This document shows positions 1-64,000 of a stretch of 64,000 nucleotides of DNA, one piece after another. A model generated the notes under the pieces. The model saw only the letters and a program-made list of their open reading frames with translations. It was not told the origin of the DNA and did no database searches. Source of the stretch: Dermacoccus nishinomiyaensis (GTDB lineage Bacteria > Actinomycetota > Actinomycetes > Actinomycetales > Dermatophilaceae); contig NZ_UFXX01000001.1 in NCBI RefSeq assembly GCF_900447535.1, positions 868,001 through 932,000 of the forward strand, written 5' to 3'. Made by a program: the position numbers and the translations under genes. Positions within the stretch are counted from its first letter, which is position 1, and the number at the start of each line of letters is the position of its first letter.

Positions 1-22
1 GCACGCGAGGCGCGGCTCGAAG

Positions 23-52
23 TTGGCCCGAAGTGCCGCTGTCGTCTATAGT
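23..52 (+). promoter_or_regulatory. Promoter of the first tRNA-Lys gene
   Basis: A TTGGCC -35 box (23-28) is separated by 18 nt from a TATAGT -10 box (47-52), ending 11 nt before the tRNA. The inverted copy of the tRNA gene has the same -35 hexamer and spacing, which supports both assignments. Confidence 0.65.
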
Positions 53-63
53 TCTTTCTCGTT

Positions 64-139
<76 letters not shown>

Positions 140-188
140 GAAAAGCCGTTACAGCCGAACGACGTTCGACGTCGGCGCCGCGGTGTCG

Positions 189-220
189 AAGGGCCGGTGA
201 ACACGTGTTCACCGGCCCTT
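189..220 (+). terminator. Intrinsic terminator, 32-nt perfect palindrome
   Basis: The arm AAGGGCCGGTGAACAC is followed directly by its exact reverse complement, without an obvious loop or U-run, as is common for high-GC actinobacterial terminators. It ends the plus-strand tRNA-Lys transcript. Being symmetrical, it could also stop transcription of the minus-strand 49-aa gene that ends at 290. Confidence 0.7.
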
Positions 221-289
221 CGCCGTGCGCCTTGACTGCGACACGACGTCACGCCAGGTCGGTTCGACGATCATCGGCGACGGGAACGC

Positions 290-439
290 TCAGTCGGCGT
301 CGTCGGTGGAGATGACGTCCGCCTGCGAGTTCAGCTCGTGGGCCGGCACCCCCATCTCCTTCTCGGCGTCGCTCTGCTCGTCTCGCGTCGTGTTCTCCTC
401 GTTCGCGGACGTGGCGTTGTTGTCGTTCTCACCGGGCAT
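290..439 (-). CDS. Small acidic protein of unknown function (49 aa)
   Basis: The frame runs from ATG (437-439) to TGA (290-292), with an AGGGAGG ribosome-binding site six bases upstream, which makes translation plausible. The 49-residue product begins MPGENDNN and ends STDDAD. It is very rich in Asp, Glu and Asn, has no Cys and no hydrophobic segment, and should be soluble and largely disordered. I do not recognise a family. It lies between two inverted tRNA-Lys genes and its stop is about 70 nt from a bidirectional palindromic terminator. The call rests on the ribosome-binding site and codon usage. Confidence 0.6.
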   Translation of the reverse strand: MPGENDNNATSANEENTTRDEQSDAEKEMGVPAHELNSQADVISTDDAD

Positions 440-576
440 GGTTGCCTCCCTGCGTTGACGGCGTTCACTGTCGCCTCAACCCTTTCACGGGGCGCCCCGG
501 GCCGCCATCACCTTGCGGTTGATGCCCGACCCGGCACAGGCGCCTCACGAGCCGGGGCACTCGAACCCGAGCATGC

Positions 577-608
577 GAGAAGGCCCACCGTGAACGGTGG
601 ACCTTCTC
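577..608 (-). terminator. Terminator of the minus-strand tRNA-Lys
   Basis: The sequence GAGAAGG-N-CCACCG (577-590), loop TGAA, then CGGTGG-N-CCTTCTC forms a long hairpin with one mismatch. It begins 6 nt beyond the CCA end of the minus-strand tRNA-Lys. Confidence 0.6.
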
Positions 609-613
609 CGGAG

Positions 614-689
<76 letters not shown>

Positions 690-700
690 AACGAGGAGAA

Positions 701-730
701 ACACTACATGAACGGCAGGTGCGAGGCCAA
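701..730 (-). promoter_or_regulatory. Promoter of the second tRNA-Lys gene
   Basis: On the minus strand TTGGCC (725-730) is followed after 18 nt by TAGTGT (701-706), 11 nt before the tRNA. The -35 hexamer and spacer length match those of the plus-strand copy. Confidence 0.6.
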
Positions 731-842
731 ATTCGTGTCAGCGCCTGCGCCTCCCCCGTCGCGACGGCTCGGAGAAACACGCGTGGCCCGCTCGTCGCGG
801 GACGAACGGGCCACGTCGGGGGGCGCCGTGGGGCGCCCAGTG

Positions 843-1103
843 TCAGGATCGAAGGCGCTTCGCGAGGCCGACGAGCACGAGCAGCCCACCGAGGCCGCCG
901 AGACCCATCGCGACACGGTCGGAGCGCAGGTCGCCGTCAGCAGTGCGGGTCGCGTCGGTCAGCGCGAGGCGAGCGCTCTCGGTCTGACGCTTGGCGATCT
1001 CCTTCGGCTGCGCGCGGAACGCGAGCTCGTCGATCGTGCCGGCGAGGCGCGAACGCGACGCGGCGAGCTCAGCTTCGATCTGCTTGGCCGTCTTGGGTGC
1101 CAT
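843..1103 (-). CDS. DUF3618 family protein
   Basis: This 86-residue protein begins MAPKTAKQIEAEL. Its helical stretch, with Ala-Ser-Arg then LAGTIDELAFRAQPKEIA, matches the DUF3618 pattern known in actinobacteria (R-x-x-L-x-x-T-V-D-E-L, then Pro-Lys). A short hydrophobic segment, GLGGLGGLLVLVGLA, lies near the C-terminus and suggests membrane attachment with a cytosolic helical part. I chose the ATG at 1101-1103 because AAGGAGA stands six bases upstream; the open frame extends 15 codons further but without a site. It is divergent from bcp. The function of the family is not established. Confidence 0.8.
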   Translation of the reverse strand: MAPKTAKQIEAELAASRSRLAGTIDELAFRAQPKEIAKRQTESARLALTDATRTADGDLRSDRVAMGLGGLGGLLVLVGLAKRLRS

Positions 1104-1190
1104 GGTGGGTCTCCTTGCCACATGCGGAAAACTAGGATCTTGACTCAAAGGTTAACGCACCAGACGGATTCGCTCAGGAGGACTTCACCC

Positions 1191-1661
1191 ATGGCACGCC
1201 TCGAAGCTGGTACACGCGCCCCCGACTTCACGCTGACGAGTGACGCCGGCACCCAGATCTGCCTTGGCGACTACGCCGGCCGCAAACTCATCATCTTCTT
1301 CTACCCCGCCGCGATGACGCCAGGATGCACCACGGAGGCCTGCGACTTCCGCGACTCGCTCGCACCGCTGCAGGCCGCGGGCTACGAGGTCATCGGCATC
1401 AGCCCCGACGCGCCCGCCAGGCTCGCGACGTTCGTCGAGAAGGAGCAGCTGACGTACCCGCTGCTGTCGGACGAGTCGAAGACGACACTCGAGGCGTACG
1501 GCGCCTACGGCGAGAAGAAGCTGTACGGAAAGCCCGTCGTCGGCGTCATCCGTTCGACGTTCGTCATCGACGAGAACGGCGTCATCGAGCTCGCGCGCTA
1601 CAACGTCAAGGCCACCGGACACGTCGCGTCACTGAAGAAGGCCCTGAAGTTCGAAGCCTGA
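1191..1661 (+). CDS. bcp: Thioredoxin-dependent thiol peroxidase (Bcp/PrxQ type)
   Basis: This 156-residue cytosolic peroxiredoxin reduces hydrogen peroxide and organic hydroperoxides with thioredoxin as donor. The fold signature APDFTL (residues 9-14) and the active-site stretch FFYPAAMTPGCTTEACDFRD are clear. The peroxidatic Cys is in PGCTTEAC, and the second Cys five residues later is the resolving Cys typical of PrxQ. Length equals the usual 150-160 aa. The start ATG has CAGGAGGA upstream. It is a single gene, followed by an inverted repeat (1711-1780) that may act as its terminator. Confidence 0.95.
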   Translation: MARLEAGTRAPDFTLTSDAGTQICLGDYAGRKLIIFFYPAAMTPGCTTEACDFRDSLAPLQAAGYEVIGISPDAPARLATFVEKEQLTYPLLSDESKTTLEAYGAYGEKKLYGKPVVGVIRSTFVIDENGVIELARYNVKATGHVASLKKALKFEA

Positions 1662-1710
1662 GCGCGCCCTGACGCAGGGTGGGCGCGGCCCCGCCGCGGT
1701 TCTGCCCCAC

Positions 1711-1780
1711 GCAGGATGGCGGACAACTCACGTGTAAGCCCGTCACGACTCGCCTCCTCGTGAGTTACCTGCCATCCTGT
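1711..1780. repeat. Dispersed imperfect inverted repeat, copy 1
   Basis: Two arms of about 21 nt face each other: CAGGATGGC-N4-AACTCACG (1712-1732) and its near reverse complement at 1759-1779, with four mismatches and a loop of 26 nt. A related element is at 6507-6574, sharing GGATGGCG and AACTCAC in both arms. It sits downstream of bcp and upstream of tRNA-Leu, so it could be folded as a terminator, but the two copies resemble a REP-like or miniature mobile element. Confidence 0.65.
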
Positions 1781-1835
1781 GCAAGCGTCGGCGTCGGCAT
1801 GGGCTCGGACGACGTGACGTAGGATCGTCGGCGCT

Positions 1836-1916
1836 GCGCCTGTGGCGGAATTGGCAGACGCGCCAGATTTAGGTTCTGGTGTCTTAGACGTGGGAGTTCA
1901 AGTCTCCCCAGGCGCA
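1836..1916 (+). tRNA. tRNA-Leu (anticodon UAG)
   Basis: The acceptor arm GCGCCTG (1836-1842) pairs with CAGGCGC (1909-1915), discriminator A at 1916; CCA is not encoded. The anticodon arm CCAGA-TTTAGGT-TCTGG gives anticodon TAG, reading CUN leucine codons. A long variable arm follows, as expected for tRNA-Leu. A possible -10 box TAGGAT is at 1820-1825. Confidence 0.96.
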
Positions 1917-1917
1917 C

Positions 1918-1958
1918 CGAGGACGAGGGCGGCACTCGCAGACGCGGGGCCGTCCTCG
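1918..1958 (+). terminator. Hairpin downstream of tRNA-Leu
   Basis: CGAGGACG (1918-1925) pairs with CGTCCTCG (1951-1958) directly after the tRNA, without a U-run. Between here and the lipoprotein start at 2219 I see no gene and no convincing promoter. Confidence 0.45.
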
Positions 1959-2218
1959 TCGCATGTCGGGTGCGGTGCTCGGGTGGGCTCGAGTTGACGG
2001 GCCCCACTCGGCAGGCGAGCGGCCATCGCCCGGATCCAAGACCCGCCCAGGTTGGCCCGCTCCCTCACCTCGCGGGCAACCGAGACCGATTCGCAACCGA
2101 AAACGCCCTCCCCTGACGTCGCGGCGGCTCTACTGTGAGCCCAGCACGTCACGACGCCCCAGCCGAGCACGAACGCCCCAGCTCGTCCCGGCCGGCGCAC
2201 CCGTCGTCGGAGGAAGCC

Positions 2219-2821
2219 ATGCGACACACCATCACGGCTGCAGTCTCACTCTGCGCCCTCACCACCCTCGTCGGGTGCTCGAGCGGATCGTCGACGAGCG
2301 GTGACGCCTCGTCATCAGCGTCGACGTCGGCCTCAGTGTCGGCGGCGTCCACGCCCCCATCGTCCACCGCCTCGGCTCCTGCGAGCGGGTCGTCGTCGGC
2401 AGCGCCGTCATCGAGTGCCAGCGGCACGAACGGCGCATCCTCGAGCGCAACGAGCGCCGGCGCCTCGAGCACCACGGCCCCCTCCCCGACCAGCCCGGCG
2501 CCGTCGTCGTCCGGCGCGTTCAGAGTCGAGATCACCTCCGTGACGTACGCCAACGGCGCGTACGACGCGGTCGTCACGACGCGCCCCGGCGCCACGTTCT
2601 TTCTGGCCCCGACCTCCCCGGGTGCCAACGGCATGTCCCCGTCAGCATCGGCGGGGGGCGTCTGCACCGCGGGAACCAAGGGCGTCCAGGGCATGCTGAC
2701 GACGTACTCGCTGCACTGCCCGGGCGAGCAGAATGCTGCGACGCTCCTCATCGTGCGCGTCGCGGGCGGCGGCTCGGGAGCCAGCGTCGCCACCCCCCTG
2801 GCTGTCGGCACGACGCCGTGA
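2219..2821 (+). CDS. Serine/threonine-rich lipoprotein with one copy of a two-Cys module
   Basis: This 200-residue protein starts MRHTITAAVSLCALTTLVGC. The lipobox LVGC places the lipidated Cys at residue 20, so it should be anchored to the outer face of the membrane. Residues 21 to about 105 are almost entirely Ser, Ala, Thr and Pro, a flexible stalk. The last 95 residues form a compact module with SVTYANGAYDAVVTT and two Cys, related to the two modules of the next gene. The ATG at 2219 is preceded by GGAGGAAGCC. The next gene starts inside its stop codon (GTGA overlap), so the two are translationally coupled. Function unknown. Confidence 0.85.
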   Translation: MRHTITAAVSLCALTTLVGCSSGSSTSGDASSSASTSASVSAASTPPSSTASAPASGSSSAAPSSSASGTNGASSSATSAGASSTTAPSPTSPAPSSSGAFRVEITSVTYANGAYDAVVTTRPGATFFLAPTSPGANGMSPSASAGGVCTAGTKGVQGMLTTYSLHCPGEQNAATLLIVRVAGGGSGASVATPLAVGTTP

Positions 2822-3801
2822 AGCGCGCCCGTCGCGCGATCGCGGTCGCGACGCTCCTCGCGCTCACCGGCTGCTCCGCGCAGGCCATCACCCCGGCGTC
2901 CCCGTCGTCGAGTCGCATGACGCGGCCCTCCGTCGTCCCCACCATCGATCTGCCCGAGGGCACGGGCCCGACGGATCCGGATGTCCCCGCCGAAGGTTCG
3001 ACCGATGCGCCCGAATTCGTCCCGACACAGATCTGGGTTCGTTCGGCGACCTACACCCGGGGCTCGTACGCCCTGACGCTCGCGACTGCGCCCGAGGCCG
3101 ACTTCGTTCTTCAGGACACGCGAGCCGCGGGCGGTGGGCAGCTCATCCCAGGAGGTGACGCTGATCCCCAGTGCAGCAAGACCTCGGAGAAACCCCTGTC
3201 TGCACCGATCAAGGGTGCCCTGAAGAACGTCACCCACCTCGTGACCCTGACGTGCCACGTCACCGGCGCGCTGAAGCGTCCTGCCATCTCCGGCCTCTGG
3301 GGCGACGCCACGCACACGGGCGCGACCTCGGCGATCTTCGCGCTCGGCGATGCCAAGGCCCAGGGCAGTCCGCAGACAGATCCGGACGCGCCGATCCAGG
3401 CCGACCAGCCCGTCGACACGCAGGTCGTGTCCGCCCACTACCAGGGCGAGAACGTGACGGTGACGGCGTGGGCCACCGAATATGCCGCACTCACGCTCGC
3501 CGTCGCTGAGGCCCAGGACACGAATGAGTTCCCTGAGTGCACGACGGCCTTGTCGCCCGAACATCGCCCGGGTGTGAAGACGCCGACACAGCAACGGCTG
3601 TTCACGATCACCTGCTCGAACGTCAAGCGCCCGACGACGTGGGGGCTCGACGTCGCTCAGGCCACGGGAGAACTGGGTCAGGAGGCGGTCTTCACGAGCA
3701 CGACCGTGCAGCTGCCGTGGAAGGCAGCGCCATCTGGTGCGCGGTCAGCATCCGCGTCGGTTTCATCGACGTCGGCGACGGCATCGACCTCGGCGAAGTA
3801 G
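2818..3801 (+). CDS. Lipoprotein with two copies of the two-Cys module
   Basis: This 327-residue protein starts at a GTG overlapping the previous stop by four bases. The signal MKRARRAIAVATLLALTGC has lipobox LTGC, with the lipidated Cys at residue 19. Two internal modules, about residues 71-178 (RSATYTRGSY, Cys119, LTC146) and 202-297 (VSAHYQGENV, Cys241, ITC266), align with each other and with the C-terminal domain of the preceding lipoprotein. Each has one Cys pair that could form a disulfide outside the cell. The C-terminus is a Ser/Ala/Thr tail. The partner is the coupled upstream lipoprotein. No known family recognised. Confidence 0.85.
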   Translation: MKRARRAIAVATLLALTGCSAQAITPASPSSSRMTRPSVVPTIDLPEGTGPTDPDVPAEGSTDAPEFVPTQIWVRSATYTRGSYALTLATAPEADFVLQDTRAAGGGQLIPGGDADPQCSKTSEKPLSAPIKGALKNVTHLVTLTCHVTGALKRPAISGLWGDATHTGATSAIFALGDAKAQGSPQTDPDAPIQADQPVDTQVVSAHYQGENVTVTAWATEYAALTLAVAEAQDTNEFPECTTALSPEHRPGVKTPTQQRLFTITCSNVKRPTTWGLDVAQATGELGQEAVFTSTTVQLPWKAAPSGARSASASVSSTSATASTSAK

Positions 3802-3813
3802 CTCCGCTGAGCC

Positions 3814-4437
3814 TCAGACGAGCGCCGCCACCTGCGGCAGGATCGCGCGGAAAGCTCGCCCGCGATGGCTGATGGCAGCCTTCTCGTCCGCGGTGAGTTC
3901 GGCCATCGTCCGGCCGTCGGGCAGTTCGAAGATCGGGTCGTAGCCGAACCCGTTCATACCACGCTGATCGCGCGTCAGGCGCCCTTCGACGTGGCCGAAC
4001 TCCACCTGCGTCGACTCGTCGGGAACTGCGAGCGCCACGCAGCACATGAAGCGCGCGGTGAGCTCGTCGGCGGGCACGTCGCCGGTCTGGGCGAGCAGCA
4101 GGTCGATGTTCGCCTGATCCGCGCCATGCGTGCCCGACCAGCGTGCCGAGAACACGCCCGGACAGCCACCGAGGACGTCGACGGCAAGCCCCGAGTCGTC
4201 GGCGAGCGCCGGCAGACCTGTCGCGCGCGCGACGTCATCGGCCTTGAGGCGCGCGTTCTCCTCGAACGTCACACCCGTCTCGACGGTGTCGGCCAGGTCG
4301 GCGAACTCGCCGACGCTCACGACGTCGATGGGCAGCTGCGCTGCGTCGAGCAGGTGCTGGAAATCCGCGATCTTGCCGGCGTTGCGGGTCGCGAGCACGA
4401 CGCGGGTACGTGCCTCGGCGGGGCGAGCGTCGCTCAC
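3814..4437 (-). CDS. rdgB: XTP/dITP pyrophosphatase (RdgB/HAM1)
   Basis: This 207-residue house-cleaning enzyme hydrolyses dITP, ITP and XTP to monophosphates, keeping deaminated purines out of DNA and RNA. The signature TRNAGK (residues 17-22), the metal-binding DDSGL, GYDPIF and the C-terminal SHRGRA are all present. Length is normal. Its ATG overlaps the stop of rph by four bases; the rph-rdgB order is the usual actinobacterial one. It converges on the lipoprotein gene with only 12 nt between the stops. Confidence 0.96.
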
Positions 4438-5201
4438 TGCAGGCGCTCGCGAGCGTCGGCGGCGAGAGCGTCGCGCTGCTTCGTCGTCAGGTCGGCGATG
4501 CCGTCGGCGGCGAGGTCGAGCAGGGCGTTGAGCTCGTCACGGCTGAACGGCGCACCCTCGGCGGTGCCCTGCACCTCGACGATGCCGCCCGAACCCGTCA
4601 TGACGACGTTCATGTCGGTCTCCGCCGTCGAGTCCTCGGGGTAGTCGAGGTCGAGCACCGGCTGACCGGCGACGATGCCGACGCTGATCGCGGCGACCGA
4701 ATCCGTCAGCGGCTTCGCCTTCTTCGCGATGAGACCGCGCGCCTGAGCGTCGGCGATGGCATCCGCGAGCGCTACGTACGCGCCGGTGATCGACGCGGTG
4801 CGCGTGCCGCCGTCGGCCTGCAGGACGTCGCAGTCGATGACGATCGTGTTCTCCCCCAGCGCCTTCGTGTCGATGACGGCGCGCAGGCTACGCCCGATGA
4901 GGCGGCTGATCTCGTGGGTGCGGCCACCGACCTTGCCCTTGCGCGCTTCGCGGTCGCTGCGGGTGTTCGTCGAGCGCGGCAGCATCTCGTACTCGCTCGT
5001 CACCCAGCCGGTGCCCTGGCCCTTGAGCCAGCGCGGCACGCCCTCGGTGAACGACGCAGCGCACAGCACGCGCGTGCGACCGAACTCGACGAGGCAGCTG
5101 CCCTCGGCATGATCGAGCCAGTTGCGGGTGATGCGCACCTCGCGCAACTGATCGGGGGTGCGGCCGTCGTGGCGGGGGGTGGGCGTGGCTGCGTCAGTCA
5201 T
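4434..5201 (-). CDS. rph: Ribonuclease PH
   Basis: This 255-residue phosphorolytic 3'-5' exoribonuclease trims tRNA 3' ends. It begins [14 protein letters not shown] and shows the family blocks [24 protein letters not shown] and [19 protein letters not shown]. Length matches the family (about 240-260 aa). It is the first gene of the rph-rdgB pair. The 166 nt upstream hold a half copy of the dispersed repeat (about 5288-5300) and no gene. Confidence 0.97.
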
Positions 5202-5367
5202 GGCGTCAGCCTATCGAGTGCGGCGAGGCCTGCTGAGCGGCACCGCAGCCTGGAGATGCCGCTCGCGCTCGCCTGACGGCCGTGGACCCGCCATCCTGTG
5301 GGGGCTCACACGCTAGGAGCGCCAGGTGAACGCCGGCTAGTGCGTGCCGGCACCGGCTCGCCGGGCA

Positions 5368-6398
5368 TCACACGAAGGTCTGACGAATCTCGTGGCGTGC
5401 CCCGTCGACGACGACGTGCGCGAGGGATCCGTTGATGAGGACGTTGCCGGGTGGCACGTGACCGAAGTCGACATCGGCGACGATCGGCACGTTGAGGCTC
5501 CCCAGCGCATCGAGGATCGCGTCGTCCTGCGTCAGACCGGCTCGTTCCGGCGCACCGGTCCGGCCGATGAGCACCGCTGATGCCCCCTCGAACCACCCGG
5601 CGAGGCGCAGCCCGTGGAGCATGCGCGCAGCATCGAGCGAGGGTGCCTCGCAGTTCTCGAGGTAGACGATGACGCCGTCATCCTCGTGGTCACGAGCGAA
5701 GCGGCGCACGTCGCCGTACGGGGTGCCCGCGAGATGGCACACGACGTCGAGGCACCCGCCGATGAGACGCCCGGAGACGTCGACCCGTGACCGGCCCGCG
5801 AGAACCCGCCACGACGTGGGCTCGCTCAGATCCATGCGATCGGCGCAGGGGTGACGCTCCCAGTCGTCGAACCACCGCGCCGACGCACGCGTGGGTCCTC
5901 TTGGACGAAAGACGCCCCGGCCGGCATCGCGGCGACGTCGAGCCAGTGCGCGGTGCCCTGCGGCAGTTCGTACGGCGCGTCCATGAGGTTCTGGCCATGC
6001 ATCGTCGCGACGCCGGAGCGCAGCGTCAGCGGGAGCAGCAGCGTCGAGATGTCGCTCCACCCGACGACCCAGGTAGGGTCCGCTCGCAGCGCGTCGTGGT
6101 CGAGCAGGTCGACGAGGTCGATGGCCAGCTCCCCGCCCCACGGCGGGACGACGGCGCGCACCGCTTGGTCGCGGACGAACGCGTTGAACTCATCGGCCCG
6201 TGCACGCGCGGAGCCGCTCGTGATGCCGTCACCGATCAGGCACTCGCCGAGGACCACCTCGAAACCGCGGCCACGCAGCCAGTCAGTGACAAAAGTCAGC
6301 CGTGCCTCGTGTTCGGGTCGAACCGGCGCCGACGGGGCAGTCACCGCAACCGTGTCACCGGGACGCAGCGGGCGGGGGTAGCGAATCTCGGTCGACAT
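5368..6398 (-). pseudogene. S66 family LD-carboxypeptidase/MccF-like peptidase, frameshifted
   Basis: Two overlapping minus-strand frames together give one S66 serine peptidase. The upstream frame (start ATG 6396-6398, MSTEIRYPRPLRPGDTVAV) carries the nucleophile region VVGWSDISTLLL. The downstream frame carries the Glu region VIVYLENCE and the His region VDFGHVPPGN, so all three catalytic residues exist but in different frames. The switch lies at about 5884-5905, after ASFVQEDP and before RWFDDWERHP; restoring it needs one added base or two removed. Intact members cleave the L,D-peptide bond of cytosolic murein tripeptides/tetrapeptides or inactivate microcin-type peptides. The break is either a true pseudogene or a sequencing error; both halves look well conserved. 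Confidence 0.8.
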
Positions 6399-6506
6399 GC
6401 CGTCATCCTGGCATTCGACCGTGAGCAGGCGCACGCGAATTTGCTCCGCCCCCGGTGCGCGCCCCCGTCAGCCGGTGTCGTTCTGCCGGCGCGACACTGC
6501 GCCACC

Positions 6507-6574
6507 CGAGGATGGCGCGTAACTCACAGGTAGGCATGCAGCAAACCCCTACCTGTGAGTCATCCGCCATCCTG
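6507..6574. repeat. Dispersed imperfect inverted repeat, copy 2
   Basis: The left arm GAGGATGGCGCGTAACTCAC continues with AGGTAGG (to 6533), and the right arm CCTACCTGTGAGT continues with CATCCGCCATCCTGG (6549-6575), with a 15-nt loop. The outer GGATGGCG and inner AACTCAC blocks match copy 1 at 1711-1780. It lies 40 nt past the stop of the MBL hydrolase gene and might serve as its terminator. Confidence 0.65.
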
Positions 6575-6614
6575 GCGCGACGGCACGCCGTCCGTCGACG
6601 GCGCGCGACGCCCG

Positions 6615-7382
6615 TCAGAGCTCGTAGGTCTCCCCCGCGACGGCGACCTCGACGTCGCCCTCCCACACGGTGCGAGCATCCCGCAGGCAGTCCTCGACGG
6701 GCGTCCACGTCGGGATGTGGGTGAGCATGAGCCGCTTCGCCCCCGCGTCCTTGGCCGTCTGCGCGGCGCGCGAGCCGCTGAGGTGGACGCCGCGCATCTC
6801 GTCGTCGCGACCGTCGACGAAGGCCGAGTCGGTGAGGACGAGGTCGGCGTCCCGCTCGAGCTCGACGAGTCCCGGGCAGGCGTCCGTGTCACCCGTGTAC
6901 GCGAGCACGGCGCCATCGGCCTCGACGCGGAGCCCGTACGCCTCGACGGGGTGGTTGACGAGGTGCGGCGTGATGCGCAGCGGGCCGATCTCGAACGTCT
7001 GACGGTCGACGAGGTCGACGAAGTCAAAGGCTGTGCCCAGGTCTTCGGGCTTGCCGACGGCGTAGGCGCGCGTCAGGCGCTCGCGTGCGCCCGCGGGTGC
7101 GTGCACCGGCAACTTGGCGTCGAAACGACCGAGCGGGTCGTAGTTGCGCACGACGTAATAGCTGCACAGATCGAGGCAGTGGTCCGGATGCAGGTGGCTG
7201 ATGACGACGGCGTCGATCTCGTCGACCTCGCGGTAGCGCTGCAGCGCGCCGAGCGAGCCGTTGCCGAAGTCGAGCAGCACCGAGGTGCGCCTGCCGTCGG
7301 CCTCCGCCTCGACGAGGTAGCAGGAGGCGGGCGATTCAGGGCCCGGGTAGGAGCCTGAGCAACCGATGATGGTCAGTTTCAC
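6615..7382 (-). CDS. MBL-fold metal-dependent hydrolase (RNase Z / phosphodiesterase-like)
   Basis: This 255-residue cytosolic enzyme has the metallo-beta-lactamase metal motif HLHPDH at residues 63-68, a conserved Asp in YTGDTD, and the opening [20 protein letters not shown] typical of actinobacterial proteins of this type next to murI. Such proteins are usually annotated as MBL-fold hydrolases; the substrate (cyclic nucleotide, RNA or other phosphoester) cannot be told from sequence. It overlaps the murI stop by four bases, so the two are coupled. Confidence 0.9.
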
Positions 7383-8179
7383 AGCGCCGCCTCACGCGTC
7401 ACCGCGGTCACCTCGGGGCCGAGGAAGCGCCGCGCGAGGGTCTCGAACGCGGCCGGGTCGCCCGTCGTCATCCACTGGTGCTGCGTCGCGCCGAGCTCGG
7501 GATCGCGCAGCTGACCGATGTCGGCGAGCACGCGGTAGACGTCCTTCGCCGTCTCCTCCGCCGACGACACGAGCGTCACCGTCGAGCCCACGACGTAGCT
7601 GATGACACCGGTCAGCAGCGGGTAGTGCGTGCAGCCGAGGATGAGCGTGTCGACGCCTTCGTCGACGAGGCCGTCGAGGTACTTGTGCGCGACCGTCAGC
7701 AGATCCGGGCCGGAGGTGATGCCGGCCTCGACGAACTCCACGAACCGCGGGCACGGGACGCTCGAGATCTTGACCTGCGGCGCGGCGGCGAAGCTGTCGG
7801 TGTAGGCACCACTCTGGTGCGTCGCCTCCGTCGAGATGACGCCGACGCGGTTGTTGCGCGTCGCCGCGGCGGCACGGCGCGTCGCCGGGCGGATGACCTC
7901 GACGACGGGCACGTCGTAGCGCTCGCGCGCGTCGTGCAGGACGGCTGCGGACGCCGAGTTGCACGCGATGACGAGGGCCTTGACGCCCTGTTCGACGAGC
8001 GAATCCAGGCATTCGATGGCGTACTGCCGCACCTCGGCGATGGGCCGCGGGCCGTAGGGGGCGCGGGCGGTGTCGCCGAGGTAGATGATCTTCTCGTGCG
8101 GCAGCTGGTCGAGCACGGCGCGCGCCACGGTCAAACCGCCGTAGCCGGAGTCGAAGATGCCGATCGGTGCGTCAGTCAC
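7379..8179 (-). CDS. murI: Glutamate racemase
   Basis: This 266-residue enzyme makes D-glutamate for peptidoglycan. Both catalytic cysteines are visible: Cys73 in VIACNSASA and Cys183 in LGCTHYPLL. The N-terminal [11 protein letters not shown] and GDTARAPYG blocks are canonical. It is the first gene of a coupled pair with the MBL hydrolase. The length is normal. Confidence 0.98.
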
Positions 8180-8285
8180 GCTTTTCAGGGTAAGTCGTGA
8201 CGTGTGGTGCTACTCACCGGTTGCGACCTGACGAGGTGTGAGGCTGCCCATATCGCATCGCTTCAGCCGCCCGGAATGGGCGCCG

Positions 8286-9068
8286 TCAGGCGTCGTCCTC
8301 GTCAGCGACGTAGGTGTTGGCGAGCACGCCGATCTCGGGGATCTCGACCTCGACGCGCTGCCCCGCCCGCACCTGGCCGACACCCTCGGGGGTGCCGGTG
8401 AGGATGACGTCCCCCGGCAGCAGCGTGAACGCCTGCGACGCGTGCGAGATGAGCTGCGCGACGTCGTGGATCATGTCGGACGTCGGCCCGTCCTGCTTCA
8501 CCTCTCCGTCGACGCGCGTCGTCACGCGCGTGGCGGACGGGTCGAGCTCGGTCTCGATCCACGGCCCGAGCGGGCAGAACGTGTCGAAGCCCTTGGCGCG
8601 CGACCACTGGCCGTCACTCTTCTGAAGGTCGCGGGCGGTGACGTCGTTCGCGATCGTGTAGCCGAAGACGACCTTCATCGCTTCCTCGACGCTCACCTTC
8701 TTGCACATGCGCCCGATGACGACGGCGAGTTCGCCCTCGAAGTCGACGCGCTCGCTGATCGACGGCATGACGACGGGGTCGTTCGGGCCGACGACGGCGG
8801 TGTTCGGGATGAGGAACATGAGCGGTTCCTTCGGCGCCTCGCCGCCCATCTCGCGCGCGTGCTCGGCGTAGTTCTTGCCGATGGCGACGATCTTGGAGCG
8901 CGGGATGACGGGCGCGAGCAGACGCACGTCGTCGACCTGGTGGACGGCACCCGTCAGCTCGATCTTCGTGTAGAGCGGGTCGCCCGTGATCTCGGCGATC
9001 TTCTCGCCCGCCCCGTCGACCAGACCGAACATCGGGTCATCACCCGTCGTGAACCTCGCGATACGCAT
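8286..9068 (-). CDS. Fumarylacetoacetate hydrolase family protein
   Basis: This 260-residue protein has the FAH fold: GKNYAEHAREMG, the metal-binding FEGELAVVIG, and FGYTIANDVTARDLQ followed by KGFDTFCPLGPW. Members hydrolyse or decarboxylate 2-oxo acids and diketones, for example acylpyruvase, oxaloacetate decarboxylase or 2-hydroxyhepta-2,4-diene-1,7-dioate isomerase. The exact substrate cannot be assigned. It is a single gene, divergent from the gene at 9166. Confidence 0.93.
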   Translation of the reverse strand: MRIARFTTGDDPMFGLVDGAGEKIAEITGDPLYTKIELTGAVHQVDDVRLLAPVIPRSKIVAIGKNYAEHAREMGGEAPKEPLMFLIPNTAVVGPNDPVVMPSISERVDFEGELAVVIGRMCKKVSVEEAMKVVFGYTIANDVTARDLQKSDGQWSRAKGFDTFCPLGPWIETELDPSATRVTTRVDGEVKQDGPTSDMIHDVAQLISHASQAFTLLPGDVILTGTPEGVGQVRAGQRVEVEIPEIGVLANTYVADEDDA

Positions 9069-9165
9069 GTGCCCATCCTATTTCGTCGTCGCCGGCCCGC
9101 TGACGGGGTGTGTCGGCAGCAGGCGGTGGAGCGCAGCGCCGTGGGTCGAGTTCTAGGATCGACGG

Positions 9166-10065
9166 GTGAGGGAGCAGGTCGAGGTGATGACGCCGGCGCA
9201 GTGGCGCGAGGCGGTCGCCGCCCACGAGGCACGCGTGGCCCCGCACGTCGAACCGCATCTCGGTCGTCGCAAGGAGCACCGCAAGCATCCCGTCGAGGAT
9301 TTCCTCTTCGTCTACTACTCCTACTCCCCCGGCAAGCTGCGGCGCTGGCACCCGGGCGCAGGCGTCGCGTTGCTCGTCGACGAGCGCGGTCGCACGCCCA
9401 TCACCGACGACCGGTTCACCCGCCGCATCACGACGGCCGAGGGGGATGCCGATGTCCTTGACGTCGACGAGTTCGTCGACGCACGCGACGGCACCATCGC
9501 GTTCGTCAGGTCGCTGCTCACCGCGACGCTCGCGCGCGCACCGCACCTGGGGTGCTTCGGGATGCACGAGTGGGCGATGGTCTACAAGCTCGCGCCGGGC
9601 GAGCAGCGTCACGAGCAGTTGCCGCTGCGCCTGAGCCAGGCCGCGACGGACGACGTCGTCGAGGCCGCCGACATCCGCTGCACGCATTTCGACGCCTACC
9701 GCTTCTTCACGCCCGACGCCGTCGAACTGAATCGCGAGCGCCCGACGCGCGAGCGTCAGGTCGAGTTCGAACAGCCTGCGTGCCTGCACGCAGGGATGGA
9801 TGTCTACAAGTGGGCGCACAAACTCGCGCCTCTCGTCCCGAGTGACCTCGTGCTCGACGCGTTCGAACTCGCCAAGGAGATCCGCACCCTCGACATGGAG
9901 GCCAGCCCCTACGACGTGCGCGGCCTCGGCTACGGCGTCGTCCCCGTCGAGACGCCGCGCGGGCGCGCTGAGTACGTTCGTCGTCAGCGAGAGTTCGCCG
10001 AGCGGTCGCAGGAGTTGCGACGACGCCTGCTCGACGTGCTGGACCGTGCCGCCCCCGCGCCCTGA
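9166..10065 (+). CDS. Conserved actinobacterial protein of unknown function
   Basis: This protein of 299 residues (GTG 9166) or 292 residues (ATG 9187) has the conserved opening KHPVEDFLFVYYSYSPGKLRRWHPG. It is rich in Trp, Tyr and His, soluble, with no signal peptide. Similar actinobacterial proteins are sometimes labelled 3-methyladenine DNA glycosylase, but I see no glycosylase motif, so I give no function. The start is undecided: neither candidate has a strong ribosome-binding site. Residues GCFGMHEWAMVYK and CLHAGMDVYKWAHKL look like conserved catalytic or binding segments. Confidence 0.8.
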   Translation: MREQVEVMTPAQWREAVAAHEARVAPHVEPHLGRRKEHRKHPVEDFLFVYYSYSPGKLRRWHPGAGVALLVDERGRTPITDDRFTRRITTAEGDADVLDVDEFVDARDGTIAFVRSLLTATLARAPHLGCFGMHEWAMVYKLAPGEQRHEQLPLRLSQAATDDVVEAADIRCTHFDAYRFFTPDAVELNRERPTRERQVEFEQPACLHAGMDVYKWAHKLAPLVPSDLVLDAFELAKEIRTLDMEASPYDVRGLGYGVVPVETPRGRAEYVRRQREFAERSQELRRRLLDVLDRAAPAP

Positions 10066-10188
10066 GACATCTGCGACTGACGTCCACTTCTGGAACCGTT
10101 CTCAACCTGGTCGATGAATCGCGAATATGGACGAAAGTCGCAGAGGGGGACGAGATTCGCCGACGTGAACAGGATCAGCCGCTGAGGA

Positions 10189-11097
10189 TCAGGGGTGGCA
10201 ATCGAGGGTGAGGTGGCGTTCGAGGTAGCGGGCGACGCCGTCGGCATCGTGGGGGCCACAGGTGTCGTCGGCGATCGCGAGCACCTCGTCGTGAGCGTTC
10301 TCGACGGCGACGCCGCGCCCGGCCCATGTCAGCATCGGGATGTCGTTGGGCATGTCGCCGAAGGCCCACACGTCGTTCGCCTCGATGCCCCGCTCCGCGC
10401 ACCAGGCCTCGAGGCGGGCCGCTTTCGTCACGCCCGGGGCGCTGATCTCCGCAAGCCCTGCCGCTCCTGAGTAGGCCAGCACTCCACGCCCACCGAGGCA
10501 CTCCGTCAACGCCTCGACGAACGCATCGCCGCGCCACGCCTCGTCGCGCAGCAGAATCTTGCCGACGACGACGTCGGGCGGCAGCGCGGTCAGCTCACAG
10601 TCACGGACGGCGGCGTCGTGCGCCGGCATGCCGGCGTGGGCGTCCGGGTAGGCGGCGCTTCGGAACATGCCACGCTCGGTCTCGACGGCCGCTCCCGCAT
10701 CCGGGAAGCGTCGCCGCAGGTGCTCGACGACGGCGAGTGCCTCATCCGCGGTGAATCCATCGGCCTCGATGACGCGCCGTGTCGCGAGGTCGTAGACGAA
10801 CGCCCCGTTCGCGCAGATCGCCAGGGTGTGGGCGCCGACTTCGTCGGCTGTCGACTCCGGCGATCCGGCAGCACCCACGAGTTCCGCGAGGTGATCGAGC
10901 CAGCGCGGTGGACGCGCGGTGACGACGATCGTCTCGATGCCGCGCGCACCGAGCCCCGACCACACCGTGCGCGTGTGATCGCTGACGCGCCCGTCGGTGT
11001 CGAGCAGGGTGCCGTCGAGGTCACTCGCGACGAGACGCGGGATCGGCCCGGCACCCGTCGCGCGGGATGCCGGGCCGTCACACCGAGCAGTCGTCAT
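10189..11097 (-). CDS. HAD superfamily hydrolase, Cof type
   Basis: This 302-residue phosphatase has motif I ASDLDGTLLDTDG, motif II in IVVTARPPRW, a Lys in motif III (GVTKAARLEAW) and motif IV GDMPNDIPML. The long insertion between motifs II and III is a type IIB cap, as in Cof/YbjI sugar-phosphate and PLP phosphatases. It lies 16 nt downstream of ilvE and may be co-transcribed. The substrate is unknown. Confidence 0.92.
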   Translation of the reverse strand: MTTARCDGPASRATGAGPIPRLVASDLDGTLLDTDGRVSDHTRTVWSGLGARGIETIVVTARPPRWLDHLAELVGAAGSPESTADEVGAHTLAICANGAFVYDLATRRVIEADGFTADEALAVVEHLRRRFPDAGAAVETERGMFRSAAYPDAHAGMPAHDAAVRDCELTALPPDVVVGKILLRDEAWRGDAFVEALTECLGGRGVLAYSGAAGLAEISAPGVTKAARLEAWCAERGIEANDVWAFGDMPNDIPMLTWAGRGVAVENAHDEVLAIADDTCGPHDADGVARYLERHLTLDCHP

Positions 11098-11113
11098 GGG
11101 GCGCGGCCCGTCG

Positions 11114-12208
11114 TCAGACCAGGCGCGTCATCCAGCCGCGCGTGTCCTCCGCGGTGCCCTTCTGGATCGCGAGGAGTGCCTCGCGGATCTTCGTCGCGTA
11201 CGGGCCGGCCTCGCCCTCGGGTCCGGACGTCACCTCACCGTCCGTCCACACGAGACGCCCCACGGGCGTGACGACGGCGGCCGTGCCACACGCGAAGATC
11301 TCGCTGATCGTGCCGTCGTTGCAGCCCTCGATCCACTCCTCGATCGTCACGCGACGTTCGACGGGCGTGAGGCCCAGGTCCTTCGCGAGTTCGAGGATCG
11401 AGTCGCGCGTGACGCCCTCGAGGATCGTGCCGGTGAGCTGCGGCGTGACGAGCTCGCCGTCCTTGGTCACGAAGAAGACGTTCATGCCGCCGAGCTCCTC
11501 GACGTACTTGCCCTCGACCGAGTCGAGGAAGACGCTCTGGTCGCAGCCGCGCTCGTTCGCCTCGATCTGTGCGGCGAGCGAGCTCGCGTAGTTGCCGCCG
11601 CACTTCGCGGCGCCCGTGCCACCGACGCCGGCACGCGAGTAGTCGCGCGACAACCACAGCGACACCGGCTTCACGCCGCCCTTGAAGTACGCACCCGCGG
11701 GCGAGGCGATGACGCAGTAGGTCACCTCGCGGCTCGGACGCACCCCGAGGAACGCCTCGGACGCGAACATGAACGGGCGCAGGTAGAGGCTCGCCTCGCC
11801 GGCGTCGAACGCGGGCACCCACGACTCGTCAGCCTTGACGAGCGCCTTCAGCGACTCGACGAAGTCGTTCTCGTCCATCTCGGGCAGCGCGAGACGCTTC
11901 GCCGAACGGTTGAAGCGCGCCGCGTTCTTCTCGGGGCGGAACGTCCAGACCGAACCGTCCTCGTGACGGTAGGCCTTCATGCCCTCGAAGATCTCCTGCG
12001 CGTAGTGCAGGACGGCCGCCGCCGGGTCGAGCTGGAACGGGCCGTACGCCTTGACCTCGCCGTCACCCCACCCGGAGCCCTCGCGCCAGATCGAGACGAC
12101 CATGTGGTCGCTGAACTTCTGTCCGAAACCGGGGTTGCTCAGGATCTCGGCGCGCTCCGCGTCAGCGCGCGGGGCGGGGTTCGGCGTCATCGGGAACGTC
12201 AGGGCCAT
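11114..12208 (-). CDS. ilvE: Branched-chain amino acid aminotransferase
   Basis: This 364-residue PLP enzyme catalyses the last step of valine, leucine and isoleucine synthesis. The PLP lysine lies in GTGAAKCGGNYASSL, and EGKYVEELGGMNVFF is the conserved substrate-side block. The ATG at 12206-12208 (MALTFPMTP) is chosen because GGAG precedes it by seven bases; a TTG four codons upstream is less likely. It follows leuB after 169 nt containing a hairpin, so it may have its own promoter. Confidence 0.96.
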   Translation of the reverse strand: MALTFPMTPNPAPRADAERAEILSNPGFGQKFSDHMVVSIWREGSGWGDGEVKAYGPFQLDPAAAVLHYAQEIFEGMKAYRHEDGSVWTFRPEKNAARFNRSAKRLALPEMDENDFVESLKALVKADESWVPAFDAGEASLYLRPFMFASEAFLGVRPSREVTYCVIASPAGAYFKGGVKPVSLWLSRDYSRAGVGGTGAAKCGGNYASSLAAQIEANERGCDQSVFLDSVEGKYVEELGGMNVFFVTKDGELVTPQLTGTILEGVTRDSILELAKDLGLTPVERRVTIEEWIEGCNDGTISEIFACGTAAVVTPVGRLVWTDGEVTSGPEGEAGPYATKIREALLAIQKGTAEDTRGWMTRLV

Positions 12209-12326
12209 GGTCTTCTCCAAGTTGGCAAAAAGTGGGATGCGTCACTGTGTGGCCCCAGGTTAACGCCGAAGCAGCACGGCGGGCGTCATCGGGTCCGGGG
12301 CGAGCGCGGAGCGTCGACGATGTTGC

Positions 12327-12360
12327 CCGGGTTTCGCGGCACCCGCGCCGCGAAACCCGG
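12327..12360 (-). terminator. Terminator downstream of leuB
   Basis: A perfect 14-bp stem, CCGGGTTTCGCGGC (12327-12340) with its complement at 12347-12360, and a six-base loop lie 17 nt past the leuB stop. There is no U-run. Confidence 0.65.
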
Positions 12361-12377
12361 CCAGCATCGGGAAGATG

Positions 12378-13412
12378 TCAGAGGCGGGCGGCGATCGCGT
12401 CACCGATCTGCGACGTCGAGCGGGTGGCGTCACCGCGTGACGCGACATCCTCGGCGACGGCCTTTTCGACACGGCGTGCCTCGTCGCCGCGCCCGAGGTG
12501 TTCGAGCAGCAGCGCGGTCGACAGGATCGTCGCCGTCGGGTCGGCCTTGCCCTGGCCGGCGATGTCGGGGGCCGAGCCGTGCACGGGCTCGAACATGCTC
12601 GGCGCATTTCCTTCGGGGTTGATGTTGCCCGATGCGGCGAGCCCGATGCCGCCGGTCACGGCCGCGGCAAGGTCGGTGACGACGTCGCCGAACAGGTTGT
12701 CGGTGACGATGACGTCGAAGCGCGAGGGATCGGTGACGAGGTAGATCATCGCCGCGTCGATGTGCGCGTAGTCGTGCGTGACGTCGGGGTATTCGGCACC
12801 GACCTCCTCGACGGTGCGGCGCCACAGGTGGCCCGCATACGAGAGCACGTTGTGCTTGTGCAGCAGCGTCAGCTTCTTGCGCTCACGCCTGTTCGCGCGC
12901 TCGAACGCGTCGCGGACGGTGCGCTCGATGCCGAAGCGGCTGTTGACGCTCACCTCGGTCGCCATCTCGTGCGGCGTGCCGACACGCAGCGCACCACCGT
13001 TGCCGGTGTACGGGCCCTCGGTGCCTTCACGGACGACGACGAAGTCGATGCCGCCGCGCGCAATGTCCTCACGAAGCGGCGTCGAGACACCCGGCATCAG
13101 CTTGCTGGGGCGCAGGTTGATGTAGTGGTCGAGCTCGAACCGGATGCGCAGCAGCAGCTCGCGCTCCAGCAGGCCGCTCGGCGCGCTGGGGTCACCGATC
13201 GCCCCGAGCAGGATCGCCTCGTGGCCGCGGATCTCCTCGAGCGCCGAGTCGGGCAGCGTCTCCCCCGTCGCGTGCCAACGCTTGGCGCCGAGGTCGTACT
13301 GCGTCGTACTCACCCCGCCGTCGGTCACGGCGTCGAGAACCTTGAGGCCTTCGGTGACGACCTCGGGGCCGATTCCGTCGCCTGCGATGACTGCGAGATC
13401 GATGTTGCTCAT
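12378..13412 (-). CDS. leuB: 3-isopropylmalate dehydrogenase
   Basis: This 344-residue NAD-dependent enzyme of leucine synthesis oxidises 3-isopropylmalate. It begins [18 protein letters not shown] and contains the substrate segment [12 protein letters not shown], the metal/substrate block [20 protein letters not shown] and the coenzyme loop [18 protein letters not shown]. The true start is the ATG at 13410-13412; the open frame extends far upstream across another gene, but that part is not coding in this frame. leuB is downstream of a frameshifted EamA-type gene. Confidence 0.97.
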
Positions 13413-13486
13413 GCCCCGCAGATTAGCTGCTCGTCTTGCCATGCGAAACGCAGGTCTCGCGATGCGAACCGCGCAGGGCGCAGCCG

Positions 13487-14360
13487 TCAGGCGCTCGCCA
13501 CCAAGGCGATCCCTGCGAGCACGACAAGCGCGCCGACGAGCTTGCGCGCCACCCCGCGCTCCTTGAACATCCACGCCCCGAGCAGCGCACCGACGACGAT
13601 GCTGCTCTCCCGTGCCGGTGCGACGAGGGCCACGGGCGTCGACTGCATCGCGACGAGGACGAGGACGTACGCGAGCGGCGACAGCACGGCGATGACGGCG
13701 GCCTCCCGCCACCAGCGCCGACAGATGGCGGCGACCTCGGCGCCCGCCCGGCGCGAGCGTTCGAGCCCCGGCGTCAGCAGGACCGTCTGCCACGCGGTGC
13801 CGAGGGCGAAATAGACGACCGGGTCGAGGCTCAGGTGCGTGACGCTCACGTCGTCCCACAGCGTGTACCCCGCGATCGCCGCGCCCGTCAGCGCGCCCCA
13901 CTTCAATCCGTCCGCGACGCTGTGATGCCGCTCGCCATCCCGCGCGCTCGCGACGACGACGATGCCCGCGATGATGACGAGCCCGCCGAGCAGCGCGGCC
14001 GGCCCGGGCCGTTCGCCCCCGAACGCGACAGCGACAAGCATCGTCAGCAACGGTCCGACGCCGCGCGCGAGGGGGGTAGACGACGCCGAGGTCGGCCCGG
14101 TCGTAGGCGGTCTGCAACCACAGTTGGTAGACGATGTGGATGACGCCGGAGACGATCGGCGCCCACAGCAGCGACCACGTCAGCGGCCACCCCTGGGAGG
14201 CGAGGACGGCCAACCCGATCGGCAGCCACACGATCGCCGACAGCACGTCGTAGAACCAGACGAAGACGTATCCGTCCCCCACGACGCGTTTCGCGGCGAT
14301 GTTCCACACGGCGTGCAGGAGTGCTGCGGTCAGCACGAGAGCGAGGCTCGTAGCGCTCAT
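13487..14360 (-). pseudogene. EamA/DMT-family transporter, frameshifted in a G6 run
   Basis: The N-terminal part (ATG 14358-14360, [20 protein letters not shown]) reads through three hydrophobic segments to ADLGVVYP. The remainder, from [17 protein letters not shown] to the end at 13487, continues in another frame with further membrane segments and [15 protein letters not shown]. Deleting one G from the run of six at 14071-14076 restores a single protein of about 290 aa with the ten-helix DMT pattern. Such proteins export small metabolites. A homopolymer indel may be a sequencing or assembly error, a phase-variable switch or a true mutation. The gene lies between ilvD and leuB. Confidence 0.8.
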
Positions 14361-14420
14361 GAAGTCCTTGCCATCACGCAGGTCCGCGCCGGAGCGGACA
14401 TGCGAGGAGCCGACGAAGGC

Positions 14421-14458
14421 GCCCGCCGGGGCGAACCGATCGGTTCGGCGCGGCGGGC
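14421..14458 (-). terminator. Terminator downstream of ilvD
   Basis: GCCCGCCG (14421-14428) pairs with CGGCGGGC (14451-14458), enclosing a 16-base perfect palindrome CGAACCGATCGGTTCG (14432-14447). It begins 21 nt past the ilvD stop. Confidence 0.6.
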
Positions 14459-14478
14459 GTCGCCGGGGAGGGAAGTGG

Positions 14479-16320
14479 TCAGTCCACCTTGCGCGCGGCG
14501 CCCTTGTCGGCGCTCTGCGCGAAGCGCGCGAAGATCTTGAGTGCCGCCGAGACGGGGCGGTGACGGTCGACGGGCTCCCAGCCGCGCTCGTCCTGCTCGG
14601 CGCGACGGCGCACGAGTTCGGCGTCGTCGACGAGCAGGTTGACGCGACGGTTGGGGATGTCGAACTCGATGACGTCACCGTTCTTCACGAGACCGATGGC
14701 GCCACCGGCCGCAGCCTCCGGCGACACGTGCCCGACGGACAGACCCGAGGAGCCCCCGGAGAAACGACCGTCGGTGATGAGGGCGCACTTCGGGCCGAGC
14801 CCGACGCCCTTGAGGTAGCTCGTCGGGTACAGCATCTCCTGCATGCCGGGGCCGCCCTTGGGGCCCTCGTAGCGCACGACGACGACGTCGCCGGCGTCGA
14901 TCTCGCCCTTGAGGATCATCTCGACGGCCTGCTCCTGGCTCTCGGCCACCTTGGCCGGGCCGGAGAAGTTCCACTGGTGCTCGGGCACGCCGGCCGTCTT
15001 GACGATGCACCCGTCGGGGGCGAGGTTGCCGCTGAGCACCGCCAGCCCACCCTCGCTCGTGTAGGCGTGCTCGACGGAGTGGATGCAGCCGTTCTCCGGG
15101 TCGGTGTCGAGGCTCTTCCAGCGGTTCGTCGAGCTGAACGCCTCCGTCGTGCGCACCCCGCCCGGCGCGGCGTGGAACAGTTCGGTGGCCTTCTCGGTGG
15201 CTGAACCCGAGCGGATGTCCCAGTCCGCGAGCCACTGCTCGAGCGATGGGCTGTGCACCGAACGGACGTCGCGGTTGAGCATGCCACCGCGATCCAGCTC
15301 ACCGAGGATGGCGGGGATGCCACCGGCGCGATGCACGTCCTCCATGTAGAACTGGTTGCTGTTCGGCGCGACCTTGACGAGGCACGGCGTGACGCGCGAG
15401 AGCTCGTCGATGTCCTCCTGGTCGAAGTCGACACCCGCCTCCTGCGCCGCGGCCAGCAGGTGCAGGATCGTGTTCGTCGAACCACCCATCGCGATGTCGA
15501 GACGCATGGCGTTCTCGAACGCCGGCTTCGCGGCGATCGCGCGCGGAAGCACCGAGTCGTCGTCGCCGTCGTAGTAGGTGCGGCACAGGTCGACGACGAG
15601 TCGGCCCGCGTCGAGGAAGAGTTCCTTGCGCGCGGCGGCCGTCGCCAGCGTCGAACCGTTGCCCGGCAGCGACAGACCGAGCGCCTCCGTCAGGCAGTTC
15701 ATCGAGTTCGCCGTGAACATGCCCGAGCACGAGCCGCACGTCGGGCATGCGCTCTGCTCGATCTTCGTGATCTCCTCGTCGGAGACCGTGTCGTCGACCG
15801 ACTTGATCATCGCGTCGATGAGGTCGAGACGCGTCTCAGCCGTGCCGTCCTCCCCGATGACGGCCTTGCCGGCCTCCATCGGCCCGCCGGAGACGAACAC
15901 CGTCGGGATGTTGAGACGCAGCGCGGCGAGCAGCATGCCCGGCGTGATCTTGTCGCAGTTGCTGATGCAGACGAGCGCGTCGGCCTGATGCGCGTTGACC
16001 ATGTACTCGACGGAGTCGGCGATCACCTCGCGGCTCGGCAGCGAGTACAGCATGCCCGAGTGACCCATCGCGATGCCGTCGTCGACGGCGATCGTGTTGA
16101 ACTCACGCCCGACGCCGCCGGCCTCCTCGATGGCGCCAGCGACGAGCTGACCCATGTCCTTGAGGTGGACGTGACCCGGCACGAACTGCGTGAAGCTGTT
16201 CGCGATCGCGACGATCGGTTTACCGAAGTCGCCCTCCCCCATGCCGGTCGCGCGCCACAGGGCACGCGCACCCGCCATGTTGCGTCCGTGAGTCGTCGTG
16301 CGTGAGCGAAGTTCAGGCAT
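14479..16320 (-). CDS. ilvD: Dihydroxy-acid dehydratase
   Basis: This 613-residue Fe-S enzyme dehydrates 2,3-dihydroxy acids in the third step common to valine and isoleucine synthesis. Cluster cysteines are in [12 protein letters not shown] and [18 protein letters not shown], and the active-site block is [19 protein letters not shown]. The length matches the long E. coli-type IlvD. The 204 nt between its start and the ilvC stop hold no gene, so it is probably transcribed separately from ilvBNC or follows it through a leaky gap. Confidence 0.97.
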
Positions 16321-16524
16321 GCGTTCAGTCTCCCAATTTCGAGCAAGCGGTGCGAGAGGCGTTCAGAGAATGACCGAACCCGGCCACCTCGAAGGGTGTC
16401 CGGGCCCGGCTCAGCAGCGGCTAAGGCTTCAGGATCAACGGCCATCTTCTTTCGGCCGCTTCGTCAACGCTCGCTCCGGCAGGATCCTCACTACGTTCCG
16501 GTCCTACCGCCGCTCGCTCGATCC

Positions 16525-17574
<1,050 letters not shown>

Positions 17575-17648
17575 TCATCACGTCCGCCGCATCGAAGCGG
17601 CGGCCTGTTCGGTTCGATTCTGCCCGAGCACTCACTCGGGCGGAAAGT

Positions 17649-18167
17649 TCAGTTCTTCTTCTTGTCGCGCGCCGAGATGGCCTTGGAGCCGCGACCCAGA
17701 CCGACGACGCCGGACTGCACGAGCTCGCGGATCCCGAACGGCTCGAGCGTCGTGAGCAGCGCCTCGAGCTTCGTGAGCGTGCCCGTCGCCTCGATGACGA
17801 CCGACTCGTTGGTCACGTCGATGATGTTGGCGCGGAACATCGTCACGAGATCGATGATCTGCGAGCGCGTCGCGGCGTCAGCCTTCACCTTGAACAGCAC
17901 GAGCTGACGTTCGATGGCGCTCGCGTGGTCGAGTTCGACGACCTTGAGCACCTCGACGAGCTTGTTGAGCTGCTTGACGACCTGCTCGAGCGCGACGTCG
18001 TCGGCGTCGACCGTGACCGTCATGCGCGAGACGTGCGGATCCTCCGTCTCCCCCACGGCGAGGGAGTGGATGTTGAACCCGCGTCGCGAGATCAGCCCGG
18101 AGATGCGCGCGAGCACACCCGACTTGTTCTCGACGAGCACGGACAGGATGTGGCGGTTCGTCGTCAT
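17649..18167 (-). CDS. ilvN: Acetolactate synthase small (regulatory) subunit
   Basis: This 172-residue regulatory subunit begins [30 protein letters not shown]; residues 1-80 form the ACT domain that binds valine, and a second ACT-like half follows. It activates IlvB and gives feedback inhibition. The ATG (18165-18167) overlaps the ilvB stop in an ATGA junction. The C-terminus is a short basic tail (DKKKN). Confidence 0.97.
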
Positions 18168-20080
18168 CGCTGCTGCTCCTTCGTCTGCGCGGCGTCGGCT
18201 GTGGCAGCGCCATCCTCGCGGGCCGCTTCGACCGCCTCGTCCTCGTCCGGGATGTTGACGTCGTCGGCGTCGTCCTCGTCGCGATCCCAGACGGGCGTGA
18301 TGTCGCGCGCCATCGTGATGAGGTCGTTGCTCACGCCGGCGGGCACCATCGGCCACACCATCGCGTCGCGCTCCACGACGAAGTCGATGACGACGGGACG
18401 GTCGTTGATCTCGAGCGCCTGCTTGATCGTCGCGTCGACGTCCTCGGGCCGCTCGCAGCGCAGGCCCACGCAGCCGTAGGCGTCGGCGAGCTTGACGAAG
18501 TCGGGGATGCGGCTGCCGCCGTGCGAGGTGTGCAGGTCGGTGTTCGAGTAGCGCTCGTTGTAGAACAGCGTCTGCCACTGGCGCACCATGCCGAGGCTCG
18601 AGTTGTTGATGACGGCGACCTTGATCGGGATGTCGTTGATGACGCAGGTCGCGAGCTCCTGGTTCGTCATCTGGAAGCAGCCGTCGCCGTCGATCGCCCA
18701 GACGGTGCGCTCCGGCTCGGCGGCCTTCGCACCCATCGCGGCGGGCACCGAGTAGCCCATCGTGCCGAGGCCGCCGGAGTTGATCCACGCGTTCGGACGG
18801 TCGTACGTCACGAACTGGGCCGCCCACATCTGGTGCTGGCCGACGCCGGCGACGTACGTGCCCTCGGCCCCGGTGAGCGCCGAGATGCGTTCGATGACGT
18901 ACTGCGGCGCGAGCTTGTCGTCCTCCGGCGTCGCGTAGCCGAGCGGGAACTGCTCCTTCCACGACGCCGTCGTCTCACGCCACGTCGCGTAGCGCGAGGT
19001 GTCGACGTCGTCGAGCGCACGCGCCAGCTCGAGCAGCACCTCGCGCGCGTCGCCCACGATCGGGACGTCGGCGTATCGGTTCTTGCTGATCTCGGCCGGG
19101 TCGATGTCGGCGTGGATGACCTTGGCCTCGGGCGCGAAGCTGTCGAGCGCACCGGTGACGCGGTCGTCGAAGCGGGCGCCGATCGTGATGAGCAGGTCGG
19201 CGCGCTGCAGCGCCGTCACGGCGGGGACGCTGCCGTGCATGCCCGGCATGCCGAGATGCAGCTCGTGGCTGTCGGGGAAGGCGCCGCGCGCCATGAGCGT
19301 CGTCACGACGGGGATCTGCGTCTGCTCGGCGAGCGCCTTCAGCTCCTTGCTCGCCTCGGCGCGGATGACGCCGCCGCCGATGTAGAGCACCGGGCGCTCC
19401 GCTGCGCGGATCATCTCGGCGGCCGCCTTGATCTGCTTGGCGTGCGGCGTCGTGACGGGGCGGTAACCGGGCAGTTCGAAGCGCGGCGGCCACGAGAATG
19501 TCGTCTTCGACACGAGCGCGTCCTTCGTGATGTCGACGAGGACCGGGCCCGGGCGGCCGCTGCGCGCCACGTGGAACGCCTCGGCGATGGCGCGCGGGAT
19601 GTCGGCCGGGTCCGTCACGAGGTAGTTGTGCTTCGTGATCGGCATCGTGATGCCGCGGATGTCCGCTTCCTGGAACGCGTCCGTACCGATGGTCTTGGAG
19701 CTGACCTGGCCGGTGATGGCGACGATCGGCACGGAGTCCATGTACGCGTCGGCCAGGGGCGTGACGAGGTTCGTCGCGCCGGGGCCGGAGGTCGCCATGC
19801 AGACGCCGACCTTGCCGGTGGCGGCGGCATAACCCTGCGCCGCGTGACCGGCGCCCTGCTCGTGGCGGACGAGGATGTGGCGGACGGAGACCGAGTCGAG
19901 CAGCGGGTCGTAGGCCGGCAGGATCGCACCGCCGGGCAGGCCGAAGACGGTCTCGACGCCCTGCGCCTCGAGCGCGAGGACGAGGCTCTGCGCGCCGGTG
20001 ACGCTCACCTGCTCGCCTGCGCGCTTCGCCGCGACGTCACCCGGGGTGGGTGTGCGATCGGTCGTCGCCGTATCGCTCAT
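18164..20080 (-). CDS. ilvB: Acetolactate synthase large (catalytic) subunit
   Basis: This 638-residue thiamine-diphosphate enzyme makes acetolactate or acetohydroxybutyrate from pyruvate. The catalytic Glu is in [14 protein letters not shown], the FAD region follows in the middle, and the ThDP-binding motif runs from [12 protein letters not shown] to VAVINN. It heads the ilvBNC operon. The C-terminus has an acidic extension of about 40 residues ([20 protein letters not shown] onward) beyond the normal end. An attenuator-like leader (20129-20228) precedes it. Confidence 0.98.
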
Positions 20081-20128
20081 CAGTACTCACCACTTTCACC
20101 TGGAGGTCGTGCACGAGGGTCTGGCATC

Positions 20129-20162
20129 AAAAAATCCCCCAGCCTGTGCGGCGATGAGGGAT
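20129..20162 (-). terminator. Attenuator terminator of ilvBNC
   Basis: On the minus strand ATCCCTC (20162-20156) pairs with GGGGGAT (20140-20134) around a 15-base loop, immediately followed by six U residues (20134-20129). This is one of the few hairpins in the window with a true U-run, and it lies between a leader peptide and the ilvB start, 49 nt upstream of the ATG. That position and form identify a transcription attenuator. Confidence 0.85.
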
Positions 20163-20163
20163 C

Positions 20164-20203
20164 AGCGTGCGTCGTGTCGGTCGAACCGATCAGAACGCAC
20201 GCT
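20164..20203 (-). promoter_or_regulatory. Leader (pause/anti-antiterminator) hairpin
   Basis: AGCGTGCGT pairs with ACGCACGCT across 20164-20203, with an inner TCGGT/ACCGA stem. It overlaps the end of the leader peptide and abuts the terminator stem, as expected for the alternative structure of a ribosome-controlled attenuator. Confidence 0.65.
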
Positions 20204-20228
20204 GCGTGAGTACGAGAACCTGTGCCAT
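20190..20228 (-). CDS. ilvB leader peptide (12 aa)
   Basis: A 13-codon frame from ATG (20226-20228) to TGA reads MAQVLVLTQRAF. Four consecutive branched-chain codons (Val-Leu-Val-Leu) stand in front of the hairpins. By analogy with ilv leaders of other bacteria, including corynebacteria, ribosome stalling at these codons when charged Val/Leu tRNA is short would favour antitermination and expression of ilvBNC. No strong ribosome-binding site is seen, so it may be translated from a near-leaderless transcript. Confidence 0.75.
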   Translation of the reverse strand: MAQVLVLTQRAF

Positions 20229-20265
20229 GTCACATAGTTTTGTCGCGGGGTTACTCATGGGTCAA

Positions 20266-20291
20266 CATCGTGAGACGCGCATCTCACGATG
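20266..20291. promoter_or_regulatory. Palindrome upstream of the ilv leader
   Basis: CATCGTGAGA (20266-20275) and TCTCACGATG (20282-20291) form a perfect 10-bp inverted repeat with a six-base spacer. It is 32 nt past the stop of the SixA-like gene and about 40 nt before the ilv leader start. It could be that gene's terminator or an operator overlapping the ilv promoter; a TTGACC just downstream may be the -35 box. Confidence 0.5.
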
Positions 20292-20323
20292 CGGTCAGCG
20301 AAGGGCGGCGTTCGCTGGCGGCG

Positions 20324-20848
20324 TCAGCCCGCCGTCCCAGGGCGAGCGGTGGTGAGGCTCGCGCCGCCGGGCAGGAACGAGGTCCACGCTCCGGTGGTCT
20401 CGAGCACGGCAGCCGAGGCCGGCACGAATCCGCGCGTGACGACATCGATGTCCGCGCCCTCGCCGGCACACAGGTCATGGGCAAGCTGCGGCAAACCCGG
20501 CGCGTGGCCGACGACGATCGCGCTCGTCGCCTCGGGCGCCGTCGCGTCGAGTTCGTGGACGACGGCCAGCAGCGCCTGCGTGTCGGCTTCGTAGACGGCG
20601 GGCTCCATCGTGATGATGACGCCATGGCCCGTCTCGTCCTGGATGGCGGCCCACGTCTCGCGGGTGCGCAGCGCCGGCGAGCACACGACGACATCGCCGA
20701 GCCGCCCCTCGTTCTTGAGCCACCGGCCGACGGCGCGGGCCTCGCTCACGCCACCGTCACTGAGGTGGCGCGCTTCGTCACCGTCAGGGCCGGCCGGTTC
20801 GGCGGTGGCGTGACGAAGGAGTACGAGACGTCGGGTGGTTTCACTCAC
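20324..20848 (-). CDS. SixA-type histidine phosphatase family protein
   Basis: This 174-residue phosphatase has the RHG signature LLRHATAEP near the N-terminus, with the second catalytic His in VVGHAPGLPQ. The short length and DEARHLSDGG follow the SixA pattern. SixA proteins dephosphorylate phosphohistidine on phosphotransfer proteins; many actinobacterial homologues have no known target. It starts at a GTG. Confidence 0.88.
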   Translation of the reverse strand: MSETTRRLVLLRHATAEPAGPDGDEARHLSDGGVSEARAVGRWLKNEGRLGDVVVCSPALRTRETWAAIQDETGHGVIITMEPAVYEADTQALLAVVHELDATAPEATSAIVVGHAPGLPQLAHDLCAGEGADIDVVTRGFVPASAAVLETTGAWTSFLPGGASLTTARPGTAG

Positions 20849-21009
20849 CTGCTCATCTTCGTAGCCGCGTACGCCTCACGCCAAACGCGGCCACGCGGCC
20901 CGCATGAGGCCTCGACGCTCTGGCCGCCATCGTCGCTCGGCGTGGCCATCGACGATCGCATCGGCGTCGGCCGTTCGGCCTTCGGTCGGAGGTCCGTGCC
21001 GGACCGATC

Positions 21010-21792
21010 TCAGGCGGGGCTCGCCCAGACGACGAAGTTGTTGGTGTGGTGCTGCGCGTTGGCCCAGCCGCTCGAGGAGTCGCAGGTGACGAGTGCGAGG
21101 ACCGGGGCGGCGCTCGCGCCCCACACGCGCGAGTCGTTCTGCAGCGCGTTCTTGTCGACGCTGGCCTTCGAGGTGATGACGAAGTCCTTGTGCGTGCCGT
21201 CGGCGTAGGAGATCGTGACCCGGCCACCGACCGGGGCGCTCGACAGCTTGTAGAACACGTCGGGCCCGTTGTAGGTGACGTGGCCCGCGAGCACACTGAT
21301 GCCCGGCTTGCCCGGGGTCACACGCCCGTATCCGGTGAACTGCTGGATGACGCCGCTCGGCGGGTTCAGCACGCCCCCGTTGAGCCCGCCGGGCACGATG
21401 CTGTGATCGAGCCCGATGCTCGGGATCGAGATGTTGACCGCGGCGGACCTCGGAACCGCGACGCTCGCGCCACCGCTTCCTCCGCCGGGTTTGGAGACGC
21501 CGCTCGATGCGCTCGCACGCGGCGTGGCCGAGCCGCTGGGACGCCGGGCTGACGATGGGCCGCTGGTCTGAGGGGCCGGGGCAGCCGACGACGACGCGGC
21601 CGACGTGCTCGACGCTGCCGTGCCCGACGGCGAGGGCGCGGAGCTGGACGACGTGACCGAGACGGACGACGGCGATGTCGACGATGCTGAGACGGAGACG
21701 GATTTGTCCGAGCTTCCCCCACCGCTACCACACGCACTCAGACAGAGCGCGACCGAGACCGCGCCGACACACTTCCCCAAGGTGTTCTTCAT
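21010..21792 (-). CDS. Lipoprotein sortase (class F/E-like)
   Basis: This 260-residue protein has a signal with lipobox LSAC (lipidated Cys21), followed by about 90 residues of Ser/Thr/Pro/Ala stalk. The sortase barrel follows, from about NISIPSIGLDHSIVPGG to the end. The catalytic His is in AGHVTYNGPDVFYKL and the Cys in ALVTCDSSS. In the stretch after the Cys, where sortases carry the third catalytic residue Arg, the sequence is AQHHTNNFVVWA, without Arg. A paralogue at 22718 has the same feature. It should act on the outer face of the membrane. A surface protein gene lies just upstream. Confidence 0.85.
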   Translation of the reverse strand: MKNTLGKCVGAVSVALCLSACGSGGGSSDKSVSVSASSTSPSSVSVTSSSSAPSPSGTAASSTSAASSSAAPAPQTSGPSSARRPSGSATPRASASSGVSKPGGGSGGASVAVPRSAAVNISIPSIGLDHSIVPGGLNGGVLNPPSGVIQQFTGYGRVTPGKPGISVLAGHVTYNGPDVFYKLSSAPVGGRVTISYADGTHKDFVITSKASVDKNALQNDSRVWGASAAPVLALVTCDSSSGWANAQHHTNNFVVWASPA

Positions 21793-21875
21793 GGCGTCAG
21801 TCTAGGTCGCCCTGGACGCGGTGACGCCGGGATCCGTCGAGGACCCCGGCGTCACCGTGCATCGCGAGACGCTCG

Positions 21876-22559
21876 TCAGCGGCGCGCGCGACGCGCCACG
21901 ACGAGCCCGCCACCCGCGAGGGCGAGGGCGCCCAGGCCGGCCGCGGCAGCGGTGGTGTCGTTCTGGTTCGTGACGACGCGGTCCGTCTCGACCTTCGGGC
22001 CCTGACCCGTGGTGGTCGGGGCCGGCGTGGTGGGAGCCGGCTTCGTCGGCGCGGGCTTGGTCGGAGCCGGCTTCGTCGGCGCGGGCTTGGTCGGAGCCGG
22101 CTTCGTCGGGGCCGGCTTCGTCGGCACCGGCTGCGCGGTGGGCTTGCCTGCGGCGGACCAGTCGGTGACCGGAAGGACAGTGGGCAGGCCGGCACAGCTC
22201 GACGGAACGCGACCCGAGACGCTGAAGGAGGAACCGGTCGACGCAGCATGTGCCGTCACCGTGATCGCCTTGCCTGCGTAACCCCCGACGGCGTAAACGG
22301 TACGGCTCGCCGTGTAGGGCGAGACGTTCTTCGTCACGAGCGGCGTGAAGCCCGAAGCCGTGAACGTGACCTGCGACTCCGTCTTGTTCAGCGTGCGGTA
22401 GCCGAATGCGAAGTTCGGCTTGCCCTTGTCGCACCAGTAGGTCATCGACGTGTACTGCAGGTTACCGCTGATATGCGTCTCAGCCGCCTGCGATGCGCCT
22501 GCACCTGCGAAGGCGAGCGCGCCGACGCCGACCGCTGCGAGACCAGCAAACTTCTTCAT
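21876..22559 (-). CDS. PTKPA-repeat surface protein with C-terminal membrane anchor
   Basis: This 227-residue protein has a Sec signal peptide (MKKFAGLAAVGVGALAFAGA, cleavage near residue 26) and an extracellular domain of about 100 residues with Cys43 and Cys122. Next comes a proline-rich stalk of six PTKPA units plus PTTPA (146-180) and a C-terminal hydrophobic helix (about 206-222) ending in ARRARR. The organisation is that of a cell-wall protein, but there is no LPxTG or LAxTG before the helix; the only similar string is LPVTD at 129-133, ahead of the stalk. It is encoded between two sortase genes and may be their substrate or partner. Family unknown. Confidence 0.85.
   Translation of the reverse strand: MKKFAGLAAVGVGALAFAGAGASQAAETHISGNLQYTSMTYWCDKGKPNFAFGYRTLNKTESQVTFTASGFTPLVTKNVSPYTASRTVYAVGGYAGKAITVTAHAASTGSSFSVSGRVPSSCAGLPTVLPVTDWSAAGKPTAQPVPTKPAPTKPAPTKPAPTKPAPTKPAPTKPAPTTPAPTTTGQGPKVETDRVVTNQNDTTAAAAGLGALALAGGGLVVARRARR
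22020..22124. repeat. 15/30-bp tandem repeat encoding the PTKPA stalk
   Basis: Seven 15-bp units encode PTKPA six times and PTTPA once. Adjacent units differ at synonymous positions in an alternating pattern, giving a 30-bp higher-order period. Such arrays change copy number by slippage. Confidence 0.85.
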
Positions 22560-22644
22560 GATGGCACCTTTCGAGATTTCCTTTGGACTCGGCGGTGCGT
22601 CATGCTCTGCGCGGCCCCCGCAGGGATCGCGGTGAACGCTGACC

Positions 22645-22683
22645 CCTCCCCGCCTGTGATTCAGCTAAGCACAGGCTGGGAGG
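22645..22683 (-). terminator. Terminator downstream of the Tat sortase gene
   Basis: CCTCCCCGCCTGTG (22645-22658) pairs with CACAGGCTGGGAGG (22670-22683) with one mismatch and an 11-base loop, 34 nt past the sortase stop. Confidence 0.7.
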
Positions 22684-22717
22684 ATTGTCAGTGGTACTGC
22701 GCAGTAATGCAGATGAA

Positions 22718-23302
22718 TCATCCGGAAACGGGTTTCGTCCACACGACGAAGTTGTTGAGGTGGTGCTGGCCGACGAGCTTGGATTCGGCGTCGCACGTGA
22801 TGAGCACGAGGCTGGGTGTGCTCGAGGAGCCCCACACGCTCTGATCGGTGCGTAGGGCCTGCTTGTCGACCGACTTCTCCCGCACCACGACGAACTTCTT
22901 CGACGAACCATCGGCGAACACGACGCTGAGCTGATCGCCGACCTTGACCTTCTCGAGGTTGGCGAACACGTCGGGGCCGTCATAGGTGACGTGCCCGGCG
23001 ATGACCGAGATGCCGTTCTGGCCCGGGCTGACGGTGGCGTTGTACCACTGCGTCACGCCGGGGGGCGGCGAGATCTCGCCGTCGTCCGTGAGACCCATGC
23101 CCGTGAGCTTGCGGTCGAAATCAATCGACGGGATCGTCAGCTTCACCGGCACGCTGCCGCCGCCCTTCGACGCCTTCGCGGTCGGCGCCACGGACGTCGT
23201 GGGCACTGAAGCCGTATGGTCCGACGACGAGCCGCCCGATGAGCACGCCGTGGCGCCGAACAGCGCGGCGCCGACTACCGTCAGAAATCCTCGACGATCC
23301 AT
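22718..23302 (-). CDS. Tat-exported lipoprotein sortase (class F/E-like)
   Basis: This 194-residue protein begins MDRRGFLTVVGAALFGATAC: a twin-arginine signal (RRGFL) combined with a lipobox (Cys20). The sortase barrel has the His in AGHVTYDGPDVFANLE and the Cys in VLITCDAES, followed by GQHHLNNFVVWT, where Leu stands in place of the expected Arg. The start at 23302 is favoured by GAAGGGAC seven bases upstream; a GTG at 23323 is also open. It is clearly paralogous to the sortase at 21010 but shorter, lacking the long Ser/Thr stalk. It is expressed ahead of the surface protein. Confidence 0.85.
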   Translation of the reverse strand: MDRRGFLTVVGAALFGATACSSGGSSSDHTASVPTTSVAPTAKASKGGGSVPVKLTIPSIDFDRKLTGMGLTDDGEISPPPGVTQWYNATVSPGQNGISVIAGHVTYDGPDVFANLEKVKVGDQLSVVFADGSSKKFVVVREKSVDKQALRTDQSVWGSSSTPSLVLITCDAESKLVGQHHLNNFVVWTKPVSG

Positions 23303-23337
23303 GGGCGTCCCTTCGTCCGTCACATGCCCGCTCGCGC

Positions 23338-24849
23338 TCAGGCCTGTCCGAGCTGGGTCAGGATGATCGTACGGGCCTTGGCCGCGTCGGCCTGGCCCTT
23401 CATCTCTTTCATCACCTGGCCGATGAGCGCGCCGGCGGCCTGCACCTTGCCGTCACGCACCTTCTGCGCGACGTCCGGGTTGGCGTCGATGACCTTGGCG
23501 ACTGCGGCCTCGAGCGCGCCGTCGTCCTGCACGAGTTCGAGGCCGCGGGCATCGGCCACCTGGGTCGGCTGGCCCTCGCCGGCGAGCACGCCCTCGAGCG
23601 TCTGACGGGCCATCGAGTCGTTGAGGCGCCCCGACGTCACGAGTCCGTCGAGCTCGGCGATCGTCGCCGGCGTCACGTTGCGCTCAGTGGCGAACTCGAC
23701 GAACGGCAGGCCGGCCTTGTTGGCCAGGCGGGCGATCTCGCCCGTCCACCACTTGCGGGCACCGGCCGGCGTCGCGCCGGCAGCGATCGTCTCCTCGATC
23801 GTCTCGACGGCGCCGGCGTTGTAGACGTCGCGCATCTCGAGGTCGGAGAAACCCCACTCGCCCTGCAGACGCTTGCGGCGCTCCGCGGGCGGTTCGGGCA
23901 GCGTCGCGCGCAGCTCCTCGACCCATTCGCGGCTCGGCGCGACGGGGACGAGGTCGGGCTCGGGGAAGTAGCGGTAGTCGTCGGCGTCCGACTTCGGGCG
24001 CCCGGAGGTCGTGACGCCCGTGTCCTCGTGCCAGTGGCGCGTCTCCTGCAGGATGGAGCCACCGTCGTCGAGGATGGCGGCCTGGCGCGTGATCTCGTAG
24101 CGCACCGCGCGCTCGACGGAACGCAACGAGTTGACGTTCTTCGTCTCCGTGCGGGTGCCGAACTCGTCGGCGCCCTTGCGCATGAGCGAGACGTTGGCGT
24201 CGCACCGCATCGATCCCTGCTCCATGCGGGCGTCCGAGACGTCGAGGGCGCGCATCAGCTCACGGATCGCGGCGACGTACGCCTTTGCGATCTCGGGCGC
24301 GCGCTCCCCCGCTCCGACGAGCGGCTTCGTCACGATCTCGATGAGCGGGATGCCCGCGCGGTTGTAGTCGAGCAGCGAGTGGTCGGCGCCCTGGATGCGA
24401 CCGGTCGCACCACCGACGTGCAGCGACTTGCCCGTGTCCTCCTCCATGTGCGCGCGCTCGATCTCGACGCGCCACGGGGTGCCGTCCTCGAGCTCCACGT
24501 CGAGGTAGCCGTCGAACGCGATCGGCTCGTCGTACTGCGACGTCTGGAAGTTCTTCGGCATGTCCGGGTAGAAGTAGTTCTTCCGGGCGAAGCGGCACCA
24601 CTCGGCGATCTCGCAGTTGAGCGCGAGACCGATGCGGATGGCCGACTCGACGCCCTTGGCGTTCACGACAGGCAGCGCGCCCGGCAGACCGAGGCAGACG
24701 GGGCACGTCTGCGTGTTGGGCTCGGCGCCGAACTCGGTGGCGCAGCCGCAGAACATCTTCGTGTTCGTGTTCAGCTCGACGTGCACCTCGAACCCCATGA
24801 CGGGGTCGTACGTCGCGAGGGCCTCGTCGTAGTCGAGGACGGCGTCCAT
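23338..24849 (-). CDS. gatB: Asp-tRNA(Asn)/Glu-tRNA(Gln) amidotransferase subunit B
   Basis: This 503-residue subunit binds mischarged tRNA and carries out the kinase-like activation step. It begins [19 protein letters not shown] and contains [10 protein letters not shown], the zinc-type cysteines CGCATEFG...CPVCLGLPG, and the C-terminal YqeY-like tail domain. The frame extends upstream beyond the ATG at 24847-24849, but the gatA stop overlaps here (TGATG), fixing the start. Confidence 0.98.
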
Positions 24850-26399
24850 CAGTTGTTCTCCTTCAGTGCCGGAGCCTTCGCGAGCAGCGGCCCGCCCCAG
24901 GTCTTCTCGAGTGCCTTCTCCAGCGCGGCCCCGACCTCGTACATGCGCTCGTCCTTCGTCGCGGGTGCGAGGATCTGGAAGCCGACGGGAAGCCCGTCGT
25001 CCGACAGACCGGCGGGCAGCGACATGCCGGGCAGACCGGCGAGGTTGGCGGGGATCGTCGCGACGTCGTTGAGGTACATCGCCATCGGGTCCTCGAGCTT
25101 CTCGCCGAGCTTGAACGCCGTCGTCGGGCACGTCGGGCTGACGAGGACGTCGGCCGTCTCGAACGCCTTGGCGAAGTCGCGTGCGATGAGCGTGCGCACC
25201 TTCTGCGCCTGGCCGTAGTAGGCGTCGTAGTAACCGCTCGAGAGGGCATACGTACCGAGGATGATGCGTCGCTTCACCTCGCTGCCGAAGCCCGCGTCAC
25301 GGCTGGCGGCCATGACCTGCTCGGCCGACGGAGCCTCGACGCCCTCGGGCGAGACGCGCAGGCCGTAGCGCATGGCGTCGAACTTCGCGAGGTTGGAGCT
25401 GACCTCCGACGGCATGACGAGGTAGTAGGCGGCGAGCGCCTGTTCGAAGCTCGGGCACGAGACGGTCACGACCTCGGCGCCGGCGTCGACGAGGGCCGTA
25501 ACGGCCTCGTCGAAGCGCGCCTTGACACCGCTCTGATAACCCTCACCGTCGAGCTGCTCGATGATGCCGATCTTCATGCCGGAGACGTCGCCGCGCTTCG
25601 CCGCCTCGACGACGGGCGGGACGGGGGCGTCGATCGACGTCGAGTCCATCCCGTCGTGCCCGCCCATGACGTCGTGCAGCAGCGCGGCGTCGAGGACGGA
25701 ACGGGTGCACGGGCCGGCCTGGTCGAGCGAGCTCGCCATGGCGATGAGGCCGTAACGGCTGATGCCGCCGTACGTCGGCTTCGTGCCGACGGTGCCGGTG
25801 ACGGACGCGGGCTGACGGATCGAGCCGCCCGTGTCGGTGCCGACCGCAAGGGGCGCCTCGAAAGCCGCGACGGCGGCGGCCGAACCGCCACCGGAGCCGC
25901 CCGGGATGCGCTCGAGATCCCACGGGTTGTGCGTCGGACCGTAGGCGCTGTGCTCGGTCGAGGAACCCATCGCGAACTCGTCCATGTTCGTCTTGCCGAG
26001 GATCGGCATGCCGGCAGCGCGCAGCTTCGTGACGATCGTTGCGTCGTACGGCGGGATCCAGCCCTCGAGCATCTTCGAACCGGCCGTCGTCGGCTGGCCC
26101 TTCGTCGTCACGACGTCCTTGACGGCGACGGGGACACCGGCGAGGGGGTGCAGCGTCTTGCCGGCGGCGCGGTCGGCGTCGACCTGCGCGGCCGTGGCGA
26201 GCGCCTCCTCGGCGTTGACGCGGAGGAAGGCGTGGACGTCACCGTCGACCGCCGCGATGCGGTCGAGGTGGGCCTGCGTCAGCTCGACGGAGGTGAGGCT
26301 GCCGTCGGCGAGCTTGCTCGCCATCTCGGCGGCGCTGAGGCGGATGATGTCGGTCACGGTCGAACCCTTGCTCGTCTCGTCGGTCGTGTCAGCACTCAT
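24849..26399 (-). CDS. gatA: Asp-tRNA(Asn)/Glu-tRNA(Gln) amidotransferase subunit A
   Basis: This 516-residue amidase subunit releases ammonia from glutamine. The Ser-cisSer-Lys triad is visible: Lys in [14 protein letters not shown], and the two Ser in [12 protein letters not shown] and [13 protein letters not shown]. It lies between gatC (3 nt gap) and gatB (1 nt overlap). About 15 residues precede the usual start, and a GTG at codon 15 (before TDIIRL) is an alternative. Confidence 0.98.
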
Positions 26400-26402
26400 G
26401 GA

Positions 26403-26699
26403 TCAGTCCTCGCTGAGGATGCGCGGCACCGCGAAGCGCTGCTGCTCGCTCGCCGGGGCCATCGCGAGCGCCTCCTCGGCGCTCAACGACGCTCGCACCT
26501 CGTCAGCACGCGTCACGTTCGTCAGGGGCAGCGGGTGCGACATCGGCGGGATGTCATCGGCCGCGACCTCGCTGACGCTGGCCACGAAGCCGACGATCGA
26601 GTCGAGCTGGCCGGCGAACGTCTCCAGTTCGTCGTCCGAGAGCTGGATGCGGGCCAGGCCGGCGACGTGCGCCACCTCATCGCGGGAGAGAGAAGACAT
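26403..26699 (-). CDS. gatC: Asp-tRNA(Asn)/Glu-tRNA(Gln) amidotransferase subunit C
   Basis: This 98-residue subunit stabilises GatA. It starts MSSLSRDEVAHVAGLARIQL and contains LDSIVGFV and DDIPPMSHPLPL, the usual GatC blocks. The ATG at 26697-26699 is preferred over one three codons upstream because AGGAT stands at the right distance. It is first in gatCAB. Confidence 0.97.
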   Translation of the reverse strand: MSSLSRDEVAHVAGLARIQLSDDELETFAGQLDSIVGFVASVSEVAADDIPPMSHPLPLTNVTRADEVRASLSAEEALAMAPASEQQRFAVPRILSED

Positions 26700-26746
26700 G
26701 GGCGTCATCCTATGTGGTGTGTGGATCGGCGTGCTCGGGTGGGCAC

Positions 26747-30453
<3,707 letters not shown>

Positions 30454-30460
30454 GGCCTAC

Positions 30461-31615
30461 TCACTCGCCCCCGACGCTCGGGGAACCGTCAGAGCTTGTC
30501 GTCGAATCTCCCACCGTAACAACAGAACTCGACTGACGCGGCGCACGTGACGTAGCGGTGATCGTCGCCGACCCGACGACGCGCGTGCCCTCGTACAGCA
30601 CGACCGACTGCCCCGGCGCCACGCCGCGTGTGCGCGCGTCGAGCCGCACGACGACGCGGTCATCGTCAGCGGTCACGGTCGCAGGAAACTCCTCGCCGTG
30701 CGCCCGAAGCTGCGCGCCGAGCCGCACCTCACCGACGGGCGGCGGGCCGGGCCAGCGGGCGTGCGAGCCTTCGATGACGTCGACGCCGAGCAGATCGGCC
30801 GTTCCGACGACGACGGTGTTCGTCTTCGGCTGGACGTCGACGACGTACCGCTTCGCGTGGTCGTCGCGCGGCACCTTGAGTCCGAGCCCGCGACGCTGAC
30901 CGACGGTGTACGCGTACGCGCCCTCGTGCCGGCCGACGACCTCACCGTCGGTGTCGACGATGTCGCCGGGCTTCTCACCGAGCCGCTTCGTCAGCCACGC
31001 CTTGGTGTCGCCGTCGGCGATGAAGCAGATGTCGTGGCTGTCGGGCTTGTTCGCCACGTAGAAGCCCTTGGCCGCGGCCTCCTCACGAATCTGCGGCTTC
31101 GTCGTGTCGCCGAGCGGGAAGAACGAGTGCGCGAGCTGCTCGGCGTCGAGCACCCCGAGGACGTACGACTGGTCCTTCGCCATGTCGACGGCCCGATGCA
31201 GCTCCTTGCCGTTCGGGCCCTCGACGATCTGCGCATAGTGACCGGTCGCGACGGCGTCGAAACCGAGCGCGAGCGCCTTGTCGAGCAGCGCCGCGAACTT
31301 GATCTTCTCGTTGCAGCGCAGACACGGGTTGGGGGTACGTCCGGCTTCGTACTCGGCGACGAAATCCTCGACGACATCGGCCTTGAACCGCTCGGCCATG
31401 TCCCACACGTAGAACGGGATGCCGAGGCGATCAGCGACGCGGCGCGCGTCACCGGCGTCCTCGATCGTGCAGCAGCCGCGAGCGCTCTCGCGCAGCGTGG
31501 CAGCGGACTGGGACAACGCGAGGTGGACCCCGACGACGTCGTGGCCCGCCTCGAGCATGCGCGAGGCGGCCACGGCGGAATCGACTCCACCGCTCATCGC
31601 GGCGACGACGCGCAT
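30461..31615 (-). CDS. mnmA: tRNA-specific 2-thiouridylase
   Basis: This 384-residue enzyme 2-thiolates U34 of Lys, Glu and Gln tRNAs. The PP-loop [13 protein letters not shown] is at the start, the catalytic cysteines are in [14 protein letters not shown] and [12 protein letters not shown], and the tRNA-binding GHYAQI block is present. The start ATG (31613-31615) overlaps the stop of the cysteine desulfurase (TGATG), which supplies the sulfur. The last 25 or so residues form a Ser/Thr/Gly-rich tail beyond the usual end. Confidence 0.97.
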
Positions 31616-32823
31616 CACGACACCTTCCTGGTAGCTTCCTGGGCTCTGCGGGCGCGTTCGGCGACGGCCGGCAGCGCCTCCAGAAAGGCGTCAACGTCGG
31701 CCTGCGTCGAGGTATGCCCGAGGGTGAGGCGCAATGCGCCGCGCGCTCGTTCCTCGGGGATGCCCATGGCGAGCAGGACGTGGCTGGGACGCGGCACGCC
31801 GGCCTGGCACGCCGAGCCCGTCGAGCACTCGACGCCCGCGGCGTCGAGCAGGTAGAGCATCGAGTCGCCGTCACAACCGGGAACACGCAGGTGGGCGTTG
31901 CCGGGGAGCCGTGACGTGCTGTCGCCGCGCGTCCAGGCGCCGCTGATCTCGATACCGAGGTCGAGCGCGAGGGCGCCGTCGATGAGGGCGTCACGCAGGC
32001 CGACGAGACGCACGGCCTCATCTTCGCGTGCGGCACAGGCGAGTTCGACGGCGATGGCCAAGCCCCGGATGCCGGCGACGTCGAGCGTTCCGCTACGCAC
32101 CTGACGCTCCTGGCCGCCGCCGTGGGTCAGCGGGTCGAGCTTCGCGTCGCGGGCGAGCAGCAGCGCTCCGACGCCTTGTGGCCCGCCGAGCTTGTGGCCG
32201 GTGAGCGCGAGCATCGTCGTGTTCGATGCGGCGAAGTCGACGTCGACGTGGCCGATCGCCTGCACCGCGTCGGTGTGGAACGGGATCGCGAACTCCGCGC
32301 AGACGGCACCGATCTCGGCGATGGGCTGCACGGTGCCGACCTCGTTGTTCGCCCACATGACGCTGACGAGCGCGACGGTCTGCGGCCCACCGTCAGCCTC
32401 GATCGCGGCACGGACGGCTGCTGCCGTGATGACACCGTCGCTCGTGGGTTCGACCCAGGTGACGGCCGCACCCTCGTGCGCGACGAGCGCCTCGACGGCG
32501 TCGAGGACGGCGTGGTGCTCGATGCCACTGACGACGAGCCGGCGCCGCGCGTCATCGATGCGGCGCGTCGCGCGGTAGGTGCCCTTGATGGCCATGTTGT
32601 CGCTCTCGGTGCCGCCGGAGGTGAAGATGACCTCCGACGGACGCGCCCCCAGAGCCGCTGCGATCCGCTCGCGCGACTCCTCGACGACGCCGCGCGCATT
32701 GCGGCCACTCGTATGCAGGCTGGACGCATTGCCCACGATTGCCATCTGTTTCGCCATCGCGTCGATCACCTCGGGGTGGATCGGCGAGGTGGCAGCATGG
32801 TCGAGATACACGCGATTCGGCAC
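31615..32823 (-). CDS. Cysteine desulfurase (IscS/NifS family)
   Basis: This 402-residue PLP enzyme takes sulfur from cysteine. It begins [19 protein letters not shown]. The PLP Lys is in [11 protein letters not shown], and the active-site Cys is in [10 protein letters not shown], on the type of loop found in class I desulfurases. It is coupled to mnmA, so its main role here is probably sulfur supply for tRNA thiolation, with iron-sulfur assembly possible. It is divergent from the GNAT gene. Confidence 0.95.
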
Positions 32824-32959
32824 CCGCCAAGCTTAGTCCCGCCCGCCGACAGCGCCATGTCGCGCCCGATGAGCCTGGTGAACGCCTGGCGCGCAGGCCC
32901 GGTGTGGTCCCTGGAAATTCGGATGCATGCGGCGGACCTCACGGGTCACACTGACGGCG

Positions 32960-33964
32960 ATGACCACCTCACCTGAATCCTCAGTCGGCCTCCACGACGC
33001 CATCACGACCGCTGCCCTGCGCGACGTCCACCCCCGATTGCGCGACTGGTACGACGAACCGACGCTGGCCACGAACATGCGGGCCCACCTCGCCGAAGGT
33101 GCCGAGTGGGTCGGAGACGAGGAGTTCGGCGCCGCCTACCGCGACGGCGTCGCCGTCATCGACGTGCCCGATGCCGTCGACTGGGCCAATCGCCTCCTCA
33201 CCCTGCCCTGCGGTGGCTGGGCCGTCACCGGGATCCGGTTTCGAGGTCGCGACCTCACCAAGCCGTTCGTGGAGATCGCGGCGCACGACGTCGGCGACGC
33301 GTCGTCGGGCGATCACTGGCACGCCATGGCCGACGAGATCGCGCGGGCCTACGCCCCGTTCGCGCCCGGGAGGCTCCAGGTCTTCACGTCGTCGCCGGAC
33401 TCGGCGCGCGTTTCCCTTGAAGCCTTCGGGTTTCAGACAGAGGTGGACACCTACCTCGTGGCCGGTCTCATTCGCGAGTTGCGAGAGCGTCCTCGGAGCA
33501 CGAGGTTCGACGACGTGACCCTCGCGCCCATCTCGGCATCGGCGGCGTCGCGGCTCGCGGAGCGGGTCCACGACGATCTGGCGGAACAGAACCCCGAGAC
33601 GCGTCTGTGGTCCACGCCCCAGACCCCGGAGGAATTCGACGAACACGCCGCGGCGGGAACGCTCTTCGGCATCCACCTCGCCGACCGACTCGTCGGGATC
33701 ATCGCCGCCTTTCGCTGGAACGCCCATGGCATGACGGGATTCACCGTCGCCGAGAACGTCATCGACGCGCCGCACCGCGGCCAAAAGCTCGCCCCCGCTG
33801 CGATGCAGCACCTCTTCGAGATGCTGCCGGCCGCCGACGGCGACGTGCTGTGGGGCACCATCCACCCCGACAACACACCGTCACTGCACAACGCGTTGCG
33901 CGTCGGCCGCGAGATAGTCGGGGCTCACCTATGGCTCACGCCGGCGGGGTGGCCCGGCTGGTGA
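32960..33964 (+). CDS. GNAT family N-acetyltransferase-like protein, two-domain
   Basis: The 334-residue form starts at ATG 32960 (MTTSPESSVGLHD); an in-frame ATG at 32927 adds 11 residues, and neither has a clear ribosome-binding site. The C-terminal half has GNAT features: an acceptor strand FGIHLADRLVGIIAAFRW, the acetyl-CoA region VIDAPHRGQKLAPAAMQHL and HPDNTPSLHNALRVG. The N-terminal half looks like a degenerate GNAT copy. The substrate is unknown. It stands alone and converges on the MFS gene. Confidence 0.8.
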   Translation: MTTSPESSVGLHDAITTAALRDVHPRLRDWYDEPTLATNMRAHLAEGAEWVGDEEFGAAYRDGVAVIDVPDAVDWANRLLTLPCGGWAVTGIRFRGRDLTKPFVEIAAHDVGDASSGDHWHAMADEIARAYAPFAPGRLQVFTSSPDSARVSLEAFGFQTEVDTYLVAGLIRELRERPRSTRFDDVTLAPISASAASRLAERVHDDLAEQNPETRLWSTPQTPEEFDEHAAAGTLFGIHLADRLVGIIAAFRWNAHGMTGFTVAENVIDAPHRGQKLAPAAMQHLFEMLPAADGDVLWGTIHPDNTPSLHNALRVGREIVGAHLWLTPAGWPGW

Positions 33965-33977
33965 CGCCGCCCCGACA

Positions 33978-35198
33978 TCACCCTGCGCTCTCAGCATCGG
34001 GTGCCGGGATGTTGCGTACGGCATCTGAGAACGTCCCAACGGCTGCCGCGAGCAACAACAGGACGGCCACGCCCCCGGCGAGCGCCTCGAAGCCTGCCCA
34101 GTCGAGCACCAGACCGGACAATGCTTGCGCGCTGGAGCTGAACACGAGAGAAGCGAGGCCCGCGGCCGTCAGCACGCGTCCCCGCAGCTCGTCCGGAATG
34201 AGGCCGAGCAGGTAGGGCTGCGCCGCCACAGCGACGGTGGGCACGGGCATGAAGAGAAAGAGTGCGAGACCCACCATCCACCTGAAACTATGCGTGACGG
34301 CGAGAACGCTGGCGATCACCGCCATGGTGAGCATGGCTCCTGCTATGAGTTCACGAGCCGGCCAGCGTCCCATGACCCGGTGGGCGAGCATCCCGCCCAG
34401 CACGAGGCCGATTCCAGCGACGCCGTCCACCACACCCACACGCCAGGCGCCCTGACCCGTTGCCTGCAGGTGCAGGTTGAGCCCGATGGCGAGTGAGATG
34501 ACCGCGCAGTTCCCGATGAGCCCGAGTAGCAGGAGCGTCTGGGCCGCGCGCGAACGACGCAGCCACCCGAACCCTGCGAACAGCGCGGCATGCAGAGGCT
34601 CGGTGGGCCGCTCGCGGTCAAGTGTGCCGAGCCGGCGAGGCAAGCGCGTCGTGAATGCCCACTCCATTGCCGAGAGCACCATGTTGGACACGAACGGCAC
34701 TACGGGCCCGATGCCGTAGAGCACACCACCGAGGGGCGGGCCGAGGGTGGCGATCACCGCGTCCCTCGTCTGCATGCGCGCGACGGCCTCTCCTAATTCA
34801 TCCTCCTCGACGAGGTCAGGCAGAACGGTGTGGCGCACCGAGCCCAGTGCCCCACTGCACGCGCCTTGGATGACGGCCAGCGCTGCGAGCAGCCCGAGAC
34901 TCAGCACGTCGGTGACGATGAAGGCAGCGAGCACGCCGTAGAGGAGCACCTCTACCCCGGCGTCGAGGAGGAGCAGGCTGCGACGGTCAAGGCGATCCGA
35001 GATCAGCCCGCCCGGTAGCACGGTGACGATCTGAGTGGCGGTGCGCAATGCACCCACCAGCGCCGCGGCCCTGACGTCGTGCGTCACGGAGTAGGCGAGG
35101 AGCGTCCACCCAAGCATCGCCAAAGACGTGCCCAGCTGCGACACGGTCTCGCCCGCGAACCACAGGGAAAAAGCAGAGCGACCTTTGGTAATCGTCAT
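33978..35198 (-). CDS. MFS transporter, probable exporter
   Basis: This 406-residue membrane protein has about 12 hydrophobic helices and the MFS motif A LISDRLDRRSLLL between helices 2 and 3. It begins MTITKGRSAFSLWFAGETVSQLG, typical of the enterobactin-exporter/macrolide-efflux type. Its ATG overlaps by four bases the stop of an upstream LanC-like gene, so they are coupled. This suggests export of, or immunity to, a peptide natural product. Codon use is less GC-rich than in the neighbouring ligA and gat genes. Confidence 0.9.
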   Translation of the reverse strand: MTITKGRSAFSLWFAGETVSQLGTSLAMLGWTLLAYSVTHDVRAAALVGALRTATQIVTVLPGGLISDRLDRRSLLLLDAGVEVLLYGVLAAFIVTDVLSLGLLAALAVIQGACSGALGSVRHTVLPDLVEEDELGEAVARMQTRDAVIATLGPPLGGVLYGIGPVVPFVSNMVLSAMEWAFTTRLPRRLGTLDRERPTEPLHAALFAGFGWLRRSRAAQTLLLLGLIGNCAVISLAIGLNLHLQATGQGAWRVGVVDGVAGIGLVLGGMLAHRVMGRWPARELIAGAMLTMAVIASVLAVTHSFRWMVGLALFLFMPVPTVAVAAQPYLLGLIPDELRGRVLTAAGLASLVFSSSAQALSGLVLDWAGFEALAGGVAVLLLLAAAVGTFSDAVRNIPAPDAESAG

Positions 35199-35818
35199 AG
35201 AACAGCTTCCCCGAGGACACTTTTGCAGACATCGATCGACAGTCTTCTCAGCGACAGGTCGAGGGCGCCAAGCCCATGCTCAGCCCCCCATACTCCGCGA
35301 GCCGTATGCGCAGGGGAGGACGTTCCCAAATCCAAGCGGCGGCCCAGCTGCGCGCGGTTGGCGGCGAGCCACGCCTGCGCGCTCGACGCATCGAGAGTTC
35401 TCAGCAAACCCGCCAAGCCGGCGTGCCACCCGAGACTGTGACTGTAAACGGGTCGAGAAAGACGATTTCGGAACATATCCAGACCGTGACTCACGCGGCG
35501 CCCGCCCACCTCAAGAGCTTTGGCGGCAAGAAGGAGGCCAGCAGCTCCCTCGACGAGATGAGGACTGCGCGCATCTGCCTGAGCGATAGATGGGAGTGAG
35601 TCTTGACTCACATTCAACATATTCAAACGACGCGAGACGTGGCGCGTGCAGGCGTCCAAAACATCATTCGTGAGCCGGCCGACGATCGGTGGGTTTGCCG
35701 GAAGTAGAGAGCAGACAATCTTCTCTTCACCCTGAGCCTCGAAACATGTATTTTCCAACCAGAAACCGGCAGCCCCTCGGAACTGCCCCAGTAGTCCCAC
35801 ATGGGCACCCCACCCCAC
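35195..35818 (-). CDS. LanC-like lanthionine synthetase fragment
   Basis: This 207-residue frame starts at GTG 35818. The blocks SPHLVEGAAGLLLAAKAL and YSHSLGWHAGLAGLLRTL resemble the Gly-rich helix turns of the cyclase domain of class III/IV lanthipeptide synthetases. The same frame stays open and protein-like upstream to a TAA at 35897-35899 (SLIWSGGARVVGWG) without a start codon. A second frame from ATG 35951 (MQSIESAPTVDALKGTRV) could join it through a one-base shift near 35880-35899. It is far shorter than a whole LanC or LanKC and lacks recognisable zinc ligands, so it is probably a remnant. It is coupled to the MFS gene. The family call is tentative. Confidence 0.5.
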   Translation of the reverse strand: MGWGAHVGLLGQFRGAAGFWLENTCFEAQGEEKIVCSLLPANPPIVGRLTNDVLDACTRHVSRRLNMLNVSQDSLPSIAQADARSPHLVEGAAGLLLAAKALEVGGRRVSHGLDMFRNRLSRPVYSHSLGWHAGLAGLLRTLDASSAQAWLAANRAQLGRRLDLGTSSPAHTARGVWGAEHGLGALDLSLRRLSIDVCKSVLGEAVL

Positions 35819-35972
35819 GACGCGAGCCCCACCGCTCCAAATCAGTGATCCGACTCGGTCTGGATCAGAAGCGAGCTGATCACTGAGAAACAGGTCTTAC
35901 TCGGGTGCCCTTCAGCGCGTCGACAGTCGGCGCGGACTCGATGGACTGCATTTCAATCGGTTGTATGGTGCT

Positions 35973-36005
35973 CTCCCAGAGTTTACACAATGTCAACTCT
36001 GGGAG
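35973..36005. promoter_or_regulatory. Perfect inverted repeat in a low-GC patch
   Basis: CTCCCAGAGTT (35973-35983) and AACTCTGGGAG (35995-36005) form an 11-bp stem with an 11-base loop, containing TTGACA on the minus strand. It lies just upstream of the LanC-like remnant and could be its operator or a terminator; no U-run follows on either strand. Confidence 0.5.
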
Positions 36006-36340
36006 GCTTGACTTCCTTGAGTATACTCGTAGAACTTTTCAAAGTTCGCTTTATGAGGCAGCCAGTTCTCGCGGTCGGCAGCGAAGCACGCTTCGCTGAT
36101 CGTCGGACCCCCGCCGCGCGAGGCAGACCCCGGCAAGGATGAGTCAACGCTCGACGCCCCCGGTGTCGCACGTGTCGACGATCAGGCGCCTCGCGTTCTG
36201 GAAGGTGCAGCGACGACCAGCGAGTACTCCCCCGGCGACGAGGGTGGATCATGTCCCAACAGCGATCAGCAACCCACCGGGTGATGCCGCACCGGCGGCC
36301 CAGGACGGACCAAACGGCTCGCGGGCAACGGTTGGTATGA
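36006..36340. other. Intergenic stretch without a supported gene
   Basis: The first part (to about 36060) is clearly poorer in GC than the rest of the window. On the minus strand a frame of about 62 codons lacks a stop and reads protein-like near its end (REN-WLPHKANFEKFYEYTQ, ending at a TGA about 35994), but it has no good start or ribosome-binding site. I take it as a possible gene remnant only. Confidence 0.5.
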
Positions 36341-36382
36341 CGAAGGCGCCCGGCCTCCCTGATGGGAAGCCGGGCGCCTTCG
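36341..36382 (-). terminator. Terminator of the etf operon
   Basis: A perfect 14-bp stem, CGAAGGCGCCCGGC (36341-36354) with its complement 36369-36382, and a 14-base loop lie 22 nt past the etfA stop. No U-run. Confidence 0.75.
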
Positions 36383-36403
36383 ACGCGCGAGAGGTGCGTC
36401 AGG

Positions 36404-37360
36404 TCAGTTCTTGGCCTTCGCGACGGCCTCGGTGGCCTGCGGCAGCACGTTGAACAGGTCGCCGACGACGCCGAAGTCGACGAGCTCGAAGATCGGCGCC
36501 TCCTCTTCCTTGTTGACGGCGACGATCGTCTTGGACGTCTGCATACCGGCGCGGTGCTGGATGGCACCGGAGATGCCGGCGGCGACGTACAGCTGCGGCG
36601 AGACCTGCTTGCCCGTCTGGCCGACCTGATTGGTGTGCGGGTACCAGCCAGCGTCGACGGCGGCGCGCGAAGCACCGACAGCCGCACCGAGCGAGTCGGC
36701 GAACGCCTCGACGGGCGAGAAGTCACCGTTCGTGCCGCGACCACCGGAGACGACGATGCGCGCCTCGCTGAGCTCGGGACGACCCGACTTCTGCTTCTCC
36801 TTGCGGTCGGTGATCTGGGCGCTCTTCGCCGCGTCCGAGACGGACACGGTGACGGCGACCGGAGCAGCCTGCGACTGCGACGCCTGCGGCGTCGCCGAGT
36901 TCGGCTTCACCGTGATGATCGACATCGGCGTCGTGGCCTGTGCCTTGAGCGTCCAGGAACCGGCGAACACGGACTGCGTCGTCACCGGCGCACCACCGTC
37001 GCCGGCCTCGACGTTGACGGCGTCCGTCGTCAGACCCGAGTTGGTCTTGACGGCGAGGCGCGCCGCGGCCTCGTTGTTCGTGCCCGACGAGGGCAGCAGG
37101 ACGGCGGCCGGCGAGGCCTGCTCGACGACGGCGGCGAGCGCCTCGGCGAGCGGGGCCGGGTGACCGTCGACCTCGGCGGAGTCGATGACGTAGACCTTCT
37201 CGGCGCCGAACTGCGCCAGACGCGGGCGGGCGGCGTCGACGTTCGAACCGACGAAGACGGCGGACGGCGTGCCGAGGCTGCGCGCGAGCGTCAGCAACTC
37301 AGCGGTGACCTTGCGGACCTGGCCATCGACGTGGTCGACCAGGACGAGAACTTCAGCCAT
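36404..37360 (-). CDS. etfA: Electron transfer flavoprotein alpha subunit
   Basis: This 318-residue FAD subunit accepts electrons from acyl-CoA dehydrogenases. It begins [19 protein letters not shown]. The FAD-binding signature is [17 protein letters not shown], with [19 protein letters not shown] before it. The ATG at 37358-37360 has GAGGAG upstream; the frame is open further but that part is not coding. It follows etfB after 37 nt. Confidence 0.97.
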
Positions 37361-37397
37361 GGTGTGTTTCTCCTCAGTCAGAAAGTGTCGGTGGCGA

Positions 37398-38177
37398 TCA
37401 GATGAGCTTGGCGCCGGAGAGGAACTCGACGAGCTTCGTGCCGCCGTCGCCCTCGTCCGTGACGATCTCGCCCTGCTCGCGCGGGGGGCGCTTCGTCGTG
37501 TCGAGCACCTTGGTGGCCGCGGCGTCGAGACCGACCTGGCCGGCGTCGACACCGAGGTCGGCGAGGCTCATCTCCTCGACCGGCTTCTTCTTGGCCGCCA
37601 TGATGCCCTTGAAGGACGGGTAGCGCGGCTCGTTGATCTGGTCGGTCACCGACACGACGGCCGGCAGCGACGCGACGACCGTCTCGGACGCGACGTCGGA
37701 GTCACGACGACCCGTCGCCTGAGCGCCGGAGACCTCGAGGGTCGAGACCTGCGTGAGCTGCGGCAGGCCGAGGCGCTCGGCGACCATGGCCGGGATGACA
37801 CTCATGCCGCCGTCGGTCGAGGCGAGACCGAACATCACGATGTCGGGCTGGCCGACCTTCTTGACGGCCTCGGCGATGACGAGCGACGTCGCGAGGGCGT
37901 CGGAGCCGGCGATGGCGTCGTCGCTGATGTGGATGCCCTTGTCGGCGCCCATCTGCAGCGCCTTCTTGACTGCTTCGGCTGCGTCGGCGGGGCCGACGGT
38001 CAGCGCCGTCACCTCGCCGCCTTCGGACTCGACGATCTTGAGTGCTTCTTCGACCGCGTACTCGTCGAGCTCCGACAGGAGGCCGTCGACGTTCTCGCGG
38101 TCGGTGGTGTTGTCCTCGGAGAAGCCGCGCTCGCCCTGGGCGTCGGGCACGTGCTTGACACAGACGACGATGTTCAT
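37398..38177 (-). CDS. etfB: Electron transfer flavoprotein beta subunit
   Basis: This 259-residue subunit begins [16 protein letters not shown]. It contains the AMP-binding region [26 protein letters not shown] (in part) and the recognition loop [17 protein letters not shown] that docks on partner dehydrogenases. It is first in etfBA and lies 43 nt downstream of a perfect palindrome. Confidence 0.97.
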
Positions 38178-38220
38178 GCGTCTACCGTCCTTTTCGTAGG
38201 AGCTTGTCCGTCCGAGATTA

Positions 38221-38238
38221 CGTTACCCGTCGGTAACG
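38221..38238. promoter_or_regulatory. Palindromic operator upstream of etfBA
   Basis: CGTTACC-CGTC-GGTAACG is a perfect 7-bp inverted repeat with a four-base spacer, 43 nt upstream of the etfB start. The TTACC/GGTAA core resembles operators of TetR-family regulators of acyl-CoA metabolism. The regulator is not in this window. Confidence 0.6.
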
Positions 38239-38282
38239 TCGGCGTCGAGCCCTCGCACGGATCGTGGATGTGAGGAAGTGAA

Positions 38283-38810
38283 TCAGCCGTGCGTCAGCTT
38301 GACGACGAGCAGACCGATCAACGTCAGCGCGACGATGATCCAGGGCAGCAGACGGTTGACGAGAGTCGAGGCGGCACCCGTCTCCCCCTGTGTGAAGTCG
38401 GCCTTGCGGCCGAGGAGCGCGTCGACGATCGCGGCCGCGATCGCGATGACGAGGCCGACGACGAACCAGATCGTGGGGTTCGCGCCCCACACCTTGTCGA
38501 CGTCGCGCACCATGCCGGTCCAGCCCAGCAGGGCGAAGAACATGCCGACGAGCCCGGCCAGGGCCAGCACGATGGCGCGCGTGCGCGCCTGGCCCGCCTC
38601 GCGGGCGGTCAAGGGCGATGACACGGGGTAGTCCTTTCCGTAGGCGACGGGATCTCCGAAGATCTCGCGTGCCGTCTTGTTCTGGCGGATGCAGGCGTCG
38701 TCGACGTCGCCGAGGGCGTCGTCACGCTGCGCGGGGGTCGCGCCCCGATCGGCGAGAGCCGCGAGGAACGGCTCCTGCCAATCGGGTTCGACCTTCCACT
38801 GCTTGATCAT
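38283..38810 (-). CDS. Membrane protein of unknown function
   Basis: This 175-residue protein has a soluble N-terminal 70 residues (WQEPFLAALADRGATPAQRDDAL) resembling the N-terminal helices of DUF1048/DUF1700-type proteins. Three or four hydrophobic helices follow (IVLALAGLVGMFFALLGW, IWFVVGLVIAIAAAIVDAL, LLPWIIVALTLIGLLVV). It lies 2 nt downstream of the enoyl-CoA hydratase gene and is probably co-transcribed. Function unknown. Confidence 0.85.
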   Translation of the reverse strand: MIKQWKVEPDWQEPFLAALADRGATPAQRDDALGDVDDACIRQNKTAREIFGDPVAYGKDYPVSSPLTAREAGQARTRAIVLALAGLVGMFFALLGWTGMVRDVDKVWGANPTIWFVVGLVIAIAAAIVDALLGRKADFTQGETGAASTLVNRLLPWIIVALTLIGLLVVKLTHG

Positions 38811-38812
38811 GC

Positions 38813-39610
38813 TCAGCGGCCTTCGAACTGCGCCTTGCCCGGCCCCTGCTCGACGAACGAACGCATGCCGATCTCGCGGTCCTTCGTGGCGAACAGGCCG
38901 GTGAACAGCTGCGACTCGATGGCGAGCCCCGTCGCGAGGTCGCCGTCGAGGCCACGGTTGATGGCCTCCTTCGCGGCGCGCAGGGCGACACGCGGGCCGT
39001 TGACGAACGGCTTGACCTTCGCGAGCGCCGCCTCGTACGTCGTGCCGGGCTCGACGAGTTCGTCGACGAGACCGATCTCCAGCGCCTCGTCAGCCTTGAC
39101 GAAGCGACCGGAGAAGACGATGTCCTTCGCCTTCGACGGCCCGACGAGACGAGCGAGCCGCTGCGTGCCGCCCGCACCCGGGATGACGCCGAGCAGAATC
39201 TCGGGCTGGCCGAGCGTCGCGTCGTTCGCGGCGATGCGGAAGTCCGCCGTCATGGCGAGTTCGCAGCCGCCGCCGAGGGCGTACCCCTCGATGGCGGCGA
39301 CCGTCGGGAACGGCAGCTCGGCGAGCGCGCGGAACGCGTTCTGCAGCTTCGTGCCACGTTCGACCATGTCGACGTAGTCGAGCTGCTGCATCTCCTTGAT
39401 GTCGGCGCCAGCCGCGAACACCTTGTCTCCACCGGTGATGATGGCGGCGCGCACGTCGGCGTCGTCGAGCAGGTCGGCCGCGACACGCGCGAGCGAATCC
39501 TGGATCTCCGCGTCGAGCGGGTTCATCTTGGGTCGATCGATGCGGATGGTGGCGACACCGTCCGTCACATCCAGCTTGACCCACTGGCCGTAGGCGACCT
39601 GCTCAGCCAT
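38813..39610 (-). CDS. Enoyl-CoA hydratase/isomerase
   Basis: This 265-residue crotonase-fold enzyme hydrates 2-enoyl-CoA in fatty-acid breakdown. Oxyanion-hole motifs are FAAGADIKEM and GYALGGGCELAM; a catalytic Glu is in QPEILLGVIPGAGGTQRL. The proximity to etfBA suits a beta-oxidation role. It follows the YbjN gene by 3 nt. Confidence 0.95.
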   Translation of the reverse strand: MAEQVAYGQWVKLDVTDGVATIRIDRPKMNPLDAEIQDSLARVAADLLDDADVRAAIITGGDKVFAAGADIKEMQQLDYVDMVERGTKLQNAFRALAELPFPTVAAIEGYALGGGCELAMTADFRIAANDATLGQPEILLGVIPGAGGTQRLARLVGPSKAKDIVFSGRFVKADEALEIGLVDELVEPGTTYEAALAKVKPFVNGPRVALRAAKEAINRGLDGDLATGLAIESQLFTGLFATKDREIGMRSFVEQGPGKAQFEGR

Positions 39611-39613
39611 GGC

Positions 39614-40159
39614 TCAGGCCTGCCCGCCGGCGGGCGCGTCACCCTCGCCGGGCTGCGCGAACGCGGGGACGCCGCCCTCGGCCGCGTGCGGGCCGTCGGA
39701 GCTGGCGCTCTGGTGCCACAACTGCGTCGCCTGCAGGATCATCTGCGTCGTCGACGGCAGCACCATCTCGAGGTCGAGATCCGGCGTCACGAGGTGCTCA
39801 CCGGAGACGACGACCATGTCGCGCGCGATGCCGACCTTGACGATGTTGAGGCTGAGGGTGACGTCGTTGGCCGCGTTGAGGCGCTTGGTCAGGTCGGACG
39901 TGATGTCGTCCGTGATCTGCCACTGACCGAACAGGCGAATCAGAGCGATCTCACCCTCCATGACGCGCACGAAGAGGTTCTGGTCCTCGACGGAGTACAT
40001 GATGTCGCCGTCGGAGTCGATCTGCGGGTTGAAACCGAAACCGCCGAGGATGCCGACGATCTTGTCCGTGAGGGAGGCCGCGCCGGAGGTGTCGCCGGCG
40101 CCCGTGCCGGGCGCCGGAGCGGGCTGGCCGAAGTTGGGCAGAGCTGTGGGATCAGTCAT
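39614..40159 (-). CDS. YbjN domain protein
   Basis: This 181-residue soluble protein begins MTDPTALPNFGQPAPAPG, with a disordered Pro/Gly-rich lead and a similar Ala/Gly/Pro tail. The central part (SLTDKIVGILGGFGFNPQID ... DITSDLTKRLNAANDVT) has the YbjN fold related to type III secretion chaperones. Actinobacterial YbjN proteins are widespread; the role is unclear. It is first of a three-gene run with the hydratase and membrane protein, divergent from glgX with 33 nt between. Confidence 0.85.
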   Translation of the reverse strand: MTDPTALPNFGQPAPAPGTGAGDTSGAASLTDKIVGILGGFGFNPQIDSDGDIMYSVEDQNLFVRVMEGEIALIRLFGQWQITDDITSDLTKRLNAANDVTLSLNIVKVGIARDMVVVSGEHLVTPDLDLEMVLPSTTQMILQATQLWHQSASSDGPHAAEGGVPAFAQPGEGDAPAGGQA

Positions 40160-40179
40160 GTGGCCAACCTACCGACTCT

Positions 40180-40185
40180 TATCCT
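40180..40185 (+). promoter_or_regulatory. Probable -10 box of a leaderless glgX transcript
   Basis: TATCCT ends seven bases before the glgX ATG (40193). With no ribosome-binding site and only 33 nt to the divergent ybjN start, transcription starting at the ATG itself is the simplest reading. No clear -35 box. Confidence 0.5.
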
Positions 40186-40192
40186 GGTTCGC

Positions 40193-42427
40193 ATGGCCGA
40201 CCCGCAACGAGTCTTCGTCCGCACCCCTCGTCCGGGCGTCACGCTCGAGCGGGACGGCGCGATCTTCTGCGTCGTCGCGGCCCACGCGAGCGCAGTCGAA
40301 CTGTGCCTGTTCGGCACGCAGGATGCCCCGGCGGGCGAGTCGCGCGTTTCGATGATGCGCCTCGACGGCGGCCATTGGGCGGCGTTCGTTCCGGCGGCCG
40401 GCCCCGGGACGACGTACGGGTACCGCGCGCACGGAGCGTGGGCGCCCGCGGCGGGCCTGCGTCACAACCCCGCGAAGCTGCTGCTCGACCCGTATGCGGG
40501 CGCCGTCAGCGCCGAGATGACGTGGCGGCCCGAAGTGTTTGGGCACGTCGTCGACGACGCGTTCGCGGGCGACGCCCGGGTGCGGGATGACCGCGATTCC
40601 GCGCCGTTCGTGCCGCGCGGCGTCGTCGTGAGCCACGATTTCGACTGGGGCGGCGACGCCCGCCCCCAGGTGCGTGACGCCGACCGCGTCATCTACGAGG
40701 CGCACGTCAAGGGTCTGACGGTGCAGCATCCCGACGTCCCCGAAGAACTGCGCGGCACCTACGCGGGGCTCGCGCACGCGTCGATGACGACGTACCTGCG
40801 CGATCTCGGCGTGACGAGCGTCGAACTGCTGCCGGTGCATGCGTTCGTCGACGAACCGCACCTGGTGAAGCTCGGGCTCAGCAACTACTGGGGTTACAAC
40901 ACGCTCGGTTTCTTCGCGCCGCACGCGGCGTATGCCCATGCGAGTGATGCGCAGGGGGTCGTCGACGAGGTCAAGTCGATGGTGAGGTCGCTGCACGCGG
41001 CGGGGCTCGAGGTCATCCTCGACGTCGTCTACAACCACACGTGCGAGCAGGGCGGCCACGAGGGCGCGATGTTGTCACTGCGCGGGCTCGACAATGCGAC
41101 CGCCTACCGTCTCGGCGAGCACGGCGAGGACATCGACGTGACCGGCTGCGGCAACACCCTCGACGTGCGCGAACCCGCCGTCATGCGCCTCGTGCTCGAT
41201 TCCCTGCGGCACTGGGTGAGCGAGTATCACGTCGACGGTTTTCGCTTCGACCTCGCCGTCGCACTCGGGCGGGCGCCCGGTGATGACTTCGACCCCCGGG
41301 CGGCGCTGCTCATGGCGATGCAGGCAGACCCGGTGCTGTCGCAGGTGACGCTGATCGCCGAGCCGTGGGACATCGGCCTCCACGGGTGGCGAACAGGGCA
41401 GTTTCCCGCCGGCTTCGCCGAGTGGAACGACCGGTTCCGCAACACGGTGCGTGACTTCTGGCTCGCCGACCTTGCGGCGGCATCACGAGGCGACGGTGGC
41501 GGCGGGCAGCACCCCGGCGGCGGGGTGGCGGATCTCGCGACGCGTTTGACCGGGTCGCAGGACCTGGTCGGCGGCCCGCTGCGCCGGCCGCAGGCGTCGA
41601 TCAACTACGTCACGGCGCACGACGGTTTCACGCTCGCCGACCTGACGGCCTACGAGACGAAGCACAACGAGGCCAACGGGGAAGACAACCGCGACGGCAC
41701 GAGTGACAACCGGTCGTGGAATCACGGTGTCGAGGGTTGGCCGAGTGACGCGGTCGACGAGTCGGGTGGTGAGCCGACGTCAGACGCCGCTGCCGGGAGC
41801 GTCTCGGGTGGTGCGGGCGATGTGGCAGCGGATCTCGCAGCCCGACGACTGCGCTCGATGCGCAACATGCTCGGCACGTTGCTGCTGTCGGCCGGCGTGC
41901 CGATGCTGACCGCAGGCGACGAGTTCGCTCGAACGCAGCATGGCAACAACAACGCCTATTGCCAGGATTCGCCGATCGGCTGGGTCGACTGGAATCACTC
42001 CCCGGCCCAGCGTGATCTGCTCGCGACGACGCGGCACCTGCTCGCCCTACGGCGCCGCTTCGGCGTGCTGCGCCATCCCGATTTCTATCCCGGCTCCCGC
42101 GCCGTGGCGGGTGAGCCTGACGTGCGCTGGTTCTCCGCGGCCGGGGTCGGGCTGAGTGACGCCGAGTGGACGTCCCCCTCGACGCGGACGCTGCAGGCCT
42201 TGTTCGACGCCAGCAGCACTGACGACGAGTCGGTGCTGCTCGTCCTGCACGGGGCGCTCGACGCTGCATCGGTGACGTTGCCGCCGTCACCGCACGGGGG
42301 CGGCTGGAGCGTCGTGTGGGATTCGGCGCAGCCGGCGCCGCTGTCAGGGGGCCGGTTCGTCGCGAGCGGTGACACGTGCGCCGTCGACGGCCCGTCGATG
42401 CTCGTGCTCACGCCGTCGCGCGGCTGA
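40193..42427 (+). CDS. glgX: Glycogen debranching enzyme (GlgX/TreX type)
   Basis: This 744-residue GH13 isoamylase has an N-terminal CBM48 (about 1-130). The catalytic barrel has [11 protein letters not shown], the nucleophile Asp in [15 protein letters not shown], the acid Glu in LIAEPWDIG and the third Asp in [13 protein letters not shown] Ser/Gly-rich insertion of about 30 residues ([17 protein letters not shown] onward) breaks the barrel before the helix of the conserved RNHG-type block. It removes alpha-1,6 branches of glycogen or glucan. It heads the glucan region. Confidence 0.95.
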
Positions 42428-42613
42428 GCTCCCGGAAAGGGTCGAGGAGAAACGCGCTCCAAGAAGCGCGAATCTCCACAACCCCTACCTGTCGTCACGA
42501 CGACGCCAGCCACAGCCGCTGCACGACGCAACGAGCAACAAGTGATTCGGCTGCGGGCGCTCGTCCGTCACGGAACGCGACCGCGGACGCAGCGTGACCG
42601 GGATGGCGCAGGT

Positions 42614-43111
42614 TCAGCGGGTGGCGTTGCGGCGCAGCCACCACAGGCCGACGATCGGCAGGATGAGCGGGACGAAGCCGTAGCCCTGGCCGAAGTGCGA
42701 CCACACCGTCTTGTCGTGGAAGGCGCTGGGCTGCAGGACACTCCACAATCCGACGATGAGAACTCCGGCGAGCTCGAAGGTGATCGTCGCCCGTGCGAGG
42801 CGCACGGACGCGTGGTTGCCGCGCGCGAGCGCCACCGTCGCGACGATGTAGATGACGGCGGCAAGCGCCGATAGCAGGTACGGCACGGGCGCCTTGTCGA
42901 ACGACTGCGCGATCTGCATGATCGAGCGCCCCGTCGCGGCGAGCGCGAACAACCCGTAGACGGCGACGAGCATGCGCCCCGGCCCGGTGTTGACGCGCCC
43001 GCGCGAACCCGACTCGTCGGGCGTCGGCGGCGTCGAATACGCCGCGCCGGGGGTGACGGGTGACGCGCCGTCAGGAAGTGCGTTCGTGGTCTTGCGAGGG
43101 GCTTCAGGCAT
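42614..43111 (-). CDS. Membrane protein of unknown function (165 aa)
   Basis: A disordered N-terminus (MPEAPRKTTNALPDG) is followed by four hydrophobic helices (for example MLVAVYGLFALAATG, VPYLLSALAAVIYIVATVAL, FVPLILPIVGLWWL). It ends in LRRNATR. The start ATG 43109-43111 overlaps the stop of the upstream membrane gene (TGATG), so the two probably form a complex. Converges on glgX. Function unknown. Confidence 0.85.
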   Translation of the reverse strand: MPEAPRKTTNALPDGASPVTPGAAYSTPPTPDESGSRGRVNTGPGRMLVAVYGLFALAATGRSIMQIAQSFDKAPVPYLLSALAAVIYIVATVALARGNHASVRLARATITFELAGVLIVGLWSVLQPSAFHDKTVWSHFGQGYGFVPLILPIVGLWWLRRNATR

Positions 43112-43476
43112 CAGGCGTGTCCGTTCCACAGTTGCACGAGGCGGCCGATCATGACGGCGAGGCCGACGGCGCCGACGAGGAGCACCCCTGTACCCCAGCG
43201 CGATTCGCGTTCGGCGATGGCCCAGAACCCGGCGACGGGCAGCACGAAGATCAGACCGACGAGATAGGCGATGAAGACGCCGACGTTCATGTGCGGATCC
43301 GCCGAAGCCGACGTCGCGATGCCGACGATCAACTGGATGACGAGAAGAACCTCGATGGCGATCGTCAGGTAGAACATCGGGTTGTCGATCGGGCGTGCGC
43401 GGACGGTGGCGACGAGGGCCAGCAGGGCGAGGACGCACGTCGTCACGAGCAGCGCGACGGTCAACGGCAGAAACAC
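43111..43476 (-). CDS. Membrane protein of unknown function (121 aa)
   Basis: This GTG-started 121-residue protein has four hydrophobic segments: LTVALLVTTCVLALLALVAT, FYLTIAIEVLLVIQLIVGI, VFIAYLVGLIFVLPVAGFWA and TGVLLVGAVGLAVMIG. The compact four-helix shape and coupling with the following gene suggest a two-subunit membrane protein. It is divergent from glgE with a gap of about 105 nt. Confidence 0.85.
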   Translation of the reverse strand: MFLPLTVALLVTTCVLALLALVATVRARPIDNPMFYLTIAIEVLLVIQLIVGIATSASADPHMNVGVFIAYLVGLIFVLPVAGFWAIAERESRWGTGVLLVGAVGLAVMIGRLVQLWNGHA

Positions 43477-43582
43477 CCGAACATCGTAGTCCCGCGGATG
43501 AGTACCAGCCCTACGACGCAGTCGCCGTCACCTCGCGGCGCGTGTCACTGTCCACGAAATCGCCGCCGGGAGGCGGTTGTCG

Positions 43583-45832
43583 GTGGCATTGGGTAGCGTG
43601 ACGGACGTGACAGTTTCTCAGCCAGGTGAGATGCCCCCGTTCCCCGACTCAGAGCCCCTGACGTCAGATCTCACTGCCACGTCGGCCAGTGTCGACGACC
43701 TGGGCGCACCCGCCGCGTCCACCCCGGCGAGTTCCTCGCCCGAGACCGGCCGCTACACGCCCGACACCGAGGAGAAGCGTCCCGAACCGGACGCGCACGC
43801 ACCCACCGTCGCGCGCGCGGATGACGCACCGCGCGGCATCGGCCGCATCCCCGTCACCGACGTCATGCCGATCGTCGACTGCGGCAACCTGCCGACGAAG
43901 TCGGTCGTCGACGAGCCGTTCACGGTGCGCGCCACCGTGTTCCGCGAGGGTCACGACGCCGTCAACGCCTCCCTCGTCATGACGTCGCCGCACGGCGTCG
44001 AGCGGATCGTCCCGATGACGTGCGTGAACCCGGGGCTCGACCTGTGGACGGGCGAGGCCGAAGCCGACCACGAGGGCGTCTGGCACTTCCGTGTCGAGGG
44101 CTGGAGCGACCCGTACAGGACGTGGGATCACGACGCGACGATCAAGGTCGCCGCGGGTGTCGACGTCGAGGTCATGTTCGAAGAGGGCGCCCGTGTGCTC
44201 GAGCGCGCGTGTGCGACCAACACCTACGACGATGCTGACGAGCGCGTCCTGCGCGACGCCGTCACGACCCTGCGCGACACCTCGCGCAGCGACGACGAGC
44301 GTCTCGCGGCCGGCACGTCTACCGAGGTCAAGGACGTGCTCGAGCGGCTGCCGCTGCGCGACTTCGTCTCCCCCAGCCGCGACTACCCCTGGCTCGTCGA
44401 GCGCAAGCTGGCGCTGACGGGCGCGTGGTACGAGTTCTTCCCCCGCTCCGAGGGTGCTCACTTCGACGAGGAGACGCAGAAGTGGGTCTCGGGCACGCTG
44501 CGCACCGCCGCCGAGCGTCTGCCCGCCGTCGCCGACATGGGTTTCGACGTCGTCTACCTCACCCCGATCCACCCGATCGGCGAGGTCAACCGCAAGGGCC
44601 CGAACAACACGTTGACGGCTGGCCCGGAGGATCCTGGTTCGCCGTACGCCATCGGGTCGAAGGACGGCGGTCACGACGCCATCGAGCCGTCGCTCGGTGA
44701 CTTCGACGACCTCGACGCGTTCGTCGCCCGCGCGAACGAACTGGGCCTCGAGGTGGCGCTCGACATCGCGCTGCAGTGCGCGCCCGACCACCCCTGGGTC
44801 ACCTCGCACCCGGAGTGGTTCACCACGCGCAGCGACGGCACGATCGCCTACGCGGAGAACCCCCCGAAGAAGTACCAGGACATCTATCCGCTCAACTTCG
44901 ACAACGACCCGGCCGGCATCTACGCCGAGGTGCGTCGCGTCATCCAGGTGTGGATCGACCACGGCATCACGATCTTCCGCGTCGACAACCCGCACACGAA
45001 GCCCGTCGAGTTCTGGCAGTGGCTGATCGCCGACGTCGCGAAGGACCACCCCGAGGTGATCTGGCTCGCGGAGGCCTTCACGAAGCCCGCGATGATGCAC
45101 AACCTCGGCCGCATCGGCTTCCAGCAGAGCTACACGTACTACGCCTGGCGCCACCAGCCGTGGGAGATCCGCGAGTACCTCGACGAACTCATCGGCGACA
45201 CGGCGAGTTACATGCGTCCGAGCTTCTGGCCGACGACGCACGACATCCTCACGCCGTACATGCAGTACGGCGGCCCGGCGGCCTGGAAGCTGCGCGCGGC
45301 GCTGGCTGCCACGCTCGTGCCGACCTACGGCATCTACGCCGGGTACGAGCTCATGGAGTCGGTGGCGCGCCCCGGCGCCCAGGAGCAGAACGACAACGAG
45401 AAGTACCAGTTCAAGGACCGTCGCTGGGCCGACTACGCCCCCGGCGGGCCCAAGGAGGGCCAGTCGATCGACTGGTACCTGCGCCGGCTCAACGAGATCC
45501 GTCGCGCCCACCCGGCGCTCGAGCACCTGCGCAACCTGCGCTGGCACGGCGTCGACGACGAGAACTTCATCGTCTTCTCCAAGAGCCGCGACATCGGTGA
45601 CGGCGCCAACGGCGGCCAGGACACGGTCATCGTCATCGCCAACACAGACCCGCACGCGACGCGCGAGACCTGGGTGCACCTCGACATGGGCGCGCTCGGA
45701 CTACGCGGGGACGAAGGGTTCGTCGCGCACGACCTGCTGAGCGACGCCACCTGGCACTGGGGCGAGCACAACTTCGTCCGGCTCGGGCCGGACGCCGAAA
45801 ACGTCCACATCATCCACGTGAGGAAGTTCTGA
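43583..45832 (+). CDS. glgE: Alpha-1,4-glucan:maltose-1-phosphate maltosyltransferase
   Basis: This enzyme of about 749 residues extends alpha-glucan with maltose from maltose 1-phosphate. The N-terminal 75 residues are a disordered Ser/Thr/Pro lead absent from most GlgE. Then come the family block [15 protein letters not shown], the barrel with [18 protein letters not shown], nucleophile Asp in [10 protein letters not shown], acid Glu in [12 protein letters not shown] and the conserved KYQFKDR. The start is uncertain: GTG 43583 follows GGGAGG by nine bases; TTG 43577 and GTGs at 43598 and 43607 are possible. treS follows after 2 nt. Confidence 0.95.
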
Positions 45833-45834
45833 GC

Positions 45835-47654
<1,820 letters not shown>

Positions 47655-47655
<1 letters not shown>

Positions 47656-50600
47656 TGGTCGCCGAGATCCACTCCGGCGCCACGTTGTCACCCGGCAAGC
47701 TCGAACTGCTCACGCCGTGGGTGGCGACGCAGCGCTGGTTCCAGGCCAAGGGCCGTGAGCCGCACCTGCGCAAGGTGAGTGCCTTCCGCTTCGAGGACCC
47801 GGCAGGTGAGGTCGGCCTCGAGGTGTTGTTCCTGCGCGATCTCGACGCCGAGCACGAGACCACCTACCAGGTGCCCGTCACCTACCGTGGTGAGCGCGCG
47901 CCGGAGCTGGAGCACGCCTTCATCGGCACGATCGAGCACTCCGCGCTCGGCACGCGCTACGTCTACGACGGCCCGCACGACCCGGTGTTCGCCGCCGTCC
48001 TGCTCGCGACGATGGCGTCGGGCGGCACGCAGGCCGAGCGCAGCGACGGTGTCGTCGAGATGAGCGTCGCAGGCCGGCCCGGTCCGCAGAGCGCCGATCT
48101 CGCCACGATGCGCGGCGCCACGGTGCTGCGTGGCGAGCAGTCGAACACGTCGATCATCTACACCCTCGACGACGGCGAGCAGCTCATCGCCAAGCTGTTC
48201 CGTGTGCTCAACGTCGGCGCAAACCCCGACATCGAGGTGACGGGGGCCCTGACGAGCGCGGGCAACACGCACGTGCCGGCGCTGCTGGCATCTCTCAGTG
48301 GTTCGTACACGGAGGGGCGTCACTCTCGCGAGCAGCTCGTCGCGGACCTCGCGTTCGCGCAGGAGTTCATGCCCGACGTGCGGGACGCCTGGCGTGAGGC
48401 CCTCGACGCGGCTCGCGAGAACCGTGACTTCACCGACGGCGCCCGCGAACTCGGTCGTACGACGGCGCAGGTGCACCGCACCCTCGCCGAGGTGCTGCCG
48501 AGCGTCGAGGCCGACACCGACCGTGTCGATGCCCTCGTCGACGAGATGCACGAGCGAGCGGCAGCGGCCCTCAACGACGCGCCGCAGCTCGCGGAGCGCG
48601 CCACGCAGATCGCCCACCGCATCGACGCCGGGCGCAGCGCGCAGTGGCCGAGCTTCCAGCGCATCCACGGCGACTACCACCTCGGCCAGGTGCTCGATGT
48701 GCCCGGGCGTGGGTGGGTCCTGCTCGACTTCGAGGGCGAGCCACTGCGTCCGCTCGAGGAGCGCTCGGCACCGGACGTCGCCGTGCGCGACGTCGCGGGC
48801 ATGCTGCGTTCGTTCGACTACGCCGGTGGCACGATCGAGAACGAGATCGCCGGCGCCGGCGGCGACCGCCGCGCGTGGGTCAGCGCCGCTCAGGACGCCT
48901 TCCTCGCCGGTTACGAGAGCGAACTCGGCGCCGTCGACCGCGACCTGCTCGACCTGTTCGTGCTCGACAAAGCGCTCTACGAGTGCTCGTACGAGGCCCG
49001 CAACCGCCCCGACTGGCTGAGCATCCCCGCCGACGCCGTCGGCCGCATCCTCACCACCTCCACCGACTCGTCCGCGACCCACGGCGAGGCGCCCACGATG
49101 ACGCCCGCCGACGAGGACGACGCCGCGCCCACCGGCGCCGCGGAAAGGAGCACCATGACCTCCGACGACAGCACGACGCCTACTCCTGCCTCGATGAGCC
49201 CGTCCGACACGAACGGCGCTCCCCTCGTCTCGACGCAGGATGCCGACGCTTCCGGCGCCGCTCCGCTCGTCGCGCCGCAGGGCGCACCCGCGACGGGTGA
49301 CACGACCGTCGCGGCTGCGGGAGACAAGCCCGAGGCGGCCGCGAGCGACGCGGGTTCTGGCGGTGGCCTGAGCGCCGCCGGTGAGACGAGCAACGCTTCG
49401 ACCACCGACGCGAGCGCCCTCGGCGCCGCCTCGCCCGCCGTCACGCCGTCGCGCGTCGAGGTGAGCGAACTCGACGCCGTCGTCGCCGGTGAGCACCGTG
49501 ACCCGCACCGTGTGCTCGGCGCGCATGTCGAGAACGGCGTCATCACGTTCCGCGTCGTGCGCCCGATGGCGCGTGGCGTCGTCATCGACATGGGCGAGAC
49601 TGTGCTCGAGCTCACGCACGAGCACGACGGCATCTGGGCCGGCGCGATTGCGGGTGAGTACATGCCCGACTACCGCGTCATCACGACGTATGACGACCGC
49701 AGCGAGCACCGCGGCGACGACCCGTACCGCTTCATGCCGACCCTCGGCGAGATCGACCTCCACCTCATCGGCGAGGGGCGCCACGAAGAGCTGTGGAACG
49801 TCCTCGGCGCCCACGTGCGCACCTACCCGAGCATCAAGGGTGACGTCTCGGGCACCGCGTTCGCCGTCTGGGCGCCCAATGCCAAGGCCGTGCGCGTCGT
49901 CGGCGACTTCAACCACTGGGACGGTGTCGGCCACGGCATGCGCACGCTCGGGGAGTCGGGCGTGTGGGAGCTGTTCGTCCCCGACGTGCGCGAGGGCACC
50001 GCGTACAAGTTCGAGATCCTGTGCAGCGACGGCGTGCGTCGCGCGAAGGCCGACCCGATGGCGCGCCTCGCGGAGACGGCGCCCGCGACGGCGTCGAAGG
50101 TGACGAGCTCGCACTACGAGTGGAACGACGACGCGTGGATGACGAAGCGCGCCGAGACGAACGCGCACCACGGCCCGATGTCGACGTACGAGGTGCACCT
50201 CGGTTCGTGGCGTCAGGGGCTCAGCTACCGCGAGATGGCCGAGCACCTCGTCAACTACGTCAAGGATCTGGGCTTCACGCACGTCGAGTTCATGCCCGTG
50301 ATGGAGCACCCGTACCCGCCGAGCTGGGGCTATCACGTCACGAGCTACTACGCGCCGAACAGCCGCTTCGGCGACCCGGACGACTTCAAGTTCCTCGTCG
50401 ACCGCCTCCATCAGGAGGGCATCGGCGTCATCCTCGACTGGGTTCCCGGCCACTTCGCCACCGACGAGTGGGCGCTCGCCCGTTTCGACGGCCAGGCGCT
50501 CTACGAGCACCCGGACCCGCGCAAGGGCTGGCACCCCGAGTGGGGTTCGAACATCTTCGACTACGGCCGCCCGCAGGTGCGCAACTTCCTCGTCGCCAAC

Positions 50601-52163
50601 GCGCTGTACTGGCTCGAGGAGTTCCACGCCGACGGTCTGCGCGTCGACGGTGTCGCCTCGATGCTGTACCTCAACTACGCCCGCAAGGACGGCGAATGGG
50701 TGCCGAACAAGTTCGGCGGCCAGGAGAACCTCGAAGCCGTGCAGCTGCTGCAGGAGACGAACGCGACGGCGTACAAGCGCACGCCGGGTGCCGTCATCAT
50801 CGCCGAGGAGTCGACGTCGTGGCCGGGCATCACCCGCTCGACGGACACCGGCGGCCTGGGCTTCGGGCTCAAGTGGAACATGGGCTGGATGCACGACTCG
50901 CTCGACTACGTCGCACGTGAGCCGATCTACCGTCAGCATCATCACCACGACCTGACGTTCGCGCTCGTCTACGCGTTCAGCGAGCAGTTCGTGCTGCCCG
51001 TCAGCCACGACGAGGTCGTTCACGGCAAGGGCAGCCTGCTGCGCAAGATGCCCGGTGATCGCTGGCAGCAGCTCGCCAACGTGCGCGCCTACCTCGCGTA
51101 CATGTGGGCCCACCCCGGCAAGCAGCTGCTCTTCATGGGTTCGGAGTTCGCGCAGGAGGCCGAGTGGGCCGACGGTCGCAGCCTCGATTGGTGGTTGCTC
51201 GACCAGCCCGCGCACTACGGCGTGCACGCGATGATGAAGGACCTCAACCGCGCCTACCGCGAGCGCCCGGCCCTGTGGGCTCTCGACCACTCGGAGGAGG
51301 GCTTCTCGTGGATCAACGCCGACGACGCGGGCCGCAACGCCTACACGTGGCTGCGATTCGCGCCCGCCGAAGCTGACGGGTACCGCCCCGTCGTCGCGAT
51401 CGCCGCGAACTTCGCCGGCAACCCGCACCACGGCGTCCGCGTGGGCCTTCCCCACCTTGGTACGTGGAACGAGATCGTCAACACCGACGCCGAGGCGTAC
51501 GGCGGCTCGGGCGTCGGTAACCTGGGTTCGGTCGAGGCCGAGGAGATCCCCTGGGACGGTCAGCCGTACTCGGCCGAGATCACGATGCCGCCGCTCGGTG
51601 TCGTGTGGTTCGAGCCGGCGACGCGCCCCGACATGACGCAGGTGGCTGCGCACACCGCTACCGAGCAGGCCGGTGGCGCCGATTCATCGTCCACCGCAAC
51701 GGCACGACAGGAGAACACGATGAGCGACCAGAACGCAGCGACGAGTTCGTCCGACAAGCAGCCGTCCGAGGCCCTCATCGCGGGCGCGCCGCTCGAGGAC
51801 GCCGCAGGCAACCCGGGCGCACTCGATCAGCCGCTCGACGGTTCGCGAGGCGGCGCGCAGGCCGAGGACGCTCAGGGAGCGGCCGGCGACCAGCAGGCGC
51901 GCTCGCGCACCGGCATCCCGGCGACGCACCCCGTCGACCACGCGGACGAGGGTGGTTTCGACGTCGAGCAGACCGAGTCGAAGGCGCACGAGCGTGCCTT
52001 CACGCCGGCCGGCGAGGACGAGACGGGTGACGAGCCCGTCGAGCACCTCAAGGGCATCACCGGCACGCCCGGTGGCGGCCTCGACGAGGACGTCGAGGGT
52101 GGCCGCTGGGGCGCCGACGACGAGGCTCGCGACGCCGCCGACCAGACGCGTCAGCGCGACTGA
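47655..52163 (+). CDS. Maltokinase-glycogen branching enzyme fusion with acidic tail (1502 aa)
   Basis: One uninterrupted 1502-codon frame. Residues 1 to about 470 are maltokinase (Pep2/Mak): N-cap ATQRWFQAKGRE, the kinase HGDYHLGQ (about 338) and the Mg-binding LLDFEGEP (about 358). About 480-590 is a Ser/Thr/Ala/Asp linker. About 600-1325 is branching enzyme GlgB: AGEHRDPHRVLGAH, CBM48 FAVWAPNAKAVRVVGDFNHW, nucleophile Asp of GLRVDGVAS (about 998), acid Glu of IIAEESTSWP (about 1051) and SHDEVVHGKGS (about 1118). Residues 1356-1502 are acidic and disordered. Internal ATG codons with strong ribosome-binding sites stand at residue 501 and residue 1356, just where separate glgB and tail genes would begin. 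Separate proteins, a fusion or a mixture may be made. Confidence 0.9.
49142..49157 (+). promoter_or_regulatory. Internal ribosome-binding site and ATG for glgB
   Basis: GGAAAGGAG (49142-49150) is followed four bases later by ATG at 49155, in frame with the large fusion frame, giving an internal protein MTSDDSTTPTPASM... that would start GlgB with a disordered lead of about 100 residues. The match is as good as any in the operon. Confidence 0.65.
51709..51722 (+). promoter_or_regulatory. Internal ribosome-binding site and ATG for the acidic tail protein
   Basis: AGGAG (51709-51713) lies six bases before ATG 51720, in frame. Initiation here would give a 147-residue acidic, disordered protein (MSDQNAATSSSDKQPSE...) ending at 52163. 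Confidence 0.6.
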
Positions 52164-52185
52164 CGACCCGCTCGATCGAGCGCAT

Positions 52186-52222
52186 GAGGCCGGCCGTACC
52201 CGCCAGGGGTGCCGCCGGCCTC
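52186..52222 (+). terminator. Terminator downstream of the mak-glgB frame
   Basis: GAGGCCGGC (52186-52194) pairs with GCCGGCCTC (52214-52222), starting 22 nt past the stop. No U-run. Confidence 0.65.
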
Positions 52223-52298
52223 GTCACGTCTGCCCCGCCTCGCTCGAGGCATCGGTTCGGGCGTTTACGTCGCCGCTCAAAGAGGGCAGGATGAAGGC

Positions 52299-53945
52299 AT
52301 GAGCAACCGCGCGGGCCAGTTGGCCGAACCTCGTGACCTGATCGACGTCCCCCACCTCGTCACGGCGTACTACACGCTGACGCCCGACCCTGAGAACGTC
52401 GACCAGCAGGTGGCGTTCGGCACGTCGGGGCACCGCGGTTCGAGCCTCAAGACCGCGTTCAACGAGGCGCACATCCTCGCCACGACGCAGGCGATCGTCG
52501 ACTACCGCCGCTCGCAGGGCTTCGACGGGCCGTTGTTCCTCGGCCGCGACACCCACGCCTTGTCCGAGCCCGCATGGGCGAGCGCCATCGAGGTGCTCGT
52601 CGCCAATGACGTCCTCGTCCTCATCGACGATCGTGACGGTTACACGCCGACGCCCGCCGTCAGCCACGCCATCCTGCGCGCGAACAAGGGCAAGGATCTG
52701 ACGAACGGCTCGGGTCTCGCCGACGGCATCGTCGTGACGCCCTCGCACAACCCGCCCGCCGACGGCGGGTTCAAGTACAACCCGCCGCACGGTGGCCCGG
52801 CCGACTCGGACGCGACGAAGGTCATCGCGGCCGCGGCGAACGAGCACATCCGTGACGGGCTCAAGCGTGTCAAGCGCGTGCCGCTGACGCAGGCGATGGG
52901 CAAGGTCCAGCGCTACGACTTCCTCGGCACGTACGTCGACGACCTGCCGAACGTCGTCGATCTCGACGCGATCAAGCGCCCTGGCGTGCGCATCGGCGCC
53001 GACCCGCTCGGCGGCGCGGCCGTCGCGTACTGGGGTGAGATCGCGGAGCGTCACGCGCTCGACCTCACCGTCGTCAACCCGCTCGTCGACCCGACGTGGC
53101 GCTTCATGACGCTCGACTGGGACGAGAAGATCCGCATGGACTGCTCCTCCCCCAACGCGATGGCGTCGCTCATCGGCGAGCGCGACGAGTACGACATCGC
53201 GACGGGCAACGACGCTGATTCGGACCGTCACGGCATCGTCACGCCCGACGCGGGGCTCATGAACCCCAACCACTTCCTGTCGGTCGCGATCCAGTACCTC
53301 TACGGTGGCGCGCGCCCTCAGTGGCGCCAGGACGGGTTCATCGGCAAGACGCTCGTCAGCAGTTCGATGATCGACCGCGTCGCCGATGACCTCGGCCGCA
53401 CGCTCGTCGAGGTGCCCGTCGGGTTCAAGTGGTTCGTGCCGGGCCTGCTCGACGGTTCGGGCCCGTTCGGCGGTGAGGAGTCGGCGGGCGCGTCGTTCTG
53501 CCGCTTCGACGGCTCCGTCTGGACGACGGACAAGGACGGCATCCTGCTCGCGCTGCTCGCCTCGGAGATCAAGGCGACGAAGGGCAAGTCGCCGTCGCAG
53601 CTCTATGGCGAGCTGACGGCGAAGCACGGCGAACCCGCCTACGCGCGCGTCGACGCCCCCGCCACGCGCGAGGAGAAGGCCAAGCTCGGTGCACTGACGC
53701 CCGAGGCCGTCACGGCGGACACGCTGGCCGGCGAGCCCATCATCGCCAAGCTCACGGAGGCGCCCGGGAACGGCGCGAAAATCGGCGGCCTCAAGGTCGT
53801 CACTGATTCGGCCTGGTTCGCCGCGCGCCCGTCGGGGACCGAGGACGTCTACAAGATCTACGCCGAGTCGTTCCAGGGCCCCGAGCACCTTGCACAGGTG
53901 CAGGCTGAGGCGAAGGACGTCGTCGCGGCAGCCCTGGGCAACTGA
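52299..53945 (+). CDS. pgm: Phosphoglucomutase (alpha-D-glucose phosphate-specific)
   Basis: This 548-residue enzyme interconverts glucose 1- and 6-phosphate and equals E. coli Pgm in length. Early [13 protein letters not shown], the phosphoserine loop [15 protein letters not shown], the metal loop DADSDRHGI and the sugar-binding [10 protein letters not shown] are all present, with [15 protein letters not shown] for phosphate binding at the end. The ATG at 52299 ([14 protein letters not shown]) is taken as start. It links the glucan cluster to central metabolism. Confidence 0.97.
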
Positions 53946-53969
53946 GGCTCGGTTCCGTCACAACACGAA

Positions 53970-54003
53970 CGAAGGGCTCGCTCTAGGTGGAGCGAGCCCT
54001 TCG
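53970..54003 (+). terminator. Terminator of pgm
   Basis: A perfect 14-bp stem, CGAAGGGCTCGCTC with its complement, and a six-base loop lie 24 nt past the pgm stop. Confidence 0.75.
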
Positions 54004-54043
54004 CGTCCGTCACCCACCGCCGACAGCAGGGCGGCTACGTGCC

Positions 54044-54076
54044 TGCGTGCAAGTGCACCCGGGGCACTTGCACGCA
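54044..54076 (-). terminator. Palindrome/terminator between convergent pgm and the thioredoxin-like gene
   Basis: TGCGTGCAAGTGC (54044-54056) and GCACTTGCACGCA (54064-54076) form a perfect 13-bp stem with a seven-base loop, 47 nt beyond the stop of the minus-strand gene. It most likely ends that transcript. Confidence 0.6.
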
Positions 54077-54123
54077 AGGGGTCAGTGCGTCGTTGCCAGA
54101 CGTCGCCCGGCCCGCCGGGGCTG

Positions 54124-55221
54124 TCAGTACAGCGCCGACATCAGCGCCGTGCGTGCCTTCTTGACGCGCGGGTCGGTGGCGCCGACGACGTCGAACAGCC
54201 CGATGAGGTGCTCGCGCGCGGCGTTGCGCTCGTCGCCGGAGGTCGCCTTGACGACGTCGACGAGACGCGCGAACGCGTCTTCGACGTGGCCACCGAGGAC
54301 ATCGAGGTCGGCGACCTGCGTCTGCGCGGTGACGTCGGCCGGGTTCTTCGCGGCGGCGTCACGTGCAGCCTGGAGGTCGACGCCTTGCGTGCGCTGCATG
54401 AGCTTGACCTGGCCGAGGGCGAGACGCGCCTCCTCGTCCTTCGGGTTCTCCGTCAGTGCCTGCTCGAACGCGGCGATGGCGCCGTCGTAGTCGCCCTTGT
54501 CGATCGACTCGTACGCGAGCTGGTGCAGCGGCGGCAGCTCGGGCTCGGCCTGCTCGCCGCCCTCAGCGCCGGCCTGGCCCGTTGCGTTCGGGTCGTAGTT
54601 CGCCACGCGGCCCGCAAGACCGTTCTGCACAGCGATCTGGACGATCTGGTCGACGAGCTCGCGCGTCTGCGCGTCTTCGACGACAGGCGGAATCGGGATC
54701 GGCTGGCCCTGGACGAAGGCCGCCGCGAGAATCTGCCCCGGCTGGCCCTGCTGCGCGGCCTGCTGCGAAAGCTGAGCGAAGACCTGACCGATCTCGGGCG
54801 CGGTGTCGAGGTCGGCGACGCCCATGAGGACGCGCCCCTCTTGCGCGCGCACCGCGCGCGCGAGCGAAGCGACGGGCGCCAGGGACGCCGGTTGTGAACC
54901 CGCCCAGATCGCGATGATGACGGGGTGCTGCACCGACTGCTGCACGAGGCCCTGGAAGTTCTCGGCTGTCACGTCGACGACAAGACCGTCGTGACGGAAC
55001 GTCTCGGCGATGACGGCGTCGTCGGCGCCCTGCGGCATGGGGGCCTGCCCGGGATTCGCAGCGCTCGGCGCGTTTGCCGGCGCCGCAGCGCCGGCGTTGC
55101 CGGTCGGTGCGCCAGCGGCCGATGCGGGGCGCCCGGCAGGAGCGCCACCCTGCGGCTTCTTGAGCGAGGACAGGTCAACGGCACCGCGCAGCGACGCGGC
55201 GTTCAACGGCTGATTCGACAT
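54124..55221 (-). CDS. Thioredoxin-fold/TPR protein (YbbN-like) without CxxC
   Basis: This 365-residue protein begins MSNQPLNAASLRGAVDL. After a Pro/Ala/Gly-rich linker comes a thioredoxin fold (about 80-190), where the usual WCxxC site reads IWAGSQPASLAP, so both redox cysteines are missing. The C-terminal half is TPR-like (LAYESIDKGDYDGAIAAFEQALTENPKDEEARLALG). This matches actinobacterial CnoX/YbbN-type proteins, which act as chaperone-like holdases rather than reductases; that role is by family only. Confidence 0.9.
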   Translation of the reverse strand: MSNQPLNAASLRGAVDLSSLKKPQGGAPAGRPASAAGAPTGNAGAAAPANAPSAANPGQAPMPQGADDAVIAETFRHDGLVVDVTAENFQGLVQQSVQHPVIIAIWAGSQPASLAPVASLARAVRAQEGRVLMGVADLDTAPEIGQVFAQLSQQAAQQGQPGQILAAAFVQGQPIPIPPVVEDAQTRELVDQIVQIAVQNGLAGRVANYDPNATGQAGAEGGEQAEPELPPLHQLAYESIDKGDYDGAIAAFEQALTENPKDEEARLALGQVKLMQRTQGVDLQAARDAAAKNPADVTAQTQVADLDVLGGHVEDAFARLVDVVKATSGDERNAAREHLIGLFDVVGATDPRVKKARTALMSALY

Positions 55222-55352
55222 GCCCTCATTGTTGCAGGGCGCACCGGGGCGGGCGACGCATGATCGCGCACAGCGAACACCTGGCCACACGTGGCGAGGC
55301 GCGTCCCTCGGGTCGGACCGTCACTCCGCGGCGGGTCCTCGCGCCCGGGCCG

Positions 55353-55856
55353 TCAGCCCCGCGGGCGCACCATCCGCAGGTCGTACGAACCCGAGGTGTC
55401 GTCCTTGCCGACGCCGTCGAGTTCGAACCCGTGCTTGCGGTAGAAAGCCTGCGCACGCTCGTTGCCGTCGACGACCCAGAGGTAGGCCTCTTGGTCGCCG
55501 AGTTCGCGTGTCATGAGTTCGTGCGCGAGGCCCGTGCCGTGGTGCGCCGTGTCGAGATTGAGCACCTGCAGTTCGACGTCCGCGGGCGCGTCGTCGTCGC
55601 GGGCCTTGCCGATGCAGATCCACCCGACGAGCGCACCGCTCGAGCGGTCGAATGCCCCGACGACCCGAGGCGCCTCGGCGGAGGTCAACCACGCGCGCCA
55701 GCGCTTCGCACCGTCGACGGGATCGAGCCCGTCGAGCTTCTCCTGCGGGATGAGCCCGGTGTAGGTGTCGCGCCAGATCGTGACGTGGAGCTGGGCGAGC
55801 TCGTCGGCGTCATCGCTTGTCAGGCCACGGATCTCGTAGCGCTCGTCGATGGTCAT
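55353..55856 (-). CDS. GNAT family N-acetyltransferase
   Basis: This 167-residue enzyme begins MTIDERYEIRGLTSDDADEL. The acetyl-CoA region LNLDTAHHGTGLAHELMTREL (Q/R-x-x-G-x-G/A) and AQAFYRKHGFELDG are typical. The ATG at 55854-55856 has GAGG eight bases upstream; one eight codons earlier lacks a site. Substrate unknown. Confidence 0.92.
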   Translation of the reverse strand: MTIDERYEIRGLTSDDADELAQLHVTIWRDTYTGLIPQEKLDGLDPVDGAKRWRAWLTSAEAPRVVGAFDRSSGALVGWICIGKARDDDAPADVELQVLNLDTAHHGTGLAHELMTRELGDQEAYLWVVDGNERAQAFYRKHGFELDGVGKDDTSGSYDLRMVRPRG

Positions 55857-55906
55857 GTCGACGTCCTCTCTCGTGGTCATTATCCGCGCCCGGCGAGGCC
55901 CGGGCG

Positions 55907-56215
55907 TCAGTTCGACTCGGCGAGCCGGGCTTCGACGCGCTCGACCTTCGCGTCGAGCTGGCCGGTGTAGCCCGGGCGGATGTCGGCCTTCAGCACGAGC
56001 GAGACGCGCGGGGACGCGACTTGGACGGCCTCGCAGGCGCGCTTGATGACGTCCATGCACTCGTCCCACTCCCCCTCGAGGGTCGTGAACATCGAGTCGG
56101 TGCGGTTCGAGATGCCCGACTCACGCACGACGCGGATGGCTGCGGCCACCGCCTCGCTGACGGAACCGTCCGGGTCGTCCGTCGTCGACGGTGCGACGGA
56201 GAAAGCGACGAGCAT
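55907..56215 (-). CDS. MTH1187 family thiamine-binding protein (UPF0045)
   Basis: This 102-residue protein begins MLVAFSVAPSTTDDPDGSVSE. The ferredoxin-like fold pattern, with SNRTDSMFTTLEGEWDECMDVIKRA (in part) and RVSLVLKADIRPGYTG, fits the MTH1187/YkoF group that binds thiamine or its breakdown products. It lies 51 nt upstream of the GNAT gene on the same strand. Confidence 0.92.
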   Translation of the reverse strand: MLVAFSVAPSTTDDPDGSVSEAVAAAIRVVRESGISNRTDSMFTTLEGEWDECMDVIKRACEAVQVASPRVSLVLKADIRPGYTGQLDAKVERVEARLAESN

Positions 56216-56314
56216 GATGATCTCCTCGAAGGTGATGGGAACGATGCAGTCAGGTTCGCACGTCGGCCACCGCGCGCGGCGTGCGACGAGCGTCGCGTCT
56301 TGGGCCCGGCAGGA

Positions 56315-58024
56315 TCAGCTCGCGCAGGCGTCCGGGTCGCAGGTCCCCGTCACGACGGCCTCGAGCCAGTGGTGAACGAGCGTCACGGCCCCCGCGCCCT
56401 CACCCGACGCCGCGGCGACGCGCTTCATCGACCCGGCGCGGATGTCGCCTGCGGCGAACACGCCAGGCACGCTCGTCGCGAGCGCTTCCGGGGGCAGCCC
56501 GTCACGCCAGAACTCCTGCGGCACGTCACGACCGGTGAGCACGAAACCCTTGGCGTCACGCGCCACGGTGCCGTCGAGCCAGTCGACGCACGGGTGCGCG
56601 CCGAGCAGGAGGAACAGCCCGCAGGCGGGAACCGTCAGCTCCTGGTCCTTCTCGTTGAAGCGGATCGTCACGTGCTGCAGCCGATCGGTGCCGCTCGCCC
56701 CGACGATCTCCGCATTCGTCTTGACGACGATTCGCGGGTTCGCCTCGATCTCGCGGATGAGGTAATCCGACATCGTCTCCGCGAGCCCGTCGCGACGCAC
56801 GACGATGCTGACGGAGCGCGCGAAGCGTGAGAGGTGGATGGCGGCCTGGCCCGCCGAGTTGCCGCCGCCGACGACGAGGACGTGCCCGCCCTCGCACTCG
56901 CGGGCAGCCGACGACGCCGCGCCGTAGTACACGCCGCGTCCGACGAAGCCTTCGACCTCCTCGACGCCCAGGCGACGGTAGGCCACGCCCGTCGAGATGA
57001 GAACGGCGCGGGCGCAGACCGGCCCATCGTCGGTCTCGAGCACGTGCGGTTCGCCGCGATAGCCGGGCGTGAAACCGGTGACCTCGGTGGCCGAGTAGAT
57101 GCCCGCGCCGAACCGAGTGGCCTGGAACCGTGCGCGCTGCGCGAGGCGCATGCCCGAGATGCCGCGGGGAAAGCCCAGATAGTTGCGGATCATCGCGCTC
57201 GTGCCGGCCTGCCCGCCCACGGCGTCGGCCTCGATGACGGCTGTGCTCAGCCCCTCGCTCGCGCCGTACACCGCGGCAGCGAGGCCGGCCGGGCCCGCAC
57301 CGACGATCGCAAGGTCGACGACGTGGCCCTCACCCAACTCGTCGACGGTGGCGCCGAAGGCGCGCCCGAGCACACGGACGTCAGGGTTGGCGTGAACCTC
57401 GCGCTCGGCGATGCGCACGAGCGGATAGGCGATCTCGATGCCCTGCGAACGCGCCATCTCGAGCGTCTTGGCTGCGTGCGGAGCCTCCGGCGGCCAGACC
57501 CCCGTCGGGATGCCCTGGCGATCGAGGAAGTCGCGCAGCACCCCGACGTTGGGGTCGCCTGGGGGCGCCACGATGTTGACGAGCTCGATCTCGGGGCCAC
57601 CCGCCGACCACCCCCAGTCCGAGAGCAGCTCGGTGACGGCGGTGTGAAACTCCTCGTCGCGCGGGCCGCTCGGCAGCAGGAGCGCGGCCTCGATCTGGCC
57701 GCTGATCTGCGCGACGCGCTGCTCCTCGACCGCCCACGGTTCGCTGCGCAGGCGCACCATGACCCGCTTGGCCGCCGGCATGACGGCATGCAGGCACTGC
57801 AGCGTGACGAGGCCCGTCGCGTCGCCCACCTGCGTCGTCGCGGCGAACATCGCGACCGGGAGGCCGCGCGCGTTGAGGCCCTGCGCCATCGTCATCGATT
57901 CGCTGAGCGTCGTGGCGAGTTGCAGGTCGTAGTCGGCAGCGTAGCGGTGGGCGAATTCTTCCCGCATCTCTTCGGCGTGCTCAGCGGCCGCGATGAGCAT
58001 GATGACGGGCGTGGGAGGCTTCAT
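56315..58024 (-). CDS. FAD-dependent oxidoreductase, thioredoxin reductase-like with N-terminal response-type domain
   Basis: This 569-residue protein has about 250 N-terminal residues of two alpha/beta domains: MKPPTPVIMLIAAAEH with a receiver-like fold, then VNIVAPPGDPNVGVLRDFLD with a thioredoxin-like fold. A TrxR-type reductase follows: FAD motif AIVGAGPAGLAAAVYG, NADPH motif LVVGGGNSAGQAAIHL. The redox centre expected as CxxC reads SSAARECEGG, with only one Cys, so classical disulfide reduction is unlikely. Similar proteins are common in actinobacteria; their substrate is unknown. The ATG 58022-58024 is chosen because the upstream part of the frame is not protein-like. Confidence 0.9.
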   Translation of the reverse strand: MKPPTPVIMLIAAAEHAEEMREEFAHRYAADYDLQLATTLSESMTMAQGLNARGLPVAMFAATTQVGDATGLVTLQCLHAVMPAAKRVMVRLRSEPWAVEEQRVAQISGQIEAALLLPSGPRDEEFHTAVTELLSDWGWSAGGPEIELVNIVAPPGDPNVGVLRDFLDRQGIPTGVWPPEAPHAAKTLEMARSQGIEIAYPLVRIAEREVHANPDVRVLGRAFGATVDELGEGHVVDLAIVGAGPAGLAAAVYGASEGLSTAVIEADAVGGQAGTSAMIRNYLGFPRGISGMRLAQRARFQATRFGAGIYSATEVTGFTPGYRGEPHVLETDDGPVCARAVLISTGVAYRRLGVEEVEGFVGRGVYYGAASSAARECEGGHVLVVGGGNSAGQAAIHLSRFARSVSIVVRRDGLAETMSDYLIREIEANPRIVVKTNAEIVGASGTDRLQHVTIRFNEKDQELTVPACGLFLLLGAHPCVDWLDGTVARDAKGFVLTGRDVPQEFWRDGLPPEALATSVPGVFAAGDIRAGSMKRVAAASGEGAGAVTLVHHWLEAVVTGTCDPDACAS

Positions 58025-58176
58025 GCTCCGAGTGTAGGCACCGGCGCCGACAACCCCGATATTCGGCGGAATCAGAGCTGATACCGGCCGTCGACGCACG
58101 TCCGAACTCGCTCTTGCGACGCCTCGCCGCCATGGGCTCTCGCGCGGTTTCGGGACGCGCATCGAGCCCCTCACCC

Positions 58177-59127
58177 TCAACCCGCGACGGCCTGCGCCGC
58201 GGCGTAGGGGTCCAGAACCCCTCGAGCGACAGCCTCAGCGAGATCCTCGAGCTTCACCTCGGCGTTGGGGCGTTCCCAGCGCTCACGCAGTCGCCGCAAC
58301 GCGAGCTCTTCGATCTCGCCCGCAGCCCGACGTCGGCGACGCAGGCTCAGCTCATCGTGCTCGCTCAGCCACGCTCGGTGGGTCGCGATGGCGTCGATGA
58401 CGTCCGCCGCCCCTTCGCCGCGTTCTGCGACCGTCGTGACGATCGGTGGGCGCCACTGCCCCGGCTCCCCCGTCTGGCCGAGCGAGATCATGGCGCGCAG
58501 GTCGCGCACGGTCGCCGCCGCGCCGTCGTGATCGGCCTTGTTGACGACGAAGACGTCCGCGATCTCGAGGACCCCGGCCTTCGCGGCCTGGATGGAATCT
58601 CCGGCCCCGGGCGCGAGCAGGACGATCGTCGTGTCGGCGAGCGAGGCGATGTGCACCTCCGACTGGCCAACGCCCACCGTCTCGACGAGCAGGATGTCGA
58701 AGCCGGCGGCGTCGAGCAGCCGCAGTGCAGCGGGCGCCGCCGCCGACAGCCCGCCGAGGTGGCCGCGGGTCGCCATCGAGCGGACGAACACCCCGGAATC
58801 ACCCGAGTGACCGACCATGCGGATGCGGTCGCCGAGCAGCGCGCCACCGGAGAACGGCGACGAGGGGTCGACCGCGAGCACCGCGACGCTGAGGCCGTGC
58901 GCGCGATAGGCCGCGACGAGTGCGTCCGTCGACGTCGACTTGCCGACGCCGGGCGGCCCCGTCAGACCGATGATCTGGGCGTGGCCCGTGAACTGGGCGA
59001 TGGCTGCACCCAGTTCCGGCAGCGCCGGGTGGTCGTTCTCGATGGCCGTGAGCAACCGCGCGAGGGCGCGCCGGTCACCGCCACGCATCCGCGTGACGAG
59101 TGGGTCGACGACGATCTCACGCGGCAT
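58177..59127 (-). CDS. meaB: Methylmalonyl-CoA mutase-associated GTPase MeaB
   Basis: This 316-residue G3E GTPase protects and reloads adenosylcobalamin-dependent methylmalonyl-CoA mutase. P-loop GLTGPPGVGKSTSTDAL, switch region VETVGVGQSEV, base-recognition NKAD and the C-terminal dimerisation arm are clear. The mutase itself is not in the window, but methylmalonyl-CoA epimerase is 1.3 kb away. Confidence 0.96.
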   Translation of the reverse strand: MPREIVVDPLVTRMRGGDRRALARLLTAIENDHPALPELGAAIAQFTGHAQIIGLTGPPGVGKSTSTDALVAAYRAHGLSVAVLAVDPSSPFSGGALLGDRIRMVGHSGDSGVFVRSMATRGHLGGLSAAAPAALRLLDAAGFDILLVETVGVGQSEVHIASLADTTIVLLAPGAGDSIQAAKAGVLEIADVFVVNKADHDGAAATVRDLRAMISLGQTGEPGQWRPPIVTTVAERGEGAADVIDAIATHRAWLSEHDELSLRRRRRAAGEIEELALRRLRERWERPNAEVKLEDLAEAVARGVLDPYAAAQAVAG

Positions 59128-59152
59128 GCTCGGGCCGTGTCCTGGTCAGCGC

Positions 59153-60346
59153 TCAGGCGTCGACGCGCACGATGAGCGCATCACCCTGGCCGCCACCGCC
59201 GCACAGGGCAGCAGCACCGACGCCACCACCGCGGCGTTTGAGTTCGTGGGCGAGGGTCAGCACGAGACGCGCGCCCGACATGCCGATCGGGTGGCCAATC
59301 GCGATGGCGCCGCCGTTGGGGTTGACCTTCTCCGCGTCGAGGCCGAGTTCCTTCGTCGAGGCCAGGCCGACGGCGGCGAACGCCTCGTTGATCTCGACCA
59401 CGTCGAGGTCGGCCGGCGTGAGGCCCTCCTTCTCGCAGGCCTTCGCGATTGCGCGCGCCGGCTGGCTCTGCAGCGTCGAGTCGGGGCCGGCGACGACGCC
59501 GTGCGCGCCGACCTCGGCGATCCAGGTCAGGCCCAGCTCCTGGGCCTTCGTCTTGCTCATGACGACGAGCGCCGCGGCACCGTCGCTGATCTGGGAGGCG
59601 GAGCCTGCCGTGATCGTGCCGTCCTTGCTGAAGGCGGGGCGCAGCTTGCCGAGCGACTCAGTCGTCGTGTCGGCGCGGATACCCTCGTCGTTCTTGAACA
59701 CGACTGGCTCGCCCTTGCGCTGCGGGATCTCGACGGGGATGACCTCGTCGTCGAAGAGGCCCTTCTCCCAGGCCGCGGCGGCCTTCTGGTGAGAGGCGGC
59801 CGAGAACGAGTCCTGCTCTTCGCGGCTGAACTCGACGTCGCCAGCGTTGGCCTGCTCGGTGAGGTTGCCCATCGCCTGGTCGGTGAAAGCGTCCCACAGT
59901 CCGTCGAAGGCCATGTGGTCGCGCATCGTCACGTCGCCGTACTTGTAGCCCTCGCGCGACTTCTCGAGCAGGTGCGGCGCGTTCGTCATCGACTCCTGGC
60001 CGCCCGCGACGACGACGTCGAACTCGCCCGCGCGGATCAGCTGGGCCGCGAGCGCCACGGCGTCGAGCCCGGACAGGCAGACCTTGTTGATCGTCAGCGC
60101 CGGCACGTCCATCGGGATGCCGCCCTTGACGGCGGCCTGGCGCGCGGGGATCTGGCCGGCGCCGGCCGTCAGCACCTGGCCCATGATGACGTAGTCGACC
60201 TGGTCGCCCTTGACGCCGGCCTTCTCGAGCGCACCCTTGATGGCGAGGCCACCGAGGTCGGCACCTGAGAAGCCCTTGAGCGAGCCGAGCAGGCGACCCA
60301 TCGGGGTGCGCGCTCCGGCGACGATGACGGCGGTGGTGTCGGTCAT
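59153..60346 (-). CDS. Acetyl-CoA C-acetyltransferase (thiolase)
   Basis: This 397-residue thiolase condenses or cleaves acetoacetyl-CoA-type substrates. Nucleophile Cys in [11 protein letters not shown], His in [15 protein letters not shown] and the second Cys in [12 protein letters not shown] are all present. The ATG at 60344-60346 has GGAGG upstream. It starts back-to-back with the epimerase gene; a GTTAA/TTAAC palindrome lies between them. It ends 25 nt upstream of meaB. Confidence 0.96.
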
Positions 60347-60416
60347 GGTTCCTCCAGTGAGCGGGCGGGCGTGGGTCACGGTGCCGCACGGCCGCCGGTT
60401 CGTGTCGATCGCCCGA

Positions 60417-60432
60417 GTTAATCGTCGTTAAC
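60417..60432. promoter_or_regulatory. Palindrome between thiolase and epimerase genes
   Basis: GTTAA-TCGTCG-TTAAC is an exact inverted repeat with six-base spacer, 70 nt upstream of the thiolase ATG and 37 nt upstream of the epimerase ATG. It is placed to regulate both genes. Confidence 0.5.
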
Positions 60433-60469
60433 CCGGCTTCCTCGTCCAAGCAAACCATAGAGTGACGTC

Positions 60470-60919
60470 ATGACCGGCGAAATCACGCACTTGTTCGAGG
60501 CCATCGACCACGTCGGCATCGCGGTGCCCGACCTCGATGCCGCCATCCGTTTCTACGAGTCGACGTACGGCATGACGTGCGCGCACACCGAGACGAACGA
60601 CGAGCAGGGCGTGCGTGAGGCGATGATGACGGTCGGCCCGGCCGATGCCCCGCACAGCCACATCCAGCTGCTCGCGCCGCTGTCGCCGGAGTCGAGCATC
60701 GCGAAGTTCCTCGACCGCTCCGGCCCCGGCATGCAGCAGCTCGCCTACCGCGTCCGCGATCTCGACGCCGTGTGCGCGACGCTGCGCGAGCGCGGCATGC
60801 GGTTGCTCTACGACGCGCCGAAGATCGGCACCGGCGGCAGCCGCATCAACTTCATCCACCCCAAGGATGCCGGCGGCGTGCTCGTCGAACTCGTCGAGCC
60901 GGCGGCTGAAGGACACTGA
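60470..60919 (+). CDS. mce: Methylmalonyl-CoA epimerase
   Basis: This 149-residue VOC-fold metalloenzyme interconverts (R)- and (S)-methylmalonyl-CoA. It begins MTGEITHLFEAIDHVGIAVPDLD. Metal ligands His (AIDHVGIAV), His (DAPHSHIQLLAPL) and Glu (GGVLVELVEP) are visible, and SRINFIHPKDAGGVL is family-specific. It belongs with meaB to the propionate pathway. Confidence 0.95.
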   Translation: MTGEITHLFEAIDHVGIAVPDLDAAIRFYESTYGMTCAHTETNDEQGVREAMMTVGPADAPHSHIQLLAPLSPESSIAKFLDRSGPGMQQLAYRVRDLDAVCATLRERGMRLLYDAPKIGTGGSRINFIHPKDAGGVLVELVEPAAEGH

Positions 60920-60958
60920 GGCAGCCCATCGTTTCTACCCCAAGGCTCGGCGTCGTAT

Positions 60959-60981
60959 CAAAACGTTCGTTTGAGCTACGT
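60959..60981 (+). repeat. TTGAGCTAC repeat, half copy A
   Basis: The block around AAAACGTTCGTTTGAGCTAC (60959-60979) matches the right half of the longer repeats at 62404 and 63776, in the same orientation. The left half is missing. Confidence 0.6.
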
Positions 60982-61236
60982 CGCGGTGGGTGTGCGTAGC
61001 TCGTCAGGTGCTGCTGCCCCGGAGGGGTGTGACGTGTTCAGGCGCGCAGCGTCGTCGCCCGACGACCGTGCCCCGCAAAGGCTGCGCCTAGGCAAGCGGC
61101 GCGGACAGTGTGCTGGAACGTGCGTATACGGCGGGACTACCGTTGTGACGGCGACGGACATGGCGCTACGCAGCTTCACACGTTTCGCTTGGCCAGGGCG
61201 CCGCAAGAATCTCACGCCCGATGACACGAAGGAAAC

Positions 61237-62340
61237 ATGCTGGTGAGCACTCTTTCCACCTCAGACGCCCATCTCGACTCGGGCCGTGATGGACGCCAAG
61301 GCCCGAGTCGTAGCGTGACCATCGTGGGGGTAGGCCTGACCCTGGTAATCGTTGTGATCGGGCTGGCGTGGGCCAAGTGGATCCCGTATGACGACAAAGC
61401 TCACGCCCTCGCGAAATCGGGTGCGTGGAGTGGCAAGGCCATCTTCGGCGAGGCCGGCCACCCCGGTGACGCGCCAAGCTGGCATGGAGCCCTCGATTTC
61501 ACCCGTGCCTACGTCAAAGCCGTGTGGAAGGCTGCGCTCGTCGCGATCTTGGTGGCCTCAGCACTCGAAGCATTCATCCCGAAACGGCTCCTGTTGAACG
61601 CCATGAACCGCCGCAGCTCATGGGGCCAAGGCCTCAGTGGCGGGCTACTCGCCCTGCCGAGCATGATGTGTACCTGCTGTACCGCGCCGGTAGCAATCGG
61701 TTTGCGTCGCCGCGGTGCACCCGCGGGTGCGGTGATGGCGTACTGGCTCGCTAACCCGCTACTCAACCCCGCTGTCATGCTTTTCCTCGGTCTGACGATG
61801 TCCTGGCAAGTGGTCTCCACCCGTGCCGTCGTCGGCGTCGTCGTCGTCCTGGGTGCCGCCTTCATTGCTCAACGTCAAGCACGCGAGGTCGATGCCGACG
61901 AACTCATCGACGTCGACCACGACCCGCAGGGCGTCGCTGGCATGCCGTGGCGCTTCGCTAAAGCCCTCACGCGTTATGTCGCCATCGTTGTGCCTGAGTA
62001 CCTGATCCTCGTCGCACTGACCGGTTTGTTCTCCGGGTGGCTGTCCGACTTCACCCACCTAGGGAACGGGTCTGGCCTTCTGGCCTTGCTCCTCGTCGGT
62101 GTGGTCGGCGCCCTGCTCGTCATCCCCACCGGTGGGGAGATTCCCGTCGTCGCCGGTTTGAGTGCCGCCGGCGCGAGTCTTGGTGTTGCAGGGGTTCTGC
62201 TCATCACCTTGCCGGCGCTCAGCATCCCGTCGCTGGTCATGGTGGCACGCAGCTTCGGCACTCGGACCACCGTGAGCGTCATCGCTTGGGTCATCGCCGG
62301 GGGGCTGTTGTCAGCCGCTTTGCTCACCGCCCTCACCTGA
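61237..62340 (+). CDS. UPF0718/DUF318 family permease
   Basis: This 367-residue membrane protein has 8-10 hydrophobic helices. Characteristic blocks are SGGLLALPSMMCTCCTAPVAIGLRRRGAP (in part), YWLANPLLNPAVMLF and a second half-repeat with LLVIPTGGEIPVVAGLSAAGA. The Cys cluster CTCC in the first block is typical of this permease family, sometimes linked to arsenic or other metal(loid)s. The ATG has AAGGA upstream. It is bracketed by copies A and B of the TTGAGC repeat, and is not clearly in an operon. Confidence 0.88.
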   Translation: MLVSTLSTSDAHLDSGRDGRQGPSRSVTIVGVGLTLVIVVIGLAWAKWIPYDDKAHALAKSGAWSGKAIFGEAGHPGDAPSWHGALDFTRAYVKAVWKAALVAILVASALEAFIPKRLLLNAMNRRSSWGQGLSGGLLALPSMMCTCCTAPVAIGLRRRGAPAGAVMAYWLANPLLNPAVMLFLGLTMSWQVVSTRAVVGVVVVLGAAFIAQRQAREVDADELIDVDHDPQGVAGMPWRFAKALTRYVAIVVPEYLILVALTGLFSGWLSDFTHLGNGSGLLALLLVGVVGALLVIPTGGEIPVVAGLSAAGASLGVAGVLLITLPALSIPSLVMVARSFGTRTTVSVIAWVIAGGLLSAALLTALT

Positions 62341-62403
62341 GGGCCGCAGGCGGGGTGTAGCAGCCAGGGACGGGATCACTGAGATCAGGGATGCCGATGC
62401 GAA

Positions 62404-62463
62404 AACGGTGGGTTGAGCCACGAGGTCGACCCGATGGTGCAAAAACCTTCGTTTGAGCCACAC
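62404..62463 (+). repeat. TTGAGC repeat, full copy B
   Basis: The 60-bp unit holds two TTGAGCCAC blocks 40 nt apart (62413 and 62453), with CGATGGTGCA between them. It aligns without gaps to copy C at 63776-63835, at roughly three quarters identity. It lies between the permease and the first GNAT gene. Confidence 0.7.
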
Positions 62464-62612
62464 GTTCTGCGTGGCGAGCAACGCGGCGCTCCACCGGTCG
62501 AGCCGCTGACGTGGCTGCTCGGCGGTGAGGTGGGTGAGGCCGATGCCATGGTAGTTGGGCAGCCAGTTCTCCACGACGGGGTCGGCCTGGGCCGCGGTGA
62601 GAGGATCGCTCT

Positions 62613-63161
62613 ATGCCCACTCAGCCCTCATGGCCGCTTCGCACTGAGCGCCTAGCGCTGCGCCGCTACCGCTCCGACGACGTGGGATGGATGGCGTCCC
62701 TTTACGCTCGCCCCGATGTCGCGCGCTTCCTTCTCGAAGACCCCTGGACGCCCCAGCAGGCGCAGGAGAACCTGACCAAACGCATGACGAAGAACGGTCT
62801 CGAGGGGCCATCTGGTGCGCTGTCGCTCACTATCGACAAGGGCGAGCAGAGCATTGGCGACGTCAGCGTGTGGTTCACCGACCAGCCCCACCACGTCGCA
62901 GAGATCGGATGGGTGCTCGACCCCAGCCACGGTGGCCACGGGTATGCCCGCGAGGCCGTTCGCGCGGTCATCCGCTTTGCCTTCGATGAGTACGCCCTGC
63001 ACCGTCTCGTTGCGCAGATGGATGCCCGAAATGAGGCATCGGCGCGTCTGGCGGCGTCAGTGGGAATGAGGCAAGAGGCCCATCACCTGCAGGACTGCTG
63101 GAGCAAGGGCGAATGGACTGACACTCTCATCTTTGCGCTGCTCTCTACAGATCCGCGCTGA
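62613..63161 (+). CDS. GNAT family N-acetyltransferase (RimJ/RimL type)
   Basis: This 182-residue enzyme begins MPTQPSWPLRTERLALRRY. It shows the RimJ/L pattern: strand RLALRRYRSDDVGWMASL, EIGWVLDPSHGGHGYAREAV for acetyl-CoA binding and HRLVAQMDARNEASARLAASVGM. It is likely to acetylate a small amine or protein N-terminus; substrate unknown. GAGAGGA stands upstream of the ATG. Confidence 0.9.
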   Translation: MPTQPSWPLRTERLALRRYRSDDVGWMASLYARPDVARFLLEDPWTPQQAQENLTKRMTKNGLEGPSGALSLTIDKGEQSIGDVSVWFTDQPHHVAEIGWVLDPSHGGHGYAREAVRAVIRFAFDEYALHRLVAQMDARNEASARLAASVGMRQEAHHLQDCWSKGEWTDTLIFALLSTDPR

Positions 63162-63287
63162 CTCACCGCGTGATGGCGGGCCAAGAGCCAGTGGGGAGCG
63201 TAGAGCAGAGTCCGTCGTTTCAGCTGCGCCAGGAACATCCGTCGCTGGGCCCCTGCGACGTCACAGTGATGGGCGTAGCGTCGAGTC

Positions 63288-63788
63288 ATGGCAAGCGTTC
63301 GCCCTGCTCGCGTGGATGACGGGCCGCGTCTGGCCGAGATCGACCACGCTTGCTGGTCGCCGATGACCGACCCGGGGAGCCACTGGAGCCCGGGTCGCCC
63401 CTTCTTCGGAGTGCCGACAGGAACGCTCGTCGACGAAGTTCTGGTCGCTGCTGAAGGTGATGAAGTGCTGGGGTTCATCAAGATTCGACGAGAACCTAGT
63501 GAGTTCGGCCAGTGGTATGTGGGTGGGCTCGGTGTGGCACCTATCGCCCGCCGTCAAGGCCTAGCGCGGAAGCTCATACACGCTGCACTGACAGCAGTTG
63601 AGGCCAGGGGTGATGACAGCGTATGGCTCAGGGTGCTCTCATCCAACGTGGGAGCTGTTGCGCTCTATTCGGCGCTCGGGTTCGCCGAGGTGGCTCGGTT
63701 CGCCGACGCATTTGAAGATCGCCCGGGGGTGGATGACTTGCGACTGTCGGCGCAGCTGCCTCTCGCAGGCGCACGAACGGCGGGTTGA
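63288..63788 (+). CDS. GNAT family N-acetyltransferase
   Basis: This 166-residue enzyme begins MASVRPARVDDGPRLAEID. The acetyl-CoA motif GLGVAPIARRQGLARKLIHAAL and VGAVALYSALGFAEVARF are typical of RimI-like GNATs. It is 126 nt after the previous GNAT gene, and its stop codon (TGA of GGGTTGAGC) lies inside repeat copy C. Confidence 0.9.
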   Translation: MASVRPARVDDGPRLAEIDHACWSPMTDPGSHWSPGRPFFGVPTGTLVDEVLVAAEGDEVLGFIKIRREPSEFGQWYVGGLGVAPIARRQGLARKLIHAALTAVEARGDDSVWLRVLSSNVGAVALYSALGFAEVARFADAFEDRPGVDDLRLSAQLPLAGARTAG

Positions 63789-63835
63789 GCTACCGGACCG
63801 CTGCGATGGTGCAGAGCCTTTCGTTTGAGCTACAC
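63776..63835 (+). repeat. TTGAGC repeat, full copy C
   Basis: The same 60-bp layout as copy B: TTGAGC blocks at 63785 and 63825 (40 nt apart) with CGATGGTGCA between. Stop codons of both flanking genes fall inside it: the GNAT stop on the plus strand and the LysE-like stop on the minus strand. Confidence 0.7.
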
Positions 63836-64000
63836 CTGTCGGACGGCTTCGATGATGATGACGCAGGCAAGAACGGCGTAGACCGTGGCCGCCAGGTAGT
63901 TCAACGCCGCGCTAGCTCGCGGACTGCTGGTGAATCGCTCATGAAAAGTGCCCGCGAGAGCACCGATGGTGCCGTAGAGCACGAACTCGGTGCACACGTT
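63830..64000 (-). CDS. LysE-like membrane transporter, C-terminal end (partial)
   Basis: The last 56 residues of a minus-strand gene that continues beyond the window. Two hydrophobic stretches, TEFVLYGTIGALAG and NYLAATVYAVLACVIIIEAV, are separated by HERFTSSPRASAA, as at the end of LysE/RhtB-type exporters. The stop TAG (63830-63832) lies in repeat copy C. The family call is tentative because only the end is visible. Confidence 0.6.
   Translation of the reverse strand, partial: NVCTEFVLYGTIGALAGTFHERFTSSPRASAALNYLAATVYAVLACVIIIEAVRQV

Follow-up and report, generated by a model that had tools for sequence, protein, structure and literature searches.

Organization of the locus

The window analysed here, a stretch of 64,000 nt of the Dermacoccus nishinomiyaensis chromosome (coordinates prefixed C1 refer to the contig, all others to the window), ends in a train of short genes separated by repeats that carry the motif TTGAGCYAC. 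The motif occurs on the + strand at 60971, 62413, 62453, 63785 and 63825, with the members of each pair exactly 40 nt apart, and the core of the repeat is a 24-bp imperfect dyad, GCANAANCCNTTCGTTTGAGCYAC. The left boundary of the array is formed by site A, a single 24-bp dyad (60956..60979, +), in the centre of which (60967) the match to Dermacoccus abyssi ends. It is followed by module 1, a permease gene (ArsP_1, PF03773; 61237..62340, +), and by the double site B (62398..62461, +; dyads at 62398-62421 and 62438-62461). Module 2, encoding a GNAT acetyltransferase (PF13302; 62613..63161, +), is separated by a degenerate site (63204..63227, +) from module 3, which encodes a further GNAT acetyltransferase (PF00583, referred to as GNAT2; 63288..63788, +). 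The 58 bp around this degenerate site are 95 % identical to C1:1706713-1706656 on the - strand. The double site C (63770..63833, +; dyads 40 bp apart, the second at 63810-63833) precedes the 3' part of module 4, a LysE-type translocator gene (PF01810; 63830..64000, -) that runs beyond the window to C1:932453. The series itself also extends past the window, first to a site at C1:932547, then through a methyltransferase gene to a palindromic element of approximately 110 bp at C1:933274.

When the palindromic element is left out of the count, all five sites of this cluster (cluster 1) lie on the + strand, while the LysE and methyltransferase genes are oriented opposite to the site direction. The modules bounded by sites are mostly single-gene, and in cluster 1 they form a train in which each module carries one gene and the sites all point the same way. 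The three co-oriented repeats described in the original prediction were recovered on the + strand, A as a single dyad and B and C as double ones, and the reported resemblance of B (62404-62463) to C (63776-63835) holds, as these align without gaps over 60 nt at 77 % identity. The predicted module list was accurate with respect to the permease, GNAT and LysE genes; however, the GNAT genes, which had been treated as one module, constitute two, since the degenerate site lies between them. Similarly, the claim that flanking genes terminate inside the repeat applies to site C (GNAT2 TGA at 63786-63788; LysE stop codon at 63830-63832 on the - strand) but not to site B, as the permease gene stops at 62340, nor to site A.

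Specificity and distribution of the site

The bare 9-mer TTGAGCYAC shows no more than a slight enrichment within the window: one further exact copy is present (20715), and with up to one mismatch 21 copies were counted versus 13.0 in shuffled sequences (sd 3.5), a number reached by 1 of 100 shuffles. The full pair pattern, on the other hand, occurs four times genome-wide and not at all when read backwards as a control. The exact sequence CGTTTGAGCYAC is found 11 times in the genome, in every case within one of three clusters (C1 929.0-932.6, 1077.9-1088.7 and 1702.7-1706.8 kb). Allowing one mismatch yields 24 matches versus 30 for the reversed control, so that informative counts require the exact or longer form. 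Clusters 2 and 3 contain sites in both orientations. The logo common to 33 sites displays an imperfectly symmetric core, mostly centred on TT, although its conservation is partly built in because the sites were picked by the dyad pattern, from whose consensus individual sites differ at as many as 6 of 24 bases. Genes of the defence systems Shedu and AbiE were found among the sites. A 154-aa cluster 2 gene was provisionally read as SMI1-like, an assignment that was dropped as it has no family in Pfam.

Uniqueness of the repeat to this locus, which would have spoken against the original prediction, was not observed: in addition to the three chromosomal clusters, the dyad site is present in D. 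abyssi and on plasmids of Dermacoccus and Kocuria. In a sample of the order it was detected in 2 of 396 genomes, both of them Dermacoccus. Within the searched samples (scans of 149 and 396 genomes, as well as a larger collection in which the exact pattern was required and from which the present genome was left out), replicons other than those of Dermacoccus and Kocuria have almost no sites. One site was seen within 6 kb of Gordonia sequence, and two other genomes (G019 and G148) each gave one two-mismatch match; at these two loci a search with model R1 alone returned one match at E 0.06 in one locus and none in the other. An Anaerolineales hit, consisting of one 2-mismatch and one 6-mismatch match, was taken as chance. 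No stretch with the site was found in the viral contigs scanned, and no account of such arrays in Dermacoccus or Kocuria was recognised in the open-licence papers searched.

Breakpoints at the sites

The orthologous D. abyssi locus has a left flank that is 89.5 % identical up to window position 60967, inside site A, and a right flank that is 95.4 % identical from C1:933274. Between these flanks lie 4.3 kb in the present genome and 2.2 kb in D. abyssi, with blastn matches at the double sites only. The gene content is consequently not invariant in the one species compared, in agreement with the original prediction, and, because the genes between sites differ among species, the site looks like a point of gene swapping.

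Some modules recur elsewhere with their ends at sites, which supports the earlier proposal that modules are joined or exchanged at a common site. The LysE module, GNAT2 and site C recur on D. abyssi contig 34 at 97.2 % identity, while in Kocuria atrinae the LysE module (94.6 % identity) sits beside other DNA, in a match that begins within the double site preceding LysE. Both matches extend 9 to 12 nt past the T that opens TTTGAGC in the following site and stop there. A D. abyssi plasmid has the GNAT2 tail and site C in common with the window (158 of 163 bases), and this match ends at the site end. Comparison of the array loci gave 43 alignments (minimum length 100 bp, minimum identity 80 %, E 1e-10; IS-element matches kept, one pair of overlapping stretches from a single genome left out). 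Of their 86 ends, 22 fall no farther than 15 nt from a site, whereas the rotated controls average 1.3 and none of 2000 rotations reaches 22; the remaining 64 ends lie away from sites. An end was counted if it was near a site in either partner, and ends common to several pairs were counted repeatedly, so that these ends are not independent, given the recurrence of LysE, site C and site tails in several pairs. That alignments reach the end of a site is also partly explained by the resemblance of the sites to each other.

Relationship to known mobile systems

The arrays resemble integrons and clusters of the CALIN type in several respects, namely the train of small accessory genes with one site per gene, the co-orientation of cluster 1 sites, the variation of content between species and the presence of gene types such as GNAT, VOC and defence genes. 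A remnant integron, whose sites would be degenerate attC moved by an IntI since lost or encoded elsewhere, was favoured first because the double sites show the short-attC box order R''-5-L''-loop-L'-5-R' and because the bottom strand of a cluster 3 double site folds well as an attC-type hairpin. Moreover, a plasmid search with the double site returned a 24-base match in 4 of 23 records (two E. coli and two Serratia; E about 7), in one of which the match, at GCAGAACCCTTCGTTCGAGC, was read as the left simple site of a class 1 integron attC, and MAFFT placed the core on that left box in five class 1 attC. Membership in this class was no longer claimed after the fold, covariation and R' box results, and a remnant integron is regarded as unlikely. 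The R' box is not GTTRRRY in any of the 33 sites, base 4 being T (31) or C (2) and never a purine. Two-sided changes were seen in none of 19 paired positions among nine similar sequences. Hairpin z-scores of 28 of the 33 sites did not stand out from 60 random places (p 0.07 for 64 nt, 0.58 and 0.77 for longer stretches). In attC-type pairing, applied to 32 of the 33, the nine double sites gave p 0.36 against 500 random GTT positions and the 23 single sites were worse than controls, in a weak test that placed two of five known attC no higher than the 90-95 % level of its controls. No IntI exceeds the TIGR02249 cut-off in three genomes (265 bits; best 81.9), although absence of a linked IntI is part of the CALIN definition. 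Unlike in integrons, the 24-bp dyad is kept letter by letter and both gene orientations occur in one train. The arrays are not a canonical integron. According to PMC9024848, integrons are extremely rare in Actinobacteria, with no complete integron, one In0 and a few CALIN.

The pdif (XerC/XerD) modules of Acinetobacter plasmids are similar in that short dyad sites bound accessory modules and the enzyme is encoded outside the module. IS elements lie in or beside the sites in both systems, of the IS1202 family in the former (PMC10132070) and IS30-family here. The genome also has genes read as XerC and XerD. However, these arrays belong to Actinomycetota and their site is unlike the host dif, which we take to lie at C1:445117 (one mismatch to the dif motif): 9 of 24 positions match, as against a shuffled mean of 9.9, with 1855 of 2000 shuffles as good. 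A dif-module array is therefore unsupported.

Transposon ends of the TnsB/TniA type typically carry direct binding sites in tandem, and the dyads might accordingly be transposase-binding repeats, with the arrays formed by nested or one-ended insertions. A TniA/TniB-like pair on D. abyssi contig 31 and a unit of approximately 250 bp on the M25 plasmid, whose sites face outward, would fit such an origin, and an additional transposase site close to each end is described in PMC10132070. Nevertheless, cluster 1 has its five sites in one orientation, one per module and not as an inverted pair, and no transposase gene was seen inside it; this origin is considered improbable. Even less probable is that homologous recombination between repeats spread by chance shuffles the modules. 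Repeats of 24 to 64 bp could pair, but 24 bp is short for homologous exchange, the sites diverge from the consensus pattern as described above, and the LysE module is found in another genus beside other DNA.

Candidate recombinases

As originally predicted, the window contains no recombinase gene, all eight PF00589 and two PF00239 matches of the genome lying elsewhere. The proposed check for a linked recombinase beyond 64 kb was negative, as none was found near cluster 1; likewise, none was found linked to cluster 3, and no recombinase shared by all the array replicons was detected. A more specific form of the best explanation, itself doubtful, is that a small serine recombinase of the invertase/resolvase type acts on the dyad, in which case co-oriented sites would give deletion or integration and inverted pairs inversion. 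The dyad is imperfect around a two-base centre, as in Hin/Gin-type invertible systems, whose crossover sites the site GTAGCTCGAACGAAGGTTTTTGCAAC appears to resemble, and an inverted-flank arrangement occurs on the M25 plasmid. Serine recombinase genes or fragments are present in cluster 2 of this genome, on D. abyssi contig 21, on the M25 plasmid, on K. atrinae contig 79 and, as fragments, on a Kocuria rhizophila plasmid. Against this, the present arrays string many modules in tandem, where an invertible system has a single segment, and tblastn detected no such gene in the searched stretches of clusters 1 and 3 and of D. abyssi contigs 1, 34, 2 and 3. The Kocuria enzyme is only distantly related to that of Dermacoccus (about 32 % identity), and relatives occur on at least 5000 plasmids. 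Furthermore, the conserved block with the Dermacoccus enzyme, which is encoded at C1:1075.4 kb in this genome and found near several Dermacoccus arrays, ends at GGGGTACACCC and not at TTTGAGC; since this block and the surrounding junctions at GGGGTACACCC are away from the sites, the linked resolvase is weakened as the acting enzyme.

On account of the two-base centre of the dyad we slightly prefer a small serine recombinase; a tyrosine recombinase is the second choice. The third tyrosine recombinase gene of the genome adjoins a gene read as the main sigma factor and gives matches, at less than 60 % identity, in 269 plasmid records. Neither its surrounding 16 kb nor the 6 kb around its D. abyssi relative yielded a site.

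Conclusions

The reading of the locus as a cassette array is supported: repeated sites, a layout with one site per module, match breakpoints at sites and differing content between conserved flanks were all observed. The TTGAGC repeats are probably the recombination sites of a gene-cassette system, and the best reading is that they represent a site type of their own, served in trans by a putative site-specific recombinase. A module would typically comprise one accessory gene and one site, and modules would be joined or exchanged through reciprocal recombination inside the dyad of approximately 24 bp, presumably via an excised (circular) form. A dedicated recombinase recognizing the dyad may act in trans, and the resulting trains, with their sites in one orientation, would vary from one species or plasmid to another, the modules moving between genera such as Dermacoccus and Kocuria.

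The arrays may represent a third kind of bacterial gene-cassette system, distinct from both integrons and dif modules. Such a system would combine a 24-bp dyad of its own with a putative recombinase, reside on plasmids as well as chromosomes of Dermacoccus and Kocuria, and transfer accessory and defence genes from one actinobacterial genus to another; we hold this proposal with somewhat less than even confidence. The defined 24-bp site offers a handle for finding the enzyme. If the proposal is true, a cassette system with a differing site would provide Actinobacteria with an integron-equivalent route to single genes, perhaps including genes for defence against phages.

Repeat sites and their clusters

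In the 3.10 Mb genome of Dermacoccus nishinomiyaensis, which consists of two contigs and in which the window corresponds to C1:868001–932000, the TTGAGCYAC motif is found at window positions 60971, 62413, 62453, 63785 and 63825, with every copy on the + strand and the paired copies spaced by 40 nt. The layout of co-oriented repeats with pairs 40 nt apart, first noticed by eye, is thereby borne out, and the window holds one extra exact copy of the motif, at 20715. Genome-wide, the double pattern has four occurrences, versus none for the same pattern read backwards. Exact copies of CGTTTGAGCYAC number 11 and all fall within three clusters (C1 929.0–932.6, 1077.9–1088.7 and 1702.7–1706.8 kb).

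The unit common to the copies is a 24-bp imperfect dyad with the consensus GCANAANCCNTTCGTTTGAGCYAC (n=33), roughly symmetric round a TT or, less often, GT centre, and conservation is at background level no more than 4 bases past the final C. Of these 33 sites, 16 are from this genome, eight from D. abyssi MT1.1, three each from the D. nishinomiyaensis M25 plasmid and K. atrinae, and one each from a D. abyssi, a K. rhizophila and a Gordonia plasmid. In double sites, namely repeats B and C (at ~62.40 and 63.78 kb of the window) and seven others, two dyads lie ~40 bp apart; the first dyad is degenerate in the double site of D. abyssi contig 21. In a third form, the dyad bounds a palindromic element about 110–140 bp long, at one end or at both. 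This genome has such elements at C1:933274, at C1:1077240 and, incompletely, near C1:1892.7 kb; D. abyssi has three, and the M25 plasmid one. That plasmid also carries a ~250-bp unit with outward sites, flanked by 151-bp inverted copies (L153 10603–11101; NZ_CP008890.1 28350–28848), an arrangement expected after an inversion or a hybrid event.

Gene content of the modules

In cluster 1, site A (the single dyad at ~60.96 kb) is followed by an ArsP_1 permease gene, site B, a GNAT gene, a degenerate site, a second GNAT gene (GNAT2, whose stop codon lies inside site C) and site C, and then by a LysE gene, a site at 932547, a methyltransferase gene and a palindrome. The permease gene and the two GNAT genes are co-oriented with the sites, and the LysE and methyltransferase genes have the opposite orientation. 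Cluster 2 includes genes for an ornithine cyclodeaminase, a 154-aa product without family and a nitroreductase, together with an IS481-type insertion, while cluster 3 includes a gene of the Asp/Glu racemase family. The genes among sites in D. abyssi encode GNAT, alpha/beta hydrolase, glyoxalase and NIPSNAP proteins, and those in the site region of the M25 plasmid GNAT, VOC, GyrI-like, NUDIX and methyltransferase proteins. Defence genes are also found among the sites, namely Shedu SduA in D. abyssi (L115 3486–4757) and, farther along cluster 2, an AbiEi/AbiEii pair flanked by IS30-type copies (L030 17483–19416). K. atrinae contig 79, on which the Kocuria array lies, carries Gabija GajA and GajB (L134 2402–6833), with GajB read in parts from two frames.

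Probable exchange of modules between loci

The interpretation of the TTGAGC repeats as a cassette array, advanced in the original prediction, is supported by sequence comparison with one other species, with plasmids and with another genus. At the orthologous D. abyssi locus (L114), the match to the left flank (89.5 %) reaches C1:928967, which lies inside site A, and that to the right flank (95.4 %) starts from C1:933274, the terminal palindrome. The interval between these conserved flanks measures 4.3 kb here versus 2.2 kb in D. abyssi, and blastn of the two intervals found no match apart from the double sites; GNAT genes are present in both, with no blastn match at the DNA level.

In D. abyssi contig 34 the LysE module recurs at 97.2 %, accompanied by site C and GNAT2, in a match that sets in 49 nt beyond the TTT of the degenerate site; K. 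atrinae has the module at 94.6 %, with the match starting inside a double site. In the next site, both LysE matches break off 9–12 nt after the first T of TTTGAGC. A LysE fragment of 201 bp in D. abyssi contig 21 starts where site C ends, and the D. abyssi plasmid shares the GNAT2 tail and site C (158/163 bases) in a match that ends where the site ends. The 43 alignments of array loci have 86 ends, of which 22 lie within 15 nt of a site, a count in which ends common to several pairs enter several times and which is biased by the likeness among sites stretching alignments to site ends; rotated-site controls (2000 trials) gave a mean of 1.3 and a maximum of 10. The remaining 64 ends have other causes, among them IS elements, divergence, stretch ends and GGGGTACACCC junctions.

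IS30-type elements lie in or beside dyads or site-like sequence at L114 5355–6563, L030 17193, L031 2683, L157 22728 and L161 8790–10009. The L114 copy, which encodes HTH_38 and rve domains, is inserted at the central TT of site A, with TT on both sides and the left half of the site kept. The dyad site may be a target hot spot for this type of element.

Recombinase candidates

Genome-wide, there are eight matches to PF00589 and two to PF00239, with none inside the window. A serine recombinase is slightly favoured as the candidate site enzyme because of the two-base centre of the dyad. One such gene, at C1:1075.4–1076.0 kb, is separated from a site by ~230 bp; closely related genes are present on D. 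abyssi contig 21, on the M25 plasmid and at C1:1891 kb. This particular protein is a weakened candidate for the site enzyme, since the conserved block ends, and different partners are joined, at GGGGTACACCC and not at TTTGAGC. Such junctions occur at L030 8131–8151, L115 6273, L157 28621–28637 and L157 35177, adjoin a serine recombinase gene at three of the four places, and may be the crossover site of that enzyme. On the Kocuria replicons there is a distant serine recombinase, fragmented in the case of the K. rhizophila plasmid; neither this nor the Dermacoccus protein was found by tblastn in the cluster 1 and cluster 3 stretches. No site was found in the 16-kb stretch surrounding the third tyrosine recombinase. 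D. abyssi contig 31 (L162 2727–7313) contains TniA/TniB-like transposition genes and a resolvase gene, together with a gene judged by eye alone to be mercuric-reductase-like.

Distribution of the sites

When up to two mismatches were allowed, four of the 149 family genomes sampled had the pattern; two of the four, outside Dermacoccus, had one two-mismatch match each. In an order-level sample, 2 of 396 genomes had it, both from a single genus out of 109. In a species-level collection, the exact pattern was found in K. atrinae, on three contigs of D. abyssi and as one lone match in an Anaerolineales assembly; none was found in viral contigs. K. atrinae has four matches to a shorter pattern (up to two mismatches), all on one contig, which reads as carrying plasmid-like genes. 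Sites are also present in the plasmid records CP043032 (D. abyssi), CP008890 (D. nishinomiyaensis), CP124834 (K. rhizophila) and, with a single occurrence, CP096586 (Gordonia terrae).

Comparison with integrons and dif modules

The boxes of the double sites are ordered as in a short integron attC, and one of these sites folds like a short attC. When plasmids were searched with a double site, four of the 23 matching records were E. coli or Serratia plasmids; in the one of the four that was inspected, 22 of 24 bases match the Dermacoccus site (L155 2501–2524, just before aac(6')-Ib4), at a position interpreted as an attC left simple site in a class 1 integron. On the other side, no IntI above the cut-off was found in three genomes, and base 4 of the R' box is a purine in none of the 33 sites. 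Among nine similar sequences, no covariation on both sides of a pair was detected, and the general hairpin strength of the sites was not above control. In attC-type pairing, double sites did not exceed the control and single sites fell below it, although this test is weak, with five known attC sites scoring only 12.5–15.5 against 90th, 95th and 99th percentiles of 12.5, 12.5 and 14 at random positions.

The likely dif of this genome is a one-mismatch match to the dif motif at C1:445117. In D. abyssi, the likely dif (G009:C2:11861) is located less than 10 kb from sites on the same contig (L117 2653–4181), which is not so in this genome. A dif-module reading is not supported by the sequences, since the sites share 9 of 24 bases with the likely dif, a likeness no better than that of shuffled sequence. 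The IS insertions into sites recall IS1202 elements, which PMC10132070 describes as targeting pdif sites. The array works like a cassette array yet falls outside the integron definition, and its site type is unlike both well-known cassette systems, integrons and dif modules.
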